Source: Arcobacter sp. FWKO B
GTDB taxonomy: Bacteria; Campylobacterota; Campylobacteria; Campylobacterales; Arcobacteraceae
DNA: 64,000 nucleotides
Reading direction: 5' to 3'
Assembly (NCBI RefSeq): GCF_014844135.1
Contig: NZ_CP041403.1
Location: 434,001 to 498,000 of the forward strand
Part shown: positions 1 through 64,000 of the stretch, piece by piece
Layout of the letters: the number at the start of each line of letters is the position of its first letter
Position numbering within the stretch: the first letter of the stretch is position 1
Notes under the pieces: generated by a model
The model's input: only the letters and a program-made list of their open reading frames with translations
Told to the model about the DNA's origin: nothing
The model's database searches: none
Made by a program: the position numbers and the translations under genes

Positions 1-2
1 AC

Positions 3-419
3 TTAAATATATCTGATATACAAATCATACAAAAATTTGATACATTTAATATATCTGCATATATGCCAACAGCACAAACAAAAACTTTAATCCAACAAAG
101 TGGTGCTAAATACATTAATATTAATACAGCATACAATGATATAGCAATTTGTAATCTAAAAGGAAATAAGAAATTTTCTCTTAAACTTGCTGGTGAGTTT
201 TTACTTGATGCAATGGATAACAATGCTGATTTAGTAATAGTAGATGATGAATTTTTAGCCATTTTTGATGGTATGCAATGTGAAATTGAAAATAGTGTTG
301 GAAGAGATATAAGAATGCCTATTTTAACAAAAACAGAATTTACTAAAATCCTAGCTGGAAATAAAGATGCCAAAGCTTTGGGGCTTGATAAGCATAAGGT
401 AGTTGTTAGTTTATTTTAG
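3..419 (+). CDS. HdrB C-terminal-domain-like protein, 5' truncated by window edge
   Basis: The reading frame is already open at base 3, so only the last 138 residues are visible. By eye they align with the C-terminal domain of SdhE (3377..4249): both have a KL-[SA]-G block running into LDA-x-DNNAD, then GR followed by P-[IV]-L and a late LGL. The Cys ligands that SdhE carries here (CCG and CPLCH) are absent, so an iron-sulfur cluster of that kind cannot form. Related Campylobacterota proteins are known as HdrB C-terminal or DUF5644-type proteins without assigned function. It precedes sdhABE on the same strand but is separated from it by 250 bp with its own promoter-like signal. An accessory or assembly role for the Sdh complex is only an inference. 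Confidence 0.6.
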   Translation, partial: LNISDIQIIQKFDTFNISAYMPTAQTKTLIQQSGAKYININTAYNDIAICNLKGNKKFSLKLAGEFLLDAMDNNADLVIVDDEFLAIFDGMQCEIENSVGRDIRMPILTKTEFTKILAGNKDAKALGLDKHKVVVSLF

Positions 420-488
420 TATATTTATCTTTAGTGGAACACTAGATGTCTTGCAAATAGTATAATCACAAGTATCAAATCAGCAATT

Positions 489-517
489 AAGACAAACCCG
501 AATAAATTCGGGGTTCC
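489..517 (-). repeat. GGAAC hairpin repeat, single unit
   Basis: Read on the minus strand this is GGAACCCC, a stem-loop with arms CCGAAT/ATTCGG, then GGGTTTGTCTT. It matches the first hairpin of the paired elements at 28949, 43787 and 59101, with a different stem sequence. A degraded GGAAC...CTTG sequence may lie at 435..453. The rest of the 420..637 gap shows no gene. Confidence 0.75.
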
Positions 518-637
518 ACAAAACCTTTCGCTTTTTAGATTTACTCTGCCACATTTTGTAACAACTATTATTACAATCTTTAATAAAACTCCTTTTCTAA
601 AGTTTTTATTTATTTTTTTTTGTTACAATCTTACAAA

Positions 638-643
638 TATAAT
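638..643 (+). promoter_or_regulatory. predicted -10 box for sdhABE
   Basis: TATAAT lies 26 bp upstream of the ATG at 670, within T- and A-rich DNA as is usual for sigma-70 promoters in this phylum. Transcription from it would start near 650, which argues against the TTG at 649 as the start codon of sdhA. Confidence 0.5.
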
Positions 644-669
644 AAGAATTGAACATCGAAAGGATAAAA

Positions 670-2385
670 ATGGGTCTTCCTATACATAAATATGATGTCG
701 TTATAGTTGGAGCTGGACTAGCTGGATGTGCAGCTGCAAAAGAGATCAAAGAATCTGGACTTAGTGTATGTGTACTTACAAAACTACACCCACTAAGAAG
801 CCACTCAGGAGCTGCCCAAGGTGGTATTAATGCAGCACTTAATCCAGAAGATAGTACGGATTTGCATGTTTTTGATACAGTAAAAGGTAGTGATTATTTA
901 GGTGATCAAGATGCTATCACTTTAATGTGCGAAAAAGCACCAGAAACTATAAGATGGGCTGAGAGAATGGGAGCTGCTTTTAGTAGAAGCGATAAGGGAG
1001 AAATAGCTCAAAGACCTTTTGGTGGACAAAGTAAGCCAAGAGCATGCTATGCAAAAGATAGAACAGGTATCACACTTCTTCAAACAATATATGAACAAGC
1101 ACATAGACTTGGCGTAACTTTTTTAGATGAGTGGTATGTAGCTGATATGATTTATGATGGTGGCAAAGTTAGTGGTGTAATAGCATATGACATAACTAAC
1201 TCAAAACCAGCTATATTTAATGCAAAAGCAGTAATGTTTGCAACTGGTGGATACGGAAGAGCATTTAAAATCAACTCAAATGCACATGCAAATACTGGTG
1301 ATGCACTCTCTATTGTAGCTAGACATGGTCTACCACTAGAAGATATGGAGTTTGTTCAATTCCACCCAACAGGAATAGCAGGAAACGGTGTACTTATATC
1401 TGAAGCTGCAAGGGGTGAAGGTGGAAGGCTATACAATAGCCTTGGTGAGAGATTTATGGAGAAATATGCTCCAAATAAACTAGAACTAGCTTCAAGAGAT
1501 GTTGTAAGCCGTGCTATCACTCAAGAAATCCTTGAAGGAAGAGGCTGTGGTGCAAATAAAGATCATGTTATGATAGACCTTACCCATCTTGGAAAAGATT
1601 TGATTATGGAAAGGTTGCCAGAACTTCGTGATTTGGCTATCACATTTTTAGGTCAAGATATGATAAAAGAACCTATTAGTATAGCTGCAACTGCTCATTA
1701 TTCTATGGGTGGTATCCCTGTTGATATCAATGGTCATGTAAGAAAAAACAATACTGAACTTGTAGAAGGTTTTTATGCAGCTGGAGAGTGTGCTTGCGTA
1801 AGTGTACACGGTGCAAATAGACTTGGGGCAAACTCAGTTCTTGAGGCACTATTCTTTGGAAGACATGTTGGAGAAAATATTGCAAATGATGTAAAAAATG
1901 GAATATCATTTAAACAAGCAAAAGCTGACGATGCACAAAATGCACTCAATGAACTAAAAGCAATAAAAGAAAATAATGGTAATGTAAAAGTACCAGAGCT
2001 TAGAACTAAATTACAAGAGAGTATGACAAATAATGCTGGTGTATTTAGAACAAAAGAGTCTTTAATAGAGCAAAAAGAGATTATTAAATCTTTAAAAGAA
2101 GAATTTAAAAATATTAGAATAGATGATAAATCTGATGTTTACAATACAGATTTACAAGAAGCTGTAGAACTTGGTCATATGTTAGACTTTAGTGCATTTA
2201 TAGTAGAAGGTGCACTAGCTAGAAATGAGAGTCGTGGAGCACATTTTAGAAATGATTATCCATCAAGAGATGATGAAAAATATCTAAAACACACTATGGC
2301 ATATATGAAAAAAGATGGTTCAATAGATATTGAATATATGGATGTTGTACTTGGCAAATACGAACCAGTTGAAAGAACATATTAA
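670..2385 (+). CDS. sdhA: E-type succinate dehydrogenase/fumarate reductase flavoprotein subunit
   Basis: Flavoprotein that interconverts succinate and fumarate. The N-terminus has the dinucleotide-binding motif VGAGLAGCAA, followed by RSHSGAAQGG, which holds the His expected to carry covalent FAD. The substrate region shows FHPTG, and the capping/FAD end shows GANRLGANSVLEALFFG. The C-terminal segment RNESRGAHFRNDYP is typical of SdhA/FrdA. I start at ATG 670 because AAGGA lies 6 bases upstream; an in-frame TTG at 649 has no good ribosome site. There is no twin-arginine signal, unlike periplasmic MfrA of Wolinella and Campylobacter, so a cytoplasmic enzyme is predicted. sdhB follows after 11 bp. 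Direction of catalysis cannot be read from sequence. Confidence 0.93.
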   Translation: MGLPIHKYDVVIVGAGLAGCAAAKEIKESGLSVCVLTKLHPLRSHSGAAQGGINAALNPEDSTDLHVFDTVKGSDYLGDQDAITLMCEKAPETIRWAERMGAAFSRSDKGEIAQRPFGGQSKPRACYAKDRTGITLLQTIYEQAHRLGVTFLDEWYVADMIYDGGKVSGVIAYDITNSKPAIFNAKAVMFATGGYGRAFKINSNAHANTGDALSIVARHGLPLEDMEFVQFHPTGIAGNGVLISEAARGEGGRLYNSLGERFMEKYAPNKLELASRDVVSRAITQEILEGRGCGANKDHVMIDLTHLGKDLIMERLPELRDLAITFLGQDMIKEPISIAATAHYSMGGIPVDINGHVRKNNTELVEGFYAAGECACVSVHGANRLGANSVLEALFFGRHVGENIANDVKNGISFKQAKADDAQNALNELKAIKENNGNVKVPELRTKLQESMTNNAGVFRTKESLIEQKEIIKSLKEEFKNIRIDDKSDVYNTDLQEAVELGHMLDFSAFIVEGALARNESRGAHFRNDYPSRDDEKYLKHTMAYMKKDGSIDIEYMDVVLGKYEPVERTY

Positions 2386-2396
2386 GAGGTGTCAAA

Positions 2397-3368
2397 ATGA
2401 GTAATACAAAAAAATTAACTTGGAAAGTTTTTAGATTTAACAAAACAACTGACTATTTACCGCATTATGACACTATAGAAATAGAAGTAAGCAAAGATGA
2501 AGTAGTTCTTGATGTTATGAATAGAATCAAATGGGAACATGATGGAAGCTTTACATATAGAAGAAGTTGTCGTCATGGTATTTGTGGAAGTTGTGCTGTC
2601 AAAGTAAATGGTAAGGCAACACTAGCTTGTAAAGATAATGTATTTGAACTTGTAGAAATATTTGGAACTACATTGACACTAGAGCCTCAAAGTCTAAAAA
2701 GAGTATACAAAGACATGGTTGTAGACAAAGCTGATTTTTGGTCTAAATATGATGCAGTCAAACCATATCTTATAGCTGATGTTGAACCACATCCAACAAA
2801 AGAAAATATAGTAACAATAGCACAAGCAAATCAACTTGATGAGGCTGATTATTGTATTCAGTGTGGAAATTGCTACTATTCGTGTCCAGCTGTGCAAGTT
2901 AATGAAGATTATCTAGGACCTGCTGCACTTACAAAAGCATGGAGATTTAACTCTGATGTTAGAGATAATGCTATAGATGAAAGACTTGTAATTGTAAATG
3001 AGTTAGGTAGTGGTATTTGGGATTGTGTAAAATGTTTTGAATGTGCAGAGGCTTGTCCAAAAGAACTAAGCCCTATTAGCAAAATCACATCTCTTCACTT
3101 ACAGTCTTTTGAAAAAGGTAAAGCTAAAAATAATGTAGCTACAAGACATGCTGTTGGATTTAAGTGGTCTATTATGAAGCATGGTATATTAGATGAGGGT
3201 GAGCTTGTAAGATACTCTGAAGGAAATATCGGTGTAATGAAACATATCCCTGAAGCTATAGCAATGTTTAAAAAAGGCAAAATAGTTATGCCTTGGAATA
3301 TGCCAAAATCAAAAAATCTTGATGAGATTAAAAAACTTGTTAAATCTACATCTTCAGCGAAATTTTAG
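2397..3368 (+). CDS. sdhB: Succinate dehydrogenase/fumarate reductase iron-sulfur subunit
   Basis: Carries electrons between the flavoprotein and the SdhE subunit. The N-terminal ferredoxin fold has the [2Fe-2S] ligands in CRHGICGSC with a later Cys in LACK. The C-terminal half has two cluster motifs, CIQCGNCYYSCP and CVKCFECAEACP. Length (323 aa) exceeds the ~240 aa of classical SdhB because of an extra C-terminal tail, as seen in E-type enzymes. The Cys in the fourth position of the second motif matches the form that keeps [4Fe-4S] clusters. Ribosome site AGAGG directly follows the sdhA stop, so translation is likely coupled. Confidence 0.93.
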   Translation: MSNTKKLTWKVFRFNKTTDYLPHYDTIEIEVSKDEVVLDVMNRIKWEHDGSFTYRRSCRHGICGSCAVKVNGKATLACKDNVFELVEIFGTTLTLEPQSLKRVYKDMVVDKADFWSKYDAVKPYLIADVEPHPTKENIVTIAQANQLDEADYCIQCGNCYYSCPAVQVNEDYLGPAALTKAWRFNSDVRDNAIDERLVIVNELGSGIWDCVKCFECAEACPKELSPISKITSLHLQSFEKGKAKNNVATRHAVGFKWSIMKHGILDEGELVRYSEGNIGVMKHIPEAIAMFKKGKIVMPWNMPKSKNLDEIKKLVKSTSSAKF

Positions 3369-3376
3369 GAGTTAAT

Positions 3377-4249
3377 ATGGAAAAATTAAGATATGCACTT
3401 TATACAGGATGTACTGCAAGAGAGAGTACTCCAGAACTTCTAAAATCTACTATGGCAATAGCAAATAAGCTAGGAATTGAGCTTGTACTACTTGATGAAG
3501 CAAGTTGCTGTGGAGCTAGTCACTTGCAAGATTTTGATGATATGTTATCTTTAGTTTTAAATGCTAGAAATATTTGCTATGCTGAAAAACTAGGGCTTAA
3601 TATGGTAACTATTTGTAATACTTGTCAATTAAACACAAGCCTTACTAAAGAAAGACTTGATAACGACCCAGAACTAAAAGCAAAAGTAAATGAAAAACTT
3701 TCTGAAGTTGGCTTGGAGTACAAAGGTACAAGCGAAGTAAAACATTTCTTGTATGCATTACAAGATGACTATGGATATGATAAAATTGCTTCTCAGGTTA
3801 CAAAACCTCTCACTGGCGTAAATGTAGCAGCATTTTATGGATGTCACAACATCAGACCAAGCCATTTACAAAATCACTCAAATGGTGGAGAAAATTCATA
3901 TGTTCCAAAATCAATAGATGATTTGGCTGTTGCACTTGGTGCAAATAGTGTGGATTATGGTTCAAGCAACAAATGTTGTGGTTTCCATGTGGAACTTCAA
4001 AATCCAAAAACTGCCAATAAATTATCAGGTATTGCAATGCTTGATGCTATTGATAACAATGCAGATATAATGGTAACACCTTGTCCATTATGTCACTTAA
4101 GAATGGATGTACAACAACATAATATCTCTAAAGAGATGGGTAGAGAAGTAAATATTCCAGTTCTACACTTACCACAAATGGTAGGACTTGCTCTTGGACT
4201 AAGTGAAAAAGAACTAGGACTTAATCATAATGTAACTCCAATACAATAG
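3377..4249 (+). CDS. sdhE: SdhE/HdrB-like subunit of E-type succinate dehydrogenase
   Basis: A 290-aa protein with two cysteine-rich CCG domains: TGCTAR with SCCGAS and CNTCQ in the N-terminal half, and YGCHN, NKCCGFH and CPLCHL in the C-terminal half. These are the ligands of the non-cubane [4Fe-4S] clusters of heterodisulfide reductase HdrB. In E-type complexes (Sulfolobus SdhE; Campylobacter and Wolinella MfrE) this subunit replaces the membrane cytochrome b and reacts with quinone at the membrane surface. It starts 8 bp after sdhB behind AGGAG. No membrane segment is visible. Confidence 0.9.
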   Translation: MEKLRYALYTGCTARESTPELLKSTMAIANKLGIELVLLDEASCCGASHLQDFDDMLSLVLNARNICYAEKLGLNMVTICNTCQLNTSLTKERLDNDPELKAKVNEKLSEVGLEYKGTSEVKHFLYALQDDYGYDKIASQVTKPLTGVNVAAFYGCHNIRPSHLQNHSNGGENSYVPKSIDDLAVALGANSVDYGSSNKCCGFHVELQNPKTANKLSGIAMLDAIDNNADIMVTPCPLCHLRMDVQQHNISKEMGREVNIPVLHLPQMVGLALGLSEKELGLNHNVTPIQ

Positions 4250-4276
4250 TAATTGGTAATTAGTTATTGGTTATTG
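4249..4276. repeat. heptamer tandem array
   Basis: Four 7-bp units (TAATTGG, TAATTAG, TTATTGG, TTATTGG) begin at the last base of the sdhE stop codon. Similar 7-bp arrays sit at other gene ends in this window. Confidence 0.7.
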
Positions 4277-4372
4277 GTAAGAAATAATTATTCGCCCAAT
4301 ACACCAATACACTGAAATAAACCTTATATCATACAATTAAGACAATTATTATCCTATTTAATTATACTTTTT

Positions 4373-4382
4373 ATGCTATAAT
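4373..4382 (+). promoter_or_regulatory. predicted extended -10 promoter for superoxide reductase gene
   Basis: TATGCTATAAT contains a TATAAT at 4377 preceded by TG, 31 bp upstream of the ATG at 4414. It suggests the gene is transcribed on its own and not only by read-through from sdhABE. Confidence 0.55.
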
Positions 4383-4413
4383 GTTGGGATAATTTTAATC
4401 ATAGGAGAATAAA

Positions 4414-4800
4414 ATGCCAAAAATAAATAGATATGTTGATATAGATACTGTTGAAAGAGAAGCTAAAAAAGACTTTATAGATAGACACTCTGCTTTTGTA
4501 CACTGTCAAAACAATGCAAAAAAAGGTGAAAAATTTGCTGTAACTATAAAAGTTGGAGAAGCATATACTCATCCAGATGATTTTGATCACTATATTGCTA
4601 GTGTTACACTATTTGATGGTGAGACTATGCTAGCTAAAGCTGACTTTGTAGCTGGAGCTTTAGGCAACCAAAAATCTCAAGCTGAAGTTACTTTTAATAT
4701 CATTCCAATGGGGAATAAATTAAACCTTGTAGCTCATGCATACTGTACAAAACATGGTATTTGGGAAAGTGATCCAGTAGTTGTTACTGTAACTGAATAA
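4414..4800 (+). CDS. Superoxide reductase (neelaredoxin/desulfoferrodoxin family)
   Basis: Predicted one-iron enzyme that reduces superoxide to hydrogen peroxide in the cytoplasm. The family pattern is visible: a His in RHSAFVH near the N-terminus, HPDDFDHYI in the middle with two ligand His, and the C-terminal pair CTKHGIW with the Cys and last His of the Fe(His)4Cys site. There is no N-terminal desulforedoxin domain, so it resembles the single-site (class II) type. Length is 128 aa. It has its own promoter and a strong terminator, so it is a single-gene unit. An alternative assignment to SoxY/SoxZ-like folds is less likely given the CxxHG motif. Confidence 0.8.
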   Translation: MPKINRYVDIDTVEREAKKDFIDRHSAFVHCQNNAKKGEKFAVTIKVGEAYTHPDDFDHYIASVTLFDGETMLAKADFVAGALGNQKSQAEVTFNIIPMGNKLNLVAHAYCTKHGIWESDPVVVTVTE

Positions 4801-4820
4801 TAAGCTTTTTATATCATATT

Positions 4821-4852
4821 ATAAGGAAGTGCTAGCACTTCCTTATTTTTTT
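4821..4852 (+). terminator. rho-independent terminator after superoxide reductase gene
   Basis: A perfect 26-bp palindrome (arms ATAAGGAAGTGC / GCACTTCCTTAT around TA) is followed directly by a run of T. It ends 52 bp past the stop codon. Confidence 0.9.
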
Positions 4853-4926
4853 GCCTCAAAAATTATTGAGTTTTCTTAAATAAATCTTATAGTATTTCAT
4901 TTCATTATTAAATTCCAAGGAACATC

Positions 4927-7128
4927 ATGGCACACAACATCAAAAATAAAAATGTCATTTTTACAATTTTAACACTTTTTATTGTATCTTTTTCAATATA
5001 TTCAATTCTTACATATATTGATAGCAAACAAGATATGGAATATCTTAAATCTAAGAATATTCAACAACTAAATAATCTTCATAGTTCAATTCAAGAAAAT
5101 CTTGAAAATCAATTAAAGTCAAGGATAAATTTTATTCTTCATTTGAATAAACGAAATGAAAAAATTGATGCTATCAACAACAATGATCAAAAAGCTTTAT
5201 TTGAGCTTTTTTCACCACATTTTGAGTCACTTAAAGGGCAAATCAATGGTTTTTCTATTATGCAAATATTTGATACAAAAGGTATTTCACTTATAAGACT
5301 CCATGACTCAAATAATCATAGTGATGACTTAAGTCAATTTAGAGCCTGTGTAAAAGATGTGATACAAAATCCAAGAAGCTGTACTTTCTTTGAGGTTGGT
5401 AAGAATGGTTTGGCATTAAGACATATAACACCTATTCGTAATGATGAAAATAAAATTATTGCTTTTTTAGAACTTGGTGTAACGCCATATGTTTTTGCAA
5501 AACAGATACAAAATATTTTTGATTCTAAATCCTATTTTTTTATTAAAGATGAATTTGCAGTTTCAAACAATAAAAATAAATTATCAACTTTTGGATATAG
5601 CCTTTGTACACTATGTTCTAGCAAAGATGAGTTTATTGATGATATTGCCCAAACTATCAATCTCAATAATAAAGAACATGATGATATAAAATATGGTCAT
5701 AAAACCTACTCAATATTTGAAAAGTCAATTTATGATGCATTAGGTCAAGAAATAGGAAAAATTGTAATTTTTAATGATATATCATCATATACAGATCAAT
5801 TACAAACACTTATACTAAAAAGTATTATTTTACTTATAGGAACTTTAATTGCTTCTTATATATTACTCAATGGTTACATAAAAAAGATATTTGACAAATT
5901 AAACTTTTCAAAATTTTTGTTAAATAATATAAATGATGAGATATATGTTGTTTCAACCGATGATTTAAGTATTATGGATGTTAATGAAAGAGCTTGTATT
6001 ACACTTGGATATACATATATAGAAATCAAAAATTTAAAATTAAGTGATTTTACACACTCATACAATAACGAGATTCAAATTGATTGGTATAAGAAAGTAA
6101 ATGAATTAAAACAAAAACACTTTATAATTTCTCGTGAAATACATGCTAGAAAAGATGGGCAAACTTTCCCTGTTGAATCAAATATTAGTTATATTAAAAC
6201 AGACACTAAAGAATTTATGCTTTTGGTTTCAAGGGATATTACAAATCAAATTGAAATGGAAAATAAAATCAATCAAAAAGCAAAAGAACTACAAAGACTT
6301 AATACTATTATTTCAAAAAGTGCATTATATACAACAACAGACTTAAATGGTAATATAACTTATATTTCAGAAGCATTTGCTAATCTTACTGGATATGACA
6401 AAGATTATTTAATAGGTAAAAATCATAGAGTCTTTAAGCATGATTCTATGCAAAAAGAGTTTTTTGATACACTTTGGAGTACAATTTCAAACAATCAAAG
6501 ATTTGTTGGTGAAGTGAAGAATTACCGCAAAGATGGGACATCTTACTGGACAAAAATTGTAATTGATCCAATATTTGATGACAATGGACAAAAAATTGGA
6601 TACAGCTCATACCGAGAAAATATAACTGACAAAAAAGAACTAGAGTATATCTCATCACACGATGCACTAACTGGTATATATAATAGAAGAGAATTTGTAA
6701 AAAGGCTTCAAGCACAAATAAAAAGTGCTTCAAGATATAACGAAAAATTTGGATTTATAATACTTGATATTGATTATTTCAAAAAAATCAATGATACATA
6801 CGGGCATCAAGTAGGTGATGAAGTACTTATAACTCTAAGTAATATAATCAAAGAAAATTTAAGAGCTGATGATTTTTTTGCAAGATGGGGTGGAGAAGAA
6901 TTCGTAATAATTGCAAAATACTCAGATATTAAATCTTTGGAAGAGTTAGTACACAAACTTCAAAACAAAATCTCAATAGCTTCATTTGCACCAGTACCTA
7001 GAGTAAATTGTTCATTTGGTTTAACAATATATAAAGATGGCGATAATGATGAATCTATTGTAAAAAGAGCAGATAAAGCATTATATCTTGCAAAAGAAAA
7101 TGGTAGAAATAGGTATGAAATTGGATAA
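4927..7128 (+). CDS. Membrane diguanylate cyclase with Cache and two PAS domains
   Basis: Makes cyclic di-GMP in response to an extracellular signal. A membrane segment spans residues ~9-30, a periplasmic Cache-like sensor ~35-290 with a CTLC cysteine pair at 227-230, and a second membrane segment ~296-314. Two PAS domains follow (~328-445 and ~455-570), then a GGDEF domain (~575-730) with intact active-site motif GGEEF. The inhibitory I-site is present as RADD five residues before GGEEF. The ATG has AAGGAA 6 bases upstream. It stands alone, with a convergent gene 14 bp downstream. Confidence 0.87.
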   Translation: MAHNIKNKNVIFTILTLFIVSFSIYSILTYIDSKQDMEYLKSKNIQQLNNLHSSIQENLENQLKSRINFILHLNKRNEKIDAINNNDQKALFELFSPHFESLKGQINGFSIMQIFDTKGISLIRLHDSNNHSDDLSQFRACVKDVIQNPRSCTFFEVGKNGLALRHITPIRNDENKIIAFLELGVTPYVFAKQIQNIFDSKSYFFIKDEFAVSNNKNKLSTFGYSLCTLCSSKDEFIDDIAQTINLNNKEHDDIKYGHKTYSIFEKSIYDALGQEIGKIVIFNDISSYTDQLQTLILKSIILLIGTLIASYILLNGYIKKIFDKLNFSKFLLNNINDEIYVVSTDDLSIMDVNERACITLGYTYIEIKNLKLSDFTHSYNNEIQIDWYKKVNELKQKHFIISREIHARKDGQTFPVESNISYIKTDTKEFMLLVSRDITNQIEMENKINQKAKELQRLNTIISKSALYTTTDLNGNITYISEAFANLTGYDKDYLIGKNHRVFKHDSMQKEFFDTLWSTISNNQRFVGEVKNYRKDGTSYWTKIVIDPIFDDNGQKIGYSSYRENITDKKELEYISSHDALTGIYNRREFVKRLQAQIKSASRYNEKFGFIILDIDYFKKINDTYGHQVGDEVLITLSNIIKENLRADDFFARWGGEEFVIIAKYSDIKSLEELVHKLQNKISIASFAPVPRVNCSFGLTIYKDGDNDESIVKRADKALYLAKENGRNRYEIG

Positions 7129-7131
7129 AAT

Positions 7132-7158
7132 TCTTTTGGCTTTTATTGAGCCAAAAGA
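7132..7158. terminator. hairpin between convergent genes
   Basis: Inverted repeat TCTTTTGGCT / AGCCAAAAGA with a 7-base loop lies between the + strand cyclase and the end of the minus-strand lipoprotein gene, overlapping the latter's last codons. A short T-rich stretch follows only on the minus strand, so it may be a weak terminator for that gene. Confidence 0.45.
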
Positions 7159-8435
7159 GTAATAGATAATATTCTACTTAACATAGAATTGTCACTATCA
7201 AAATTTGGCAATTCACTACCAATATCAAGGGTACTAACAACAGACTGACCTACTATAAATCTACCTGAACTTCCATCTTTTTGTTTTGTTCTAATTCCCC
7301 ACATATTATGAAATACCAAAGGCTCACCATCAAGTGTACCAACATACATCATAGTGTGCCCTCGTAGATATACTATTGTTAGAAATGGAATACCATTATT
7401 TTTTATAAACTCTTTTTTTCCATTATCATCAAGATTACTTAAATCAAAAACGACTCCATCATTTCTTTGATCACCAGAGTTTCTTGATAAAAAAATACCA
7501 AATGGTGTATAAAAATCCCTTATCATCAGTGAACAATCTCTATGCCCGTAAAGTCCACCCCATCCATATCTTTGACCTATTAACTCATCGGAAATATTTT
7601 TTATATTTTCATAATCAAACTTAATTGGCATTTGTTTGATATAGTCATTATCATCTATAAAACCAATATATGCACTATGATTTATATTTCTAAATGCTAA
7701 TAAAAGTTTATCATCTACTTTTGGAAAAATTGTGCCTAATTCTATATCATCTATTAAAATACCATCTTTATATATATTAAGATTATCTGATACACTTACA
7801 TAATACTCACCAGTTTTAAAACTATCAATAAACTCATCATCTACAAAGGCAATATCTTTTATATCTATCCATCCAAGAACAAAAGATGACTCAACAAATG
7901 CCCATCTTTTATCAAGTGAAATATGAGATACAAATAAAGGTACATTTGGTTTTATGCTAGAATTTTCATTATAATCAAAAGGAAAGCCCTCTCCTGCTTT
8001 TTTGGGATTATGAAAAATTACACTATTAGTAGGAAATACCCTAATATGTGAATAATTAACTGTTATAGCTCTTTTTGAAAGTGAATTTAATTTTTCATAA
8101 TTAGAATTATTGACTATTTTTTCAAACCACTCTTTAGATATTAGTCTATGATTCTCACCATAAACTTCTTGAGTCGTATATTTTAACCCCCATGTAGCTT
8201 GCTCATATGAAAAAGAAAGTTCATTTATATTCCATGGATTAAAATATTTTGCCAAAAAATTATCATAATGATCAACTTGTTTATCTTCATCTAATAAATC
8301 AAAATTATCTATATACGCATATGGCTTTTGTTCGATTGTAGTAATATCTTTTACTTCAGATATAGCAATATCTTTTGTTGAACAAGAGACTAAAAATAAA
8401 GACAAAATTACGACAAAAAGATATTTAATATTCAT
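7143..8435 (-). CDS. SH3-domain lipoprotein with NlpC/P60-type peptidase domain
   Basis: Predicted cell-wall hydrolase anchored in an envelope membrane. The N-terminus is a lipoprotein signal with lipobox LVSC (Cys 18). The middle has bacterial SH3-like segments (for example YSHIRVFPTNS and VLGWIDIKD). The C-terminal domain shows GQRYGWGG and RDCSLMIRDF with the expected catalytic Cys, and LRGHTMMYVG with the catalytic His, as in C40 peptidases that cut peptidoglycan stem peptides. The ATG overlaps the stop of the upstream DUF455 gene by four bases (ATGA), so the two are co-transcribed. The exact bond cleaved is unknown. Confidence 0.8.
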   Translation of the reverse strand: MNIKYLFVVILSLFLVSCSTKDIAISEVKDITTIEQKPYAYIDNFDLLDEDKQVDHYDNFLAKYFNPWNINELSFSYEQATWGLKYTTQEVYGENHRLISKEWFEKIVNNSNYEKLNSLSKRAITVNYSHIRVFPTNSVIFHNPKKAGEGFPFDYNENSSIKPNVPLFVSHISLDKRWAFVESSFVLGWIDIKDIAFVDDEFIDSFKTGEYYVSVSDNLNIYKDGILIDDIELGTIFPKVDDKLLLAFRNINHSAYIGFIDDNDYIKQMPIKFDYENIKNISDELIGQRYGWGGLYGHRDCSLMIRDFYTPFGIFLSRNSGDQRNDGVVFDLSNLDDNGKKEFIKNNGIPFLTIVYLRGHTMMYVGTLDGEPLVFHNMWGIRTKQKDGSSGRFIVGQSVVSTLDIGSELPNFDSDNSMLSRILSITLLAQ

Positions 8436-9250
8436 TTACAATCCCCTTTTTTAGATAGAATCTTCAACTCATCACAACTAAATCCTGCCTCTTTCCTTGC
8501 CTCAAAATTAAGCTCTTGTACTTTTTGAGTACTTCCAGGATAATATCTCTCTAATATATCAAGATAAGTTTGTTTAGGTTCAAGATGTAGCCTATCACAT
8601 TCATATTTAAACCATCTATCACCTTTTCTTACATGATCTATCTCTTCATCTAAAATAATTTCCAAAGCACTAATTATTTTTAAATTAAATTCATCTGGAT
8701 TTGATTTTAGTTTTATCATTATTTTTGGATTTTGCTCTAATCCATTTGCTTCTAAATATCTTGGAACAACTGCCATTCTATCTAAAAGATTTTGTGTTTT
8801 ATTCATTGCTACAAATAAATTTGTATGTACAGGAAAATCACCATATTTAACTCCAACTTCACCCATCAAAGAACTAAGCATTTCATAATGTCTTACTTCA
8901 TCTTCAGCTACTTCAAGCCAATCTTTGTAATATTCTAATGGCATATTCCGAAATCTATAACACGCATCAAGTGCCAAATCTATCGCACTATATTCAATGT
9001 GTGCAATAGTATGTAATAAATTTTTTTTACCATCAAGGGTATCAAGGTACTTTCTTTTTCGTTGTTCTTTTGGTAATACAACTTTACATATGGATGAATA
9101 TGAAGGTTCAAGTAGATTTTTTATTGAACAATCATTATCAAAACTAATATCATTACTTAAAAAATTATTATAAAAGATTTTAAACTTTTCTATTTTTTCA
9201 TTTGGATTTGCTGTAATTAAAATATCATATATTTGACTGTAAAATAACAT
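8432..9250 (-). CDS. DUF455 ferritin-like protein
   Basis: A 272-aa protein with the ferritin-like helical pattern of DUF455. Likely di-metal ligands are in HIEYSAIDLA, EDEVRHYEML and DEEIDHVRKG, each a Glu/His pair on a helix. Members of this family resemble the tRNA hydroxylase MiaE, but their substrate is not established. AAGG lies 9 bases before the ATG. It is divergent from the hydrolase gene at 9305, so the ~55-bp gap should hold both promoters. It is translationally coupled to the downstream lipoprotein. Confidence 0.8.
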   Translation of the reverse strand: MLFYSQIYDILITANPNEKIEKFKIFYNNFLSNDISFDNDCSIKNLLEPSYSSICKVVLPKEQRKRKYLDTLDGKKNLLHTIAHIEYSAIDLALDACYRFRNMPLEYYKDWLEVAEDEVRHYEMLSSLMGEVGVKYGDFPVHTNLFVAMNKTQNLLDRMAVVPRYLEANGLEQNPKIMIKLKSNPDEFNLKIISALEIILDEEIDHVRKGDRWFKYECDRLHLEPKQTYLDILERYYPGSTQKVQELNFEARKEAGFSCDELKILSKKGDCK

Positions 9251-9304
9251 TATTTAAACCTTTTTTTGATACAATATTTCAAAATAATATCTAAAAGGTG
9301 CTTT

Positions 9305-9907
9305 ATGACAATTAAATCTATGCCGATGGGAATGTATCAAACAAACTGCTATATTGTTGATAGTGATAATAAGCAAGTGATAATAGATCCAGGTGTAGAT
9401 GCAGTGCCTTGGATTATAAAAAATGTTTCAAACCCTATTGCTATTTTAAATACTCATGGACATTTTGATCATGTGTGGAGCAATAAAGAGCTAAAAGAAA
9501 AACTAAATATTCCAATTTATATACCAAAAGATGACTCTTTTATGCTTCAAAATGACCCATTTGGACAAAATATCCCAAAAACAACAGCTGATGTTTTAGT
9601 AAATGGTGATGAAAAATTCAACATTGATGGTTTTGAGTTTGAATATATCTTATTTGCTGGACATACACCAGGTTGTAGTGTTATAAAAATAGGAGATTCC
9701 ATTTTTAGTGGTGATTTTATTTTTAGAGGTTCTATAGGTAGAGTAGATTTCCCCTATTCCAATCCTGATGATATGAAAAAAAGCATCAAAAAAATACTAT
9801 CTTGGGAATTAGCAAGTAAAGATTACATTATTTATCCAGGACATGGTGACAAAACTACCCTAAAAAATGAGATAAATTCTCTTAAAAATTGGTTACATTA
9901 TATATAG
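9305..9907 (+). CDS. Metallo-beta-lactamase-fold hydrolase, glyoxalase II-like
   Basis: A 200-aa hydrolase with the zinc motif NTHGHFDHVW, a further His in FAGHTPGC, the bridging Asp in FSGDFIF and a final His in YPGHGDKTT. This pattern fits the glyoxalase II-like branch, which acts on thioesters such as S-lactoyl conjugates, though the substrate cannot be read. I start at ATG 9305 because AAAAGG lies upstream; an in-frame start at 9266 would put 13 unconserved residues before it and leaves no ribosome site. It is the first gene of a + strand run that ends with the HDOD gene, but the 19-bp gap to the next gene does not prove one transcript. Confidence 0.8.
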   Translation: MTIKSMPMGMYQTNCYIVDSDNKQVIIDPGVDAVPWIIKNVSNPIAILNTHGHFDHVWSNKELKEKLNIPIYIPKDDSFMLQNDPFGQNIPKTTADVLVNGDEKFNIDGFEFEYILFAGHTPGCSVIKIGDSIFSGDFIFRGSIGRVDFPYSNPDDMKKSIKKILSWELASKDYIIYPGHGDKTTLKNEINSLKNWLHYI

Positions 9908-9926
9908 GTTTGGATATAATAGAAGT

Positions 9927-11777
9927 ATGAGAAAAAAAATTGTTGCCAAATTTGTTTTTATATTGTTTGCATTTACTGTTATATTTGCGTTGTATGAATT
10001 ATACAACTCAAGAGTATATGGTATAAACTCGAGCCTAAATAAAGCAGTTTCTGTATCAGAGCTTGTTAAAAATGGTCTTACAACACACATGATAAATGGA
10101 AATACACACCAAAGAGATGTGTTTTTAAACTCAATATCAAATATCCAAAACATTAAAGAAATTTGGGTTGTAAGGGGTGAAAATGTTATTAAACAATATG
10201 GAGAACCTTTCAAAAACGAATACCCAAGAGATGAAATAGATAATAAAGTATTAAAAAGTGGCAAGATGGAATATACCATAAGTGACCACTTTGATGAAGA
10301 ATCTCTAATAAGGGTAACTATCCCTTACAAAGCAGTAAATGATGGTAATACAGACTGTTTAAAGTGCCATAATGTACAATTTGGTGATACACTAGGTGTA
10401 ATTAGCGTTGTTATTGATATTAGTGATTTAAAACAACTTGGGCTTAAAACACTTTATATGCTCTCAATTTTGATTTTAATATTATTTATTATTATATTCC
10501 CTATTTTAAATAAAATTTTACATAAATATTTTGATATTATAGAAAAACTTGGTGAAAATATTCAGCATGCTGCAAATGGAAAATTCTTAAGATTAAAAAC
10601 GAGTGGGGAAAATGAACCAGAAATAAAACATCTTGTTGGACAATACAATGCTTTGATAAACAAACTTGATGATACTTTTGTTGCGATAGATAGCAAACTA
10701 AAAGGTTTAACAGGTTACACATCAAATCAACACTTACTAAACCCAATAGAAGATGCAAATGCAATAGTTGATAATCTTTCTAATATTTTCCAATTTAAAA
10801 AAGCTATTGAACTTGACGAAACCAAAAATGACATTTATCTTAGATTAGCTCAAGTATTAAATAATAGGTTTAATCTTAAAAATTTTACTATGGTAGAGGT
10901 AAATCATACTCTAGAAACAATGCAAATAGCATATAGAAGTGGTGAAATGTACTATTGTTCAAAAGAACTTGAAGACAATCCAGAGCTTTGCCGTGCAGCA
11001 AGAACAAAAACAGATGTAGCAAGCCTTGACTATCACAATAGTTGTCCATATTTTATGTCAAAATCAAAATATCATTATTGTATTGAAACAAAACTTTCAA
11101 AGGATACAAGCTTAATTATAAACTTTATACTTAGTTCAAAAATTGAATTAGAAAATATTTATATGAATGTAAATTTTATCAAGAGTTATATAACTGAAGC
11201 TGCTCCAAATATTGAAGTAAAACTATTATTACAAGCCCTTAAAGAGTCGGCTTTTAAAGACTCACTAACTGGACTTTATAATAGAAAATTCTTAGATGAG
11301 CATATTAAAAAACTTATTCCACAAATGGATAGAGATAATAAGAAATTAGCAATATTAATGCTAGATATGGATCATTTCAAAGCAGTTAATGATGAATATG
11401 GTCATGATATTGGAGATCTTGCGCTAAAAGAACTTGCTAAAGTTTTACAAGACAATATAAGAGAATCAGATGTTGTTGTTAGATTTGGTGGGGAAGAATT
11501 TATAGTGCTTTTAGTTGGTATAAACTCTTCACAAGAAGCACTTAAAGTTGCAGATAAACTAAGACATAAAGTAAGTCAAAATGAAATTAAAGTGTATGAA
11601 AATACTACAATAAGAAAAACCATAAGTATAGGTATGGCAATTTATCCAGACAATTCAACATCGATAGATGCTATTTTCAAATACGCTGATATTGCACTTT
11701 ATGAAGCGAAACGAAAAGGTAGAAATAGAGTGGTAGAGTTCTCACAAGAACAATTAACTGGTGTTGATCTCTTCTAA
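9927..11777 (+). CDS. Diguanylate cyclase with periplasmic heme-c-binding sensor
   Basis: A membrane segment (~6-24) is followed by a periplasmic sensor (~25-170) that contains a c-type heme motif CLKCH at 144-148, a second membrane segment (~175-195), a HAMP-like linker and a GAF-like domain (~290-430). The GAF region has four Cys at 344, 355, 373 and 385. The C-terminal GGDEF domain has GGEEF at 521-525 and an I-site RESD at 512-515. It probably couples redox state, a gas or a ligand sensed at heme to c-di-GMP synthesis; the ligand is unknown. It heads three GGDEF-type genes in tandem. The heme would be attached by CcsBA, encoded 3.9 kb downstream. Confidence 0.85.
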   Translation: MRKKIVAKFVFILFAFTVIFALYELYNSRVYGINSSLNKAVSVSELVKNGLTTHMINGNTHQRDVFLNSISNIQNIKEIWVVRGENVIKQYGEPFKNEYPRDEIDNKVLKSGKMEYTISDHFDEESLIRVTIPYKAVNDGNTDCLKCHNVQFGDTLGVISVVIDISDLKQLGLKTLYMLSILILILFIIIFPILNKILHKYFDIIEKLGENIQHAANGKFLRLKTSGENEPEIKHLVGQYNALINKLDDTFVAIDSKLKGLTGYTSNQHLLNPIEDANAIVDNLSNIFQFKKAIELDETKNDIYLRLAQVLNNRFNLKNFTMVEVNHTLETMQIAYRSGEMYYCSKELEDNPELCRAARTKTDVASLDYHNSCPYFMSKSKYHYCIETKLSKDTSLIINFILSSKIELENIYMNVNFIKSYITEAAPNIEVKLLLQALKESAFKDSLTGLYNRKFLDEHIKKLIPQMDRDNKKLAILMLDMDHFKAVNDEYGHDIGDLALKELAKVLQDNIRESDVVVRFGGEEFIVLLVGINSSQEALKVADKLRHKVSQNEIKVYENTTIRKTISIGMAIYPDNSTSIDAIFKYADIALYEAKRKGRNRVVEFSQEQLTGVDLF

Positions 11778-11793
11778 AACAGGAAATTAAATT

Positions 11794-12765
11794 ATGAAAC
11801 AATTAGTACTCAAAGCTATAGATAAAAAAGAAACCAAACAAAGCATTAAAGAAGAAGTTTCTAATGTATTTGAGCTAATTGAGTGGTTATCTAATGATTT
11901 TACAGATAATGAAAAATTCTTTAGTAAATTATCTCTATGGCTTGCTAAAGAGTTTAAAATAAGACATATTAAAGTTATAATAAAAAACACAAAAAATAAT
12001 CATGAACATGTGATTTTTCACAAAGGAAAAGAGTTTGATATAAATGATGAATTGTGTTTTACAAATCATATTGAAGTATCAAATGAGGAAGAAATTTTTA
12101 TATCTTTATATTCTGATAACTATGAACATCAATCTTATTTATATGAACATATTGCAGATATATCTTCAGTCATTAGTGCATTAAAACCTTATATTATAAA
12201 TACAATATTGTTTCAAGAGCTAAAAGAAAACTCATTTAGAGATAGTGTTACTGGTTTGTACAATAGAGTTTTTTTAGTAGAACATTTACATCAACTCCTC
12301 CCTTTAGCACTTCGTGAAGGTAAACAAATAGCATTTTTGATGGTTGGGATAGATCACTTCAAAGCAGTTATTGATGAGTTTGATTATAAAATTGGGGATA
12401 AAGTGCTAATTTCTTTGGCTAATGTTTTAAAAGACAATATTAGGGAATCTGATGTTGTAGTAAGATTAAATGGTGATGATTTTTTAGTTGTTTTAGCAAA
12501 TGTAAAAGATGAAGATAGTACAATAGCAGTAGCCTTAAAACTTGTTCAAAAGTTTAGTGAAGTTGAAGTCGATGTTGGTGTATATAGTGGACAAAAATTA
12601 AAAAAGACTATTTGTATTGGTATTTCTATGTATCCACAAGATTCAACATCTATTGATCAAATACTAAAGAATGCTGATATTTCACTATATGAAGCACGAA
12701 ATCTTGGTAGAAGTAAAGTATTAAGATTTCAAAAAGAACAAGAAGGTATGGTTCATCTATTTTAA
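11794..12765 (+). CDS. Degenerate GGDEF protein (probably inactive)
   Basis: A 323-aa soluble paralogue of the C-terminal half of the preceding cyclase: a GAF-like region (~20-140) then a GGDEF fold (~145-320). The active-site motif is NGDDF (226-230) instead of GGEEF. The first metal-binding Asp is Gly in MVGIDHF, and the substrate Asn is Ile in AVIDEF. The I-site RESD (217-220) is retained. This suggests a protein that may bind c-di-GMP or modulate its neighbour but does not make it. It starts 16 bp after the cyclase with AGGA upstream and ends with the same -LF terminus as its two paralogues. Confidence 0.82.
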   Translation: MKQLVLKAIDKKETKQSIKEEVSNVFELIEWLSNDFTDNEKFFSKLSLWLAKEFKIRHIKVIIKNTKNNHEHVIFHKGKEFDINDELCFTNHIEVSNEEEIFISLYSDNYEHQSYLYEHIADISSVISALKPYIINTILFQELKENSFRDSVTGLYNRVFLVEHLHQLLPLALREGKQIAFLMVGIDHFKAVIDEFDYKIGDKVLISLANVLKDNIRESDVVVRLNGDDFLVVLANVKDEDSTIAVALKLVQKFSEVEVDVGVYSGQKLKKTICIGISMYPQDSTSIDQILKNADISLYEARNLGRSKVLRFQKEQEGMVHLF

Positions 12766-12784
12766 AATATAAAAGGTTTTTTTA

Positions 12785-13747
12785 ATGAAACATGACTTAT
12801 TGCAATTAATTAAAAATAGCTCAAGTGATAACTACTCTTCACAGTGTATTGAAAATATTTTTTCATTATATGAAAATGTACAATACTCTCATGGGATTGA
12901 CTCTTTAATAGAAATTATTTACAAATGGTTTAATAAAAACTACAATATAAAAGATTTTAAATCTACTTTTTACAATCTTGAAATAGATTATAATCAAGTA
13001 CTTTTTCAAAAAGGTAATGATTTTTATTTGGATAATCTTACATGCAAAACTTTTATTATTGAAGTACATTATTATAAAAATTTAGTTATAGCAATCAATG
13101 CAGATAATGAAAATGATTTTGCAAAAATAGAAAATGATAGTATCATACTAAGTTCAATGTTCTTTTTACTAAATCCTATAATTAAAGATTTCATAATCCA
13201 AAAAGAGCTTTTACAAAACTCGCTAAAAGATCATATTACTGGATTTTATAATAGAAAATATCTTGATGAGTGTCTAAGAAATTCTCAACTAGCAAACTGC
13301 AATGATAAATCTACTGCATTTTTTATGATAGAAGTTGATAGATTTAAATCTGTAATAGATGAATTTGATTATGAAATAGGTGATAAAGTTTTAATAGAAC
13401 TTGCAAAAGTTATCAAATCAATCATACCACCTGAAGCTACTTGTATCAAACTTACTGGATATGAAATGCTTGTACTTATTAACAACATTAATGAGCAAAG
13501 AGCTTATGAAATAGCAAAAGATATTATTAGTAAATTTGCAAATTCTGAAGTTTTGGTAAATTTTTATACTGGACAAACTTTGAAAAAAACTGCTTGTGTT
13601 GGTATTTCAATATATCCTGAACACTCATCATCAAAAGTTCAAGTTATAAAGTATGCTGATATAGCTCTTCAAGAGGCAAAAAACATTGGTAGAAGTACAC
13701 CACTTGTTTATAAAAAAGAAATTGAATCTAGTATTACACTATTTTAA
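12785..13747 (+). CDS. Strongly degenerate GGDEF paralogue
   Basis: A 320-aa soluble protein with the same layout as the gene before it, including the shared block IDEFDY-x-IGDKVLI, but further decayed. The signature is TGYEM (224-228), the first metal Asp is Glu in MIEVDRF, and the RxxD I-site is gone (IPPEAT in its place). The C-terminal half keeps GQTLKKT and GISIYPE, so the fold is probably intact. Neither catalysis nor I-site binding is expected. A structural or partner-binding role in the same operon is inferred. It sits 19 bp after the preceding gene with AAAAGG before the ATG. Confidence 0.8.
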   Translation: MKHDLLQLIKNSSSDNYSSQCIENIFSLYENVQYSHGIDSLIEIIYKWFNKNYNIKDFKSTFYNLEIDYNQVLFQKGNDFYLDNLTCKTFIIEVHYYKNLVIAINADNENDFAKIENDSIILSSMFFLLNPIIKDFIIQKELLQNSLKDHITGFYNRKYLDECLRNSQLANCNDKSTAFFMIEVDRFKSVIDEFDYEIGDKVLIELAKVIKSIIPPEATCIKLTGYEMLVLINNINEQRAYEIAKDIISKFANSEVLVNFYTGQTLKKTACVGISIYPEHSSSKVQVIKYADIALQEAKNIGRSTPLVYKKEIESSITLF

Positions 13748-13758
13748 CAGGATAACTT

Positions 13759-14586
13759 ATGTCAATAATTACAAATAAAATAGATGCTTTACCACCTTTA
13801 CCATCAACTATAACTGAACTTGAAGATTTTAGAACAAGCCCTAATAAAGATCCTGAAATTTTGCTAAAGATTATAGAAAAAGATCCACTTACAATATCTA
13901 CTTTACTAAAAGTTGCAAATTCAGCTATGTTTGCTTTTAGAAGCAAAGTAGAAACACCAAGTCGTGCTATAAGCTTACTAGGTGTAAACTTTACTATTTC
14001 TGTAGCTCTTGGTAGCTCTATGCAAAATATTTTAAAAACAGATTTAAGAGCGTATGGTGTAGATATAGAGCAATTTATGAGATATTCAAACCTTATTGCA
14101 GCACTTATTAATATATGGACAAGTTCTATTTCAAAAGAACTAAAAGAAGAACTTACAATACCTGCTTTCTTACAAGATATTGGAAAGTTGATTATTGCTG
14201 AAATAGCTGCAAGCTATGGAAAAACTGATGCTTTTTATAAACTTATAAAAACTGGTGATATACCTGTTGAAGTGGTAGAAAAAAAGATGGTAGGACTAAG
14301 TAGTTCTGAGATAACTGCAAATATTTTCAAACATTGGAAACTTAGTGAAAATCTTATAAATGCAATAGAATTTGTAGATGATATACAAAAAGTACACCCT
14401 ACATTCTTACAAAAAGCACAAATCCTAAAAGTTGCAAAAACTGCTTGTACGATTACAGATCCTTTAAGTGAAAAAAATATAGCAAAAGCTTTCGAGCTAG
14501 CACAAGAATTTGGACTTGATATTACAAAGCTTGAAGTGGCAATAGATAAACTTCAAGAGAGACTATTGGATGAGAATGAATCATAA
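13759..14586 (+). CDS. HDOD domain signalling protein
   Basis: A 275-aa protein with an HDOD domain over most of its length. Family features include LPPLPSTITELEDF at the start, KDPLTISTLLKVANSA, SRAISLLG and FLQDIGKLI. The metal-binding HD pair of true phosphodiesterases is not present, as is normal for HDOD, so it is likely a protein-binding signalling module. It follows the degenerate GGDEF gene by 11 bp with AGGA upstream, and is the last gene of the run. HDOD proteins are often partnered with c-di-GMP proteins, which fits this context. Confidence 0.83.
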   Translation: MSIITNKIDALPPLPSTITELEDFRTSPNKDPEILLKIIEKDPLTISTLLKVANSAMFAFRSKVETPSRAISLLGVNFTISVALGSSMQNILKTDLRAYGVDIEQFMRYSNLIAALINIWTSSISKELKEELTIPAFLQDIGKLIIAEIAASYGKTDAFYKLIKTGDIPVEVVEKKMVGLSSSEITANIFKHWKLSENLINAIEFVDDIQKVHPTFLQKAQILKVAKTACTITDPLSEKNIAKAFELAQEFGLDITKLEVAIDKLQERLLDENES

Positions 14587-14615
14587 AAGCAATTGCTATA
14601 TTAGCATTTGCAAAA

Positions 14616-14642
14616 TCTCCCTCAAAGCAAAAGCTAGAGGGG
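14616..14642. terminator. weak hairpin between convergent genes
   Basis: CCCTC (14619-14623) can pair with GAGGG (14637-14641) in the 65-bp gap between the HDOD gene and cmoB. There is no clear T run, so a terminator role is only possible. Confidence 0.3.
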
Positions 14643-14651
14643 AATTACCAC

Positions 14652-15563
14652 CTATTTTTTAGTAGCTTTTAAATAAACCCTCTTAGGTGCGGGGTATCCT
14701 TCTACTGTTTTATCTGGGTTAGTTGCATCCAAATAGTCTTCTAAGCTTTGTTCAAAACTCCATTGAGTTGCTCTTTGTTCATCAAATCCTGTTTTTTTAA
14801 TATCTATTATCTCAAAATCACTAAATCCTGCTCTTACAAGCCAGTTTTTTAGTGCATTGACCGTAGGGATAAAATACACATTAGGAATTTTAGAATACCT
14901 ATCTTTTGGCGTAAGCACCATATCATCTTCGCCATCTATCATAAATGTATCTATTAATATTTCCCCATTTGGATTGATAGCACGAGCAAGAGATTTGAGT
15001 GTACTAATAGGATCTGTTCTATGATATAGCACTCCCATCATTACAATAAAGTCAAACTTATGTTCATAATATTCTATATGTTCAACTCCAAGTAACTCAT
15101 ATATAATATCACTCTTTGCAAAGTGATTTACAAAATCAAATTGAAGTTTAAAAAGTGGTGATGGATCAAATCCAACTATTTTTTTTGGCTTATTTTCAAG
15201 CATCCTAAACATATAGTATCCATTATTGCACCCTACATCAGCTACAAGCTTGTTTTCTATATTTAGATGATTTTTTATTATGTTATATTTAATATTACTT
15301 TGCCATTCGCTATCTATTTTGATATCACATACATCAAAAGGACCTTTTCGCCATGGAATAAGTTTTTTTGCACAAGATAATATTTCTTCAAGTTCTTGAT
15401 CGCTAAAATCACTCTTATTACCAACTTTAAACCAATCACCATTTTCAATATAAACATTTTTTATATCAATTTGTTTTGTTTTTTGTACTTTTTCATAAAT
15501 AGGTAGTATGTTTTTCCAGCTAAACCATCTATTTCTCTCTTGTCTTATCTCATTTAAGTCCAT
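14652..15563 (-). CDS. cmoB: tRNA U34 carboxymethyltransferase
   Basis: Transfers a carboxymethyl group from carboxy-S-adenosylmethionine to 5-hydroxyuridine at tRNA position 34. The SAM-fold motif is VADVGCNNGYYM, and the family blocks FDPSPLFKLQF, MMGVLYHRTDP and IDTFMIDGEDD are present, with WSFEQSLEDYLD near the C-terminus. I use ATG 15563 (MDLNEIRQERNRW); a longer frame back to 15659 reaches into the promoter of the divergent ccsBA and adds 32 unconserved residues. Length is 303 aa, near the usual ~300. cmoA, which makes the cofactor, is not in this window. Confidence 0.9.
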   Translation of the reverse strand: MDLNEIRQERNRWFSWKNILPIYEKVQKTKQIDIKNVYIENGDWFKVGNKSDFSDQELEEILSCAKKLIPWRKGPFDVCDIKIDSEWQSNIKYNIIKNHLNIENKLVADVGCNNGYYMFRMLENKPKKIVGFDPSPLFKLQFDFVNHFAKSDIIYELLGVEHIEYYEHKFDFIVMMGVLYHRTDPISTLKSLARAINPNGEILIDTFMIDGEDDMVLTPKDRYSKIPNVYFIPTVNALKNWLVRAGFSDFEIIDIKKTGFDEQRATQWSFEQSLEDYLDATNPDKTVEGYPAPKRVYLKATKK

Positions 15564-15644
15564 AAATATTCCGTTAGTATAAAATTTTTTTTTAATTTTA
15601 GCATTAGTTTGATAAAACAAACAAAAGTCTAATATGAGTTGATA

Positions 15645-15650
15645 TATAAT
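15645..15650 (+). promoter_or_regulatory. predicted -10 box for ccsBA
   Basis: TATAAT lies 27 bp upstream of the TTG start at 15677, in the gap between divergent cmoB and ccsBA. Confidence 0.5.
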
Positions 15651-15676
15651 ACACCACAAAAAAATAAGGAACTGCC

Positions 15677-18379
15677 TTGGATTTCATTAAAAACTTACTC
15701 TTTTCTTATAAAAGCACGATTTTTCTGCTTTTTACTATCGGACTTGGTGCTGCTGTTGCTACATTTGTAGAAAATGACTTTGGAACATCTACTGCTAGAG
15801 TTTTGGTATATAATGCCACATGGTATGAAATAGCTTTAATTTTAACTACTATAAATTTAGCTGGTATCATTTACATAACTAAAATGTGGAGAAAACCAGC
15901 AAAGTTTATCTTTCACTTTGCATTTGTCGTAATACTTATTGGTGCAGGGATAACAAGATATGTTGGATTTGAAGGTATTTTACATATCCGTGAAGGTGAA
16001 ACTACAAATCAAATGGTATCACTTGAACCATATATGCAAATAACAATAAATGATGGTACAAATGAATATTATGAAGAATATCAAAAAGAGTTTAGTGCAC
16101 TTTTTAATAACTTTCATTATAAGATAGATTTTAATAATAAAACATTTGAACTAATCTACAAAAACTATCAATATATCAAACAAAATGGAAGTGATATAGG
16201 GGTAATTTATGCCGATGCAAAAATAGGTGATGAAATTCAAGAAGTTAAACTAATAGGAAAAAGGGGTATGCAAGGTGCTCATATTGATGTAAACTTCAGT
16301 GATGGAACAGTTGTTCATCTTGAATATGGTTCAAAAACACTTGCACTCCCTTTTAGCATGAAATTAAGAGAATTTGAACTTACAAGATATCCAGGTTCTA
16401 TGTCACCATCTTCATTTGCAAGTGAAGTGACTGTTATTGATGGAGATAAAGAAATTGATTATAGGATTTATATGAATAATACTCTTGATTACGGTGGATA
16501 TAAATTTTTCCAAAGTTCTTATGATATGGATGAGTTAGGTACTGTATTATCAGTAAATAATGACCCAGGTAAATGGCCTACATATCTTGGATATTTTTTA
16601 TTAACAGTTGGACTTTTATGGAATCTTTTTGATAAAAATAGTAGATTCTTAAAACTTACAAGATATTTAAAAAAATTTAAAACTGTTGCTATATTTGTAA
16701 CAGCTCTTATGTTTGCAACAAGTGGTGAAGTTCAAGCAAATGACAATGTTGTAAATTATCTAAAAACATATAAACAAGATTCTTTAGAAAGTGCAAAAAT
16801 ATTTGGTGAACTTGTATCACAAGACCACGGCGGAAGAATGAAACCGCTAAATACTATGAATACTGAGATAATGTATAAACTAAGTGGAAAATCATCTATG
16901 TTTGGTATGAATAGTGATCAAATTATTTTAGGTATGCTTACTCGCCCTGATATTTGGTCTCAAATTAAAATGATAAAAATTACTACTCCAAAACTAAAAG
17001 AATTTTTAGGGGTAAATAAAAATGAAAACTATATTGCTTTTAGTGAAGTTTTTGATGGTAGAACTTATAGACTTACAAAACTTGTTGAAGAAGCAAATAG
17101 AGTTCAACCAATAGATAGAGGAACTTATGAAAGAGATATCATTGCTGTTGATGAAAGAATAAATATTGCATATATGGTATATAATAGCTCTCTTTTAAGA
17201 ATTTTACCATACCAAAATGCTGAAAATGAAAGATGGTATAGTGCTATTGAAGCTTTAGATGTGTTAAGTGATCCACATCGTGAGGCTGTAAGTCTTATGA
17301 TTAAGGGATTTATTAATTATGCAGCAGAAGGTCAATGGCAAGAAGCTAATACATTCTTAGGTCATATTTCTACATACCAACAAAGTGTTGGACAAAGTGT
17401 TATACCTCCAAAAAGTAAACTTGATTTAGAAGTTTTTGTAAATAAAGCAGAAATATTCCAAAAACTAACACTTGCATATATTCTTGTTGGATTTATTTTA
17501 TTTATCGTAGCAATGACAAGTGTAATTAATAAAAAACTATATTCTGAAAAAGTTAATAAAATATCTTACTACACAATAGCTGTATTATTTTTGATACATA
17601 CAATTGGTATGGGTCTTAGATGGTATATAAGTGGTCATGCTCCATGGAGTGATACATATGAATCACTTCTATACATAGCGTGGTCAGCAGCACTTGCTGG
17701 TGCAGTATTCTTTAGAAACTCATTAATGGCACTAGCAGCTACAGCTGTGGTAGCAGCAGTATTTATGTTTACAGCACATCTTAGCAATATCAACCCACAA
17801 ATAACAAATCTTGTACCAGTATTAAAATCTTACTGGCTTACAATCCATGTATCTACAATCACAGGTAGTTACGGTTTCTTAGGTCTTGGTGCGATGCTCG
17901 GATTTATGGCGTTGATTTTATTTATATTTAGAAATCCAAACAAACCTAATATTGACGAAACGATAAAACAAATAACTGCAATAAGTGAAATAGCTTTAAT
18001 ATTTGGACTAAGCTTTTTGGTAATAGGAAACTTCTTAGGTGGTGTTTGGGCAAATGAATCTTGGGGAAGATACTGGGGATGGGATCCAAAAGAGACTTGG
18101 GCATATGTTGCAATCGTAGTGTATACAATAGTTTTACACTTAAGACTGATTAAACCACTTAATACTCCATTTGTATTTAGTGTTGCATCACTAGTGGCTT
18201 TTTCATCTATTCTTATGACATATTTTGGTGTAAATTTCTATTTGTCAGGTCTTCATTCATATGCTACTGGTGACCCTGTGCCAGTACCAACATGGGTATA
18301 TGTATCTGTTATAACTATTGCTGTATTAATAGCTCTAGCTTATAAAAATAGAAATCTCAAGAGTTCAACTGAAGAATAA
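15677..18379 (+). CDS. ccsBA: Fused System II cytochrome c synthase (ResB-CcsA)
   Basis: Exports heme and attaches it to CxxCH motifs of periplasmic cytochromes. The N-terminal half is ResB-like, with membrane segments near residues 12-30, 45-65 and 75-95 and a large periplasmic domain ending in the block FFQSSYDMDE. The C-terminal half is CcsA-like with about eight membrane segments. It carries the tryptophan-rich heme motif WGRYWGWDPKETWAY and conserved His in HTIGMGLRW, TIHVSTIT and LHSYATGD. At 900 aa it has the usual length of the Campylobacterota fusion. The start is TTG with AAGGA 7 bases upstream; no ATG fits as well. Confidence 0.92.
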   Translation: MDFIKNLLFSYKSTIFLLFTIGLGAAVATFVENDFGTSTARVLVYNATWYEIALILTTINLAGIIYITKMWRKPAKFIFHFAFVVILIGAGITRYVGFEGILHIREGETTNQMVSLEPYMQITINDGTNEYYEEYQKEFSALFNNFHYKIDFNNKTFELIYKNYQYIKQNGSDIGVIYADAKIGDEIQEVKLIGKRGMQGAHIDVNFSDGTVVHLEYGSKTLALPFSMKLREFELTRYPGSMSPSSFASEVTVIDGDKEIDYRIYMNNTLDYGGYKFFQSSYDMDELGTVLSVNNDPGKWPTYLGYFLLTVGLLWNLFDKNSRFLKLTRYLKKFKTVAIFVTALMFATSGEVQANDNVVNYLKTYKQDSLESAKIFGELVSQDHGGRMKPLNTMNTEIMYKLSGKSSMFGMNSDQIILGMLTRPDIWSQIKMIKITTPKLKEFLGVNKNENYIAFSEVFDGRTYRLTKLVEEANRVQPIDRGTYERDIIAVDERINIAYMVYNSSLLRILPYQNAENERWYSAIEALDVLSDPHREAVSLMIKGFINYAAEGQWQEANTFLGHISTYQQSVGQSVIPPKSKLDLEVFVNKAEIFQKLTLAYILVGFILFIVAMTSVINKKLYSEKVNKISYYTIAVLFLIHTIGMGLRWYISGHAPWSDTYESLLYIAWSAALAGAVFFRNSLMALAATAVVAAVFMFTAHLSNINPQITNLVPVLKSYWLTIHVSTITGSYGFLGLGAMLGFMALILFIFRNPNKPNIDETIKQITAISEIALIFGLSFLVIGNFLGGVWANESWGRYWGWDPKETWAYVAIVVYTIVLHLRLIKPLNTPFVFSVASLVAFSSILMTYFGVNFYLSGLHSYATGDPVPVPTWVYVSVITIAVLIALAYKNRNLKSSTEE

Positions 18380-18394
18380 TTAAAAAGGATTTTT

Positions 18395-19678
18395 GTGGGT
18401 GTTATAGATTTATTTTACAAATTAACTCAAATTCCAAGATGCAGTAAAACTCATAAGCCATTTATTGACTTTATAAGTGATTTTGCATCAAGGTATGGTT
18501 ATATTGTACAAATAGATGATGCTAAAAATGTACTTTGCAAAAAAGGAAATTCAAAATCTAAGGTATGCCTACAATCACACTATGATATAGTATGCCTTAG
18601 TGATAATGCAACTGTTCCTGAAATAATACAAAAAGATGGTTATCTTTATGCAAAAAACTCCACACTTGGTGCTGACAATGGTATGGGTTGTGCCATGATG
18701 ATGGCACTTATGATGGAAGAAGCAGATATTGAGTTTTTATTTACAAGTGACGAAGAGATAGGCTTACTAGGAGCAAATGCTATAGAATTTGAACTTCATT
18801 CAAGTTATATGATAAATCTTGATAGTGAGTGTGAAAAAGAGATTTGTATAGGATGTGCTGGTGGTGTTGATATTGTTGGTACAATAAATAAAAAAGAGAT
18901 AAAAGAAAATAAAGAGTATGACTTATATGAAATAACTATTAGTGGACTTGATGGTGGACATAGTGGTGTAGATATAGATAAAAATATACCAAATGCCATA
19001 AAACTACTTGCCCAAACAATCAAAGAATCAAATGCATTGATTTTAGATATAAATGCAGGAGAGAGAATAAACTCAATACCAAAGAATGCCAAAGCTATAG
19101 TCGCATCAAAAGAACCAATCAAAAAAATTTTTGAATGTGTAAATATCAAAAAAATTGATACAAAGAGTGAACATATCACCATTTTAAGTCATAAAGTGCT
19201 TGATTTTTTATACTCTTTTGCAAATGGGGTAAGAGAGTATGATAAAAACCTTCAATCTGTAACAACTTCAATAAATCTTGCATTAGTAAAAACAGACTTT
19301 GATAAAGTAACTGTTGAGCTAAGTGCAAGGTCAATGGATAATGATAAGCTTGAACTAATAAAAAATGAAACTTGTACACTTTTAAAAAGTTTTGGATTTA
19401 GTGTAGGAACTTATGGGAAATATCCAGCTTGGAAACCTCAAACAAATCAACTAACAGATATAATAATCCAAGAATATAAAAAAGAATTTGAAAATCCAAA
19501 ACTTTATGCTATTCATGCTGGTTTGGAGTGTTCTATACTTAAAAATAAATATCCAAATATCCATATGGCTTCAATAGGACCAAATATAGAGTTCCCCCAC
19601 TCACACAATGAAAAAGTAGAGATAAAATCGGTAGAAAAAATTTTTAATATATTAAAAAATATACTACAAAAAATATAA
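18395..19678 (+). CDS. pepD: Cytosolic Xaa-His-type dipeptidase (M20 family)
   Basis: Zinc-dependent dipeptidase. Metal and catalytic residues are visible in QSHYDIVC, GADNGMGCAM (ligand Asp), TSDEEIGLLGA (catalytic Glu pair) and LDSECEKE, with the last ligand His in IHAGLECS. The lid domain shows SGLDGGHSGVDI. Length (427 aa) is shorter than the ~485 aa of E. coli PepD but normal for this phylum. The start is GTG with AAAAAGGA upstream. It follows ccsBA by 15 bp and may be co-transcribed, with no functional link evident. Confidence 0.87.
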   Translation: MGVIDLFYKLTQIPRCSKTHKPFIDFISDFASRYGYIVQIDDAKNVLCKKGNSKSKVCLQSHYDIVCLSDNATVPEIIQKDGYLYAKNSTLGADNGMGCAMMMALMMEEADIEFLFTSDEEIGLLGANAIEFELHSSYMINLDSECEKEICIGCAGGVDIVGTINKKEIKENKEYDLYEITISGLDGGHSGVDIDKNIPNAIKLLAQTIKESNALILDINAGERINSIPKNAKAIVASKEPIKKIFECVNIKKIDTKSEHITILSHKVLDFLYSFANGVREYDKNLQSVTTSINLALVKTDFDKVTVELSARSMDNDKLELIKNETCTLLKSFGFSVGTYGKYPAWKPQTNQLTDIIIQEYKKEFENPKLYAIHAGLECSILKNKYPNIHMASIGPNIEFPHSHNEKVEIKSVEKIFNILKNILQKI

Positions 19679-19741
19679 CATTTATTATAAATTATGATAT
19701 ACTAAGACACTATATATTTTAATTATTTAGGGGTGTTTAGA

Positions 19742-21043
19742 TTGTTAACAGCTCAAACATTTGATCTTCAAGAAGTAAAACCAGTATTCTCAAAACATTC
19801 TGTTTTAATGGTTGAAGATGATATTGTCATCTTAGAAAACTTCAAAAACACCCTTGGTTATTTATTTAAAAATGTATATACAGCATCAGATGGGGAAGAA
19901 GGTCTAAAACTTTACCACCAACATAAATCTGAACTTTCTATTGTGATGGCTGATTATAATATGCCAAAGATGAATGGTATAGATTTATTTTATGAAATTA
20001 GACAACACGACAAAAAAATTGCATTAATGCTTATCACTGGTGATATGTCTAAAGAACTTTTTTTAAGGGCATTAAAGGTTAAGCTAAATGAGTTCGTCCT
20101 AAAACCAGTACAACTAAAAACTTTTTTAGTACTTATATATCAAATACTTTTAACCTTTGAACAAGAACAAACAATCATAAAACAAAATAAAGAGCTTGAG
20201 ATTTTGTTCAACCTTCTTGGCAAACATAATCTTATAACAAAAGCAGATTTAAAAGGAAATATTATTTATGCCAATAGTATATTTTGTGAAATTTCTGGAT
20301 ATAACTTAGATGAAATTTTAGGTAAATCACACAATATTGTAAGACATCCTGATATGCCATCAAGCACTTTTAAAGAGCTATGGGATACTATCCAAAATGG
20401 AGAAATTTGGCGAGGTAAAATAAAAAATAAAGCAAAAGATGGAAGTAGCTATATTGTAAATGCAATGATTATGCCCATAAGAGATAATCTGGGAAATATA
20501 AAAGAATATATAAGTTCAAGACATATAATAACTGATGAAGTAGAAGAAAATGAAAAAGTATCAGAATATAATAAACACCTCAAAAAAAATGTAATTGACT
20601 TAAAATCAGAAAAAATAAAGATTAAAAACCAATTAGAATCAGAATTAAGAGAAAAATTCAATGAAGAGATTGAGAGTATTATAGGGTATTATAAAAATAT
20701 TCAAGAATCTATGCAAGATCAAATGTATAAACTTAGAGAAAAAAACTCTATGCTTTTATCAAATCTGAATCTTAGAGAAAAAGAACTTCAAAGTATTGCA
20801 AACAAACAAGATAGTTTTTATTCTATGCAAAAACAAAAAATCTCACAAGAACAATCAAAAATAAATACACTACTCCAAGATATGAAAGCATTAACTTTAA
20901 AATATAAAGCTTTAGAACATGAAAATAAAGTGCTTCAAAATGCATTTTTATCAAAAAGAGAAGAACTTGATAATGCTAACAATAGGATCAAAGAGCTAGA
21001 AGATGTTGTCCACCATTATGACATGAAGAAAAAGACATCATAA
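19742..21043 (+). CDS. REC-PAS response regulator with C-terminal coiled coil
   Basis: Receiver domain (~residues 20-135) with the acidic pair VEDD, phospho-acceptor Asp in MADYNMPKMNG, the conserved Thr in LITGD and Lys in LKPV. A PAS domain follows (~155-280) with the Aer-like sequence GKSHNIVRHPDMP, then about 150 residues of predicted coiled coil rich in Glu, Lys and Gln. There is no DNA-binding, kinase or GGDEF output, so it probably acts through protein contacts. I choose TTG 19742 because AGGGG ends 8 bases upstream; GTG 19733 overlaps that site. No cognate kinase is adjacent. Confidence 0.78.
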   Translation: MLTAQTFDLQEVKPVFSKHSVLMVEDDIVILENFKNTLGYLFKNVYTASDGEEGLKLYHQHKSELSIVMADYNMPKMNGIDLFYEIRQHDKKIALMLITGDMSKELFLRALKVKLNEFVLKPVQLKTFLVLIYQILLTFEQEQTIIKQNKELEILFNLLGKHNLITKADLKGNIIYANSIFCEISGYNLDEILGKSHNIVRHPDMPSSTFKELWDTIQNGEIWRGKIKNKAKDGSSYIVNAMIMPIRDNLGNIKEYISSRHIITDEVEENEKVSEYNKHLKKNVIDLKSEKIKIKNQLESELREKFNEEIESIIGYYKNIQESMQDQMYKLREKNSMLLSNLNLREKELQSIANKQDSFYSMQKQKISQEQSKINTLLQDMKALTLKYKALEHENKVLQNAFLSKREELDNANNRIKELEDVVHHYDMKKKTS

Positions 21044-21110
21044 TTTTAAGTGATTTTTTGATATTCTTATATACTTTAAATATAAAATATTTTCCCAAAC
21101 AAGGCATTAA

Positions 21111-23076
<1,966 letters not shown>

Positions 23077-23093
23077 ATAAAAAGGGGTAAAAT

Positions 23094-25127
23094 ATGAGAT
23101 TTGTTTTATTAGTTGCTAGTTTTTTGATATTTATGTTTGTTGGTACTTTTGTATTTTTATTTACACCAGTAGGAAACCCTATTGTTGCAGGTATTGTAGA
23201 GTCAAAAATAAAAGAACAAACACAATTAAATGCTAAGTTTGAGAAATTCAAGCTATCTTGGGGATATATTGATACCACTTTAAAAATTGATCAAAATATT
23301 ATCACTCTTGCAGGTGATTATAGTATTTTTGCAAAATCATTTGATATAAATTATGCTCTTGATATGGAAGATTTAAGTAGCTTTTCTGCACTTGCTGGAA
23401 GTGATTTAAAAGGGACACTTAAACTAAATGGAAACCTACAAGGTGATATGCAAAACACCAAAGTAACAGGTAAAAGTGACATAGCTTCTAGTGACACATC
23501 TTTTGATATAGATTTAGTTAAATTTTACCCTACTAAAATCATAGCAAATATCAAAAATGCAAGTCTAAAAGAGATATTAGATCTTGCTGGTCAAGGAGCC
23601 TTTGCTAGTGGTGATGTAAATGTAGATATTTTAATAAAAGATTTTAATCCTAATTCACTTGATGGTTTGGCAAAAGTAAATGTTAAAAATGGTTTAGTAG
23701 ATACAAATTTGATGAAAAAAGAGTTTGAAATAGATCTTCCTAAAACAAACTTTGAGCTAAACTTAGATGCCCTACTTCAAAAAGATATCAGTTATGATCT
23801 TCTTTTTAACTCAAATTTAGCAGTTATCAGCTCAGATGGTAATATCATAGCTGATAGTATGTTTATCAATAGCAAATATGATATCAAAGTAGATGAACTA
23901 GGACTTTTCACACCTATCATAAACTACCCATTAAAAGGTGCTCTTAATGCTAATGGAACTATAAAAGGGGATCAAAAAAGTCTTGATATATCTCTTATAT
24001 CAAATTTAGCAAAAAGTAATACTAACCTAAACTTAAATCTTAAAGAATTTGCACCAAATAGTGTGACAGGAAGTATCAAAGACTTAAACCTTGAAAGTTT
24101 ACTTCATATGATTTCTATGCCAAATTATGCATCATCTCTTATAGATATGAACATAGATATAAAAAATGCTAAAGTTGGGGAACTTGATGGTAATATAACT
24201 ACAAATATTAAAAATGGAGTACTAAACCCTCAAACTATCAAAAAAGAATTTGAGATAGATATTCCCTCAAACAATAGATTTAGAGCTGATGCTACCACAA
24301 AACTTGATGGAACAAAAGCAAACTCAAGTGTAAATCTTGTATCAACAATAGCAAATGTAAATACCAAATCAACAGTTTTTGATATAAATGAAGCATCACT
24401 ATCAAGTGATTTTAAAGTAACAATTAGTGATTTAAACAATCTATTTTTTATAACACAAACTAAACTTATAGGAAATATGGAGCTAAATGGCGATATTTAC
24501 CAAAAAGGTGAAGATTTAAAAATAAATGTTGCATCAAATACACTAGGTGGAAGCTTCAAAGCAAATATGATAAATGAAAAACTAAGAGTAGACATTGCTT
24601 CACTAGAGATATTAGAGATATTAAAAATGCTAGATTATGGACAGTTCTTCAAAGGAAAAATCAACGGTGAAATCACTTACGATACACTAGCACAAGCTGG
24701 ACTTGTAAATGCAGATTTTGCTGGTGGGCATTTTACAAAAAACAATATGACATCATTAATAGCAGCTTTTACTGGTATTGATTTGTTAAAAGAGACTTTT
24801 TCAAAAGCAACACTATCAAGCAAAATAGATAAAAATATCATTACAACACAGTTAGATATGAGTTCAACAGTAGTAGATATCAAAACAAAAGATGCACTTA
24901 TTGACACAGAAGCTGGACAAATAGACGCACTTCTTGAAATGCAAGTTGCAAAAATCCCACTTAAAGTGAAAGTAAAAGGGGCAACTGCATCACCAAATAT
25001 ATCTTTAGATGGACAAAAAGCAGTACAAGAAAAAGCAAAAGAGAGTATCAAAAAAGAAATAGATAGAGCTATAGAAAAAAATGTAGGTGAAGATGCAAAA
25101 CAACTTTTAAGAGGTCTTTTTAGATGA
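23094..25127 (+). CDS. AsmA/TamB-like envelope protein
   Basis: A 677-aa protein with one N-terminal membrane anchor (residues ~4-25) and a long beta-rich periplasmic part. The body holds two related blocks of about 180 residues: both contain LNG or NGT motifs, then VKNGLVD / IKNGVLN, followed by KKEFEID[LI]P. The C-terminus has SLDGQKAVQEKAKES. This resembles AsmA-superfamily proteins that bridge the envelope and move lipids, but the similarity is by layout only. AAAGGGG lies before the ATG. aroE starts inside its last codons (ATGA overlap), so the two are translationally coupled. Confidence 0.65.
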   Translation: MRFVLLVASFLIFMFVGTFVFLFTPVGNPIVAGIVESKIKEQTQLNAKFEKFKLSWGYIDTTLKIDQNIITLAGDYSIFAKSFDINYALDMEDLSSFSALAGSDLKGTLKLNGNLQGDMQNTKVTGKSDIASSDTSFDIDLVKFYPTKIIANIKNASLKEILDLAGQGAFASGDVNVDILIKDFNPNSLDGLAKVNVKNGLVDTNLMKKEFEIDLPKTNFELNLDALLQKDISYDLLFNSNLAVISSDGNIIADSMFINSKYDIKVDELGLFTPIINYPLKGALNANGTIKGDQKSLDISLISNLAKSNTNLNLNLKEFAPNSVTGSIKDLNLESLLHMISMPNYASSLIDMNIDIKNAKVGELDGNITTNIKNGVLNPQTIKKEFEIDIPSNNRFRADATTKLDGTKANSSVNLVSTIANVNTKSTVFDINEASLSSDFKVTISDLNNLFFITQTKLIGNMELNGDIYQKGEDLKINVASNTLGGSFKANMINEKLRVDIASLEILEILKMLDYGQFFKGKINGEITYDTLAQAGLVNADFAGGHFTKNNMTSLIAAFTGIDLLKETFSKATLSSKIDKNIITTQLDMSSTVVDIKTKDALIDTEAGQIDALLEMQVAKIPLKVKVKGATASPNISLDGQKAVQEKAKESIKKEIDRAIEKNVGEDAKQLLRGLFR

Positions 25128-25930
25128 TAAAACTCGGCATTTTTGGCAATCCTGTAGAACATAGCAAATCCCCACTAATGCAAAATAGTGCATTACAATC
25201 ACTAGGGATTGATGGGTTTTATGATAAATATTTACTCCTTGATGGAAGCCAAATAAAAAACGAGTTTTTAAGTCTTAGGCTTGATGGAGCTAATATCACA
25301 GTACCACATAAAGAAGATGCTTATAAAAACGCAGATGAGATAAGAGGAATAGCCCAAAAAATTGGTGCGGTTAATACCTATGTAAAAGAAAATGACAAAG
25401 TCATAGCCTACAATACAGATGGCTTAGGCTTTATGATGGCTATTGAAGAGTTTGGAAATATACAAAATGCCATTATTCTAGGAGCTGGCGGAACTGCTAA
25501 AGCTATAGCAGTAGCCCTAAAAGATGCCAACATAGAAGTAACTATCATCAATCGTTCAAGAAAAGGAAGATTAGAGTTTTTTGAAGAACTAGGATGCAAA
25601 TGCTACACTCCAGAAGAACTCTCTTCACTATCAACTATCAACTATCAACTATCAACTATCATTATAAATACAACAAGTGCTGGATTAAAAGATGACCTAT
25701 TACCTATGCAAAAAGAATTGCTTCAAAGCTTGATGAAAAATGCAAGTTTTGCTTTTGATTGTATTTATGGTAAAACAACACCATTCTTGGCACTTGCAAA
25801 AGAGATGGGATTACAATACAAAGATGGCAAAGATATGCTTTTGTTTCAAGGAGTTTTGGCACTAGAACTTTTCATAAAACAACCAATCCCAACTTCAACT
25901 ATAGAGCAAATGGATAAATGTTTAAAATAG
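25124..25930 (+). CDS. aroE: Shikimate dehydrogenase with heptamer insert
   Basis: Reduces 3-dehydroshikimate with NADPH. Substrate-binding motif EHSKSPLMQNSA, catalytic Lys in TVPHKEDAY, Asp in NTDGLGF and nucleotide motif LGAGGTAKAI are all intact; INTTSAGL and LFQGVLALELF complete the signature. Between the NADP-binding segment and INTTSAG a five-copy 7-bp repeat encodes STINYQLSTI, where homologues have a short loop. A change of one repeat unit would shift the frame. It overlaps the preceding gene by 4 bp and the next gene by 13 bp. aroQ, another enzyme of this pathway, is at 63573. Confidence 0.92.
   Translation: MIKLGIFGNPVEHSKSPLMQNSALQSLGIDGFYDKYLLLDGSQIKNEFLSLRLDGANITVPHKEDAYKNADEIRGIAQKIGAVNTYVKENDKVIAYNTDGLGFMMAIEEFGNIQNAIILGAGGTAKAIAVALKDANIEVTIINRSRKGRLEFFEELGCKCYTPEELSSLSTINYQLSTIIINTTSAGLKDDLLPMQKELLQSLMKNASFAFDCIYGKTTPFLALAKEMGLQYKDGKDMLLFQGVLALELFIKQPIPTSTIEQMDKCLK
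25626..25660 (+). repeat. heptamer tandem array inside aroE
   Basis: One CACTATC followed by four perfect AACTATC units. It lies in coding DNA and 7 is not a multiple of 3. Confidence 0.9.
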
Positions 25931-26529
25931 TATTAGTTTTAGTCATATCATTATCTTTTGGTATGGCTAATGATACAAAAAGGCTCCAAGATTTGGAACA
26001 ATTCCTCAATACTTTGCCACAAAAAACAATAATAGAAAAACTAAACTCAGTAAATTTTTATTTCAACCAAATAGTATCAGCTTATGATTCACTAGATAAT
26101 ATTAATCACGATGAATGGAATAGTATGATAGATTTTATACTCAAAGGCAGGGGTGATTGTGAAGAGTATGCCATAAGTAAGTATAAGGCTCTTAAGCTAA
26201 CTGGCATTGATACAAATAAGCTATTTTTGATGGTAGTAAAAGAAAAAACAAGACCACAAAATGAATTTCACCTAGTAACTGCATATTATGAAAATGATGA
26301 AAATCCACTTATCTTGGATAATCTTAGTTTTAGAGTATTACCACTTATAAAAAGAAGTGATTTGGAACCTATTATGATATTTGATACAAATAACACATTC
26401 ACCGTTACAAAATCTGGAAAAATAGATAAAATAACCATGTCTAATTTTCCTCAAAAACTCAAACTACTTGAAGAACAAACAAAGCTTCAATTTAACCAAT
26501 ATAATATATCAACTAATATACATAACTAA
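25918..26529 (+). CDS. Transglutaminase-like cysteine protease (BTLCP/LapG-like)
   Basis: A 203-aa exported protein with a signal peptide (residues 1-~17, ending near GMAN). The Cys-His-Asp triad of bacterial transglutaminase-like proteases is visible: Cys in GRGDCEEYA, His in EFHLVTAYY and Asp in LILDNLSFR. LapG of this family cleaves surface adhesins under control of the c-di-GMP receptor LapD. No LapD or giant adhesin gene is in the window, so that role is only a hypothesis. It overlaps aroE by 13 bp and is followed directly by opgB, suggesting co-transcription. Confidence 0.72.
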   Translation: MFKIVLVLVISLSFGMANDTKRLQDLEQFLNTLPQKTIIEKLNSVNFYFNQIVSAYDSLDNINHDEWNSMIDFILKGRGDCEEYAISKYKALKLTGIDTNKLFLMVVKEKTRPQNEFHLVTAYYENDENPLILDNLSFRVLPLIKRSDLEPIMIFDTNNTFTVTKSGKIDKITMSNFPQKLKLLEEQTKLQFNQYNISTNIHN

Positions 26530-26530
26530 A

Positions 26531-28417
26531 ATGTTTACACTAATTTTTTCTATAGTATTATTTATACTAGCTTTAATAACTGTAAAGTATAAACAAAAAA
26601 ACAAACTTAGAATCATTTTTGATATTTTTGTACTTTTAATATTTTGTTTGATAAGTATTGCATATATTGCTGCTGATTATTTTACTGGTTCAGGAATAAC
26701 ACAAAGTGTATTATCAACCCTTAGCCTTGGTCTAAGTGGTGCTGGTTATGAAGAATATTTCTTATTAATAGTTGCTTCATTTTTTGGGTTTATTTTATTC
26801 TTTGTGGTGGCATTTTTTTATTACAGACACTTGCATGATGTAAAACAGCCAAATCCTAAAAAAATCAAAGCTTTTTTACATAATAGTTTTTTGATTAGTG
26901 CATTTTTAATGCATCCATTTTTTTCAGATGTATCAAAAATTTATCAGGTTCTAACCACAGAACAAAGTGATGATTTTTATAGTTTTTATGTATTACCAAA
27001 TAACCATAATAAACTAAAAGATTTCAAACAAAAAAACATCGTTTATATCTATGCTGAGAGTCTAGAAAGAACATACTTTGACTCCCTACTTTTTCCTGAT
27101 TTGGTACCTAATCTAGACTCCATCATCAAAAAAAATGGTATTGATTTTAGTGATATAAGACAAGTTTATGGCACATGGTTTACAATAGCAGGGATAGTAT
27201 CAAGCCAATGTGGAATACCTCTACTTACTACTTCGCATGGAAACTCAATGAGTGGTATAGACCAATTTTATCCAAAAGCTGTGTGTCTTGGAGATGTACT
27301 AAAAAAAGATGGCTATTATCTTAGCTTCATACAAGGAGCAAGACTAAGCTTTGGTGGAAAGAATAAGTTTTTTAGTACCCATAAATTTGACGAGATGAAA
27401 GGATATGATGAGTTTGTTGGTAACCTAGAGGACAAATCATATCAGCATGGATGGGGTTTGTATGATGATATAACACTCCAAAATGCCTATGATGAATTTG
27501 AAAAGCTATCTCTTACTCAAGATAAATTTGCTTTATTTACACTCACTCTTGATACACATCATCCAAATGGACACTTGTCAAACTCTTGTAGTGACAATCT
27601 CTATCTTGATGGCACAAACGAGATACTAAATACAGTAAAATGTTCTGATAAATTAATATCAGAATTTATCAATAAAATACAAAATTCAAAATATGCAAAC
27701 AACACTCTAATAGTAATCTCATCTGATCACCTTGCCATGAGAAATACAGCTAGTGAAATGTTAAAAGATGTTTTTGATAGAACCAATCTTTTTGTAGTAC
27801 TTGATCCATCAAATAAACAATATAAAAACATTGAAAAAACAGGAACAATGTTTGATGTTGCATCTACTTTGTTGGGTTTTATTGGCATTGATACTGATTT
27901 AGGACTTGGCAGAAATTTAATGAAAAAAGAGTCTATTTATGGACTCTTTGAAGATTTTGATAAACAAATACCTAAATGGAGAGAAGATATACTAGATTTT
28001 TGGAGTTTTCCAAAACTATCATCAACCATATATATAAGTCCAGAAAAGAAAAATGTAAAAATAATAAAAAACAACTACAGCCTCCCTATTCTTATCAAAA
28101 TAGATGAAAAGGACGAAATACAACCGTTTTTTGAGTTTGATGGATATGTAAAGCTTTTTGAAGAGTTTAGTTGGCTGAAAATGGGTGAAAAATTTTTATG
28201 GATTGATAAATGTGAAACAATTAATTTTATCTTTAATACTGACTATACTCAAGAATACTGCATGAGTCAAGGAATATTTGGAGGTAATATCTCTATTGAA
28301 GGCATAGAAAATGAACAAAGATACGAGGTAGTAGATTTTAAGAATGATATCCTAAATGATGATTTTTACCAAGAAAAATTGAAACGAATAGAATTGCTGA
28401 GAAAAAAATCTCAATAA
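26531..28417 (+). CDS. opgB: Phosphoglycerol transferase I
   Basis: Membrane enzyme of the alkaline-phosphatase/LTA-synthase superfamily that in E. coli transfers phosphoglycerol to periplasmic glucans. The N-terminus has about four membrane segments. The catalytic domain has the nucleophile in YAESLERTYFD, then VSSQCGIPL, TLDTHHPNGHLS and ISSDHLAM, and the C-terminal CMSQGIFGG, all matching OpgB/MdoB in order. I start at ATG 26531 because an earlier in-frame start at 26468 lies inside the protease gene. No glucan synthase genes are nearby. Its last 9 bases begin a 92-bp segment repeated at 28900. Confidence 0.85.
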   Translation: MFTLIFSIVLFILALITVKYKQKNKLRIIFDIFVLLIFCLISIAYIAADYFTGSGITQSVLSTLSLGLSGAGYEEYFLLIVASFFGFILFFVVAFFYYRHLHDVKQPNPKKIKAFLHNSFLISAFLMHPFFSDVSKIYQVLTTEQSDDFYSFYVLPNNHNKLKDFKQKNIVYIYAESLERTYFDSLLFPDLVPNLDSIIKKNGIDFSDIRQVYGTWFTIAGIVSSQCGIPLLTTSHGNSMSGIDQFYPKAVCLGDVLKKDGYYLSFIQGARLSFGGKNKFFSTHKFDEMKGYDEFVGNLEDKSYQHGWGLYDDITLQNAYDEFEKLSLTQDKFALFTLTLDTHHPNGHLSNSCSDNLYLDGTNEILNTVKCSDKLISEFINKIQNSKYANNTLIVISSDHLAMRNTASEMLKDVFDRTNLFVVLDPSNKQYKNIEKTGTMFDVASTLLGFIGIDTDLGLGRNLMKKESIYGLFEDFDKQIPKWREDILDFWSFPKLSSTIYISPEKKNVKIIKNNYSLPILIKIDEKDEIQPFFEFDGYVKLFEEFSWLKMGEKFLWIDKCETINFIFNTDYTQEYCMSQGIFGGNISIEGIENEQRYEVVDFKNDILNDDFYQEKLKRIELLRKKSQ

Positions 28418-28500
28418 ATTTTTATCCAAAAATTATAAATTACATCATTGGGATAAAGGAACCCCGACTTCAGTCGGGCTTGTCTTAAATGATACCAGAT
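28409..28500. repeat. 92-bp direct repeat, copy 1
   Basis: Matches 28900..28991 at 88 of 92 positions with no gaps. It starts nine bases inside opgB and ends in the middle of the second hairpin of a GGAAC element, so that element is truncated here. Confidence 0.9.
28458..28486 (+). repeat. GGAAC hairpin repeat, truncated element
   Basis: First hairpin (stem CCGACT/AGTCGG) and CTTGTCTT spacer are complete, but the second hairpin breaks off after ACCAGAT at 28500. Confidence 0.85.
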
Positions 28501-28899
28501 ATTGTGTGAAATACTCTCTATCCCTCTTTGTGGCACTTTGTTTTTTTAAGAAAAAGATTTTCTGAAAAAATTTCGTTAAGAAAACTCAACTGTTTGAGCG
28601 TAGCGAGTTTTGAGTTTTTAGAAATTTATTCAAAAAATCCTTAAAAAAGCAACTCGTGCCACGCTTTTTTGTAATACTTTTTTCTAAAAAAAGTATTGAA
28701 GAAACTACAACCATCTCTAAATACTACTTTTTAGAAAACTATATTAGTATTCAGAAATCAAAACTTAATGCCACTTTTTTTAAAAAAAGTTGCGTAAAAA
28801 ATCGGTGCAAGGAGTTATAATTTTCGGAATTTATTTCCACTTTTACTAAAATTGCAAAACTCGCTTCGCTCAAACAGTTGCAATTTCTTAACGCAAAAG
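28501..28899. other. gene-free repeat island
   Basis: No credible ORF is visible. The segment holds an inverted pair of about 40 bp (28574..28613 and 28854..28893) sharing CGTTAAGAAA and CTGTTTGAGCG, with about four mismatches. The second copy carries GCGAAGC, a sequence known to form an unusually stable DNA mini-hairpin; the first has GCGTAGC. An AT-rich hairpin with 11-bp arms lies at 28673..28697. With the flanking 92-bp direct repeats it separates opgB from the defence-like cassette. Confidence 0.7.
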
Positions 28900-28991
28900 T
28901 CTCAATAAATTTTTATCCGAAAATTATAAATTGCACCATGGGGATAAAGGAACCCCGACTTCAGTCGGGCTTGTCTTAAATGATACCAGAT
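28900..28991. repeat. 92-bp direct repeat, copy 2
   Basis: Second copy of 28409..28500 at 491 bp distance. It contains a copy of the last codons of opgB without the gene, which indicates duplication from the opgB end. Confidence 0.9.
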
Positions 28992-29005
28992 GAATCTGGC
29001 GTTCC
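28949..29005 (+). repeat. GGAAC paired-hairpin element, full
   Basis: Starts GGAACCCC with stem CCGACT/AGTCGG, then CTTGTCTT, then a second hairpin with stem CCAGAT/ATCTGG closing with CGTTCC. The ends are inverted copies of GGAAC. It lies between the repeat island and the end of the HNH gene. Confidence 0.9.
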
Positions 29006-29017
29006 GTAAGATAGTAT

Positions 29018-29944
29018 TTATACTAGCCCTAGCTCTTCGCTGATGTCTTTGATGAGTTTGCTAAGTGGGCGTTTGTGTAGGTCTTCATCTTTTTTATAAT
29101 TACATAGTAAAAATCTATATATTTCATCACTACTAAAACCAAATTCTTTCAATTCTTCAATATATGATTTAGGGTAATAAGCTTTTTTCATTAATAAGTC
29201 TAAAACTACATCCTTATGCTGTATATATAGTTCATCAAGTTTAAAAATTTCTATATTTGCATTTCCAGTTTTAAATTCAATTTCAAAACTATCAATATCA
29301 TATTTGTGACTTCCAATTTGTGCAAAAGAGATATCAGTAGGTTTATAGGTGAATTTAAAATCATCATCTTTAACATCATAAGGATTTATTAGATTTTCAG
29401 CACTTTTACTACTTTTTGTATGGTTACAAATAGGACAACTTGGGATAAGATTATAAAAACTCATAGCCAAAAATGGATAAATAGATTTTGGGTAAAAATG
29501 GTCTATTTCAGGTCTTAATTTACCATTCTCACTATCAACAATAAAAGTATAATTTCGATTGCAATAAGGGCAAGTTTTTAAATTTAATGTTTTTACAAAT
29601 TCATAAGCATTATATTCAACATTTCTTGTACCCCAATTTTTATATTCTTTTTCAAAAATTTCATCTCTTAACATTGTATACAAGGGAAGCCAATCCTCTT
29701 TTTTTTGCTTTTCTATACCAATAGAATTTGGATAATTATTTTGAAAATATTTTATGTACTCTTGTAATTTATTAGTATCAGCCTTTAAAATATTTTCTAT
29801 ATTGTTTTCTATATAACTTAAACAATTTTTATCAATCTCATTCAAATTTGACTTATCTATTGTTTCAATTAAACCTTTTAATTTGAAAGAAATATTTTCA
29901 AAATGTTTTTCAAAAAGTTCTTGATTAAATTTTATTTTGAGCAT
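29018..29944 (-). CDS. HNH endonuclease, PtuB-like
   Basis: A 308-aa protein with an HNH nuclease core near the middle: a first zinc pair in CPYCNRNY, the catalytic His in PEIDHFYPKS, the Asn in FYNLIPSC and a second zinc pair in CPICNHTKSSK. The double CxxC knuckle is characteristic of HNH proteins paired with AAA ATPases in Septu (PtuB) and in some retron systems. The start overlaps the ATPase gene by about 20 bp; I use ATG 29944 because the frame beyond it begins with TTG at 29959 and lacks a better ribosome site. It is the last gene of a three-gene minus-strand unit. Confidence 0.8.
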   Translation of the reverse strand: MLKIKFNQELFEKHFENISFKLKGLIETIDKSNLNEIDKNCLSYIENNIENILKADTNKLQEYIKYFQNNYPNSIGIEKQKKEDWLPLYTMLRDEIFEKEYKNWGTRNVEYNAYEFVKTLNLKTCPYCNRNYTFIVDSENGKLRPEIDHFYPKSIYPFLAMSFYNLIPSCPICNHTKSSKSAENLINPYDVKDDDFKFTYKPTDISFAQIGSHKYDIDSFEIEFKTGNANIEIFKLDELYIQHKDVVLDLLMKKAYYPKSYIEELKEFGFSSDEIYRFLLCNYKKDEDLHKRPLSKLIKDISEELGLV

Positions 29945-31619
29945 TCTTAAGTCTTTCAATTTCAGCTTTTAATTCTTTTATCTCATCGTCTTTTGATTTT
30001 ACTTTAAATTTTTCATCATACATTGTTAAAAGCTTTTCTCTTAAGAAATCTTCTCCTATCATTTTTATAATAGGTTTTAAATTTTTTTCAAAAAAACTAT
30101 CCTGAAGTACAAAAGGAATTTTTATCGTTACAGTTAAATCTAAGAATTCATTCTTACCATTCAAGAAATTTAATATTTTGGTTATCTTCCCTTTCGCAAA
30201 CTCACCCATAAGCCCATCACTCATAAAAAATCCGTGAGAAAATAAAGTATGTATATTTGCTCCGAAAGTTTCTATATTTGTCTCTTTTGTTACATTTTTA
30301 CAATTTCCATTTTCATCTTTTTTTAAAAAGATTACATTTTCTTTTGGTAAATCTGAAAGTAAAAATGGAGAATGAGTAGTAAATATTAAATTAATATTCT
30401 TTAATTTAAGTTGTTGTAATACTTCTATTACTTCATTGAAATATTTCTTTTGCCAACTAGGATGTAAATTATTTTCAACTTCATCGAATAGAAATATATT
30501 TCTATCAATCATTTTTGATTCATAATGTCCTAATACCTCAATGATTAATCTTAAAAATTGTTTTTCTCCAGTTGATATAGACTGATATGTAGAATTATTT
30601 TCAGAATTTAATAAATCTAAATTAAAAATAGGAATATTTCTTGAATTAACCTCACTACTATCAATAGTTTCTCCAAATTTCTGCAAAATACTTAATATAT
30701 TTAATTCTTTTTCTTTAATTTCTTTAATTTTCAGACTTAAATAAATATTTCCTTTCCCATCATCTTGGATTGTAGATTTTTGTAAAAACTCAACTATATC
30801 AATTATATCAATATTATCGTTACTATATAAATTAGTAATAAGTTGTTCCCAATTTAAATTATCATTTGTTTCTAAATTTTTATATTCTTTTTTTATTAAA
30901 TAGCAAAATATTGTTTCAAGTATTTTGTTATTAATTTTATTGTACATCTTTTCAATATTTGATTTAATTTCATCATTTTTAATCAGTTCTTTAATGTCAT
31001 TAAAATCTAAAACTTCCAAATTTAATAATAATGTATCAAAAAAATATGATTTCTTGAATTGCTCTATAAAAGGATATTGTTTATATGTAAAAACATATTT
31101 AGGTATAAAAAAATTAGCTATATCATTTATCGGACTATATGTATTATAAAGTTGAAATTCTTTCATTTGCCCATCAAAAAAATGTAAAGAATAATGTACT
31201 TCAGTAGTTTCAGTATTTAATATCTTAACTGACCCCATTCCTATATCTAATGAGTCATAAGAAAAAGTAATGTTTGTCTCAAACTTATTATATGTTCCCC
31301 AATTAAGATATTTATCACCTTTTTTTGCTAAAACGAAATAATTTTTACAACCTCTTTTCGATAAATCGATTTTATACAAGATTTCCAAAACACTACTCTT
31401 CCCACTCCCATTCTCCCCAACAATAGCTGTAACATTGATATTATCAGGAAAAATACTCACATAATCTTTTTTCTCATTAATAACTAATTTACAATTATCT
31501 TTTAGTTTTTTATTCTCATCATATTCAGGAAAAAACTCACACTCAAACCTCGGACTAAAATTAAACCCCTGATTTTCAATATTTTTATACTTTTCAACCC
31601 ATAAATAAACAAGTTCCAT
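29925..31619 (-). CDS. AAA/SMC-like ATPase, PtuA-like defence protein
   Basis: A 564-aa ATPase of the OLD/PtuA type. Walker A is GENGSGKSSVLE near residue 65-77, the signature region is SISTGEKQFLRL, Walker B is NIFLFDEVENNLHP, and the switch His is in IFTTHSPFLLSD. About 270 residues of variable helical sequence lie between Walker A and the signature. The C-terminus has a short coiled coil rich in Glu and Lys. No TOPRIM nuclease domain is visible, so cleavage would depend on the HNH partner encoded just downstream. RhuM ends 1 bp before its start, so all three genes should be on one transcript. Confidence 0.82.
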   Translation of the reverse strand: MELVYLWVEKYKNIENQGFNFSPRFECEFFPEYDENKKLKDNCKLVINEKKDYVSIFPDNINVTAIVGENGSGKSSVLEILYKIDLSKRGCKNYFVLAKKGDKYLNWGTYNKFETNITFSYDSLDIGMGSVKILNTETTEVHYSLHFFDGQMKEFQLYNTYSPINDIANFFIPKYVFTYKQYPFIEQFKKSYFFDTLLLNLEVLDFNDIKELIKNDEIKSNIEKMYNKINNKILETIFCYLIKKEYKNLETNDNLNWEQLITNLYSNDNIDIIDIVEFLQKSTIQDDGKGNIYLSLKIKEIKEKELNILSILQKFGETIDSSEVNSRNIPIFNLDLLNSENNSTYQSISTGEKQFLRLIIEVLGHYESKMIDRNIFLFDEVENNLHPSWQKKYFNEVIEVLQQLKLKNINLIFTTHSPFLLSDLPKENVIFLKKDENGNCKNVTKETNIETFGANIHTLFSHGFFMSDGLMGEFAKGKITKILNFLNGKNEFLDLTVTIKIPFVLQDSFFEKNLKPIIKMIGEDFLREKLLTMYDEKFKVKSKDDEIKELKAEIERLKNAQNKI

Positions 31620-31620
31620 T

Positions 31621-32646
31621 TTAGCCTCTTATCATTTTTTTAAGTTCTTTATCAAAATCTGATTCTATTTTTTGAACTTTATTAAACTCATCATACTCCT
31701 CAAATGCTTTTTCTTCTGCCATTTTATGAGATATATTTCCAAAGCCGTCCAAAACTTTGTAGTCATTAAAGTCAAGAAATTTATTTACACTATTTTCTAA
31801 TTGTTCCATTGTAAATGTTTTTCTTTGTTCGATTTGATTTTCAATATAATCAAAATACGCTGATATAGTTCGCTCTAGTTTTTTGATTTCTTCTTCGCTC
31901 AAATAGTTTTTGGCTATGGTTGTATCTGATTTGAGTATTCTTCCATCTGGTGCATTTTTCCAAGTTTTTAGCCCCATAAAAGGCTTTTGTTTATCAGCTT
32001 CTTTATATACTATTTCAGCTGCTGTTTGTCCAGTGATAGCAAAATGGAATTTGTTTTGTATATTTGCATAAAAGTTTTTGGCTGTATCACTTTTTTTGTC
32101 ATAGTCGATACAACACTCAGCAAATATATCCGTAACTTGCTGATATATTCTTCGTTCACTAGCACGGATTGAACGGACTCTTTCTAATAATTCTCTAAAG
32201 TAATCCTTACCAAAAAATCTACCGTTTTTCATCCGCTCATCATCCATAGCAAAACCTTTGATGATGTACTCTTTTAATATATTTGTAGCCCAGATACGAA
32301 ACTGTGTAGCTTTGAGTGAGTTTACCCTATAACCTACTGCTATGATAGCATCAAGGTTATAGTATTTTACCTTTTGTTGTTGTGTTTTACCCTCTATCGC
32401 CCCATGAATAGTGGTATGTTCCAAAATGGAACATACCATATTTTCTTCTAATTCACCACTTTCAAAGATATTTTTCAAATGCTTTGTAATAGCTGGTCTT
32501 TGTACCCCAAAAAGCTCCGCAATTCTCTCTTGCGTCAGCCACAAACTTTCATTATGTAAAAAAACTTCGACTTTTATATTTTGATTGGGGGTTGTGTAGA
32601 GTAAAAATTCGGTCATTTCGTCTTGGATAGTTAGATTATGTTCCAT
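31621..32646 (-). CDS. rhuM: RhuM family protein
   Basis: A 341-aa protein of the RhuM family, first named in Salmonella pathogenicity island 3 and common near restriction and defence loci; its biochemistry is not established. The N-terminal region has a helix-turn-helix (WLTQERIAELFGVQRPAITK), followed by the family blocks YYNLDAIIAVGYRVNS and QFRIWATNILKEYIIKGF, and a helical C-terminal half. I choose ATG 32646 with AAAGG 7 bases upstream over an earlier frame start at 32685 that lies in the valS terminator. It is the first gene of the cassette and might regulate it or act in it. Confidence 0.85.
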   Translation of the reverse strand: MEHNLTIQDEMTEFLLYTTPNQNIKVEVFLHNESLWLTQERIAELFGVQRPAITKHLKNIFESGELEENMVCSILEHTTIHGAIEGKTQQQKVKYYNLDAIIAVGYRVNSLKATQFRIWATNILKEYIIKGFAMDDERMKNGRFFGKDYFRELLERVRSIRASERRIYQQVTDIFAECCIDYDKKSDTAKNFYANIQNKFHFAITGQTAAEIVYKEADKQKPFMGLKTWKNAPDGRILKSDTTIAKNYLSEEEIKKLERTISAYFDYIENQIEQRKTFTMEQLENSVNKFLDFNDYKVLDGFGNISHKMAEEKAFEEYDEFNKVQKIESDFDKELKKMIRG

Positions 32647-32683
32647 AGTGCAACCTTTTGAAATATCAGTTGTATAAAAAAGC

Positions 32684-32714
32684 AAAAAAGCCCTGAGTAT
32701 CCCCTACTCAAAGC
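32684..32714 (-). terminator. rho-independent terminator of valS
   Basis: On the minus strand, GCTTTGAGTA pairs with TACTCAGGGC over 10 bp (two G-T pairs) with a 5-base loop, followed by six T. It overlaps the valS stop codon and separates valS from the rhuM cassette. Confidence 0.85.
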
Positions 32715-35316
32715 TTTTTAGTTCAGCCTCGACCTTTTCAAACTTACTTTGTGCTTCAGCCAAAGCAGTTCTGTTAGTTTCAAGAACCTGTGCAGGTGCA
32801 TTTGCTACGAATTTTTCGTTGTTTAGCATATTTGACAGCTTATTTATTTCAGCTTCTAGTTTTGCTTTTTGTTTGCTTAGTTTGTCTTTGATTGCACTTA
32901 GGTCTATACTATCTGTTGGGATATATACTTCTAGGTTTGTACTTACATCAGTGATACATTTGCTTTTCACTTTAGAAGTTACAAACTCTATATTTTCTAC
33001 CTTAGCAAGTTTTTGGATAAAAGGTTTGATAGCGTTTGTATCCAAATCAACTCCAAGTTTGATATATGCCAAATCTATTTTGCTATTACCCATATCTATG
33101 ATAACTTTTGCTCTTCTAATAGCTACGATAGCCTCTTCTATTACTGCAAACTGTTCTATCGAAGCCTTATCCACAGGAAGTTCTTTTGGATAGTTCATAA
33201 TCATTACCGATTTACCCTCTTCAAGAGTAGTTCCGCTTAGTTTGTGGTATAGATAATCAGCGATAAAAGGCATAAAAGGTGATACTAGCTTCAAAGTCTC
33301 TTTGAATATCGCCCCAAGTTCGGCTACGCTTGATTTTTCTGCTTTGCTATACTCAATACCCCAGTCACAAAACTCCATCCATACGAATTTGTATATCGCA
33401 TTTGCAGCGTCATTGAATCTATAGTTATCAAGGTTGTCTCTTACCTCATCGGTCGCTACGGATAAACGACTTAGCATATATTTACCAAGTGTTGATTTGA
33501 TTTCTATATCTTTTAGGTCTTTGAAACTGCTCTCATTCATAAGTAAGAAGTTTGATGCGTTATAAAGCTTGTTTGTAAAGTTTCTATAAAGTTCTAGATG
33601 TTTTCTTCCTAGTTTTATATCTCTTCCTTGTACGGTCAAGTATGCAAGAGAAAATCTAACTATATCAGCTGAAAACTCTTCTACCATATCAAGAGGGTCT
33701 ATAACATTTCCTTTTGATTTGCTCATCTTAGCACCAGTTTCATCTCGCACTAAAGCGTGAAGATAGATGTGTTTGAAAGGTAACTCACCCATGAAGTGTT
33801 CACCCATCATCATCATTCTAGCTACCCAGAAAAACAATATATCAAACCCTGTAATAAGCAGACTATTTGGATAGAAATCTTTTATATCCGTTCCCGTGAA
33901 TTTATCTCCCATTTGTCCATTATTACCCCACCCAAGAGGTGAAAACGCCCAAAGTGCAGAACTAAACCAAGTATCAAGTACATCTGGGTCTTGAGCAAAG
34001 TTTGTACTAGCACATTTTGGACAATCATGTGGATGGTCATCACGACTTGCCCACTCATGACCGCAATCTTCACAATAAAACACAGGTATTCTATGACCCC
34101 ACCAAAGCTGTCTTGATATACACCAGTCTCTTAGCTCATCCATCCACGAACTATAGCTATTTATCCAATGAGGAGGGAAAAACTTAGTCAAACCTGCATA
34201 AGTTTTATCTATAGAGTTTCTAGCTACTTCTTTTCTTACAAACCATTGTTTGGAGATATAAGGCTCTACTATGTTTTTACATCTATAACAATGCCCTACT
34301 TGATGGTTGTGGTCTTCTATTTTTATAAGGTATCCAAGCTCTTGTAGTTTTGCTACTACTACTGCACGAGATTCTAGTCTCTCTAACCCTGCAAACTCTC
34401 CACAGTGTTCATTCAAAATCCCTTTTTCGCTAAATACCGTGATAAATTCCAAATCGTGTCTTTTACCCACTTCATAGTCGTTTGTATCGTGTGCAGGAGT
34501 TACTTTAACCACACCCGTACCAAACTCCATATCCACATGCTCATCAGCTATGATTTTGATTTTTCGCATCACGATAGGTAACACTACCTCTTTGCCGATT
34601 AAACTTTTGTATCTCTCATCATCAGGGTGTACCATTACAGCACTATCCCCGAAATATGTTTCAGGTCTAGTTGTAGCTACTATCACTTCACCGCTTCCAT
34701 CAGCAAGAGCATATTTGATATGATAAAACTTCCCTGCAGTATCTTCGTGTTCTACTTCTATATCACTCAAAGCTCCACAGTGTGTACACCAGTTTACCAT
34801 ATAGTTGTTTCTTACTATCATACCTTCATTGTAAAGGTGTACGAAAGCCTCTTTTACTGCCTCTTTCAAGCCCTCATCCATCGTAAATCTCTCACGACTC
34901 CAAGCCGGAGTAACCCCTAGCTTTCTCATCTGATGTACTATAGTACCACCGCTATACTCTTTCCATTTCCAGACTCTCTCTAAAAACGCCTCACGTCCTA
35001 ACTCTTCTTTAGTCGTACCCTCTTTTAGAAGTTGTTTTTCTACCACGTTTTGAGTAGCAATACCTGCGTGGTCAGTTCCTGGTTGCCATAGAGTTTTATA
35101 GCCGTCCATTCTTTTATATCTAGTGATAATATCTTGCAGCGTAAAAGTAAGTGCGTGACCTATATGTAAGCTTCCTGTTACATTAGGTGGAGGCATCATA
35201 AGTGCAAAGTTTTTGCCCTCTTCTTGGATTTCTTTGTTTCCGTCTATTTCAAAATAGCCTCTATCTTCACATAATTTATAAAAACTATCTTCTATCTCTT
35301 TTGGATTGTAACTCAT
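32704..35316 (-). CDS. valS: Valyl-tRNA synthetase
   Basis: Class I synthetase of 870 aa. The catalytic fold has PPPNVTGSLHIGHALTF with the HIGH motif and KMSKSKGNVIDP with the KMSKS motif; the editing domain shows ATTRPETYFGD. The C-terminus is the coiled-coil arm found in ValRS, with NAPAQVLETNR. The ATG at 35316 has AAGGA 6 bases upstream; a TTG one codon earlier is not needed. It is transcribed alone and ends in a strong terminator. Confidence 0.97.
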   Translation of the reverse strand: MSYNPKEIEDSFYKLCEDRGYFEIDGNKEIQEEGKNFALMMPPPNVTGSLHIGHALTFTLQDIITRYKRMDGYKTLWQPGTDHAGIATQNVVEKQLLKEGTTKEELGREAFLERVWKWKEYSGGTIVHQMRKLGVTPAWSRERFTMDEGLKEAVKEAFVHLYNEGMIVRNNYMVNWCTHCGALSDIEVEHEDTAGKFYHIKYALADGSGEVIVATTRPETYFGDSAVMVHPDDERYKSLIGKEVVLPIVMRKIKIIADEHVDMEFGTGVVKVTPAHDTNDYEVGKRHDLEFITVFSEKGILNEHCGEFAGLERLESRAVVVAKLQELGYLIKIEDHNHQVGHCYRCKNIVEPYISKQWFVRKEVARNSIDKTYAGLTKFFPPHWINSYSSWMDELRDWCISRQLWWGHRIPVFYCEDCGHEWASRDDHPHDCPKCASTNFAQDPDVLDTWFSSALWAFSPLGWGNNGQMGDKFTGTDIKDFYPNSLLITGFDILFFWVARMMMMGEHFMGELPFKHIYLHALVRDETGAKMSKSKGNVIDPLDMVEEFSADIVRFSLAYLTVQGRDIKLGRKHLELYRNFTNKLYNASNFLLMNESSFKDLKDIEIKSTLGKYMLSRLSVATDEVRDNLDNYRFNDAANAIYKFVWMEFCDWGIEYSKAEKSSVAELGAIFKETLKLVSPFMPFIADYLYHKLSGTTLEEGKSVMIMNYPKELPVDKASIEQFAVIEEAIVAIRRAKVIIDMGNSKIDLAYIKLGVDLDTNAIKPFIQKLAKVENIEFVTSKVKSKCITDVSTNLEVYIPTDSIDLSAIKDKLSKQKAKLEAEINKLSNMLNNEKFVANAPAQVLETNRTALAEAQSKFEKVEAELKSFE

Positions 35317-35427
35317 CAAAATTCCTTAAATGTATCTATTATCTATTTATTAAGTAGTGATTATAGCCAAAAGCTTCTAAAAATGACATAATTTAATCTA
35401 TTCTTTATATCACTTTAAAAAAATATC

Positions 35428-35436
35428 TGTTATACT
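35428..35436 (+). promoter_or_regulatory. predicted extended -10 promoter
   Basis: TGTTATACT (TG, one base, TATACT) lies 38 bp upstream of the ATG at 35475 and would serve the REC-PAS/propeller gene pair. Confidence 0.55.
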
Positions 35437-35474
35437 GCAATTAGATAAAAGCTTTTTAATACACAAGGCGATAT

Positions 35475-36611
35475 ATGCAAAAGTCGAATATGAAAATATT
35501 ATTTGTTGAAGATGATGAAACGAATGCAAACCTCCTAGCGGATGTTTTGAAAAAAAAGTTTGATAATGTTACTGTTGCTTTTGATGGAGTTGAGGGCTTA
35601 GAAAAATTTAAACTTGATGATTTTGATATTGTTTTAAGTGATATTGAAATGCCTCGTATGAACGGCATAGAAATGGTAAAAGAAATCAAAAAAATCAATC
35701 CATCGATTTATACTATTTTTCTTACTGCATATACTGAAGCTTCATATTTTATAGAAGCAATTCATGTAAAAGTAGATAGATTTTTAACAAAACCACTTGA
35801 TGTTAGATTGTTATTTTCTTATATAGATGAATATGAAGCTCAATTAAATAGTAAGAAATTAATAATTGAACAAGAAAAACTACTAAAACACTACAAACAA
35901 GTCATTGATGATATCTTAATAGTTGTAAAAACAGATGCAGATGGAGTAATTCAATATGCAAATCAGAAGTTTTATGATATCAGTGGGTATAATCAAGAAG
36001 AAGTAATTGGCAAAACACACCCTGATATTGTAAGCCATGATACATTAATGGATAAAGAACTTTTTAAGATAATGTGGGAAGATGTCAAAAATCTAAAACC
36101 TCATCAGATGATAGTAAGAAATCAAGACAAGTATGAATCGAGCTTTTGGCTTGAATCTTATTTTTATCCAATTTCAGATACTCACGGAAATCTTACAGAG
36201 ATTATATGTTTTTCAAAAGATATAACAAAACAAATCAAAAAAGAAAAAGAAAAAGAATCACAAAACATCCAAGAGAGTCATCAAAACATTGCAAAAGCTA
36301 TAGAAGTGACTCAACATCAATTTGTAAAATATATTCCATTACCATCTATTTTGGTAAATAATGAGTCTTTAGTAGTAGAATATAATGATGACTTTGAAAC
36401 TTTAGTGTTAATGAGTGTCAATACTGAACTTTATGAAAAACTTTTAGATAGGAAACTAAAACTATCAGATATCATCAGTACAGATGATGATATGCTTTTA
36501 ATAGAAACTTTAAATGAGCAAGTATCATTAGAGGGGATATCTCAAACTTTTAAAGTAAAATCAAAGCATATATCACATAATCAAACTTTAGTGAGTTTTA
36601 TAGATGTATAA
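35475..36611 (+). CDS. REC-PAS response regulator
   Basis: Receiver domain (~residues 6-125) with VEDDE, phospho-acceptor Asp in LSDIEMPRMNG, Thr in LTAYT and Lys in LTKPLD. A PAS domain follows (~140-255) with DADGVIQYANQKFYDISGY and GKTHPDIVSHD, then ~120 residues without a recognised fold. There is no output domain. It is organised like the REC-PAS protein at 19742, but the C-terminal part differs and is not a long coiled coil. The next gene overlaps by 8 bp, so the two proteins probably work together. Confidence 0.8.
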   Translation: MQKSNMKILFVEDDETNANLLADVLKKKFDNVTVAFDGVEGLEKFKLDDFDIVLSDIEMPRMNGIEMVKEIKKINPSIYTIFLTAYTEASYFIEAIHVKVDRFLTKPLDVRLLFSYIDEYEAQLNSKKLIIEQEKLLKHYKQVIDDILIVVKTDADGVIQYANQKFYDISGYNQEEVIGKTHPDIVSHDTLMDKELFKIMWEDVKNLKPHQMIVRNQDKYESSFWLESYFYPISDTHGNLTEIICFSKDITKQIKKEKEKESQNIQESHQNIAKAIEVTQHQFVKYIPLPSILVNNESLVVEYNDDFETLVLMSVNTELYEKLLDRKLKLSDIISTDDDMLLIETLNEQVSLEGISQTFKVKSKHISHNQTLVSFIDV

Positions 36612-38688
36612 TGATTCCATTTTTCATATAGAAGAGATTATTTCTATTCCCTCTAAAGTAAGGTTTTTAAGACAAATAAATGATGAACTTATCTTAGTTG
36701 TTGATTCAGATATGATTTTGTATAAAGTGCATGCAAAAGAGTACAAAATATATGATCAAATTCAACTAGATTTACCAAAAGATGAAGTCACTTCTATAGT
36801 TGCAGACAATAAAAACGAGTTTATTTATTCTCTAAAAGGTGGTGGTTTATTTATCTATGATATAAACAATCACAATAAAAAACCCATCGATACTATTATC
36901 AATAACGATGTAGTTGATATCAGATTTTCAAGGGATGGGCAATATTTTGTTGTAAAATATACAAACTCCCATTTATCAATTTTTGATAATAAATTAAAAA
37001 AATTTATTTACACTATTCAAAAACAATCAGATGCTAAACTTATTAAACATTTTTTCTCTCTTGATTCACAGATATTAGTACTTATACATGAAGATGGTTC
37101 TGTTGTAGTATTTGATACATTTACACACTCAAAAATAGCAACATATAGTATTACTGGACATGCAACAGATGGGTTTGTATATGATGATAACACAAAAATA
37201 TTTATTACCACAGTTGAAGGTGAACATGCTTTTAGTTCATTTAACTTAATTTCAAAAACACTTACAACTACAACTTCATCACTAAAAAATGCAGTTTCAT
37301 GCTATACTGATAAAACTCACACTACAGCAATATGTGGCACTACTAGTGGAATGGTATTTTTAATAAACCTCCAAACTCTTGAAGTAATTACTACCTTTGT
37401 ATTTGACAGTAGCACATCTAAAGTATTTATAAATGATAATTTGATAGTAATATTACTAGATAACAATCAAATATACTTTTTTGACAAAAATTATAACTTA
37501 TCTCAAGCACTTATAAAATTAGAACTCAAAGAGTTTAAAAGTGCTTTTGAATTGATTTCTCAAAATATATTTTTATATATGAATCCAAAGGTGCTAGAAC
37601 ACTTAAATAATGCTTGGGAAGAACTATATAAAAGAGCATTACATTTCATAGGTGAAGATAAAGAATCCCTTGCACTTAGGATGCTTGAGCCATTTTTTGC
37701 TATCAAAAGTAAAAAAGATATTTATAACTATGTAATACAAAACAAACAATACGCAATAGACTTTAATAATGCAGTAAAAGAAAGAGATCTAAAAACAGCA
37801 TATGACATAGCTAAAGAGTATGAATTTTTACAACATTCACTAAACTATATGAAACTTGAAGAGAGCTGGGATGAGGCTTTTATGAAAGCTGAAAAACTGC
37901 TATCAAGCAATGTACAAGCTGATCAGATACTAACTATTACTAAGCCTTATTTAGAGATAAATCAGAAATATCAAATCATTAGCGAAATGATTAAAAACGC
38001 AGATTTATTTTTAAAAGCAGCAGAATCGATAAAAAATAGACAGTTTTACCTATTTTACAAATACTGTGAAAAGTTTCCATCTTTAAAAATTAGTACATTT
38101 GGAAGAAAAGCTGATGAACTTGGGCAAAAACTTTATGAAAAACTATTACAAACTCCTCGTAATAGTAGTGAATTTGAAAGCTTAATAGAGTATCTAAAAC
38201 ATTTTCCAGAATTCAAAACAAAAGTAGAAGCTATAAAAACTGAAAGTGCTATAGAGCAAATGTTTACAAAAGCAAAAAACGATGATAATATTAAATTAAT
38301 TTATCACCTAATACATGCAAATCCTTTTTTGAAAAGTACAAAAACTTATAGACAATTAATAGCTGATACAGAGAAAGATTTTCAGATTTTTACTGCTGTA
38401 GTATATGAAAAAGGATTTGAATCATCTTATAAAACTATAAGTAAATATTTTAGTATCGATATGCTATATCATAAGATATTTGACTATATGAAATTATATT
38501 ATATGTTACAGATAAAAACTCTACCAAAAGAACAACTCTCAAAAGCATTGTTTAATTACAAAAGATTATTTGGTGAGGATGATATTTTGATGCACCTTTC
38601 AAAACATTTCTTAGTAGCTATGCCACAAGCTACTGTTGTAAAACAGTTACAACAAAAATTTCATCCTTCTATATTACAGTACGATTGA
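36604..38688 (+). CDS. Predicted beta-propeller protein with helical C-terminal half
   Basis: A 694-aa protein without a signal peptide. The first ~300 residues have repeated strand-turn patterns of a WD40- or YVTN-like propeller (for example IYDIN, VFDTFT and FLINLQTLEVIT). The rest (~310-690) is helical and rich in Lys, Glu and Tyr, like tetratricopeptide-type scaffolds. I cannot name a family. Overlap with the REC-PAS gene upstream suggests a signalling or scaffold role, which is inference. It converges on mutS2, with 4 bp between the ORF ends. Confidence 0.6.
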   Translation: MYNDSIFHIEEIISIPSKVRFLRQINDELILVVDSDMILYKVHAKEYKIYDQIQLDLPKDEVTSIVADNKNEFIYSLKGGGLFIYDINNHNKKPIDTIINNDVVDIRFSRDGQYFVVKYTNSHLSIFDNKLKKFIYTIQKQSDAKLIKHFFSLDSQILVLIHEDGSVVVFDTFTHSKIATYSITGHATDGFVYDDNTKIFITTVEGEHAFSSFNLISKTLTTTTSSLKNAVSCYTDKTHTTAICGTTSGMVFLINLQTLEVITTFVFDSSTSKVFINDNLIVILLDNNQIYFFDKNYNLSQALIKLELKEFKSAFELISQNIFLYMNPKVLEHLNNAWEELYKRALHFIGEDKESLALRMLEPFFAIKSKKDIYNYVIQNKQYAIDFNNAVKERDLKTAYDIAKEYEFLQHSLNYMKLEESWDEAFMKAEKLLSSNVQADQILTITKPYLEINQKYQIISEMIKNADLFLKAAESIKNRQFYLFYKYCEKFPSLKISTFGRKADELGQKLYEKLLQTPRNSSEFESLIEYLKHFPEFKTKVEAIKTESAIEQMFTKAKNDDNIKLIYHLIHANPFLKSTKTYRQLIADTEKDFQIFTAVVYEKGFESSYKTISKYFSIDMLYHKIFDYMKLYYMLQIKTLPKEQLSKALFNYKRLFGEDDILMHLSKHFLVAMPQATVVKQLQQKFHPSILQYD

Positions 38689-38692
38689 GATA

Positions 38693-40912
38693 CTAAAGTT
38701 TTACAACCTTAGCTCCAAAGCCACCTTGGCTTGGATGTGCATCTGTAAAACTTTTTACTTTAGGATGAGTTCTTAAAAACTCTTTTACAGCAAATGAAAG
38801 CTTTCCTGTTCCAATGCCATGATATACAAGAACTTCATCAAATCCAGCTATCAAACAATCGCTTATAAACTTATCAAGTTGTTCTATTGCTTCATCGCTT
38901 CTAAGTCCATGCAAATCAAGACTTACCCCAGCATTTGTAGGTTTTTCTACATTTAGTGTGGTTTTTGGCTTTTGTTTTGGTGTAGTTTTTGGAACTCCAC
39001 TTTTTTTGAGTTCTTTTAAAAATACTTGCATCTTAATACCATCTATATCAACAAATGCTTTTTCGCCTTTTATGGAGAGTATTTCCCCTTTGGAGCTTTT
39101 GTATTTTACCATATCACCTACCTCAAATACTACATCTTCTTTTATTTGAGGAGTTTCTACATTTTTCACAAATTTTGATGCAGCATTTAGGTATCTATGA
39201 GATTCACTTACATCTTTTGCTTTTATTGCAGCTCTTGCTTCATTGATTGCTTGTTGATATTCTTTGTGTAGTTTGGCTTTTGAGGTATTTAACTCCTCTT
39301 GAAATTCATCTCTTTGATTTTTGAGAGAATCTTTTAACCTTAAAGTATTTGCAATTTCATTATCTAGTTTCTCTATTTTTAACTTTAATTCCATCTCTAA
39401 AGTGGCACTTTTTTGGATAAGTTCATTGAGCTTAAATTTATCCTCACCATATGCTACTTTTGTTTTTTCTATTATATATTTTGGTATCCCATATCTACCA
39501 GCTGTCTCAAAAGCATAACTTCTTCCAATAGTTCCTTGCAAGAACTCATAAGTAGGCTTTTCATTGACTTCATCATAAAGTGCTGCATAAAGTTCTACTT
39601 CATTATTTCCACTAAGCATAGCAGCAAGGCGTTTATGGTGAGTTGTGATAATAACTTTTATATTTTTTTTGATAAGTTCTTCTATAATAGTATGAAATAA
39701 TACTGCTGCTTCATCACTGTCAGTTCCTAATTCTATCTCATCAACACCAACTATATAATAATCTTTTGAAAACAGTGTACTAAATTGAACCATCCTACCA
39801 GCAAATGTAGAGATATCATTTTTTACATTTTGTGGGTCATCAAGTATTGCTTCTATATGTTTAAAGTGAGGTATTTGACTTTTTTTATTAGCTCGAAATG
39901 GAACAAGATATTTTGACATCAATACACTTGAAAGCAATGATTTAAGTACCATAGTCTTACCACCAGCATTTACACCTGTAAGCATTATTACTTTTTTTGA
40001 AAAATCTATAGTAATTGGCTTTGGGTGATGTAATGCAGGATGACAAAACTCAACTAAAGTATGTGTTTTTGAGTTAGTAGGTAAAATAAAATTCAAATCA
40101 CCACTTCTTGAAAATGATATACGAGCTAAATAGTGATCTATTTTATCAAACTCTTTATTGATAAACTGTAAGAATTTTAGCCATTTATTAAAAGTAGAGC
40201 TTATCTCTTTTGATATTTTGTAAACAAGTTCTAATTTATGATTTTGTAAATCATCTCTTTTTTGTTTTAGCTCACTAATAGTATGAGGCACTACATAAAA
40301 AAATCCACCTTGACTTCTATCTACAATACTCCCTTTTAATATATGATTAAACCCTCCACGAAGAAGTAAAGCCTCATCACCATTTACAAGATGAATTTGA
40401 TTGTCCACTAAGTATGGTTGGAGTTTTTGAGTATGTATTAGTTTTTGTAGATATGTTCTAATTTCTTCTTTATTTTTGTATAAAGCGTGATTTACACTAT
40501 CAAGCTCTTCATTTACACCTGATTTTATCTCACCTTTATCATCAAAATATTCACTAACTTTTAATATCTCAGAAGGTATTTCAATCTTTTCAAACCAAGC
40601 AAAAAGCCCACCTTCAAATCTTTGTCTTTTAAGATATGCAAAATAATTAATAATCTTTACAAATTCATAAATCTCATAAATCTTAAGAACACCAAGCTTT
40701 TGAATATGCATAAGTTGTGAGTCAAGATTAGCTACTTTTGGGGCATCTTTGAAAGTATAGTTACTTAGTTCACTAATAAGCTTGTAGTGATATGATACAT
40801 CACCTTCAAATATGATATCTTTTTCTCTAGCAAAAAAGCTTTTTAGTTTCGATATGTGTTGTTCTAAATCTAATTTATTTATAAGTTCTGTAATCTTCAA
40901 ATCTTTCACCAT
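38693..40912 (-). CDS. mutS2: MutS2 endonuclease
   Basis: A 739-aa MutS-family protein without the mismatch-recognition domain. The ATPase has Walker A LTGVNAGGKTMV and Walker B YYIVGVDEIELGTD, followed by a long coiled coil. The C-terminal Smr nuclease domain has SLDLHGLRSDEAI and YHGIGTGKL. MutS2 proteins act on recombination intermediates or collided ribosomes. I start at ATG 40912 (MVKDLKITEL); the frame stays open to 41041 but would then overlap the divergent thioesterase gene by 85 bp. Confidence 0.92.
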   Translation of the reverse strand: MVKDLKITELINKLDLEQHISKLKSFFAREKDIIFEGDVSYHYKLISELSNYTFKDAPKVANLDSQLMHIQKLGVLKIYEIYEFVKIINYFAYLKRQRFEGGLFAWFEKIEIPSEILKVSEYFDDKGEIKSGVNEELDSVNHALYKNKEEIRTYLQKLIHTQKLQPYLVDNQIHLVNGDEALLLRGGFNHILKGSIVDRSQGGFFYVVPHTISELKQKRDDLQNHKLELVYKISKEISSTFNKWLKFLQFINKEFDKIDHYLARISFSRSGDLNFILPTNSKTHTLVEFCHPALHHPKPITIDFSKKVIMLTGVNAGGKTMVLKSLLSSVLMSKYLVPFRANKKSQIPHFKHIEAILDDPQNVKNDISTFAGRMVQFSTLFSKDYYIVGVDEIELGTDSDEAAVLFHTIIEELIKKNIKVIITTHHKRLAAMLSGNNEVELYAALYDEVNEKPTYEFLQGTIGRSYAFETAGRYGIPKYIIEKTKVAYGEDKFKLNELIQKSATLEMELKLKIEKLDNEIANTLRLKDSLKNQRDEFQEELNTSKAKLHKEYQQAINEARAAIKAKDVSESHRYLNAASKFVKNVETPQIKEDVVFEVGDMVKYKSSKGEILSIKGEKAFVDIDGIKMQVFLKELKKSGVPKTTPKQKPKTTLNVEKPTNAGVSLDLHGLRSDEAIEQLDKFISDCLIAGFDEVLVYHGIGTGKLSFAVKEFLRTHPKVKSFTDAHPSQGGFGAKVVKL

Positions 40913-40956
40913 TTTTTTGGTACTATTATATCCAAGATATGCTAAAAGGATAAACA

Positions 40957-41340
40957 ATGCAATTAAATACACATTTGAAACTAAATAATTCACTAAACGG
41001 TGATGTAATCGAACTAAGACCAAATTATGCAAAAATATCACTCAAAACCACAGATACAATGAGATGTGACGATGAAGGGCTAGTTCATGGTGGATTTGCT
41101 TTTTGTGGAGCTGATTTTTGTGCTATGGCATCAGTCAATCACCCTTTTGTAGTACTAGCAAAAAGTGAAGTGAAGTTTCTAGCACCAGTAAAAGTAGGAG
41201 AAGTAATAGTCTTTGAAGGAAATGTAATGGCAAATGACGGCAGAAAACAAACTGTATCAGTAGTAGGAAAAGTAGCTGATAAAGAAGTCTTTAGCGGTGA
41301 ATTTAAAACTGTTATTTTAGAAAAACATATATTATGTTAA
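40957..41340 (+). CDS. Hotdog-fold thioesterase (PaaI-like)
   Basis: A 127-aa single hotdog domain. The helix motif GLVHGGFAFCGADFCA and the strand VKFLAPVKVGEVIVFEG match PaaI/YbgC-like acyl-CoA thioesterases; the Asp in the helix is a plausible catalytic residue. The substrate cannot be inferred. It is divergent from mutS2 and overlaps the downstream cupin gene by 7 bp. Confidence 0.78.
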   Translation: MQLNTHLKLNNSLNGDVIELRPNYAKISLKTTDTMRCDDEGLVHGGFAFCGADFCAMASVNHPFVVLAKSEVKFLAPVKVGEVIVFEGNVMANDGRKQTVSVVGKVADKEVFSGEFKTVILEKHILC

Positions 41341-41651
41341 AAAATCTTTTTGAGTCATTGCCAAGTATTTCATCAAAAGATGAAGATTTTATTACTCTTT
41401 TAGAAAACAAATCTATCAAAATAGAAAGGATTGTATCATCTGGACAAAGTTCAGAAGATGATTTTTGGTATGAACAAACTCAAAATGAGTGGGTAATAGT
41501 ACTGGAGGGTGATGCAATTTTAAGCTTTGAAGATGGTGATTTGATTATGAAAAAAGGAGATTTTATAAATATCCCAGCTTATAAAAAACATCGTGTTAAA
41601 AGTACCAAAAAAAATAGCCATACCATATGGCTAGCTATCTTTTACAATTAA
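41334..41651 (+). CDS. Small cupin-domain protein
   Basis: A 105-aa protein with one cupin barrel: the WVIVLEGDAILSFEDGD and GDFINIPAYKKHRVK motifs correspond to the two cupin signatures. The first motif lacks the usual His-x-His, so metal binding is uncertain. It overlaps the thioesterase gene by 7 bp and converges on the VF530 gene. Function unknown. Confidence 0.75.
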   Translation: MLKNLFESLPSISSKDEDFITLLENKSIKIERIVSSGQSSEDDFWYEQTQNEWVIVLEGDAILSFEDGDLIMKKGDFINIPAYKKHRVKSTKKNSHTIWLAIFYN

Positions 41652-41654
41652 TAA

Positions 41655-41876
41655 TTACTTTTTTATATGTTCTACATATATCTTTTCAAGCTTTTCTCTA
41701 GCCCAAGGAGTCTTACGAAAAAACTTCAAACAAGAATTAATACTTGGGTCTTTTTTAAAACAATTTACATTAAGCTTTTGAGCTAATTTTTCCCATCCAA
41801 AAGAGCTTTGTAGCTCTTTTAAAATCATTTCTAGCGTAATTCCATGAAGTGGGTTATTTGAATTTTGATTTGACAT
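41655..41876 (-). CDS. VF530 (DUF2132) family small protein
   Basis: A 73-aa protein with the family pattern [35 protein letters not shown] and [16 protein letters not shown]530 members are small DNA-binding-like helical proteins of unknown role. Its ATG overlaps the stop of the ABC-F gene by one base, so it is the last gene of that transcript. Confidence 0.85.
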
Positions 41877-43705
41877 TAGTTAAGCTCTTGTAGTTTGTTA
41901 TCATACTCAAGGGTAAGCTCATCAAGTTTGTATTGAATACCACTTAATACCTCAAACTTTTCTTCAATCTCTTTTTCATATTTTGTAATAGTTCTTGAAA
42001 GCTCTAAAACTTTTGTATTATCTATTTTATTTGTAGCTTCTACAAGTGCTGATTTTGTAGACTCCATCATATCTTCAAGCTTTACGATTTGGCTTTCAAT
42101 ATTTTCTATCTCTTTTTTGATAGGACTAAGTGCCTTACTTTTTTCTAGTACAAGAGCAGCTCTTAGTTTTTTGAGTTCAGCCTTGTTTACTTTTGGTTTT
42201 TTTGGTTTAGACTCTACAGCTTCATCTTCCCAACCTATTTTTTCCAAGAACTCATCATATGTACCATCAAAATAAGTAGCTCCTACACTTGAAAATACTA
42301 TTAATCTATCACAAGTAGCCCTAAGTAGCTCTTCAGAGTGTGTTACTATTATACTTGAGCCTTCAAAACTCTGGATTGCTTTTGTAAGTGCCTCTATTGA
42401 GTCCATATCAAGGTGGTTTGTAGGCTCATCTAGGAACAAAAGATTTACCTCTTTTGCCAAAATCTTACCAAGCATTACACGGCTTTTTTCTCCACCAGAA
42501 AGTAGTGATATTTTTTTCTTAGCATTATCACCACTAAACATCATCAAACCACATATATTTCTAACCATTGCTTCACCAAGCTTTGGATTTACAGAATATA
42601 TCTCATCAATTATTGTATTTTTTGGATCAAGGTGTGAAATATTTGTTTGCCCAAAATGTCCAAAAACAGTAGAACCATTATATTCAACTTCTCCACTTAG
42701 AGGTTTTAATTCACCTGCTATTACATTAAGAAGTGTTGATTTACCTTTACCATTTTTACCTATAATACCAAGTGTTTCACCTTTTTGTAAAGTAAAAGAT
42801 ATATTAGAAAATAAAACATTATCAGGTGTGTATCCAAAACTAACATCTTTCACATCAAGAAGTACTTTAGCTGGAGTTTCTTTATATTTAAAATCAAATT
42901 TCAGACTACTATCATACCCCAAATCTTCCAAAATATCCATTTTTTCAAGTTGTTTCACTTTTGATTGGGCTAGAGCTGCTGTTGATGCTCTTGCTTTGTT
43001 TCTAGAGATAAAATCTTCAAGCTCTTTTATCTTTTTTTCTTGAGCAATTTTTTGTTTTTCATAGTGTTCTTCATTTGATGCTAATTGCTCATAAAACTTG
43101 TGTGTGTCACCTTTAATAAAAAACAAATCTTTTCTAATAATACCCATCGTATGAGTAGTAACACTATCCATAAAATCCCTATCGTGGGTAATAAGTATCA
43201 CTTCACCTTCAAAAGCTTTTAAAAACTCTTTTAGCCATCTAAGTGAAACTATATCAAGGTAGTTTGTAGGCTCATCAAGCAAAAGCATATTTGGCTCTGT
43301 TAGAAGTAACTTTGCAAGATTGATTCTGATTTGATACCCACCAGAAAAGGATAATGGATCTTTTTGTAAATCTTCATGGGAAAATCCAAGACCAAAAAGT
43401 ATTTTTTCAACTTTATATATATTATATTTATCATCTTCACTAAGAGCAAGTGCAGTCTCATCAACTAGAGTCTTTTCACTAAAATGTAAATACTGTTTTA
43501 AAGCCCCTATCTTATACCCTTTTGGTATAACTATCTCTCCACTATCAGCTTGTTCTTCACCAAGTATAAGCTTAAAAAGTGTAGATTTACCACTACCATT
43601 TCTCCCAACTAGTCCTATTTTATTGCCATAATTCATTCTTAAATTTATATCACTAAAAAGTAAATTATCAGCAAAACTTTTTGTTAAATTTATAAGTTCT
43701 ATCAT
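41876..43705 (-). CDS. ABC-F family ATPase
   Basis: A 609-aa soluble protein with two ABC domains and no membrane segments. First domain: Walker [13 protein letters not shown], signature SFSGGYQIR, Walker [12 protein letters not shown]. Second domain: [33 protein letters not shown] basic linker between them and a C-terminal coiled coil (~500-609) are typical of ABC-F translation factors of the Uup/YheS type, which act on the ribosome. The precise subfamily cannot be fixed by eye. A GGAAC element lies upstream. Confidence 0.88.
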
Positions 43706-43786
43706 ATTTCTCTTTTATCTTTTATTTTTTCGTATTGTAGCAAAAAGTTGCTTTTGGAGTGGATAAGTCGTAAACAGTGAATTTTT

Positions 43787-43844
43787 GGAACCCCAGATTC
43801 ATCTAGGCTTGTCTTGAAAGATTACCAGATAAATCTGGCGTTCC
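43787..43844 (+). repeat. GGAAC paired-hairpin element, full
   Basis: Both hairpins use the same stem CCAGAT/ATCTGG (first one with a T-to-A change giving CTAGG), joined by CTTGTCTT and closed by CGTTCC. It lies 48 bp past the degQ stop and 81 bp before the ABC-F start. Confidence 0.9.
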
Positions 43845-43892
43845 AAAAATAAAAGGAGAACTTTTGTAAAAGTAGCTATTTTATAGCTACTT

Positions 43893-45263
43893 TTACTCGC
43901 AAACTACCATCATAATAGTGTTATTTCTTTGTATATAAACTCTTTTCTTACCTTTATAAGTTTCTAGTGCTTTATTTAGGTCTTTAAAACTTGATATTGG
44001 CATATTTTCTATTTGTATTATCATATCATTTATTCTAAACCCTTTTTGTGCAGCTTTTGAGTTCGGTTCAACTTCTATTACTACCACACTACCATCTGCT
44101 TCTTTAACTTTAAGTCCATTAAATAAATTTCTTTCACCACTAACACTTGCTACTTTATCGTCATCAAGCTTTGTAAGTGTTGCATTTGTTATAAGTGTTT
44201 TTTTATCTCTGATATACTTAATAGAAATATTTGTATTTGGTACCATCATACCTATACGATTTCTCAAATCACTAGCATCACTTACTGGCTTAGAGTCTAT
44301 TTCTATGATTAAATCACCCCTTTTTAGTCCAGCTTTTTGTGCAGGTGAATCTTTTTGGATATCCATTACAAGTGCACCTGATTTGTTTTGATAAAACTCT
44401 TTTAAATCAGCTGTCACATCACCAATGCTAACTCCAAGATATCCTCTTTTTACAACACCATCTGTTACAAGTGCTAAGGCTATTGTTTTTGCCATATTAG
44501 AAGGGATTGCAAAACCAATACCCACATTTCCACCACTTCTGCTTATAATTGCTGTATTGATACCTACTAATGCACCTCTACTATCTACCAATGCTCCACC
44601 GCTATTTCCAGGGTTTATACTTGCATCTGTTTGGATGTAGTTTTCATATGCATTTATCCCAAATCCACTTTTATTTAAAGCTGATACTATACCACTTGTT
44701 ACCGTTTCACCTACACCAAAAGGGTTTCCTATAGCAAATACCACATCCCCTTCAAGCACATTATTTGAATCAGCAAATTTTATAAAAGGAAGATTCTTTT
44801 GTTCGATTTTAATAACTGCCACATCACTTTTTGGATCATTACCTATCAATTTTGCCTTGTGTTCAGTTGTGCTATCTCCTGCAAGTGTAATAGTAATTTC
44901 ATCTGCACCATCAACCACATGAGAGTTTGTAACTATATACCCATCACTACTTATAATAACTCCACTACCAAGAGATCTTTGTACTCTATCTTGAGGTACA
45001 ACATCACCAAATCCACGAAAAAACTCCCTAAAAAATGGATCATTAAAAAAAGGCATTTGCCTAATATCAGCTTGTTTTACTGTTTTTTGTGTAGAAATAT
45101 TTACTACAGCTTTTTTTGCATCTTTTATAGAATCATAATAAGATACTACTACATTTTGTTTTGGTATTTCTCTTGTGAAATCTTTTGAAGCATCTTCAAT
45201 TTTTAATGCACTTAGATGTGTGCTTAAAAAGAGTGCCGTTACCAATGCTAAGAATAGTTTCAT
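43893..45263 (-). CDS. degQ: Periplasmic serine protease Do/DegQ (HtrA)
   Basis: A 456-aa periplasmic protease-chaperone. Signal peptide at residues 1-~19 (ending at LSALK). The trypsin-like triad is His in VTNSHVVDG, Asp in PKSDVAVIKI and Ser in NPGNSGGALV. Two PDZ domains follow (~residues 265-355 and ~375-450). AGGAG lies 7 bases before the ATG, supporting this start even though it places the first 68 bp inside the 3' end of tilS in another frame. A GGAAC element follows the gene. Confidence 0.93.
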   Translation of the reverse strand: MKLFLALVTALFLSTHLSALKIEDASKDFTREIPKQNVVVSYYDSIKDAKKAVVNISTQKTVKQADIRQMPFFNDPFFREFFRGFGDVVPQDRVQRSLGSGVIISSDGYIVTNSHVVDGADEITITLAGDSTTEHKAKLIGNDPKSDVAVIKIEQKNLPFIKFADSNNVLEGDVVFAIGNPFGVGETVTSGIVSALNKSGFGINAYENYIQTDASINPGNSGGALVDSRGALVGINTAIISRSGGNVGIGFAIPSNMAKTIALALVTDGVVKRGYLGVSIGDVTADLKEFYQNKSGALVMDIQKDSPAQKAGLKRGDLIIEIDSKPVSDASDLRNRIGMMVPNTNISIKYIRDKKTLITNATLTKLDDDKVASVSGERNLFNGLKVKEADGSVVVIEVEPNSKAAQKGFRINDMIIQIENMPISSFKDLNKALETYKGKKRVYIQRNNTIMMVVCE

Positions 45264-46194
45264 TATTTACTCCTAAATATTTAAGATAAGCTCTTGTATT
45301 TTTTGGAATTTTATTTACCCTACAAAGCTCTTTAAATTTTTTATCCAGTATCATATCATTTTTTGGACAAATCCATATTAAATTGTCTTGTAAAGTAATA
45401 GAAAATAAGTTTTTAATAATAATTTCTTTTTGTTTTAAAATCTCTTTTTTCTGTAAACTACTTAGTATTATTTTTCTTTTTTTAAGCTCATTATCAATAA
45501 TCCTAAGAGCCATATTAAAATCACCATCATATCTAAAGAGAACTAACTCTTGAAGTCTATATTCTTCTATCTTTTCTTCATCATAAATCACTTTTAAATC
45601 AGCCCTTAAATACTCAAAACTTTTTTTAATTCCATTTGAAAACTCACTAATAAGCTCATTTGCAAACTTGCTTCTAAAATAGTTCCTTTTATATTTTGTA
45701 TCTATATTTGAACTATCCACAAAATACTTAATATCTCTTTGATGGAGGTATTTTAAAAGCTCATCTTTTGTGTAGTCTAAAATAGGTCTATGGATTTCAT
45801 AACCATCTCTTTTTGTTATCTTATGTAGTCCTATTAGCTCTTTCAATCCTGCACCTTTACTTAACTGCATCAAAAACCACTCAAGCTGATCGTTAAGCTG
45901 ATGTGCTGTTATAAGTGTTGTATATCCGTGTAACTTGATAAGTTCTTCAAAAAAATCATATCTCACTTTTCTTGCACTTGCTTCAAAGTTTGAACTATCA
46001 AGTTGTACCTCTTTTACAAACACTTTTTTATTATATTGGCTAGCTAACTCTTTTGCATAAGCAACCTCATCTTTGCTTTGCTCTCTGATACCATAATCCA
46101 CTATTGCAATATCAAACTCTACGCCCTCTTCAAGTAACATAAAAAAAAGTGCAGTTGAATCTACACCAGCAGAAAATGCAAGTAAATGTTTCAT
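45196..46194 (-). CDS. tilS: tRNA(Ile)-lysidine synthetase
   Basis: Converts C34 of tRNA-Ile(CAU) to lysidine. The N-terminal PP-loop is FSAGVDSTALFF (the usual SGGxDS appears as SAGVDS), with TAHQLNDQLEWFLMQL and YIRNYFRSKF-like blocks (KYKRNYFRSKF). The C-terminal region has MILDKKFKELCRVNKIP. Length is 332 aa. The last ~22 residues are encoded by DNA that also encodes the DegQ signal peptide. It overlaps the preceding 251-aa gene by 4 bp. Confidence 0.9.
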   Translation of the reverse strand: MKHLLAFSAGVDSTALFFMLLEEGVEFDIAIVDYGIREQSKDEVAYAKELASQYNKKVFVKEVQLDSSNFEASARKVRYDFFEELIKLHGYTTLITAHQLNDQLEWFLMQLSKGAGLKELIGLHKITKRDGYEIHRPILDYTKDELLKYLHQRDIKYFVDSSNIDTKYKRNYFRSKFANELISEFSNGIKKSFEYLRADLKVIYDEEKIEEYRLQELVLFRYDGDFNMALRIIDNELKKRKIILSSLQKKEILKQKEIIIKNLFSITLQDNLIWICPKNDMILDKKFKELCRVNKIPKNTRAYLKYLGVNNETILSIGNGTLFKHTSKCIKN

Positions 46195-46946
46195 TTAAAC
46201 AAGCCTTTAAAAGGGTCAATAGAAGCGATATTTGAAGCTACCGTTGTGACTTTACCCACTTGTTCTTTTCCTGTGCTGTCTATTGGTTTTATTTTATTAC
46301 CAATACTCAAAGTATCATCACCTCCTACAGAAATATTGCCATAGTTTTTCAAGCTTTGTTTTGCTTCAATTAGCTGTAATAACTCATCTAAATCTATCTC
46401 GTCTAAATGTTCTTGTAGATTTTTTACAGTTTCTTTATCGATATCATGATGAAATAGCTGTTCAATAAGTTCTATTACTTTAAATTGATGATATTGCATA
46501 GCACGGTTTTCTAAAGTATCCTTGTCAATGCCATTTATATACCCCTCAAAGATTGAATAAATAGCATCTTTTAAAGAGTATTCTTTATTATTCTTTGGTG
46601 CATATGATGATATAGGATTTATAATAGTTTTTTGTGGAGGAGTTTCTAGTTCTTTGATTTCTGTATTAAATTTATCAAACAAAATTTCTAAGTCATTTTC
46701 CAAACTACTCATTCCATAAAATCTCAGTAAAAATTGGTTATCTCGATATGGAAGATTTACATTCTTTTGACTTACAATAACGGTAATATCACTTCTAACA
46801 CTATTGATTACATAATCCCTTTGAAATACTGTGTAAATATGAAAAGTTTTATATTTAATGTCACTTTGTTTTAAAAAATCACCAAGAACTTTTTTTTGTA
46901 TATCATCAAAGTTCAAATCAACAAAGTGTATAGTAAGTGAATACAT
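46191..46946 (-). CDS. Hypothetical protein upstream of tilS
   Basis: A 251-aa soluble protein that I do not recognise. The first ~75 residues look like an alpha-beta fold; the middle is helical with an acidic stretch EIDLDELLQLIEAK; the C-terminal ~50 residues are glycine- and serine-rich with VGGDDTLSIG. There is no signal peptide or membrane segment. It sits between rimO (16 bp upstream) and tilS (4-bp overlap), so it is part of that operon, but no function follows from that. Confidence 0.65.
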   Translation of the reverse strand: MYSLTIHFVDLNFDDIQKKVLGDFLKQSDIKYKTFHIYTVFQRDYVINSVRSDITVIVSQKNVNLPYRDNQFLLRFYGMSSLENDLEILFDKFNTEIKELETPPQKTIINPISSYAPKNNKEYSLKDAIYSIFEGYINGIDKDTLENRAMQYHQFKVIELIEQLFHHDIDKETVKNLQEHLDEIDLDELLQLIEAKQSLKNYGNISVGGDDTLSIGNKIKPIDSTGKEQVGKVTTVASNIASIDPFKGLFK

Positions 46947-46962
46947 ATTTTTCCTTTACTCT

Positions 46963-48282
46963 TTACCCTTTCAATATTGTTCCCAAAAGCTTATCCCCTA
47001 CCATTTCAGTAATCTTAGCTTGATAAATCTTACCATAAACTATCTCTTCATCTATATCTTTATCGTTTATTAGTATCTCACCGTCTATTTCAGGTGCCCA
47101 TAAAAGCTCTTTAGCACTTAGCAAAAACTCATGCTCGTCACTTATTCCATCCACTACCACATCTACCACTTTACCGACCTCTTTTTTCAAAGACTCTTTT
47201 GTAGATTTTGCTATGATTTTACCTAGTTCTTTTGCTCTTTTGTCAATGATTTTGGCATCTATTTTTTGCTTTGATTTGATAGCACTAGTTCCTTCTTCAT
47301 CACTATAACTAAATACATTTGCTCTATCAAACTTAAACTCTTTTACAAAGTTTTTCAATTCTTCAAAGTCCTCTTCGCTCTCCCCTGGATGACCTACTAT
47401 AAAGGTGCTTCTTATAAAGGCATTTGGTACTTTCTTCATCTCATCCAAAAGCTCTTTTATCTTATCACTTCCCTTGCCTCTTTTCATCACTTTTAGCATA
47501 TTTTGTGAAATATGTTGCAACGGCATATCAAAGTAGTTATGCACTACTTTTGAGTTAGCTATTTTTTTAATAAGTTTTTTTGTAGTTGTTGATGGATAAA
47601 GATATAGTATCCTAGCACTTTTGATACCTTCTATACTATCTATCAAATCTATAAGTTGCTCTAAACCATCATTTATACCATGGTCTCTTAAGTAACTAGA
47701 ACTATCTTGACTTACAAAACTAAAGTCATAAAACCCTTGATTTACAAGTGAAGTAAGCTCTTTTCTTACAGACTCCAAAGTACGACTATAAAGCTTCCCT
47801 TTAAAAAGCGGTATAGCACAAAAAGCACATGATTGATTGCACCCTTCACTTAGCTTTATATATGCGTGGTAGTTTGAATTTGTCACTACCCTTTGTACTT
47901 CATCATTTGCTAAAAATACCTTTGGACTAAACTGACTTCTTTTTTGTTCTACAAGCTCATCTATCACATCATAATCACCAACACCAGTAAATATATCCAC
48001 TTCTTGTAGTTCATTAGATAGCTCATCTTTATATCTTTGAGACAAACACCCAGCCATTACTAGAACTGAACTATCTTTTCTTTGGTCGTGTAGATTGAAA
48101 ATAGTATTTAAACTCTCTTCTTTAGCACTTTCTATAAACCCACAAGTATTGACTATTATCAAATCAGCTGCACTAGCATCATCTATTATTTCATAATCTT
48201 TAAGTCGTCCTAACATCACCTCAGAATCAATCAAATTCTTAGTACACCCAAGACTAACTAAATGTAATTTTTTACTCTTCAT
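46963..48282 (-). CDS. rimO: Ribosomal protein uS12 methylthiotransferase
   Basis: Radical-SAM enzyme that methylthiolates an Asp of ribosomal protein S12. The N-terminal domain has [21 protein letters not shown] and AGCLSQRY, giving three Cys for the auxiliary cluster. The radical-SAM motif is [16 protein letters not shown] domain closes the protein (~370-439). Length 439 aa fits RimO. Start ATG 48282. A GGAAC element lies in the gap to panC. Confidence 0.95.
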
Positions 48283-48304
48283 CTTTCAACCTTATTATAA
48301 AAAA

Positions 48305-48363
48305 GGAACACCAGTCTTTGACTGGTTTATTTAAAGACAAGCCCAGTCATAGACTGGGGTTCC
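48305..48363 (-). repeat. GGAAC paired-hairpin element, full
   Basis: On the minus strand it reads GGAACCCC, stem CCAGTC/GACTGG, CTTGTCTT, second hairpin with the same stem, then TGTTCC. Third stem type, with both hairpins changed together. It lies between rimO and panC. Confidence 0.9.
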
Positions 48364-48389
48364 TTCGCCCTTTATCCTTCAACCTTAAC

Positions 48390-49214
48390 TTATATCCAAA
48401 TATTATCTATAAGCCGAGTCACCCCAACCCTTGCAGCCACAAGTATAATAGAATTTTTAACCTCTATTTTTTCTATTTCATTAAACTCTCTATTTACAAA
48501 AGCAATGTATTCCACATCAAGTTCACACAAAATATCACTCATAAATGTTTTTAATACTTTGACATCAAACTCACCCATCCCAACTTTTTTTGCTGCACTT
48601 TTTAGAGACTTTGATATAGCAAGAGCTTGTTGTCTTTGCTCAGGAGTAAGATACACATTTCTACTACTTAGTGCTAATCCATCGCTATCACGCACTAGCT
48701 CACAAGGAACTACATTGATATCCATAAACAAATCTTTTACCATTTGCTGTATTAGGACAAGTTGTTGAGCATCTTTTTTGCCAAAGTATGCGTTAGTTGG
48801 TTTTACAAGATTAAACAGCTTACATACTATTCTCAAAACTCCATCAAAATGACCAGGACGGATAAACCCTTCAAGAATATACCCTTTTACACTAGGAGCT
48901 AACATTTTAACTTCATCATCGCCATACATATCATTGATATTTGGCATAAAAAGCACATCAACTTTTGCTAATTGGCATATTTTTTTGTCCACTTCGTCTC
49001 TTCTTGGATATTTATCCAAATCTTCCCCTGCCAAAAACTGCGTAGGATTGACAAAAATAGAAACCACTACCACATCATTTTCATCACGAGAACGCTTTAT
49101 AAGACTTATATGCCCATCATGCAAAGCCCCCATTGTAGGAACGAACCCGATAGAGTTATTCTTATATTGTTTTAAAACTTCTCTTAATTCATCAACTGTT
49201 TTTACTATTTTCAA
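48390..49214 (-). CDS. panC: Pantothenate synthetase
   Basis: Joins pantoate and beta-alanine using ATP. Motifs include [15 protein letters not shown] with the HIGH-like signature, [15 protein letters not shown] and KKDAQQL, then ALSSRNVYL. Length 274 aa is normal. No panB or panD is in the window. The gene is followed on its 3' side by a GGAAC element. Confidence 0.95.
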
Positions 49215-49259
49215 ACTATCACCTCTAAAAATTTATAACCTTAAACCACTCACTAAAAG

Positions 49260-49766
49260 CTATAACCTAACATTGTCATATTTATATATTATTCTCTCAG
49301 CTATATCAACCATCTTAATATTCATAGCTTTATATGCCACATCTTTAGTATTTACAAACATCAAATCATAAATCTCCCCATATGTAAACAAAGAGAAATA
49401 CAAATATTCTTTTGATTTACTTTCATGCCCAAGCTCCAAAAACCAAGTAGCAAGTAGCGAAAAAAGCAAAACTGAAGGGTTAAATGGCTCACCCATATTT
49501 AACTCTTTTGCAATAAGTTTATTTAAATACTCAAAATGTTTCATAACAAGTCTAGCATGAATATTTGTACCACTTGTATAAAATTCATCTTTATGTATTG
49601 ATTTTACTATTTGAGTATAAAGCTCATAAGTTTTATTCTCAACAATTTGTGTAGTATTTTCATCTACAAAAAATATTTTCTCATTATTATTGATATAACT
49701 TTTTATAAGCTCTTTTGCAAAAAGCAACAATGCTTCAGTTTTTATTTTTGAAATATTTAATATCAT
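49260..49766 (-). CDS. Hypothetical protein coupled to histidine kinase
   Basis: A 168-aa protein, mostly helical by composition, that I do not recognise. It has no signal peptide or membrane segment and no clear motif; aromatic residues are frequent (LEYLYFSLFTYGEIYDLMF-like stretch). Its ATG overlaps the stop of the upstream sensor kinase by four bases, so the two are translated together. A partner or modulator of the kinase is a guess. Confidence 0.65.
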   Translation of the reverse strand: MILNISKIKTEALLLFAKELIKSYINNNEKIFFVDENTTQIVENKTYELYTQIVKSIHKDEFYTSGTNIHARLVMKHFEYLNKLIAKELNMGEPFNPSVLLFSLLATWFLELGHESKSKEYLYFSLFTYGEIYDLMFVNTKDVAYKAMNIKMVDIAERIIYKYDNVRL

Positions 49767-52153
49767 TTTGCTTCCTCATAGGGTAAGTATATCAAAAATT
49801 CAGCTCCATTATATTCTTTTTCATCTATCAAAGTTGTTGTATTATGTACTTCTATTTTACCTTTTAGATGTTTGACAACTATCTCACTAGTCATATAAAG
49901 TCCTATTCCTGTACCTTGACTTTTATGTTTTGTAGTGAAATATGGTTCAAATATTTTATCTACTATATCATCACTTATTCCGCCACCTACATCTTTTATG
50001 GAAATGACTACATATTTTTCTTGTGTATATGTTGAAATAAAAATTTTTCTAATCTCAGGAGAAGTGGCTATAATAGCATCTTTTGCATTATTGATAATAT
50101 TTATCAATCCTTGTGTTGCTTCATTTAAAAGCCCTTTTATTTTTTTGTCATCAGTTATATTAAGTTCTACTTTTATATAGTGATTTTTTAGTGATGAATC
50201 CACTATTTTTAGTGAGTTTTCAATAAGATTCTTTGTTGTAAAGATTTCAACAGTTTTAGAACTTTTAAAGAAATTCCTAAAGTCATCTATAGTCTTAGAT
50301 AAATAGTTTGCATTATTTATAATTGAGTTATTAAAGTCTATAATATCTTCTTTTGTTAAAATACCATATTCATCTTTTAACTGAAGTGCACTTGAAGCTG
50401 TTGTTATAGCACTTAGAGGCTGTCTCCATTGATGAGCAATATTACCTATCATCTCACCCATTGATGCCATTTTTGACTGTTGAAACAACATTTGTTCTCT
50501 AGCTGTATTTTCCTCTTCATTTAATTCATAATTTAATACATTTGCAAAAATTGATTCCAAAGGTTTTAGTAAATAAGAGTGTTCTACATCACTACTTAAC
50601 TTTACTTCATAAAATTCAATAACAAGTATCGCCATTCTTGTCTCTTTAAAATTTATAGGCAATACTATAAATGCTTGTACATCATTTTCCATAGCGATAT
50701 TACACTCTTGTATAATATCATTATCATTCACATCTTTTACAAATATAATATCTTTAGAATTTTTTAATAAAAACTCAGATATACACAAACATTTATCACA
50801 TAACCCATCTATATTACATTTGTGCCCATAGCTATATTTTGGTTTTACAGATTGTGATTGGACAAAAGTTTGAAGCACTACTCTTCTTGCTTGTAAAGAT
50901 CTAGTCAAAAGCTTTATTGCAGATTTTATTTGAAGATCAAAACTTTTATCATTCAAAAAAATTGTAGATACATTTGCCACTAACTTATCATAAAACTTTC
51001 TTATTTTAATCTCATTTTCATTATTCTTTATAGATGTTGCCATCGATGTTATTGAAGTTGCAAGTTGCTGGATAGTAACATCATTATTCTGTGGTAATTG
51101 TATATTTATATCATAATTCTTATTTTGTATTTGCAAAATAGCTTCTAGTAGATTTGACATAGGTTGCAAAAACTGCTTTTCTATTAGAAAGTAGACAAAA
51201 GGAAGTACAAGTAAAAATGCTACTATTATAGTCAAAAATAGACTAAAAATACTTGATTTTATCTGCTCTAAAAAAGCTTCTTTTGATATAGCATTTACAA
51301 ATACTATATTATATTCATCAATACTATATACAAATGATTTAATAAAATTATCATCATAATCCACTAAACTTTTAATACTTTGTTTAATCGTTTCACCATT
51401 ATCTAAGGTAATATATTTAAAGTTTAAATCATTAAAATATATATCAATGGTAGTTCCAGTTTTATCGGAAAATTTTTTAATCATCTCTTCATCTAAGTGT
51501 CTAGTAAGTTTTATATATCCAACAATCTTATCAAAACTCTTAACTTCAATAGATTTACTTATACTTATAAATGGTATATTATTTTTAATAAGAGGTACAA
51601 CTTTATATGTGTCAATATCCTTATCAAAATTTAAACTATCTGTTATAAATCCTAAATCCATAATCTGATTTTGATAAGGATTAAAATGTACCATATCCCC
51701 ATCTTTATAAGTACCAATACCATACTCACTCGTTAAAACACTATTATTAACAACATATGATACCAGCTCACCTTTTGCATCAAATAAAGTAACACATACT
51801 TCATCAAAAAGTGATATTTTATTAATAAGATGACTTAAAAGGGTAGTTTTCACTTCATCAAACAAAACAGCTTGGTAGTTTGTAGTGTCTTGATATGATG
51901 TTACTAAAGATAAAGAAGATGTAATTTTTGCATCACTAACCAAGTCATGCAATATTGAACTATTTTGTTCAAATATATTGTTCATTTCATCATTTAAAAT
52001 CTTTTGTGAAAAATCTATTTTTTCAATAGCATATGTTTTATGATAATTATACAAATGGAAATATTGTAAAACACCAGTTATAAAAAGTGCAAAAAATATT
52101 GAACTCCCTAAAAAAACAAGTGCTTTTACTTTAATATTCCATTTAGCTATCAT
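49763..52153 (-). CDS. Membrane sensor histidine kinase with Cache and Cys-rich GAF domains
   Basis: Two membrane segments (~residues 10-28 and ~295-320) enclose a periplasmic Cache-like sensor. A HAMP-like linker, a GAF-like domain (~390-560) containing the cluster CNIDGLCDKCLC, and the kinase core follow. The phospho-acceptor His is in NIAHQWRQPLSAI; ATP-binding boxes are NIINNAKDAI, DVGGGI, FEPYFTTKH and GTGIGLYM. No response regulator is adjacent; the REC-PAS proteins elsewhere in the window are possible but unproven partners. The four close Cys suggest a bound metal or redox switch. Confidence 0.87.
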   Translation of the reverse strand: MIAKWNIKVKALVFLGSSIFFALFITGVLQYFHLYNYHKTYAIEKIDFSQKILNDEMNNIFEQNSSILHDLVSDAKITSSLSLVTSYQDTTNYQAVLFDEVKTTLLSHLINKISLFDEVCVTLFDAKGELVSYVVNNSVLTSEYGIGTYKDGDMVHFNPYQNQIMDLGFITDSLNFDKDIDTYKVVPLIKNNIPFISISKSIEVKSFDKIVGYIKLTRHLDEEMIKKFSDKTGTTIDIYFNDLNFKYITLDNGETIKQSIKSLVDYDDNFIKSFVYSIDEYNIVFVNAISKEAFLEQIKSSIFSLFLTIIVAFLLVLPFVYFLIEKQFLQPMSNLLEAILQIQNKNYDINIQLPQNNDVTIQQLATSITSMATSIKNNENEIKIRKFYDKLVANVSTIFLNDKSFDLQIKSAIKLLTRSLQARRVVLQTFVQSQSVKPKYSYGHKCNIDGLCDKCLCISEFLLKNSKDIIFVKDVNDNDIIQECNIAMENDVQAFIVLPINFKETRMAILVIEFYEVKLSSDVEHSYLLKPLESIFANVLNYELNEEENTAREQMLFQQSKMASMGEMIGNIAHQWRQPLSAITTASSALQLKDEYGILTKEDIIDFNNSIINNANYLSKTIDDFRNFFKSSKTVEIFTTKNLIENSLKIVDSSLKNHYIKVELNITDDKKIKGLLNEATQGLINIINNAKDAIIATSPEIRKIFISTYTQEKYVVISIKDVGGGISDDIVDKIFEPYFTTKHKSQGTGIGLYMTSEIVVKHLKGKIEVHNTTTLIDEKEYNGAEFLIYLPYEEAK

Positions 52154-52155
52154 TT

Positions 52156-52869
52156 TTACTCTTCTAACACTTTAAAAGCATCACCTAAATCAAGTGTACC
52201 TTCATAAAAAGCTTTTCCTACTATCACACCACTTATATTTCCATTATTTTTACAATTAATTATATCATTGATATCTTTTACACCACCACTTGCTATTGTA
52301 TCTACACCTGATGCTAGTGCAATTTCTTGTGTAAATTCTACATTTACACCACAAAGCATACCATCTTTGCTAATATCAGTACAGATTATAGCCTCAACTC
52401 CAGCATTTGCAAACTCTTTTGCTAAATCTGTAGCTTTCATTGTACTTACTTCAGCCCATCCTTCAACCGCAACCATGCCATCAATTGCATCTATTCCTAC
52501 AGCTATAGGATATTTTGAAGCCATTGCTTTTACAAATTCTGGATCCTTAACTGCGATTGATCCAAGAATTAATCTATCTACACCCAGTTCAAGGTACATT
52601 TTGATAGTTTCTTCATCTCTTATACCACCACCTAGTTCCATTTTTAGGTTACAATTTGCTCTTATCTTTTTTATTTGTTCAAGATTTGCTGGTTCACCTT
52701 TAAATGCACCGTTAAGGTCAACTATATGTATCCATTTACTTCCAAGTTCTTCAAACTTCTTTGCCACTTGCCAAGGCTCATCAGAGTATATTTTTGCACT
52801 ATCCATAAGCCCTTTTGTTAGTCTTACTGCTTTTCCGTCTTTTAAATCAATCGCTGGTAATATATCCAT
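52156..52869 (-). CDS. hisA: Phosphoribosylformimino-AICAR-phosphate isomerase
   Basis: A TIM-barrel enzyme of histidine synthesis. Catalytic Asp in [13 protein letters not shown] and the second in [12 protein letters not shown], with phosphate-binding [10 protein letters not shown] and IASGGVKD. Length 237 aa is normal. It shares the strand with hisH 1.5 kb upstream, with an SDR-type gene between, and ends 2 bp before the sensor kinase gene. Confidence 0.95.
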
Positions 52870-52885
52870 TTATCTACTTTCCCTT

Positions 52886-53740
52886 TTATTTAACTAAATT
52901 TTCTATTGCTTGTTCAATATTTTTGTACTTAAATTCAAAACCACTATCAAGAAGTCTTTTTGGTTTTACACTTTGTCCATCTGTTAATACCCTAGCACCC
53001 TCACCAAAAATAAGTCCAAGTACAAATTCTGGTACTGGCAGTATAGTAGGACGATGTAAGTATTTTCCAAGTGCTTTTGTTAAACCTTTATTTGTTGTAG
53101 GCTCTGGTGCAGTTAAATTGAATGCACCTTCTAAAGAACTATTTTCTATAACAAAATCATAAGCTCTTATTAAATCATCTATATGCACATATGAAAAAGC
53201 TTGAAGCCCATTTCCAATTGTTCCACCAAGTCCAAATTTAAAAGGTGTTAGCATCTGTTTTAGTGCTCCGCCATCACGCCCAAGTACTATCCCAAATCTA
53301 AAAATAGCAACTCTTGTATCTTCACTTTTTGCTTTTAGTGCTACACTTTCCCACTCTTGGCAAAGTTTACCCAAAAAATCGTTACTATAAATATAATTTT
53401 CTTCATCAAAAGTGCCACTATTTGCAAAAATACCAACAGCAGATGTTGATATCAAAAGCTTAGGCTTATTTTCACTTATACTTATGGCATCTACTACAAG
53501 ATTTGTAGTATCAAGCCTACTACTTCTTAAAACTTTTTTATATTCATCACTCCATCTAGCAATAATACTTGCTCCAGCAAGATTTATCACCACATCACAT
53601 CCATCAATTTTTGCCTTTAGTGCTTCAACGCTCGACAAATCACCTCTTCTAATATCAACTACCAAATACCCTTTGTTTAAAAAGTGATTTTTCAAACTAG
53701 TACCAACAAAACCACTCACCCCTGTAATTGCTATTTTCAT
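52886..53740 (-). CDS. TIGR01777-type NAD(P)-dependent epimerase (YfcH-like)
   Basis: A 284-aa extended SDR protein. The nucleotide motif is ITGVSGFVGTSL, with VINLAGASI, the block STSAVGIFANSG and the C-terminal GAFNLTAPEPTTN and ALGKYLHRP typical of the YfcH family. The usual Tyr-x3-Lys is not evident, as in this family. Substrate unknown. It lies between hisA (16 bp) and hisH (15 bp), so it is probably transcribed with them, though no link to histidine synthesis is known. Confidence 0.85.
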   Translation of the reverse strand: MKIAITGVSGFVGTSLKNHFLNKGYLVVDIRRGDLSSVEALKAKIDGCDVVINLAGASIIARWSDEYKKVLRSSRLDTTNLVVDAISISENKPKLLISTSAVGIFANSGTFDEENYIYSNDFLGKLCQEWESVALKAKSEDTRVAIFRFGIVLGRDGGALKQMLTPFKFGLGGTIGNGLQAFSYVHIDDLIRAYDFVIENSSLEGAFNLTAPEPTTNKGLTKALGKYLHRPTILPVPEFVLGLIFGEGARVLTDGQSVKPKRLLDSGFEFKYKNIEQAIENLVK

Positions 53741-53755
53741 AGGATTTCCTTTGTG

Positions 53756-54364
53756 TTAAATTTTCATGAAATTATCTAAAATCTTAAGTCCATTTTCGTG
53801 TGATTTTTCTGGATGTGGCTGAAAACCATAAATATTTTCTTTATTTACAGCACTTACAAATTCATACCCATATATTGTCTTACCTATTGTGTATTTCTCA
53901 TCTGTAACAACATGATAAGAGTGTACAAAATAAAGATAAGGATTAGATAAACCATCAAAAAGCTTATTGTCTGTATGAAATATCTTATTCCAACCCATAT
54001 GTGGCACTTTGTGTTCATCCATATTCATTCTTGATTTATCAAATGCAACCACATCTCCACTTATAAGCCCTAATCCATCTGTATGACCAAACTCTTGGCT
54101 ACTATCAAACAAAAGTTGCATTCCCAAACAAATACCAATCAATGGCTTTCCACTTTTTGCAAATTCTAGTACTGCTTCTTGCATACCAGTTATTTTTAGG
54201 TGTTCCATAGCATCACCAAAAGCCCCTACACCTGGAAGAATAATTCTATCATATTTTTTTACAAGCTCAGGATTTTTGATAATATCAGCTACTTTTCCAA
54301 TCTTAATACAAGCGTTATTAACACTTGCTAAATTACCCATATTATAGTCAATTATTGCTGTCAT
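53756..54364 (-). CDS. hisH: Imidazole glycerol phosphate synthase glutaminase subunit
   Basis: Class I glutamine amidotransferase that supplies ammonia to HisF. Catalytic Cys in GICLGMQLLFD, His and Glu in FQPHPEKSH, oxyanion region GVGAFGDAM. Length 202 aa is normal. hisF is not in the window. Confidence 0.95.
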   Translation of the reverse strand: MTAIIDYNMGNLASVNNACIKIGKVADIIKNPELVKKYDRIILPGVGAFGDAMEHLKITGMQEAVLEFAKSGKPLIGICLGMQLLFDSSQEFGHTDGLGLISGDVVAFDKSRMNMDEHKVPHMGWNKIFHTDNKLFDGLSNPYLYFVHSYHVVTDEKYTIGKTIYGYEFVSAVNKENIYGFQPHPEKSHENGLKILDNFMKI

Positions 54365-54401
54365 TATTTACCTTTATAAAACTTATCTTATTATACTAAA
54401 A

Positions 54402-54974
54402 TTAAAATTTTGCATCACTTAAAACAAGTCCCATTAATACATCACATCCATATTCTTCAAGCTTTTTTTTAGCTTCAAGCATCGTTGAACCAGTGGTTAT
54501 AATATCGTCTACCAAAATTACACTTATATATTTTTTTCCACTATATTCAAAATCTCTTTTATTGTTTTTTCTAAATTCTAATGATTTTCCAGCATATGAT
54601 ACTCTATTTTTGGCTTGTAGCACATTAAAATAAGGTTTTATTATGTTTGAGTGTAAGTGTTTAGCAAGTATAGCACTATGAGAAAACTCTTTTGTTATCA
54701 TATCATCTATTGAAATGGCATATACTTGATTTGTAAAAGTAAAGTTTGAAGCAAATTTAGCGAAAGAGTTTTTTGCCAAAATTTTATATATATTATCACC
54801 AAAAAAGTGATACTTAGCATTTAATAGTTCTGAAATTTCACTATAATTAAAAAAAGAATACACAAAAAAATCTTTATCCACTTCTCTTGTGTGTAAAGAT
54901 GTAGATAAAAGATTATTTTGGCACTCTTTGCATATCAGTTCAAAAGACAACTTCTGACATGATAAACATCTCAT
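54402..54974 (-). CDS. ComF-family phosphoribosyltransferase
   Basis: A 190-aa protein with an N-terminal zinc-type motif (CLSCQKLSFELICKEC: two CxxC pairs) and a C-terminal phosphoribosyltransferase fold with the PRPP motif VILVDDIITTGST. ComF proteins are needed for DNA uptake in competent bacteria, where an ATP-dependent role with ComFA has been studied; here there is no ComFA. The ATG overlaps the lepA stop by one base, so it is coupled to lepA. Confidence 0.85.
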   Translation of the reverse strand: MRCLSCQKLSFELICKECQNNLLSTSLHTREVDKDFFVYSFFNYSEISELLNAKYHFFGDNIYKILAKNSFAKFASNFTFTNQVYAISIDDMITKEFSHSAILAKHLHSNIIKPYFNVLQAKNRVSYAGKSLEFRKNNKRDFEYSGKKYISVILVDDIITTGSTMLEAKKKLEEYGCDVLMGLVLSDAKF

Positions 54975-56764
54975 TAGTCTATCTTTAAAACCGCCATAAA
55001 GGCTTCTTGAGGTACATCTACCTTACCGATAGCTTTCATTCTCTTTTTACCCTCTTTTTGTTTCTCTAAGAGTTTTCTTTTTCTTGTGATATCACCACCA
55101 TAACATTTAGCAGTAACATTTTTACCCATAGACTTAACAGTTTCTCTAGCTATTACCGTATTACCAATACTTGCTTGAATAGCTACTTCAAAAAGTTGTC
55201 TTGGTATTAACTCTTTTAGTTGTTTTACAAAATCACGCCCTTTACTTTGTGCTTTAGTTTGAGGAACTATAATAGAAAGTGCATCTACTATATCCCCAGC
55301 TACTCTAACATCAAGTTTCACAAGGTCACCTTGTCTAAAACCTATTGGTTCATAGTCAAAACTTGCATACCCTTTAGTACAGCTTTTTAACTTATCATAA
55401 AAATCCATAACAATTTCATTAAGAGGTATTTCATATTCTAAAAGTACCCTTTTACCAAGATAATCCATCTTCTTTTGGATTCCTCTTTTATCATTTAGAA
55501 GTTTTATAATATTTCCCAAAAACTCATCAGGCACCAAAATAGTAGATTTTACATAAGGCTCTAAGATATAATCTATCTTGCTTGGATTTGGTAGTTCGCT
55601 TGGATTTTGTATCTCTATTTCAGTCCCATCTGTCATCATAACTTTATATATAACAGTTGGAGCAGTAGCTATCAAATCAAGGTCAAATTCTCGCTCTAGT
55701 CTTTCCTTTACAACTTCCATATGAAGCATACCCAAAAATCCAGTTCTAAATCCACTTCCAAGAGCATGTGAACTTTCTGGTTCATAAGTCAAAGAACTGT
55801 CATTTAGTCTAAGTTTTCCAAGAGCATCTCTTAAATCTTCAAATTTATCTGTTTCTATAGGATAAAGTCCTGCAAATACGAAACTTTTTGCTGGCTCAAA
55901 CCCATCAATAGGTATAGCTGTAGGATTTTTACTATCAGTCATCGTATCACCAACAGCAATAGCATCAACAGTTTTAAGTCCAAGCACCACAATACCTATT
56001 TCACCAGTTTTTATCTCAGGAGTATCATATCTTTTGATAGGGTGCGGATACATAAGATTTATTACTTGATGTGATGCACTAGTACCCATTACTTTAATCA
56101 TCTGCCCTTTTTTGATACTTCCATCATATACCCTCACAAGTGCAAGTGCTCCAAGATAGTTATCAAACCAGCTATCATAGATAAGTGCTTTTGTAGGTGC
56201 ATTTTCATCACCATTTGGTGGTGGTACACGATCAACTATAGCATCTATTAAGTCTTTTACACCAAGACCTGTTTTTGCACTTATTAGATTGTGTTCTGTA
56301 CAATCAAGTCCTATAGCCTCTTCAACTTCAGCCAAAACTCTATCTGGATCAGCTGATGGTAAGTCAATTTTATTTACAACTGGTAAAAGTGTCAAATCAT
56401 TATCAAGTGCAATATAAACATTTGCTATAGTTTGAGCCTCCACACCTTGAGTGCTATCAACGATAAGCAAAGCCCCTTCACTTGATGCCAAGCTTCTACT
56501 TACTTCATAACTAAAATCCACATGACCTGGAGTGTCTATAAGATTTAATATATAATTTTGTCCATCTTTTACATAATTGAGTCTTACACTTTGAGCCTTG
56601 ATAGTAATCCCTCGTTCTTTTTCTATATCCATAGTATCCATAACTTGAGCAGACATTTCTCTATCACTAATAGCCCCACACTCTTGGATGATTCTATCAG
56701 CTAGCGTACTTTTCCCATGATCTATATGGGCGATAATACTAAAATTTCTAATATTTTTTTGCAA
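54974..56764 (-). CDS. lepA: Elongation factor 4
   Basis: Ribosome-associated GTPase. G1 motif [11 protein letters not shown]2 region [10 protein letters not shown]3 DTPGHVDF, G4 NKIDLP and G5 SAKTG are intact, and the LepA-specific C-terminal domain has VGDIVDAL-like and [18 protein letters not shown] blocks. Length 596 aa is normal. It is the first gene of a unit with comF; the gap before it carries an inverted repeat. Confidence 0.96.
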
Positions 56765-56788
56765 ACAGTTTTCCTTTTTTAAGCTAAT

Positions 56789-56852
56789 GAGTACTGAGGT
56801 ACTGAGTGCTGAGTTTTCTTCCCTTAGTACCTCAGTAGCTAAGTACCTCAGA
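56789..56852. repeat. inverted tandem-repeat block between prs and lepA
   Basis: One arm has units GAGTACT, GAGGTACT, GAGTGCT, the other has 8-bp units such as CTCAGTAG and CTAAGTAC. Twelve bases (TACTGAGGTACT at 56792 and AGTACCTCAGTA at 56826) can pair across a 22-base loop. It could terminate or attenuate prs read-through into lepA; there is no long T run. Confidence 0.6.
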
Positions 56853-56859
56853 ACTTTTC

Positions 56860-57789
56860 TTAATTAAACATCGAATTAATTGACTCGTTACTATATATTC
56901 TTTTGATTGTCTCAGCCATTATAACAGAAGCTGTAAGAACTGTGATTTTTGGATGTTGTTGTTTGAGTGGTATCGTATCTGATATTACAAGCTCATCTAG
57001 TGCATCACTATTGAGTCTTTCATACGCTGCACCACTCAAAACTCCATGAGTACAACAAGCCATCACAGATGTTGCTCCTCTTTGCTTTAATATTTCAGCA
57101 GCTTTTACCAAAGTCCCAGCAGTATCTACCATATCATCAAGCATAATCACATCTTTGCCATCAACTTCACCTATGATATTCATAACCTCACATTGATTTG
57201 CTTTTTCTCTTTTTTTATCTACGATTACAAGGTCGAGTCCTAGTTTTTCTGCATAGCTTCTAGCTCTTGCCACACCACCAATATCTGGACTTGCAATTAT
57301 AGGATTTTTAAGATTTTTTGCCTTGATATAATCAATAAACAACATACTCCCAAGTAAATGATCCACAGGAATTGAGAAAAACCCTTGTATTTGAGCAGCA
57401 TGTAAATCAATAGTAATAACCCTATCAACACCAGCAGTTTCTAGCATATCAGCCACAAGTTTAGCTGTAATTGGCACTCTAGGAGCTGCTTTTCTATCTT
57501 GTCTTGCATATCCAAAATATGGAATTACAGCGTTTATTGTCCCCGCACTACTTCTTTTGAAAGCATCTACTATAATAAGAAGCTCCATAAGATTGTCATT
57601 TGCTGGTGAACAGGTCGGTTGGATAATAAATATATCATCACCTCTTACACTTTTTGCAATATTGACATTTATCTCACCATCACTAAATCGACTCACCTGA
57701 ACTTCAGCTAGTTCTTTACCAAGATAACTAGCCACCTTTTTTGCAAATTCTGGGTTTGCAGTTCCACTTACCAATTCATATCTATCCAC
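56860..57789 (-). CDS. prs: Ribose-phosphate pyrophosphokinase
   Basis: Makes PRPP for nucleotide and histidine synthesis. Motifs include [33 protein letters not shown], the HDLHA-like [12 protein letters not shown] and the PRPP loop [13 protein letters not shown]. Length 309 aa is normal. The upstream gap holds a heptamer array and one GGAAC unit. Confidence 0.96.
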
Positions 57790-57878
57790 AGTACATCCTT
57801 TTTATCGGAAATTTTAAAGTATTAATTTTGACGGATTATATCAAAAAGGGGCTTAAGTAGTGTTTAGGTGTTAGAGAA

Positions 57879-57913
57879 TAGGTTTTAGGTTGTAGATGGT
57901 AGATGGTAGAATA
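57879..57913. repeat. heptamer tandem array
   Basis: Five 7-bp units (TAGGTTT, TAGGTTG, TAGATGG, TAGATGG, TAGAATA) directly abut a GGAAC unit. Confidence 0.75.
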
Positions 57914-57914
57914 T

Positions 57915-57935
57915 GGAACGCCGAATTTATTCGGT
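57915..57935 (-). repeat. GGAAC hairpin repeat, single second-type unit
   Basis: GGAACGCC followed by stem CCGAAT/ATTCGG equals the inverted second hairpin of full elements. No first hairpin is attached. Confidence 0.8.
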
Positions 57936-57963
57936 ATATAAAAAATGTGCAAAGCACTCAACA

Positions 57964-57991
57964 ATTATTAATTATTAGTTATTAACTATTA
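57964..57991. repeat. heptamer tandem array at mnmA 3' end
   Basis: ATTATTA, ATTATTA, GTTATTA, ACTATTA, overlapping the stop codon of the folK-mnmA ORF. The same three unit sequences recur at 62391, 4.4 kb away. Confidence 0.75.
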
Positions 57992-59626
57992 GTTAAATAC
58001 AATTTCCCCCGACCCCACAACCTTATCCCCAATATAAAACACCCCATACTGCCCAACTGCCACTCCAAAAACTGGCTCTTTTAGGCTAACATATGCTTTA
58101 TCATCTTTTATCTTCACATGACAAGCTACTCCACTACTTCTGTATCTTAGCTTCACTGTCGCATCAAATTCCAATTCATCTACAAACATATTAAGACTAC
58201 TCAAAACTACACGGTTTACTGCTAAATGTTCTTTTGTTCCTACTGTGATAGTATTGTCTTTTGGATTGGTGGATAGTACAAAATGTGGGTCATGAGCCCC
58301 ATGGACACTAAAACCTCTTCTTTTTCCTATGGTGTAGTGCATATATCCTTTATGTTTACCTACTACTTTGCCATCTTTTAGCACATCACCATCTTTGTCC
58401 GTGTCAAAATGTTTACTCAAAATATCAGTATATACTGTAGGTACGAAACATATCTCTTGGGACTCTTTTTTATCAGCTATTGTTTTGAAGCTTGGCATTT
58501 TTGAAGCCATTGAGACAATCTCTTCTTTTTTGTAGCTACTCATCGGAAATATAAGCATAGGAAGTACATCTTTGCTCACTTGAGCTAGAAAATAGCTTTG
58601 GTCTTTTGTAGCATCATCAGCACAATATATAAACTCCCCATCTGTCTTTGCATAGTGTCCAGTAGCAACTTTGTCCATCCCAAGACTCTTTGCAAACTCC
58701 ACCATAGCACCGAATTTAATAAGTCGATTGCACACTACACACGGATTTGGAGTGATACCCTCACGATAGCTTTGGACGAAATAATCATAAACTTTTTCTT
58801 TGAACTTATCTTCAATATCAAGTATGTGGTATTTTATACCTAAGAAATTAGCAACCTTTGCCACCGCTTCAAGGTTTTGCTTATGATAATCTTCACTTAC
58901 GCTATGAAGCTTCATATACACACCCTCTACATCATAGCCCATTTTTTGGAGCATCATAGCACTCATACTAGAATCCACGCCACCGCTAAGACCGACTAAA
59001 ACCTTCAGTTTAGGTGATAATTTTTGGAACCCCAGATTCATCTGGGCTTGTCTTAATTGTCTTAATCGGAACCCAGACTTCAGTCGGGCTTGTCTTTGTT
59101 GGAACCCCAGATTTATCTGGGCTTGTCCTAAAGAAAACCGAATAAATTCGGCGTTCCAAAAACTAAGCGGTATCATCACACTTTCTCTTTTTGTATATTC
59201 AGGATGGGGAAGTGTTAGATTTTTGGATTTTATGGTTTTGTTTTTATATGTGATTATATCTATATCTATAGTTCGTGGAGCGTTTTTAAACTCATTTTTA
59301 CGATGGAACCTTCGCTCTAACCTCTGCGTATATTTCAAAAGTTCAAATGGATTCAAATGTGTATCTATCACCACCACCGCATTATAAAAATCATCTTGAT
59401 CCACATACCCAAAAGGTGGATTTTGAAGTATAGGTGAAGTTGCTATTAGCTTGATTTGAGTATTTTGCTTTAGCATCATATAAAGCATATCAAATCTTTT
59501 TTTGACATTACCCACATTACCACCAATTCCTAGTACGACATATTTTGAAATATCTTTTATATTCCTTTTATTAGGAAAATTATCAGTATAAAAAAGTGTT
59601 AAATCTTTTGTTAGTTGTTTTTTCAT
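57989..59626 (-). CDS. mnmA: FolK-MnmA fusion joined by a repeat-encoded linker
   Basis: One uninterrupted 545-aa frame. Residues ~28-156 are HPPK/FolK of folate synthesis (GIGGNVGNVKKRF, FYNAVV, RTIDIDII, LPHPEYTKR). Residues ~205-545 are MnmA, which thiolates U34 of tRNA: PP-loop GLSGGVDSSMSA, catalytic Cys in NPCVVCNR, KDQSYFLAQ, and SQEICFVP with the second Cys. Residues ~157-200 are wholly encoded by three GGAAC repeat units and read as near-copies of QAQINLGF. Where MnmA normally starts (M-KVLVG) the codon is CTG (L-KVLVG); an ATG in a repeat loop at 59041 could also initiate. Whether one or two proteins are made is unresolved. Confidence 0.88.
   Translation of the reverse strand: MKKQLTKDLTLFYTDNFPNKRNIKDISKYVVLGIGGNVGNVKKRFDMLYMMLKQNTQIKLIATSPILQNPPFGYVDQDDFYNAVVVIDTHLNPFELLKYTQRLERRFHRKNEFKNAPRTIDIDIITYKNKTIKSKNLTLPHPEYTKRESVMIPLSFWNAEFIRFSLGQAQINLGFQQRQARLKSGFRLRQLRQAQMNLGFQKLSPKLKVLVGLSGGVDSSMSAMMLQKMGYDVEGVYMKLHSVSEDYHKQNLEAVAKVANFLGIKYHILDIEDKFKEKVYDYFVQSYREGITPNPCVVCNRLIKFGAMVEFAKSLGMDKVATGHYAKTDGEFIYCADDATKDQSYFLAQVSKDVLPMLIFPMSSYKKEEIVSMASKMPSFKTIADKKESQEICFVPTVYTDILSKHFDTDKDGDVLKDGKVVGKHKGYMHYTIGKRRGFSVHGAHDPHFVLSTNPKDNTITVGTKEHLAVNRVVLSSLNMFVDELEFDATVKLRYRSSGVACHVKIKDDKAYVSLKEPVFGVAVGQYGVFYIGDKVVGSGEIVFN
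59026..59157 (+). repeat. GGAAC hairpin array inside folK-mnmA
   Basis: Two first-type units (59026..59054 stem CCAGAT; 59068..59096 stem GACT with one mismatch) and one full paired element (59101..59157, stems CCAGAT and CCGAAT). Start-to-start distances are 42 and 33 bp and the total is 132 bp, all multiples of three, so the reading frame of the host ORF is kept. Confidence 0.93.
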
Positions 59627-59646
59627 AGAAGTATTGTATCAAAAGT

Positions 59647-60030
59647 TTATTTATTGATACATTTGTCTATATCTTTATCAAAACTATATACTTTAAATCC
59701 TTGAAGCTTTACCTTAGCACATATCAAAGCATCTACAAAATCTATATTTTGATTTTCTAAAATATTCAATGTTTCAAAAAGTATGATTTTATCGTAATTA
59801 ACTACACCATCCAAACTCAAAATAGACTTTAAATCATTTATTACTTCGATTTTAGGTAATTTATAAACTTTAACAAGCACAAAAAAACACTCCATCAAGA
59901 CACTTTCTAAAATCACAACTTCAACTTGTCTATTTTCTATTTTTTGGAAGATAATTTTTGACTTTTCAAATAACTCACTATTATCACCTGTCAAAAACCT
60001 AATAATCACATTTGCATCAACTAATGTCAT
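59647..60030 (-). CDS. vapC: PIN-domain toxin
   Basis: A 127-aa PIN-domain ribonuclease. The acidic residues that bind metal are Asp 5 in LVDANVIIRF, Glu in LMECFFV, Asp in NIDFVDALI and Asp in SFDKDID. Its start overlaps the antitoxin gene by 14 bp, the usual VapBC arrangement. Target RNA unknown. Confidence 0.87.
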   Translation of the reverse strand: MTLVDANVIIRFLTGDNSELFEKSKIIFQKIENRQVEVVILESVLMECFFVLVKVYKLPKIEVINDLKSILSLDGVVNYDKIILFETLNILENQNIDFVDALICAKVKLQGFKVYSFDKDIDKCINK

Positions 60031-60265
60031 ATTTTGCCTTCATTGCCACAATCATCAAATCTTCTTTAGCTTTATCTATATCATCTATTTTGCATACTCT
60101 ATTTTTATACTTACCTGCCAATATATCTATCACAGAACTTTGTTTTACAGGATAAACAACAGCTATCTTTTTATTTTGTCGCTTATCAACTATCTCTATA
60201 ACTTCGCTTATTTTACTCAAAATTGAAGTATTTTTTTGTATCTCACCAATTCCTATAGAAATCAT
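60017..60265 (-). CDS. Antitoxin partner of VapC (Phd/YefM-like)
   Basis: An 82-aa protein whose N-terminal half (ISIGIGEIQKN, EVIEIVDKRQNKKIAVVYP) resembles Phd/YefM antitoxins that bind the operon promoter; the C-terminal half is charged and would wrap the toxin. AAAGG lies before the ATG. It is upstream of and overlaps vapC. Confidence 0.75.
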   Translation of the reverse strand: MISIGIGEIQKNTSILSKISEVIEIVDKRQNKKIAVVYPVKQSSVIDILAGKYKNRVCKIDDIDKAKEDLMIVAMKAKYDIS

Positions 60266-60293
60266 ATTAATACCTTTTATATAAACTAATCAT

Positions 60294-60299
60294 ATTATA
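60294..60299 (-). promoter_or_regulatory. predicted -10 box of the VapBC operon
   Basis: TATAAT on the minus strand, 28 bp upstream of the antitoxin ATG. Confidence 0.45.
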
Positions 60300-60319
60300 T
60301 ATAAATACATACTTTTATG

Positions 60320-60487
60320 TCAAGTTTTTGTCTTAGTCTGTAACATTTGACTTTTGATTGTCCTATAGTCACTTCCACCTAATTCAAATGATTTGAGTGA
60401 TTTTAAAGCTTCTATTTTCATTTGTTTGTTTATCTCATTAGATATAGATTTTATTTGTTGTTTTGAATTATTAGCTTTACTACCCAT
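60320..60487 (-). CDS. Small 55-aa hypothetical protein
   Basis: ATG preceded by AGGA at 6-base spacing and open for 55 codons. The product is basic and helical (NSKQQIKSISNEINKQMKIE, ending in LQTKTKT), with no recognised motif. It lies upstream of the VapBC pair on the same strand, and could be a remnant or an extra component. The start site quality is the main support; the 346-bp stretch holds nothing else besides the operon promoter. Confidence 0.5.
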   Translation of the reverse strand: MGSKANNSKQQIKSISNEINKQMKIEALKSLKSFELGGSDYRTIKSQMLQTKTKT

Positions 60488-60611
60488 TACTATTCCTAAA
60501 ATATAATAGTTGCATTATATAATCTATTAGCTTATTTTTATGTAAAATATCTAACTTACCTTTTGAAACACAAACAAATGCTCATGCATGATTAGCAATA
60601 AGTTTGCTTCT

Positions 60612-60845
60612 TTACTTTAGATTAAAATATGAAAATTTCTTGTCTTTCAATTCTATCCCTATTATCTCATCAAAACTTGTATCTTTTAAATACTTATTAC
60701 TCTTTTGTAAATTTACAAAAGCTTCATTTATATCTAATCCCTTTGAAAAACCTATTACTTGCATATTTTCTATATCAGGAACATCTGATTCACTATCAGG
60801 TTGGAATGTAAAACCTTCAAAAGTTATAAATCGCCCATTCAAGAG
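60612..60845 (-). pseudogene. 3' part of a small gene cut by IS30
   Basis: The 77 codons from CTCTTGAATGGG to the stop at 60612 continue in frame from the 5' fragment on the other side of the IS (61928..61961). Rejoined, they give an 88-aa protein starting MDKDFIFLSSN and continuing LLNGRFITFEGF. An apparent ORF that begins at 60866 inside the IS end (MVKICIY) is an accidental fusion, although it could still express the C-terminal part. Family not recognised. Confidence 0.7.
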
Positions 60846-61927
60846 ATAAATGCATATTTTCACCAAATTAAGCTGTTAAAACTTTTGCTACTTTAGCATA
60901 AAAAACCTCAGATGGAGTTTTATATCCAAGTGATTTTCTAGGTCTATTATTTAATCTGTTTTGGATTTCTCTAATTTCCTTTCTTTTAACTTTAGTGAAA
61001 TCTGTCTGTTTGGGTAAATATTGTCGTATTAGACCATTTGTATGTTCATTTAATCCTCTCTCCCAAGAGTGATATGGATTTGCAAAGTAAAACTTTGCAT
61101 CTAATGCTTTTGATACATTTTCATGATATGCAAACTCTTTGCCATTATCTGATGTAATGGTATGCGTAAGTTCTCTTATTGGATAAAGCATATCTATTAA
61201 AGCTTGAGATACAATATCTGCTTTTTTAGAATCAACTTTTTTGATTAATGTAAACTTTGATGCTCTATCAACAATAGTAACTAATGCACCAATATGATTT
61301 TTACCTATTACTGTATCTATCTCAAAGTCACCAACTCTTTTTTTATGTTCAACAATTTTTGGTCTTTGTTCAATAGATACTCTGTTTTTAATAACTCCTC
61401 TAGAGTTATATTCATTTCCTCTTTTATGATACTTTTTATTTTTATGTCTAAGTTTTAGATATAGTTTCCCATCATGATATTTGTTCTTGTAAATATACTG
61501 ATAAATAGTTTCATGGGATACCCAAGGCAGTTTCTTCAATCTCATAACTCCAGATATTTGTTCAGGAGACCAATCCTCTTTAAGCTTATCTTTGATGTAG
61601 TTCATAACTTTTCTAGTAAGCTTTAAATGTTTGGTTTTATATTTGTGTCTATAAAAACTCAACTGTTCTGCAACTTCAGGTTTGTAGTCGCCTTCAGAAC
61701 TATTTCTTTTTAGTTCTCTGCTAATTGTAGATTGTGAAGTACCTAAACAATCAGCAATTTCTTTTTGAGTATATCCAACCTTAATATAAGCATATATCTG
61801 GTATCTTTCTTTTAGGGTTAACTGTGTGAATTTCTTCATAAATATTTTCCTATTTTGTGGTGAAAAAGGATAACAAAATATTTGTTAACCCTCCTATAAC
61901 CTTCACTTTAAGAAAATATGCATTTAT
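60846..61927 (-). mobile_element. IS30-family insertion sequence
   Basis: A 1082-bp unit bounded by perfect 16-bp inverted repeats: ATAAATGCATATTTTC at 60846..60861 and its complement at 61912..61927. It contains one intact transposase gene. Flanks on the minus strand read ATC and CTC, a possible 3-bp target duplication with one change. Confidence 0.88.
60868..61839 (-). CDS. IS30 family transposase
   Basis: A 323-aa DDE transposase. The N-terminal helix-turn-helix shows YTQKEIADCLGTSQSTISRE. The catalytic residues are Asp in FEIDTVIGK, Asp in TSDNGKEFA and Glu in RGLNEHTNGLIRQ, followed by LNNRPRKSLGYKTP, all typical of IS30. The frame is complete, so the element may be active. Confidence 0.95.
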   Translation of the reverse strand: MKKFTQLTLKERYQIYAYIKVGYTQKEIADCLGTSQSTISRELKRNSSEGDYKPEVAEQLSFYRHKYKTKHLKLTRKVMNYIKDKLKEDWSPEQISGVMRLKKLPWVSHETIYQYIYKNKYHDGKLYLKLRHKNKKYHKRGNEYNSRGVIKNRVSIEQRPKIVEHKKRVGDFEIDTVIGKNHIGALVTIVDRASKFTLIKKVDSKKADIVSQALIDMLYPIRELTHTITSDNGKEFAYHENVSKALDAKFYFANPYHSWERGLNEHTNGLIRQYLPKQTDFTKVKRKEIREIQNRLNNRPRKSLGYKTPSEVFYAKVAKVLTA

Positions 61928-61961
61928 GATTTGAACTTAGGAATATAAAGTCTTTATCCAT
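61928..61961 (-). pseudogene. 5' part of the small gene cut by IS30
   Basis: ATG at 61961 followed by codons for DKDFIFLSSN up to the IS boundary; the frame resumes at 60845. An in-frame TAG lies upstream, so the gene began here. Ribosome site is weak. The next ~90 bp toward 62048 hold no other visible feature. Confidence 0.6.
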
Positions 61962-62048
61962 ATTCAATTCTTTGTACTAAAATACTATATTTTGGATCTT
62001 ACAACACAAAAACTTAATTTTTATTACATAATGGAAGTCTTTTAAAAT

Positions 62049-62077
62049 TTGACAAATAAAATCACATATGTTATCAT
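62049..62077 (+). promoter_or_regulatory. sigma-70 promoter of the ribbon-helix-helix gene
   Basis: TTGACA (62049-62054) and TATCAT (62072-62077) are separated by 17 bp. An ATG at 62068 falls within the promoter and is therefore not a start codon. Confidence 0.7.
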
Positions 62078-62133
62078 TAAACTCATTTAAAATATTTTAT
62101 TCCAAAATTCCTATATACAAAAGAGTTCAAAGC

Positions 62134-62337
62134 ATGAGTGCAATAACATATAGATTACCCACAAGTAAATACGAAAGATTAAAACAACTTGCAAAAAGCC
62201 AAAATATAAGCGTAAATAAACTTATTGATGAGCTTTCTACCATGGCATTAGCTAGTTATGATGCCAAAACAAGCTTTGAGTTAAGAGCTAGAAAAGGTGA
62301 TAAAAAAAGAGGCTTAGAGATTTTAGAGAAGCTATAG
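62134..62337 (+). CDS. Ribbon-helix-helix antitoxin-like protein
   Basis: A 67-aa protein with a CopG/Arc-type fold: a short strand ITYRLPTSKYERLKQL, then LAKSQNISVNKLIDELS. The C-terminal tail is basic (RARKGDKKRGLEILEKL), as in antitoxins of the HicB/RelB kind. No toxin gene follows, so it looks like an orphan antitoxin or a stand-alone repressor. The start at 62134 is set by the promoter position. Confidence 0.72.
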   Translation: MSAITYRLPTSKYERLKQLAKSQNISVNKLIDELSTMALASYDAKTSFELRARKGDKKRGLEILEKL

Positions 62338-62390
62338 AACTTCTGATTTTATTTGTATATTCTTTACTATATCACCCCAGCGATACCACA

Positions 62391-62425
62391 GTTATTAACT
62401 ATTAATTATTAGTTATTAATTAACT
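62391..62425. repeat. heptamer tandem array
   Basis: GTTATTA, ACTATTA, ATTATTA, GTTATTA, then ATTAACT. The first four are the same unit types as in the array at 57964. Confidence 0.8.
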
Positions 62426-62426
62426 T

Positions 62427-62456
62427 GTAGATGATTGACTACCGTCAATCATCTAC
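62427..62456 (-). terminator. perfect hairpin at pepP stop codon
   Basis: Thirteen-base arms (GTAGATGATTGAC and its complement) around a 4-base loop include the stop codon of the minus-strand peptidase gene. Only A/T-rich DNA with no long T run follows, so termination efficiency is uncertain. Confidence 0.55.
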
Positions 62457-63478
62457 ATCACTTCCGCTCTCCCACCCCTCATTACCACCATATCCTCTAT
62501 CCTTACACCCATATCACCATCAAGATAAATCCCTGGTTCTATGGTAAATACCATATTTTCTTCTATGATTACATCACTTTTTGCACTGATTGTTGGGTAT
62601 TCGTGGATGTCTAGCCCTACTCCGTGTCCTGTGCTGTGTACGAAATATTTGCCGTATCCAGCCTTTTCTATCACACTTCTTGTAAGGGCATCTATTTCAC
62701 TTGCCCTCATCCCAATTCTGGCTTTTTCTATGGCGTTTCTTTGGGCTTTTAGGACTATATCGTATATCTCTTGCCATTTTTTATTTTTGAACTTTTGTTC
62801 TCTATTTTCTATATCCAAGCCGTCATCAAAGCTAAGTGTTACAGTTCTATCACTACAATATCTTTTGTATTTAAGCCCAGCATCAATTAAAAGTAAATCA
62901 TCTTTTTTCAAGTTTTTAGCTGTAGGCAAAGCATGGGGTTTGGCTGCGTTTTCGTTGATGGCTGTTATTGGGTCAAAGCTTAGGTCATATTCACCTTTGA
63001 AGCTCATACACTCTTTTGCCCTATAATGTATCTCTTTTTCACTCAAACCTTGCCCCACTCTCAAAACCTCCCCAAGAGTCTTAAACCCCTCTCGTCCGAG
63101 TCTAACTGCCTCTTTTAAGATAGCTATTTCTTCATCTGTTTTGATAATACGCATCTGTTTTGAAAACTCTTTTTTTGGAGTTAGCTCAATATTAAGCTTT
63201 TTATTGAGTCCCAAAAAATCACCATAAGTCAAATCAGATGGATTAAAAAACAGCTTATTTATCTTACTTTTTCTTATGATTTCCCTTGCTTGTTTGTGTA
63301 AATCTCTAGCTTCTATTACTTCAATGTTACTCTTGACACACTCTTTTGCTTCAGTTGAATATCTCGGATCTGTGATAAAAAACCCTTCACTTCCAAGTCT
63401 TAGAAATAAAACATTATCACAACTAAATCCACTCTCAAAATATACCGCATTTTCATCTTTTAAAATATAGTTTTTCAT
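62453..63478 (-). CDS. pepP: M24 family Xaa-Pro aminopeptidase
   Basis: A 341-aa metallopeptidase with the pita-bread fold. Metal ligands are the Asp pair in LLIDAGLKYKRYCSDRT, His in HSTGHGVGLD, Glu in FTIEPGIYL and Glu in VRIEDMVV. An N-terminal creatinase-like domain (~1-115) is shortened compared with E. coli PepP, giving a length usual for PepP/PepQ of this phylum. It is divergent from aroQ with ~95 bp between. Confidence 0.9.
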   Translation of the reverse strand: MKNYILKDENAVYFESGFSCDNVLFLRLGSEGFFITDPRYSTEAKECVKSNIEVIEARDLHKQAREIIRKSKINKLFFNPSDLTYGDFLGLNKKLNIELTPKKEFSKQMRIIKTDEEIAILKEAVRLGREGFKTLGEVLRVGQGLSEKEIHYRAKECMSFKGEYDLSFDPITAINENAAKPHALPTAKNLKKDDLLLIDAGLKYKRYCSDRTVTLSFDDGLDIENREQKFKNKKWQEIYDIVLKAQRNAIEKARIGMRASEIDALTRSVIEKAGYGKYFVHSTGHGVGLDIHEYPTISAKSDVIIEENMVFTIEPGIYLDGDMGVRIEDMVVMRGGRAEVM

Positions 63479-63516
63479 AATACCCCAATATCAAAAGTCA
63501 ATTTTATATTAATTTA

Positions 63517-63524
63517 TGTATAAT
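63517..63524 (+). promoter_or_regulatory. predicted -10 promoter of aroQ
   Basis: TGTATAAT lies 49 bp upstream of the ATG at 63573, in the gap divergent to pepP. Confidence 0.5.
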
Positions 63525-63572
63525 ACTAGCTAATTTTTAATAAGAGAAATACAAATAAAAGGAAATAAATCT

Positions 63573-64000
63573 ATGAAAATAGCAGTAATTCAAGGTCCAA
63601 ATTTAAATATGTTAGGTGTTAGGGAACAACACATTTATGGTGGTATGACATTAGATCAAATCCACGCACAGCTTAAAGCAACAGCAGATCAAAGTGGTAT
63701 AGAATTAGAATTTTTTCAAAGCAACCTAGAGGGTGAAATAGTAGATAAAATCCAAGAGTGTTTAGGTACAGTTCACGGTATCATCATCAACCCAGCTGCT
63801 TATACACATACAAGCATAGCTATAAGAGATGCTCTAGCAGCTGTAAATCTTCCAACAGTTGAAGTACATATTAGCAATCTTTACAAAAGAGAAGATTTTA
63901 GACAAAAGTCACTAACAGCTGCAAGTTCTACAGGTATAATTTCTGGTTTTGGTCCATTTGGATATCACTTAGGACTTATAGCATTAATGCAAGTTTTAAA
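63573..64000 (+). CDS. aroQ: Type II 3-dehydroquinate dehydratase, 3' truncated by window edge
   Basis: Dehydrates 3-dehydroquinate in the shikimate pathway. The start [18 protein letters not shown] carries the type II signature with catalytic Arg; Tyr is in HIYGGMTL, the substrate loop in [18 protein letters not shown] and the conserved VEVHISN follows. 142 codons are visible and the frame is open at the last base; the usual length is ~150-160 aa, so only the end is missing. AAAGGA lies upstream. Confidence 0.95.

What the first reader, a model, noticed from the sequence alone, without database searches (positions are those of the whole stretch)
57989..59626. Repeat array acts as an in-frame linker fusing FolK to MnmA
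Three GGAAC hairpin units (132 bp, 44 codons) lie between the FolK and MnmA parts of a single ORF. All spacings (42, 33, 57 bp units) are multiples of three, no stop arises in this frame, and the units translate to repeated peptides such as QAQINLGF and QAQMNLGF. The repeat replaces the FolK end, and the usual MnmA start Met is now a CTG codon. The sequence therefore suggests that insertion of non-coding hairpin DNA created a bifunctional folate/tRNA-modification protein, or that an ATG inside a repeat hairpin (59039-59041) became the mnmA start.
Basis: partly seen in the sequence, partly recalled or inferred. Interest (0 to 1): 0.85.

Follow-up and report, generated by a model that had tools for sequence, protein, structure and literature searches.

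The report
Mobile hairpin repeats in fusion-protein linker
Two ordinary bacterial enzymes, one for folate and one for tRNA modification, are made as one fused protein in this Arcobacter-like genus, and small mobile hairpin repeats later landed in frame in the flexible linker between them without having caused the fusion.

Summary
One 545-aa ORF (57989-59626, minus strand) holds a complete FolK (HPPK) and a complete MnmA, joined by a 52-aa linker. Most of that linker (132 bp, 44 codons) is GGAAC-hairpin repeat. There are four hairpins, not three: two tandem direct units plus one head-to-head pair (59101-59157).

The repeat is a dispersed REP/REPIN family, with about 102 units catalogued genome-wide. 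Its densest cluster surrounds the genome's only detected Y1 (IS200-like) transposase gene, a RAYT-type gene.

The claim that the repeat created the fusion is not supported. All three other genomes of the genus carry the same in-frame fusion with different linkers (27, 28 and 18 aa), and the most divergent has no repeat. None of 397 other Campylobacterota genomes scanned gave a fused ORF. The most likely order: folK and mnmA fused in the genus ancestor, a REP unit then entered the linker of one sub-lineage, and this genome expanded it. Two relatives also carry heptamer tandem repeats there. Every linker is open and in frame, and both domains are under purifying selection, so the linker is almost certainly translated.

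In-frame intragenic REPs and rickettsial RPEs are already published. I found no report of a FolK-MnmA fusion.

The parts
57989..59626 (-). FolK-MnmA fusion ORF, 545 aa (stop codon at 57989-57991)
   Evidence: same fusion in G001-G003
59162..59626 (-). FolK (HPPK) part, residues 1-155, with the PRTIDID motif; the only HPPK match in the genome
59006..59161 (-). linker, residues 156-207 (52 aa); low-confidence region in the AlphaFold model
57992..59005 (-). MnmA part, residues 208-545, with SGGVDS, NPCVVC and QEICF motifs retained
59026..59067 (+). REP unit 1 (GGAAC hairpin with CTTGTCTTAA tail), 42 bp
59068..59100 (+). REP unit 2 (degenerate GGAAC hairpin), 33 bp; aligns with the single REP unit of G001/G002
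59101..59157 (.). complete REPIN: direct GGAAC hairpin 59101-59121 and inverted hairpin 59138-59157, 57 bp
57915..57934 (+). REP unit in the intergenic region just beyond the mnmA stop codon

Best explanation
An ancestral folK-mnmA gene pair became a single FolK-MnmA gene in the ancestor of this Arcobacteraceae genus, by loss of the folK stop and the mnmA start. The resulting flexible, dispensable linker was then colonised by non-autonomous repeats. In the lineage leading to this genome these are REP/REPIN elements, presumably mobilised by the genome's RAYT transposase. Only insertions that keep the frame and carry no stop survive, because MnmA can now be translated only as part of the fusion. 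The linker is therefore a tolerated, hypervariable spacer rather than a functional module. Shown: the fusion ORF in four genomes, REP identity, the RAYT gene inside the REP cluster, frame conservation, purifying selection on both domains. Inferred: RAYT-driven mobility, translation of the full-length protein, activity of both domains, order of events.
For: Same in-frame fusion in all four genus members, with linkers of 52, 27, 28 and 18 aa; G003's has no repeat. No fused ORF among the other named loci whose MnmA start motif was readable; in 397 Campylobacterota genomes the only other match across both parts was two ORFs separated by stops. folK directly abuts or overlaps mnmA in several family members. 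Linkers contain no ATG except in G000; G003 has no ATG/GTG/TTG at all. Under composition shuffles all four linkers are open with joint probability about 7e-4, or 2.5e-5 including frame, ignoring relatedness. dN/dS 0.04-0.06 (FolK) and 0.07-0.11 (MnmA) among G000-G002. Only one HPPK per genome. About 102 REP units, 28 head-to-head pairs. RAYT gene at G000:C1:1660636-1661169 inside the densest REP cluster, best NCBIfam hit REP_Tyr_transpos. A second clean in-frame REPIN insertion lies in heptosyltransferase II and is absent from G001-G003 and G016. Linker pLDDT is below 50 while most MnmA blocks are above 85.
Against: No protein-level data. The G003 MAG has one in-frame TAA inside its MnmA part: pseudogene, MAG error or real mutation. 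G000 and G001 carry a second stand-alone MnmA, so the fused MnmA may be partly redundant there. Internal initiation at GTG/ATG codons at the end of FolK cannot be excluded from sequence. The RAYT scores 79.2 bits, just under the NCBIfam cut-off of 80. Mobilisation by RAYT is by association only.
Confidence: 0.85

Rival explanations
1. The REP insertion itself created the fusion by bridging folK and mnmA in frame.
For: Most of the G000 linker is REP sequence, and G001 and G002 also carry one REP unit in the linker.
Against: G003, the most divergent genus member, has the same fusion with a repeat-free 18-aa linker, and its genome holds no real REP match. The only rescue is loss of the REP in G003, which is less parsimonious.
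Confidence: 0.07
2. Two proteins are made: FolK ends in the linker region or by processing, and MnmA starts internally, at ATG 59039-59041 in the REP hairpin or at GTG/ATG codons at the end of FolK.
For: An in-frame ATG exists in G000 at 59041, and GTG/ATG codons occur in the conserved SVMIPLS segment. G003 retains an AAGGAG motif just before the MnmA domain that may be a relic ribosome-binding site.
Against: There is no stop between the parts in any of the four genomes. The ATG in the linker is not conserved and has no Shine-Dalgarno-like motif at usable distance; it lies in a strongly hairpin-forming repeat (z = -4.1).
Confidence: 0.1
3. The REP-encoded linker is functional: the hairpins or the RQAQxNLGF peptides regulate expression or couple the two activities.
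For: The RNA of the linker folds more strongly than shuffled sequence, and one REP unit is kept in three genomes.
Against: Strong folding is a property of REP palindromes everywhere. Peptide sequence and linker length are not conserved (18-52 aa), and G001 and G002 carry unrelated heptamer-encoded peptides.
Confidence: 0.06

Closest known systems
Intragenic REPs (GTAG/CGTC-tagged REPs within ORFs; Di Nocera et al. 2013, PMC3733652)
   Same: Short palindromic repeats and their dimers or clusters inserted in frame inside genes for conserved enzymes, encoding 20-82 aa; most family members intergenic.
   Different: This family carries a GGAAC tag instead of GTAG or CGTC, and here the insert lies in the linker of a gene fusion rather than inside one protein.
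REPIN/RAYT systems (Bertels and Rainey 2011, PMC3116915)
   Same: Head-to-head REP doublets, predominantly extragenic, with an IS200-like RAYT gene in the same genome surrounded by them.
   Different: Different tag and phylum (Campylobacterota); mobility not shown; RAYT only just below the curated NCBIfam cut-off.
Rickettsia palindromic elements, RPE (Ogata et al. 2000, reviewed in PMC2229807)
   Same: Palindromic elements inserted in frame in protein-coding genes, with the protein still made and active in the tested case.
   Different: RPEs are 105-146 bp and of other sequence; no associated RAYT was mentioned in the passages read; here only two coding insertions were found.
Bifunctional folate-enzyme fusions such as HPPK-DHPS (own knowledge, not tested)
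   Same: HPPK joined to another enzyme in one chain.
   Different: The partner here is a tRNA 2-thiouridylase with no known pathway link; probably a consequence of gene neighbourhood.

Membership tests
REP / REPIN | Short palindromic hairpin with a conserved terminal tag, many copies, mostly extragenic | tested here: met
   About 102 units with the GGAAC tag; only two loci inside convincing ORFs
REP / REPIN | Inverted doublets (REPINs) over-represented | tested here: inconclusive
   28 head-to-head pairs (56 of 102 units), mostly 56-61 bp, which is frequent, but no formal null model was run
REP / REPIN | Cognate RAYT gene flanked by the repeats | tested here: met
   Single Y1_Tnp gene with REPs on both sides in the densest cluster; NCBIfam REP_Tyr_transpos is the best hit at 79.2 against cut-off 80
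REP / REPIN | Mobilised by the RAYT | not testable with these tools
   Copy number follows RAYT presence: G000 52 exact matches, G001 6, G002 2, G003 no real one; no close RAYT in G001-G003; association only
GTAG/CGTC REP superfamilies | GTAG or CGTC end tag | tested here: not met
   The tag is GGAAC/GTTCC in the units catalogued
HPPK (FolK) | Pfam PF01288 / NCBIfam TIGR01498 above cut-off | tested here: met
   99.3 and 124 bits, both above curated cut-offs
MnmA | NCBIfam NF001138 above cut-off, PP-loop and catalytic cysteine motifs | tested here: met
   367 bits against cut-off 284; SGGVDS, NPCVVC, QEICF present
Rickettsia palindromic elements | RPE length of 105-146 bp | tested here: not met
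   REP units and REPINs here are 33-70 bp with the GGAAC tag
Rickettsia palindromic elements | RPE sequence | not tested
   No comparison with RPE sequences was run

The most novel reading that the evidence does not exclude
A newly fused gene's linker acts as a preferred landing site in which unrelated repeat types (REPs, heptamer tandem repeats) repeatedly expand in steps of whole codons and tune the spacing between two enzymes, so that mobile repeats supply adaptive linkers for young gene fusions.
Probability: 0.08. Interest if true: 0.65.

Novelty: new member of a known kind. Interest (0 to 1): 0.35.

Why it matters
It is a clear case of mobile non-coding hairpin DNA being read as an interdomain linker, with a relative that shows the state without the repeat. 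It also documents a FolK-MnmA fusion confined to one genus and a GGAAC-tagged REP/RAYT family in Campylobacterota; neither turned up in the literature searched here. It warns against reading such a repeat as the cause of a fusion without checking relatives.

Tried and rejected
Rfam search of the window: no match. Reading the CTG as a lost Met start: rejected, since relatives have Pro or Lys there. Fusions suggested by open_frame_aa in G020, G022 and G025, and by G151: direct translation shows separate ORFs; G033 carries the same flag but its folK end was not read directly. L085 (Sulfurovum MAG 135), which matched along its whole length, is two ORFs with stops between. The Y1 transposase of G001 (L160) has no GGAAC REPs nearby and is a different gene. 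Paper searches for a FolK-MnmA/TrmU fusion and for REPs in Arcobacter returned nothing.

Full report
What was checked. The ORF at 57989-59626 (minus strand) is continuous and encodes 545 aa. HPPK (FolK) matches residues 31-155, and the MnmA domains match residues 208-542, all above curated cut-offs. Between them lie 52 residues, 44 of which correspond to a 132-bp block at 59026-59157. The block has GGAAC starts at 59026, 59068 and 59101 and an inverted GGAAC ending at 59157, so it contains four hairpins. The last two form one 57-bp head-to-head pair.

What the repeat is. The same hairpin is dispersed over the chromosome: 52 exact pattern matches against none for the reversed control, and about 102 units in a looser catalogue made from fetched stretches. 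Of these units, 56 form 28 head-to-head pairs, mostly 56-61 bp. This is the anatomy of REPs and REPINs. The genome has one detected Y1 (IS200-like) transposase, at G000:C1:1660636-1661169, in the densest cluster of these repeats with units on both sides. Its best NCBIfam hit is the REP-associated tyrosine transposase at 79.2 bits, just below the cut-off of 80; it passes Pfam Y1_Tnp. I infer that it is the cognate RAYT; mobility itself is not shown.

What the relatives show. The three other genomes of the genus (G001 = UBA6211 MAG, L082; G002 = a MAG labelled Arcobacter nitrofigilis, L083; G003 = a MAG labelled Aliarcobacter butzleri, L084) all have FolK and MnmA in one frame with no stop between. 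Linkers are 52, 27, 28 and 18 aa. G003's linker has no REP. G001 and G002 each have one REP unit at the same place, followed by heptamer tandem repeats, CTACCAC (4.4 copies) and CACTCAG (3.6 copies) respectively. In several other members of the family the two genes abut or overlap as separate ORFs. In a scan of 397 Campylobacterota genomes only G151 matched across both parts, and it has stops between them. So the fusion appears genus-specific and older than the repeat in it. The most parsimonious order is fusion, then one REP unit in the G000/G001/G002 line, then expansion to four hairpins in G000.

Is it translated as a fusion? All four linkers are in frame and open. Shuffling each linker's bases gives a joint probability of about 7e-4 for being open, and 2.5e-5 with frame included, a rough figure that ignores relatedness. 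G003 has no ATG, GTG or TTG in its linker, and G001 and G002 have only a GTG next to the FolK end. The ATG in the G000 repeat is not conserved, has no usable Shine-Dalgarno-like motif upstream, and lies in a strongly folding hairpin region. dN/dS among G000-G002 is 0.04-0.06 for FolK and 0.07-0.11 for MnmA, so both parts are constrained. The FolK part is the only HPPK in each genome. A stand-alone second MnmA exists in G000 and G001, is fragmented in G002 and was not found in G003. The G003 MAG also has one TAA inside its MnmA part, which I cannot resolve from the assembly.

An independent parallel. A second in-frame REPIN lies in this genome's heptosyltransferase II (306957-307004; L058:999-2015). 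The alignment shows a clean insertion of about 17 residues that is absent in G001, G002, G003 and G016. Two coding insertions among about 102 units fit the view that REPs are tolerated in ORFs only where an extra loop or linker does no harm. Three of six frames of the FolK-MnmA block happen to be open, and 13 of 28 REPINs have a length divisible by three, so no special targeting is needed.

Structure. AlphaFold2 on a 21-sequence alignment gives confident MnmA domains, a moderate FolK core and very low confidence over residues 131-203. This fits a flexible linker but is not proof, given the shallow alignment.

Relation to known work. In-frame REPs inside genes, including dimers and clusters encoding up to 82 aa, were described by Di Nocera et al. 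2013 (PMC3733652), and in-frame RPEs in Rickettsia are reviewed in PMC2229807. REPIN/RAYT systems are described in PMC3116915. This family differs in its GGAAC tag. No paper in the searched library mentions folK with mnmA or trmU and fusion; that library misses most subscription journals.

Verdict. The causal story is not. The finding is a well-documented example of a known phenomenon, tolerated in-frame REP insertion, set in a gene fusion that seems undescribed.

Noticed in passing
L058:999-2015 (-), REPs at 1503-1550 (G000:C1:306957-307004): In-frame REPIN insertion of about 17 aa in heptosyltransferase II, absent in sister genomes.
   Followed up: yes
L159:3013-11462 (G000:C1:1659012-1667461): Dense cluster of about 29 GGAAC REPs around a single RAYT-type gene.
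   Followed up: partly
L084:272-1831 (G003): One in-frame TAA inside the MnmA part of the fused gene in this MAG, and no second MnmA found there: pseudogene or assembly error.
   Followed up: partly
G000:C1:726888-727895: Second, stand-alone MnmA (49% identical) in this genome; its counterpart in G002 is broken into pieces.
   Followed up: partly
L082:3511-3541, L083:3512-3536, window 57892-57910: Heptamer tandem repeats of different sequence recur in and near these genes and next to REPs; those in the two linkers keep the frame.
   Followed up: partly
window 59647-60265 (-): Small two-gene pair directly upstream of folK-mnmA; the 127-aa product looks like a PIN-domain toxin (by eye, not tested).
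   Followed up: no
window 60868-61839 (-): 323-aa ORF that looks like an IS30-type transposase (by eye, not tested).
   Followed up: no
window 28458 and 28949: Two REPs 491 bp apart with identical immediate flanks, suggesting a local duplication.
   Followed up: no
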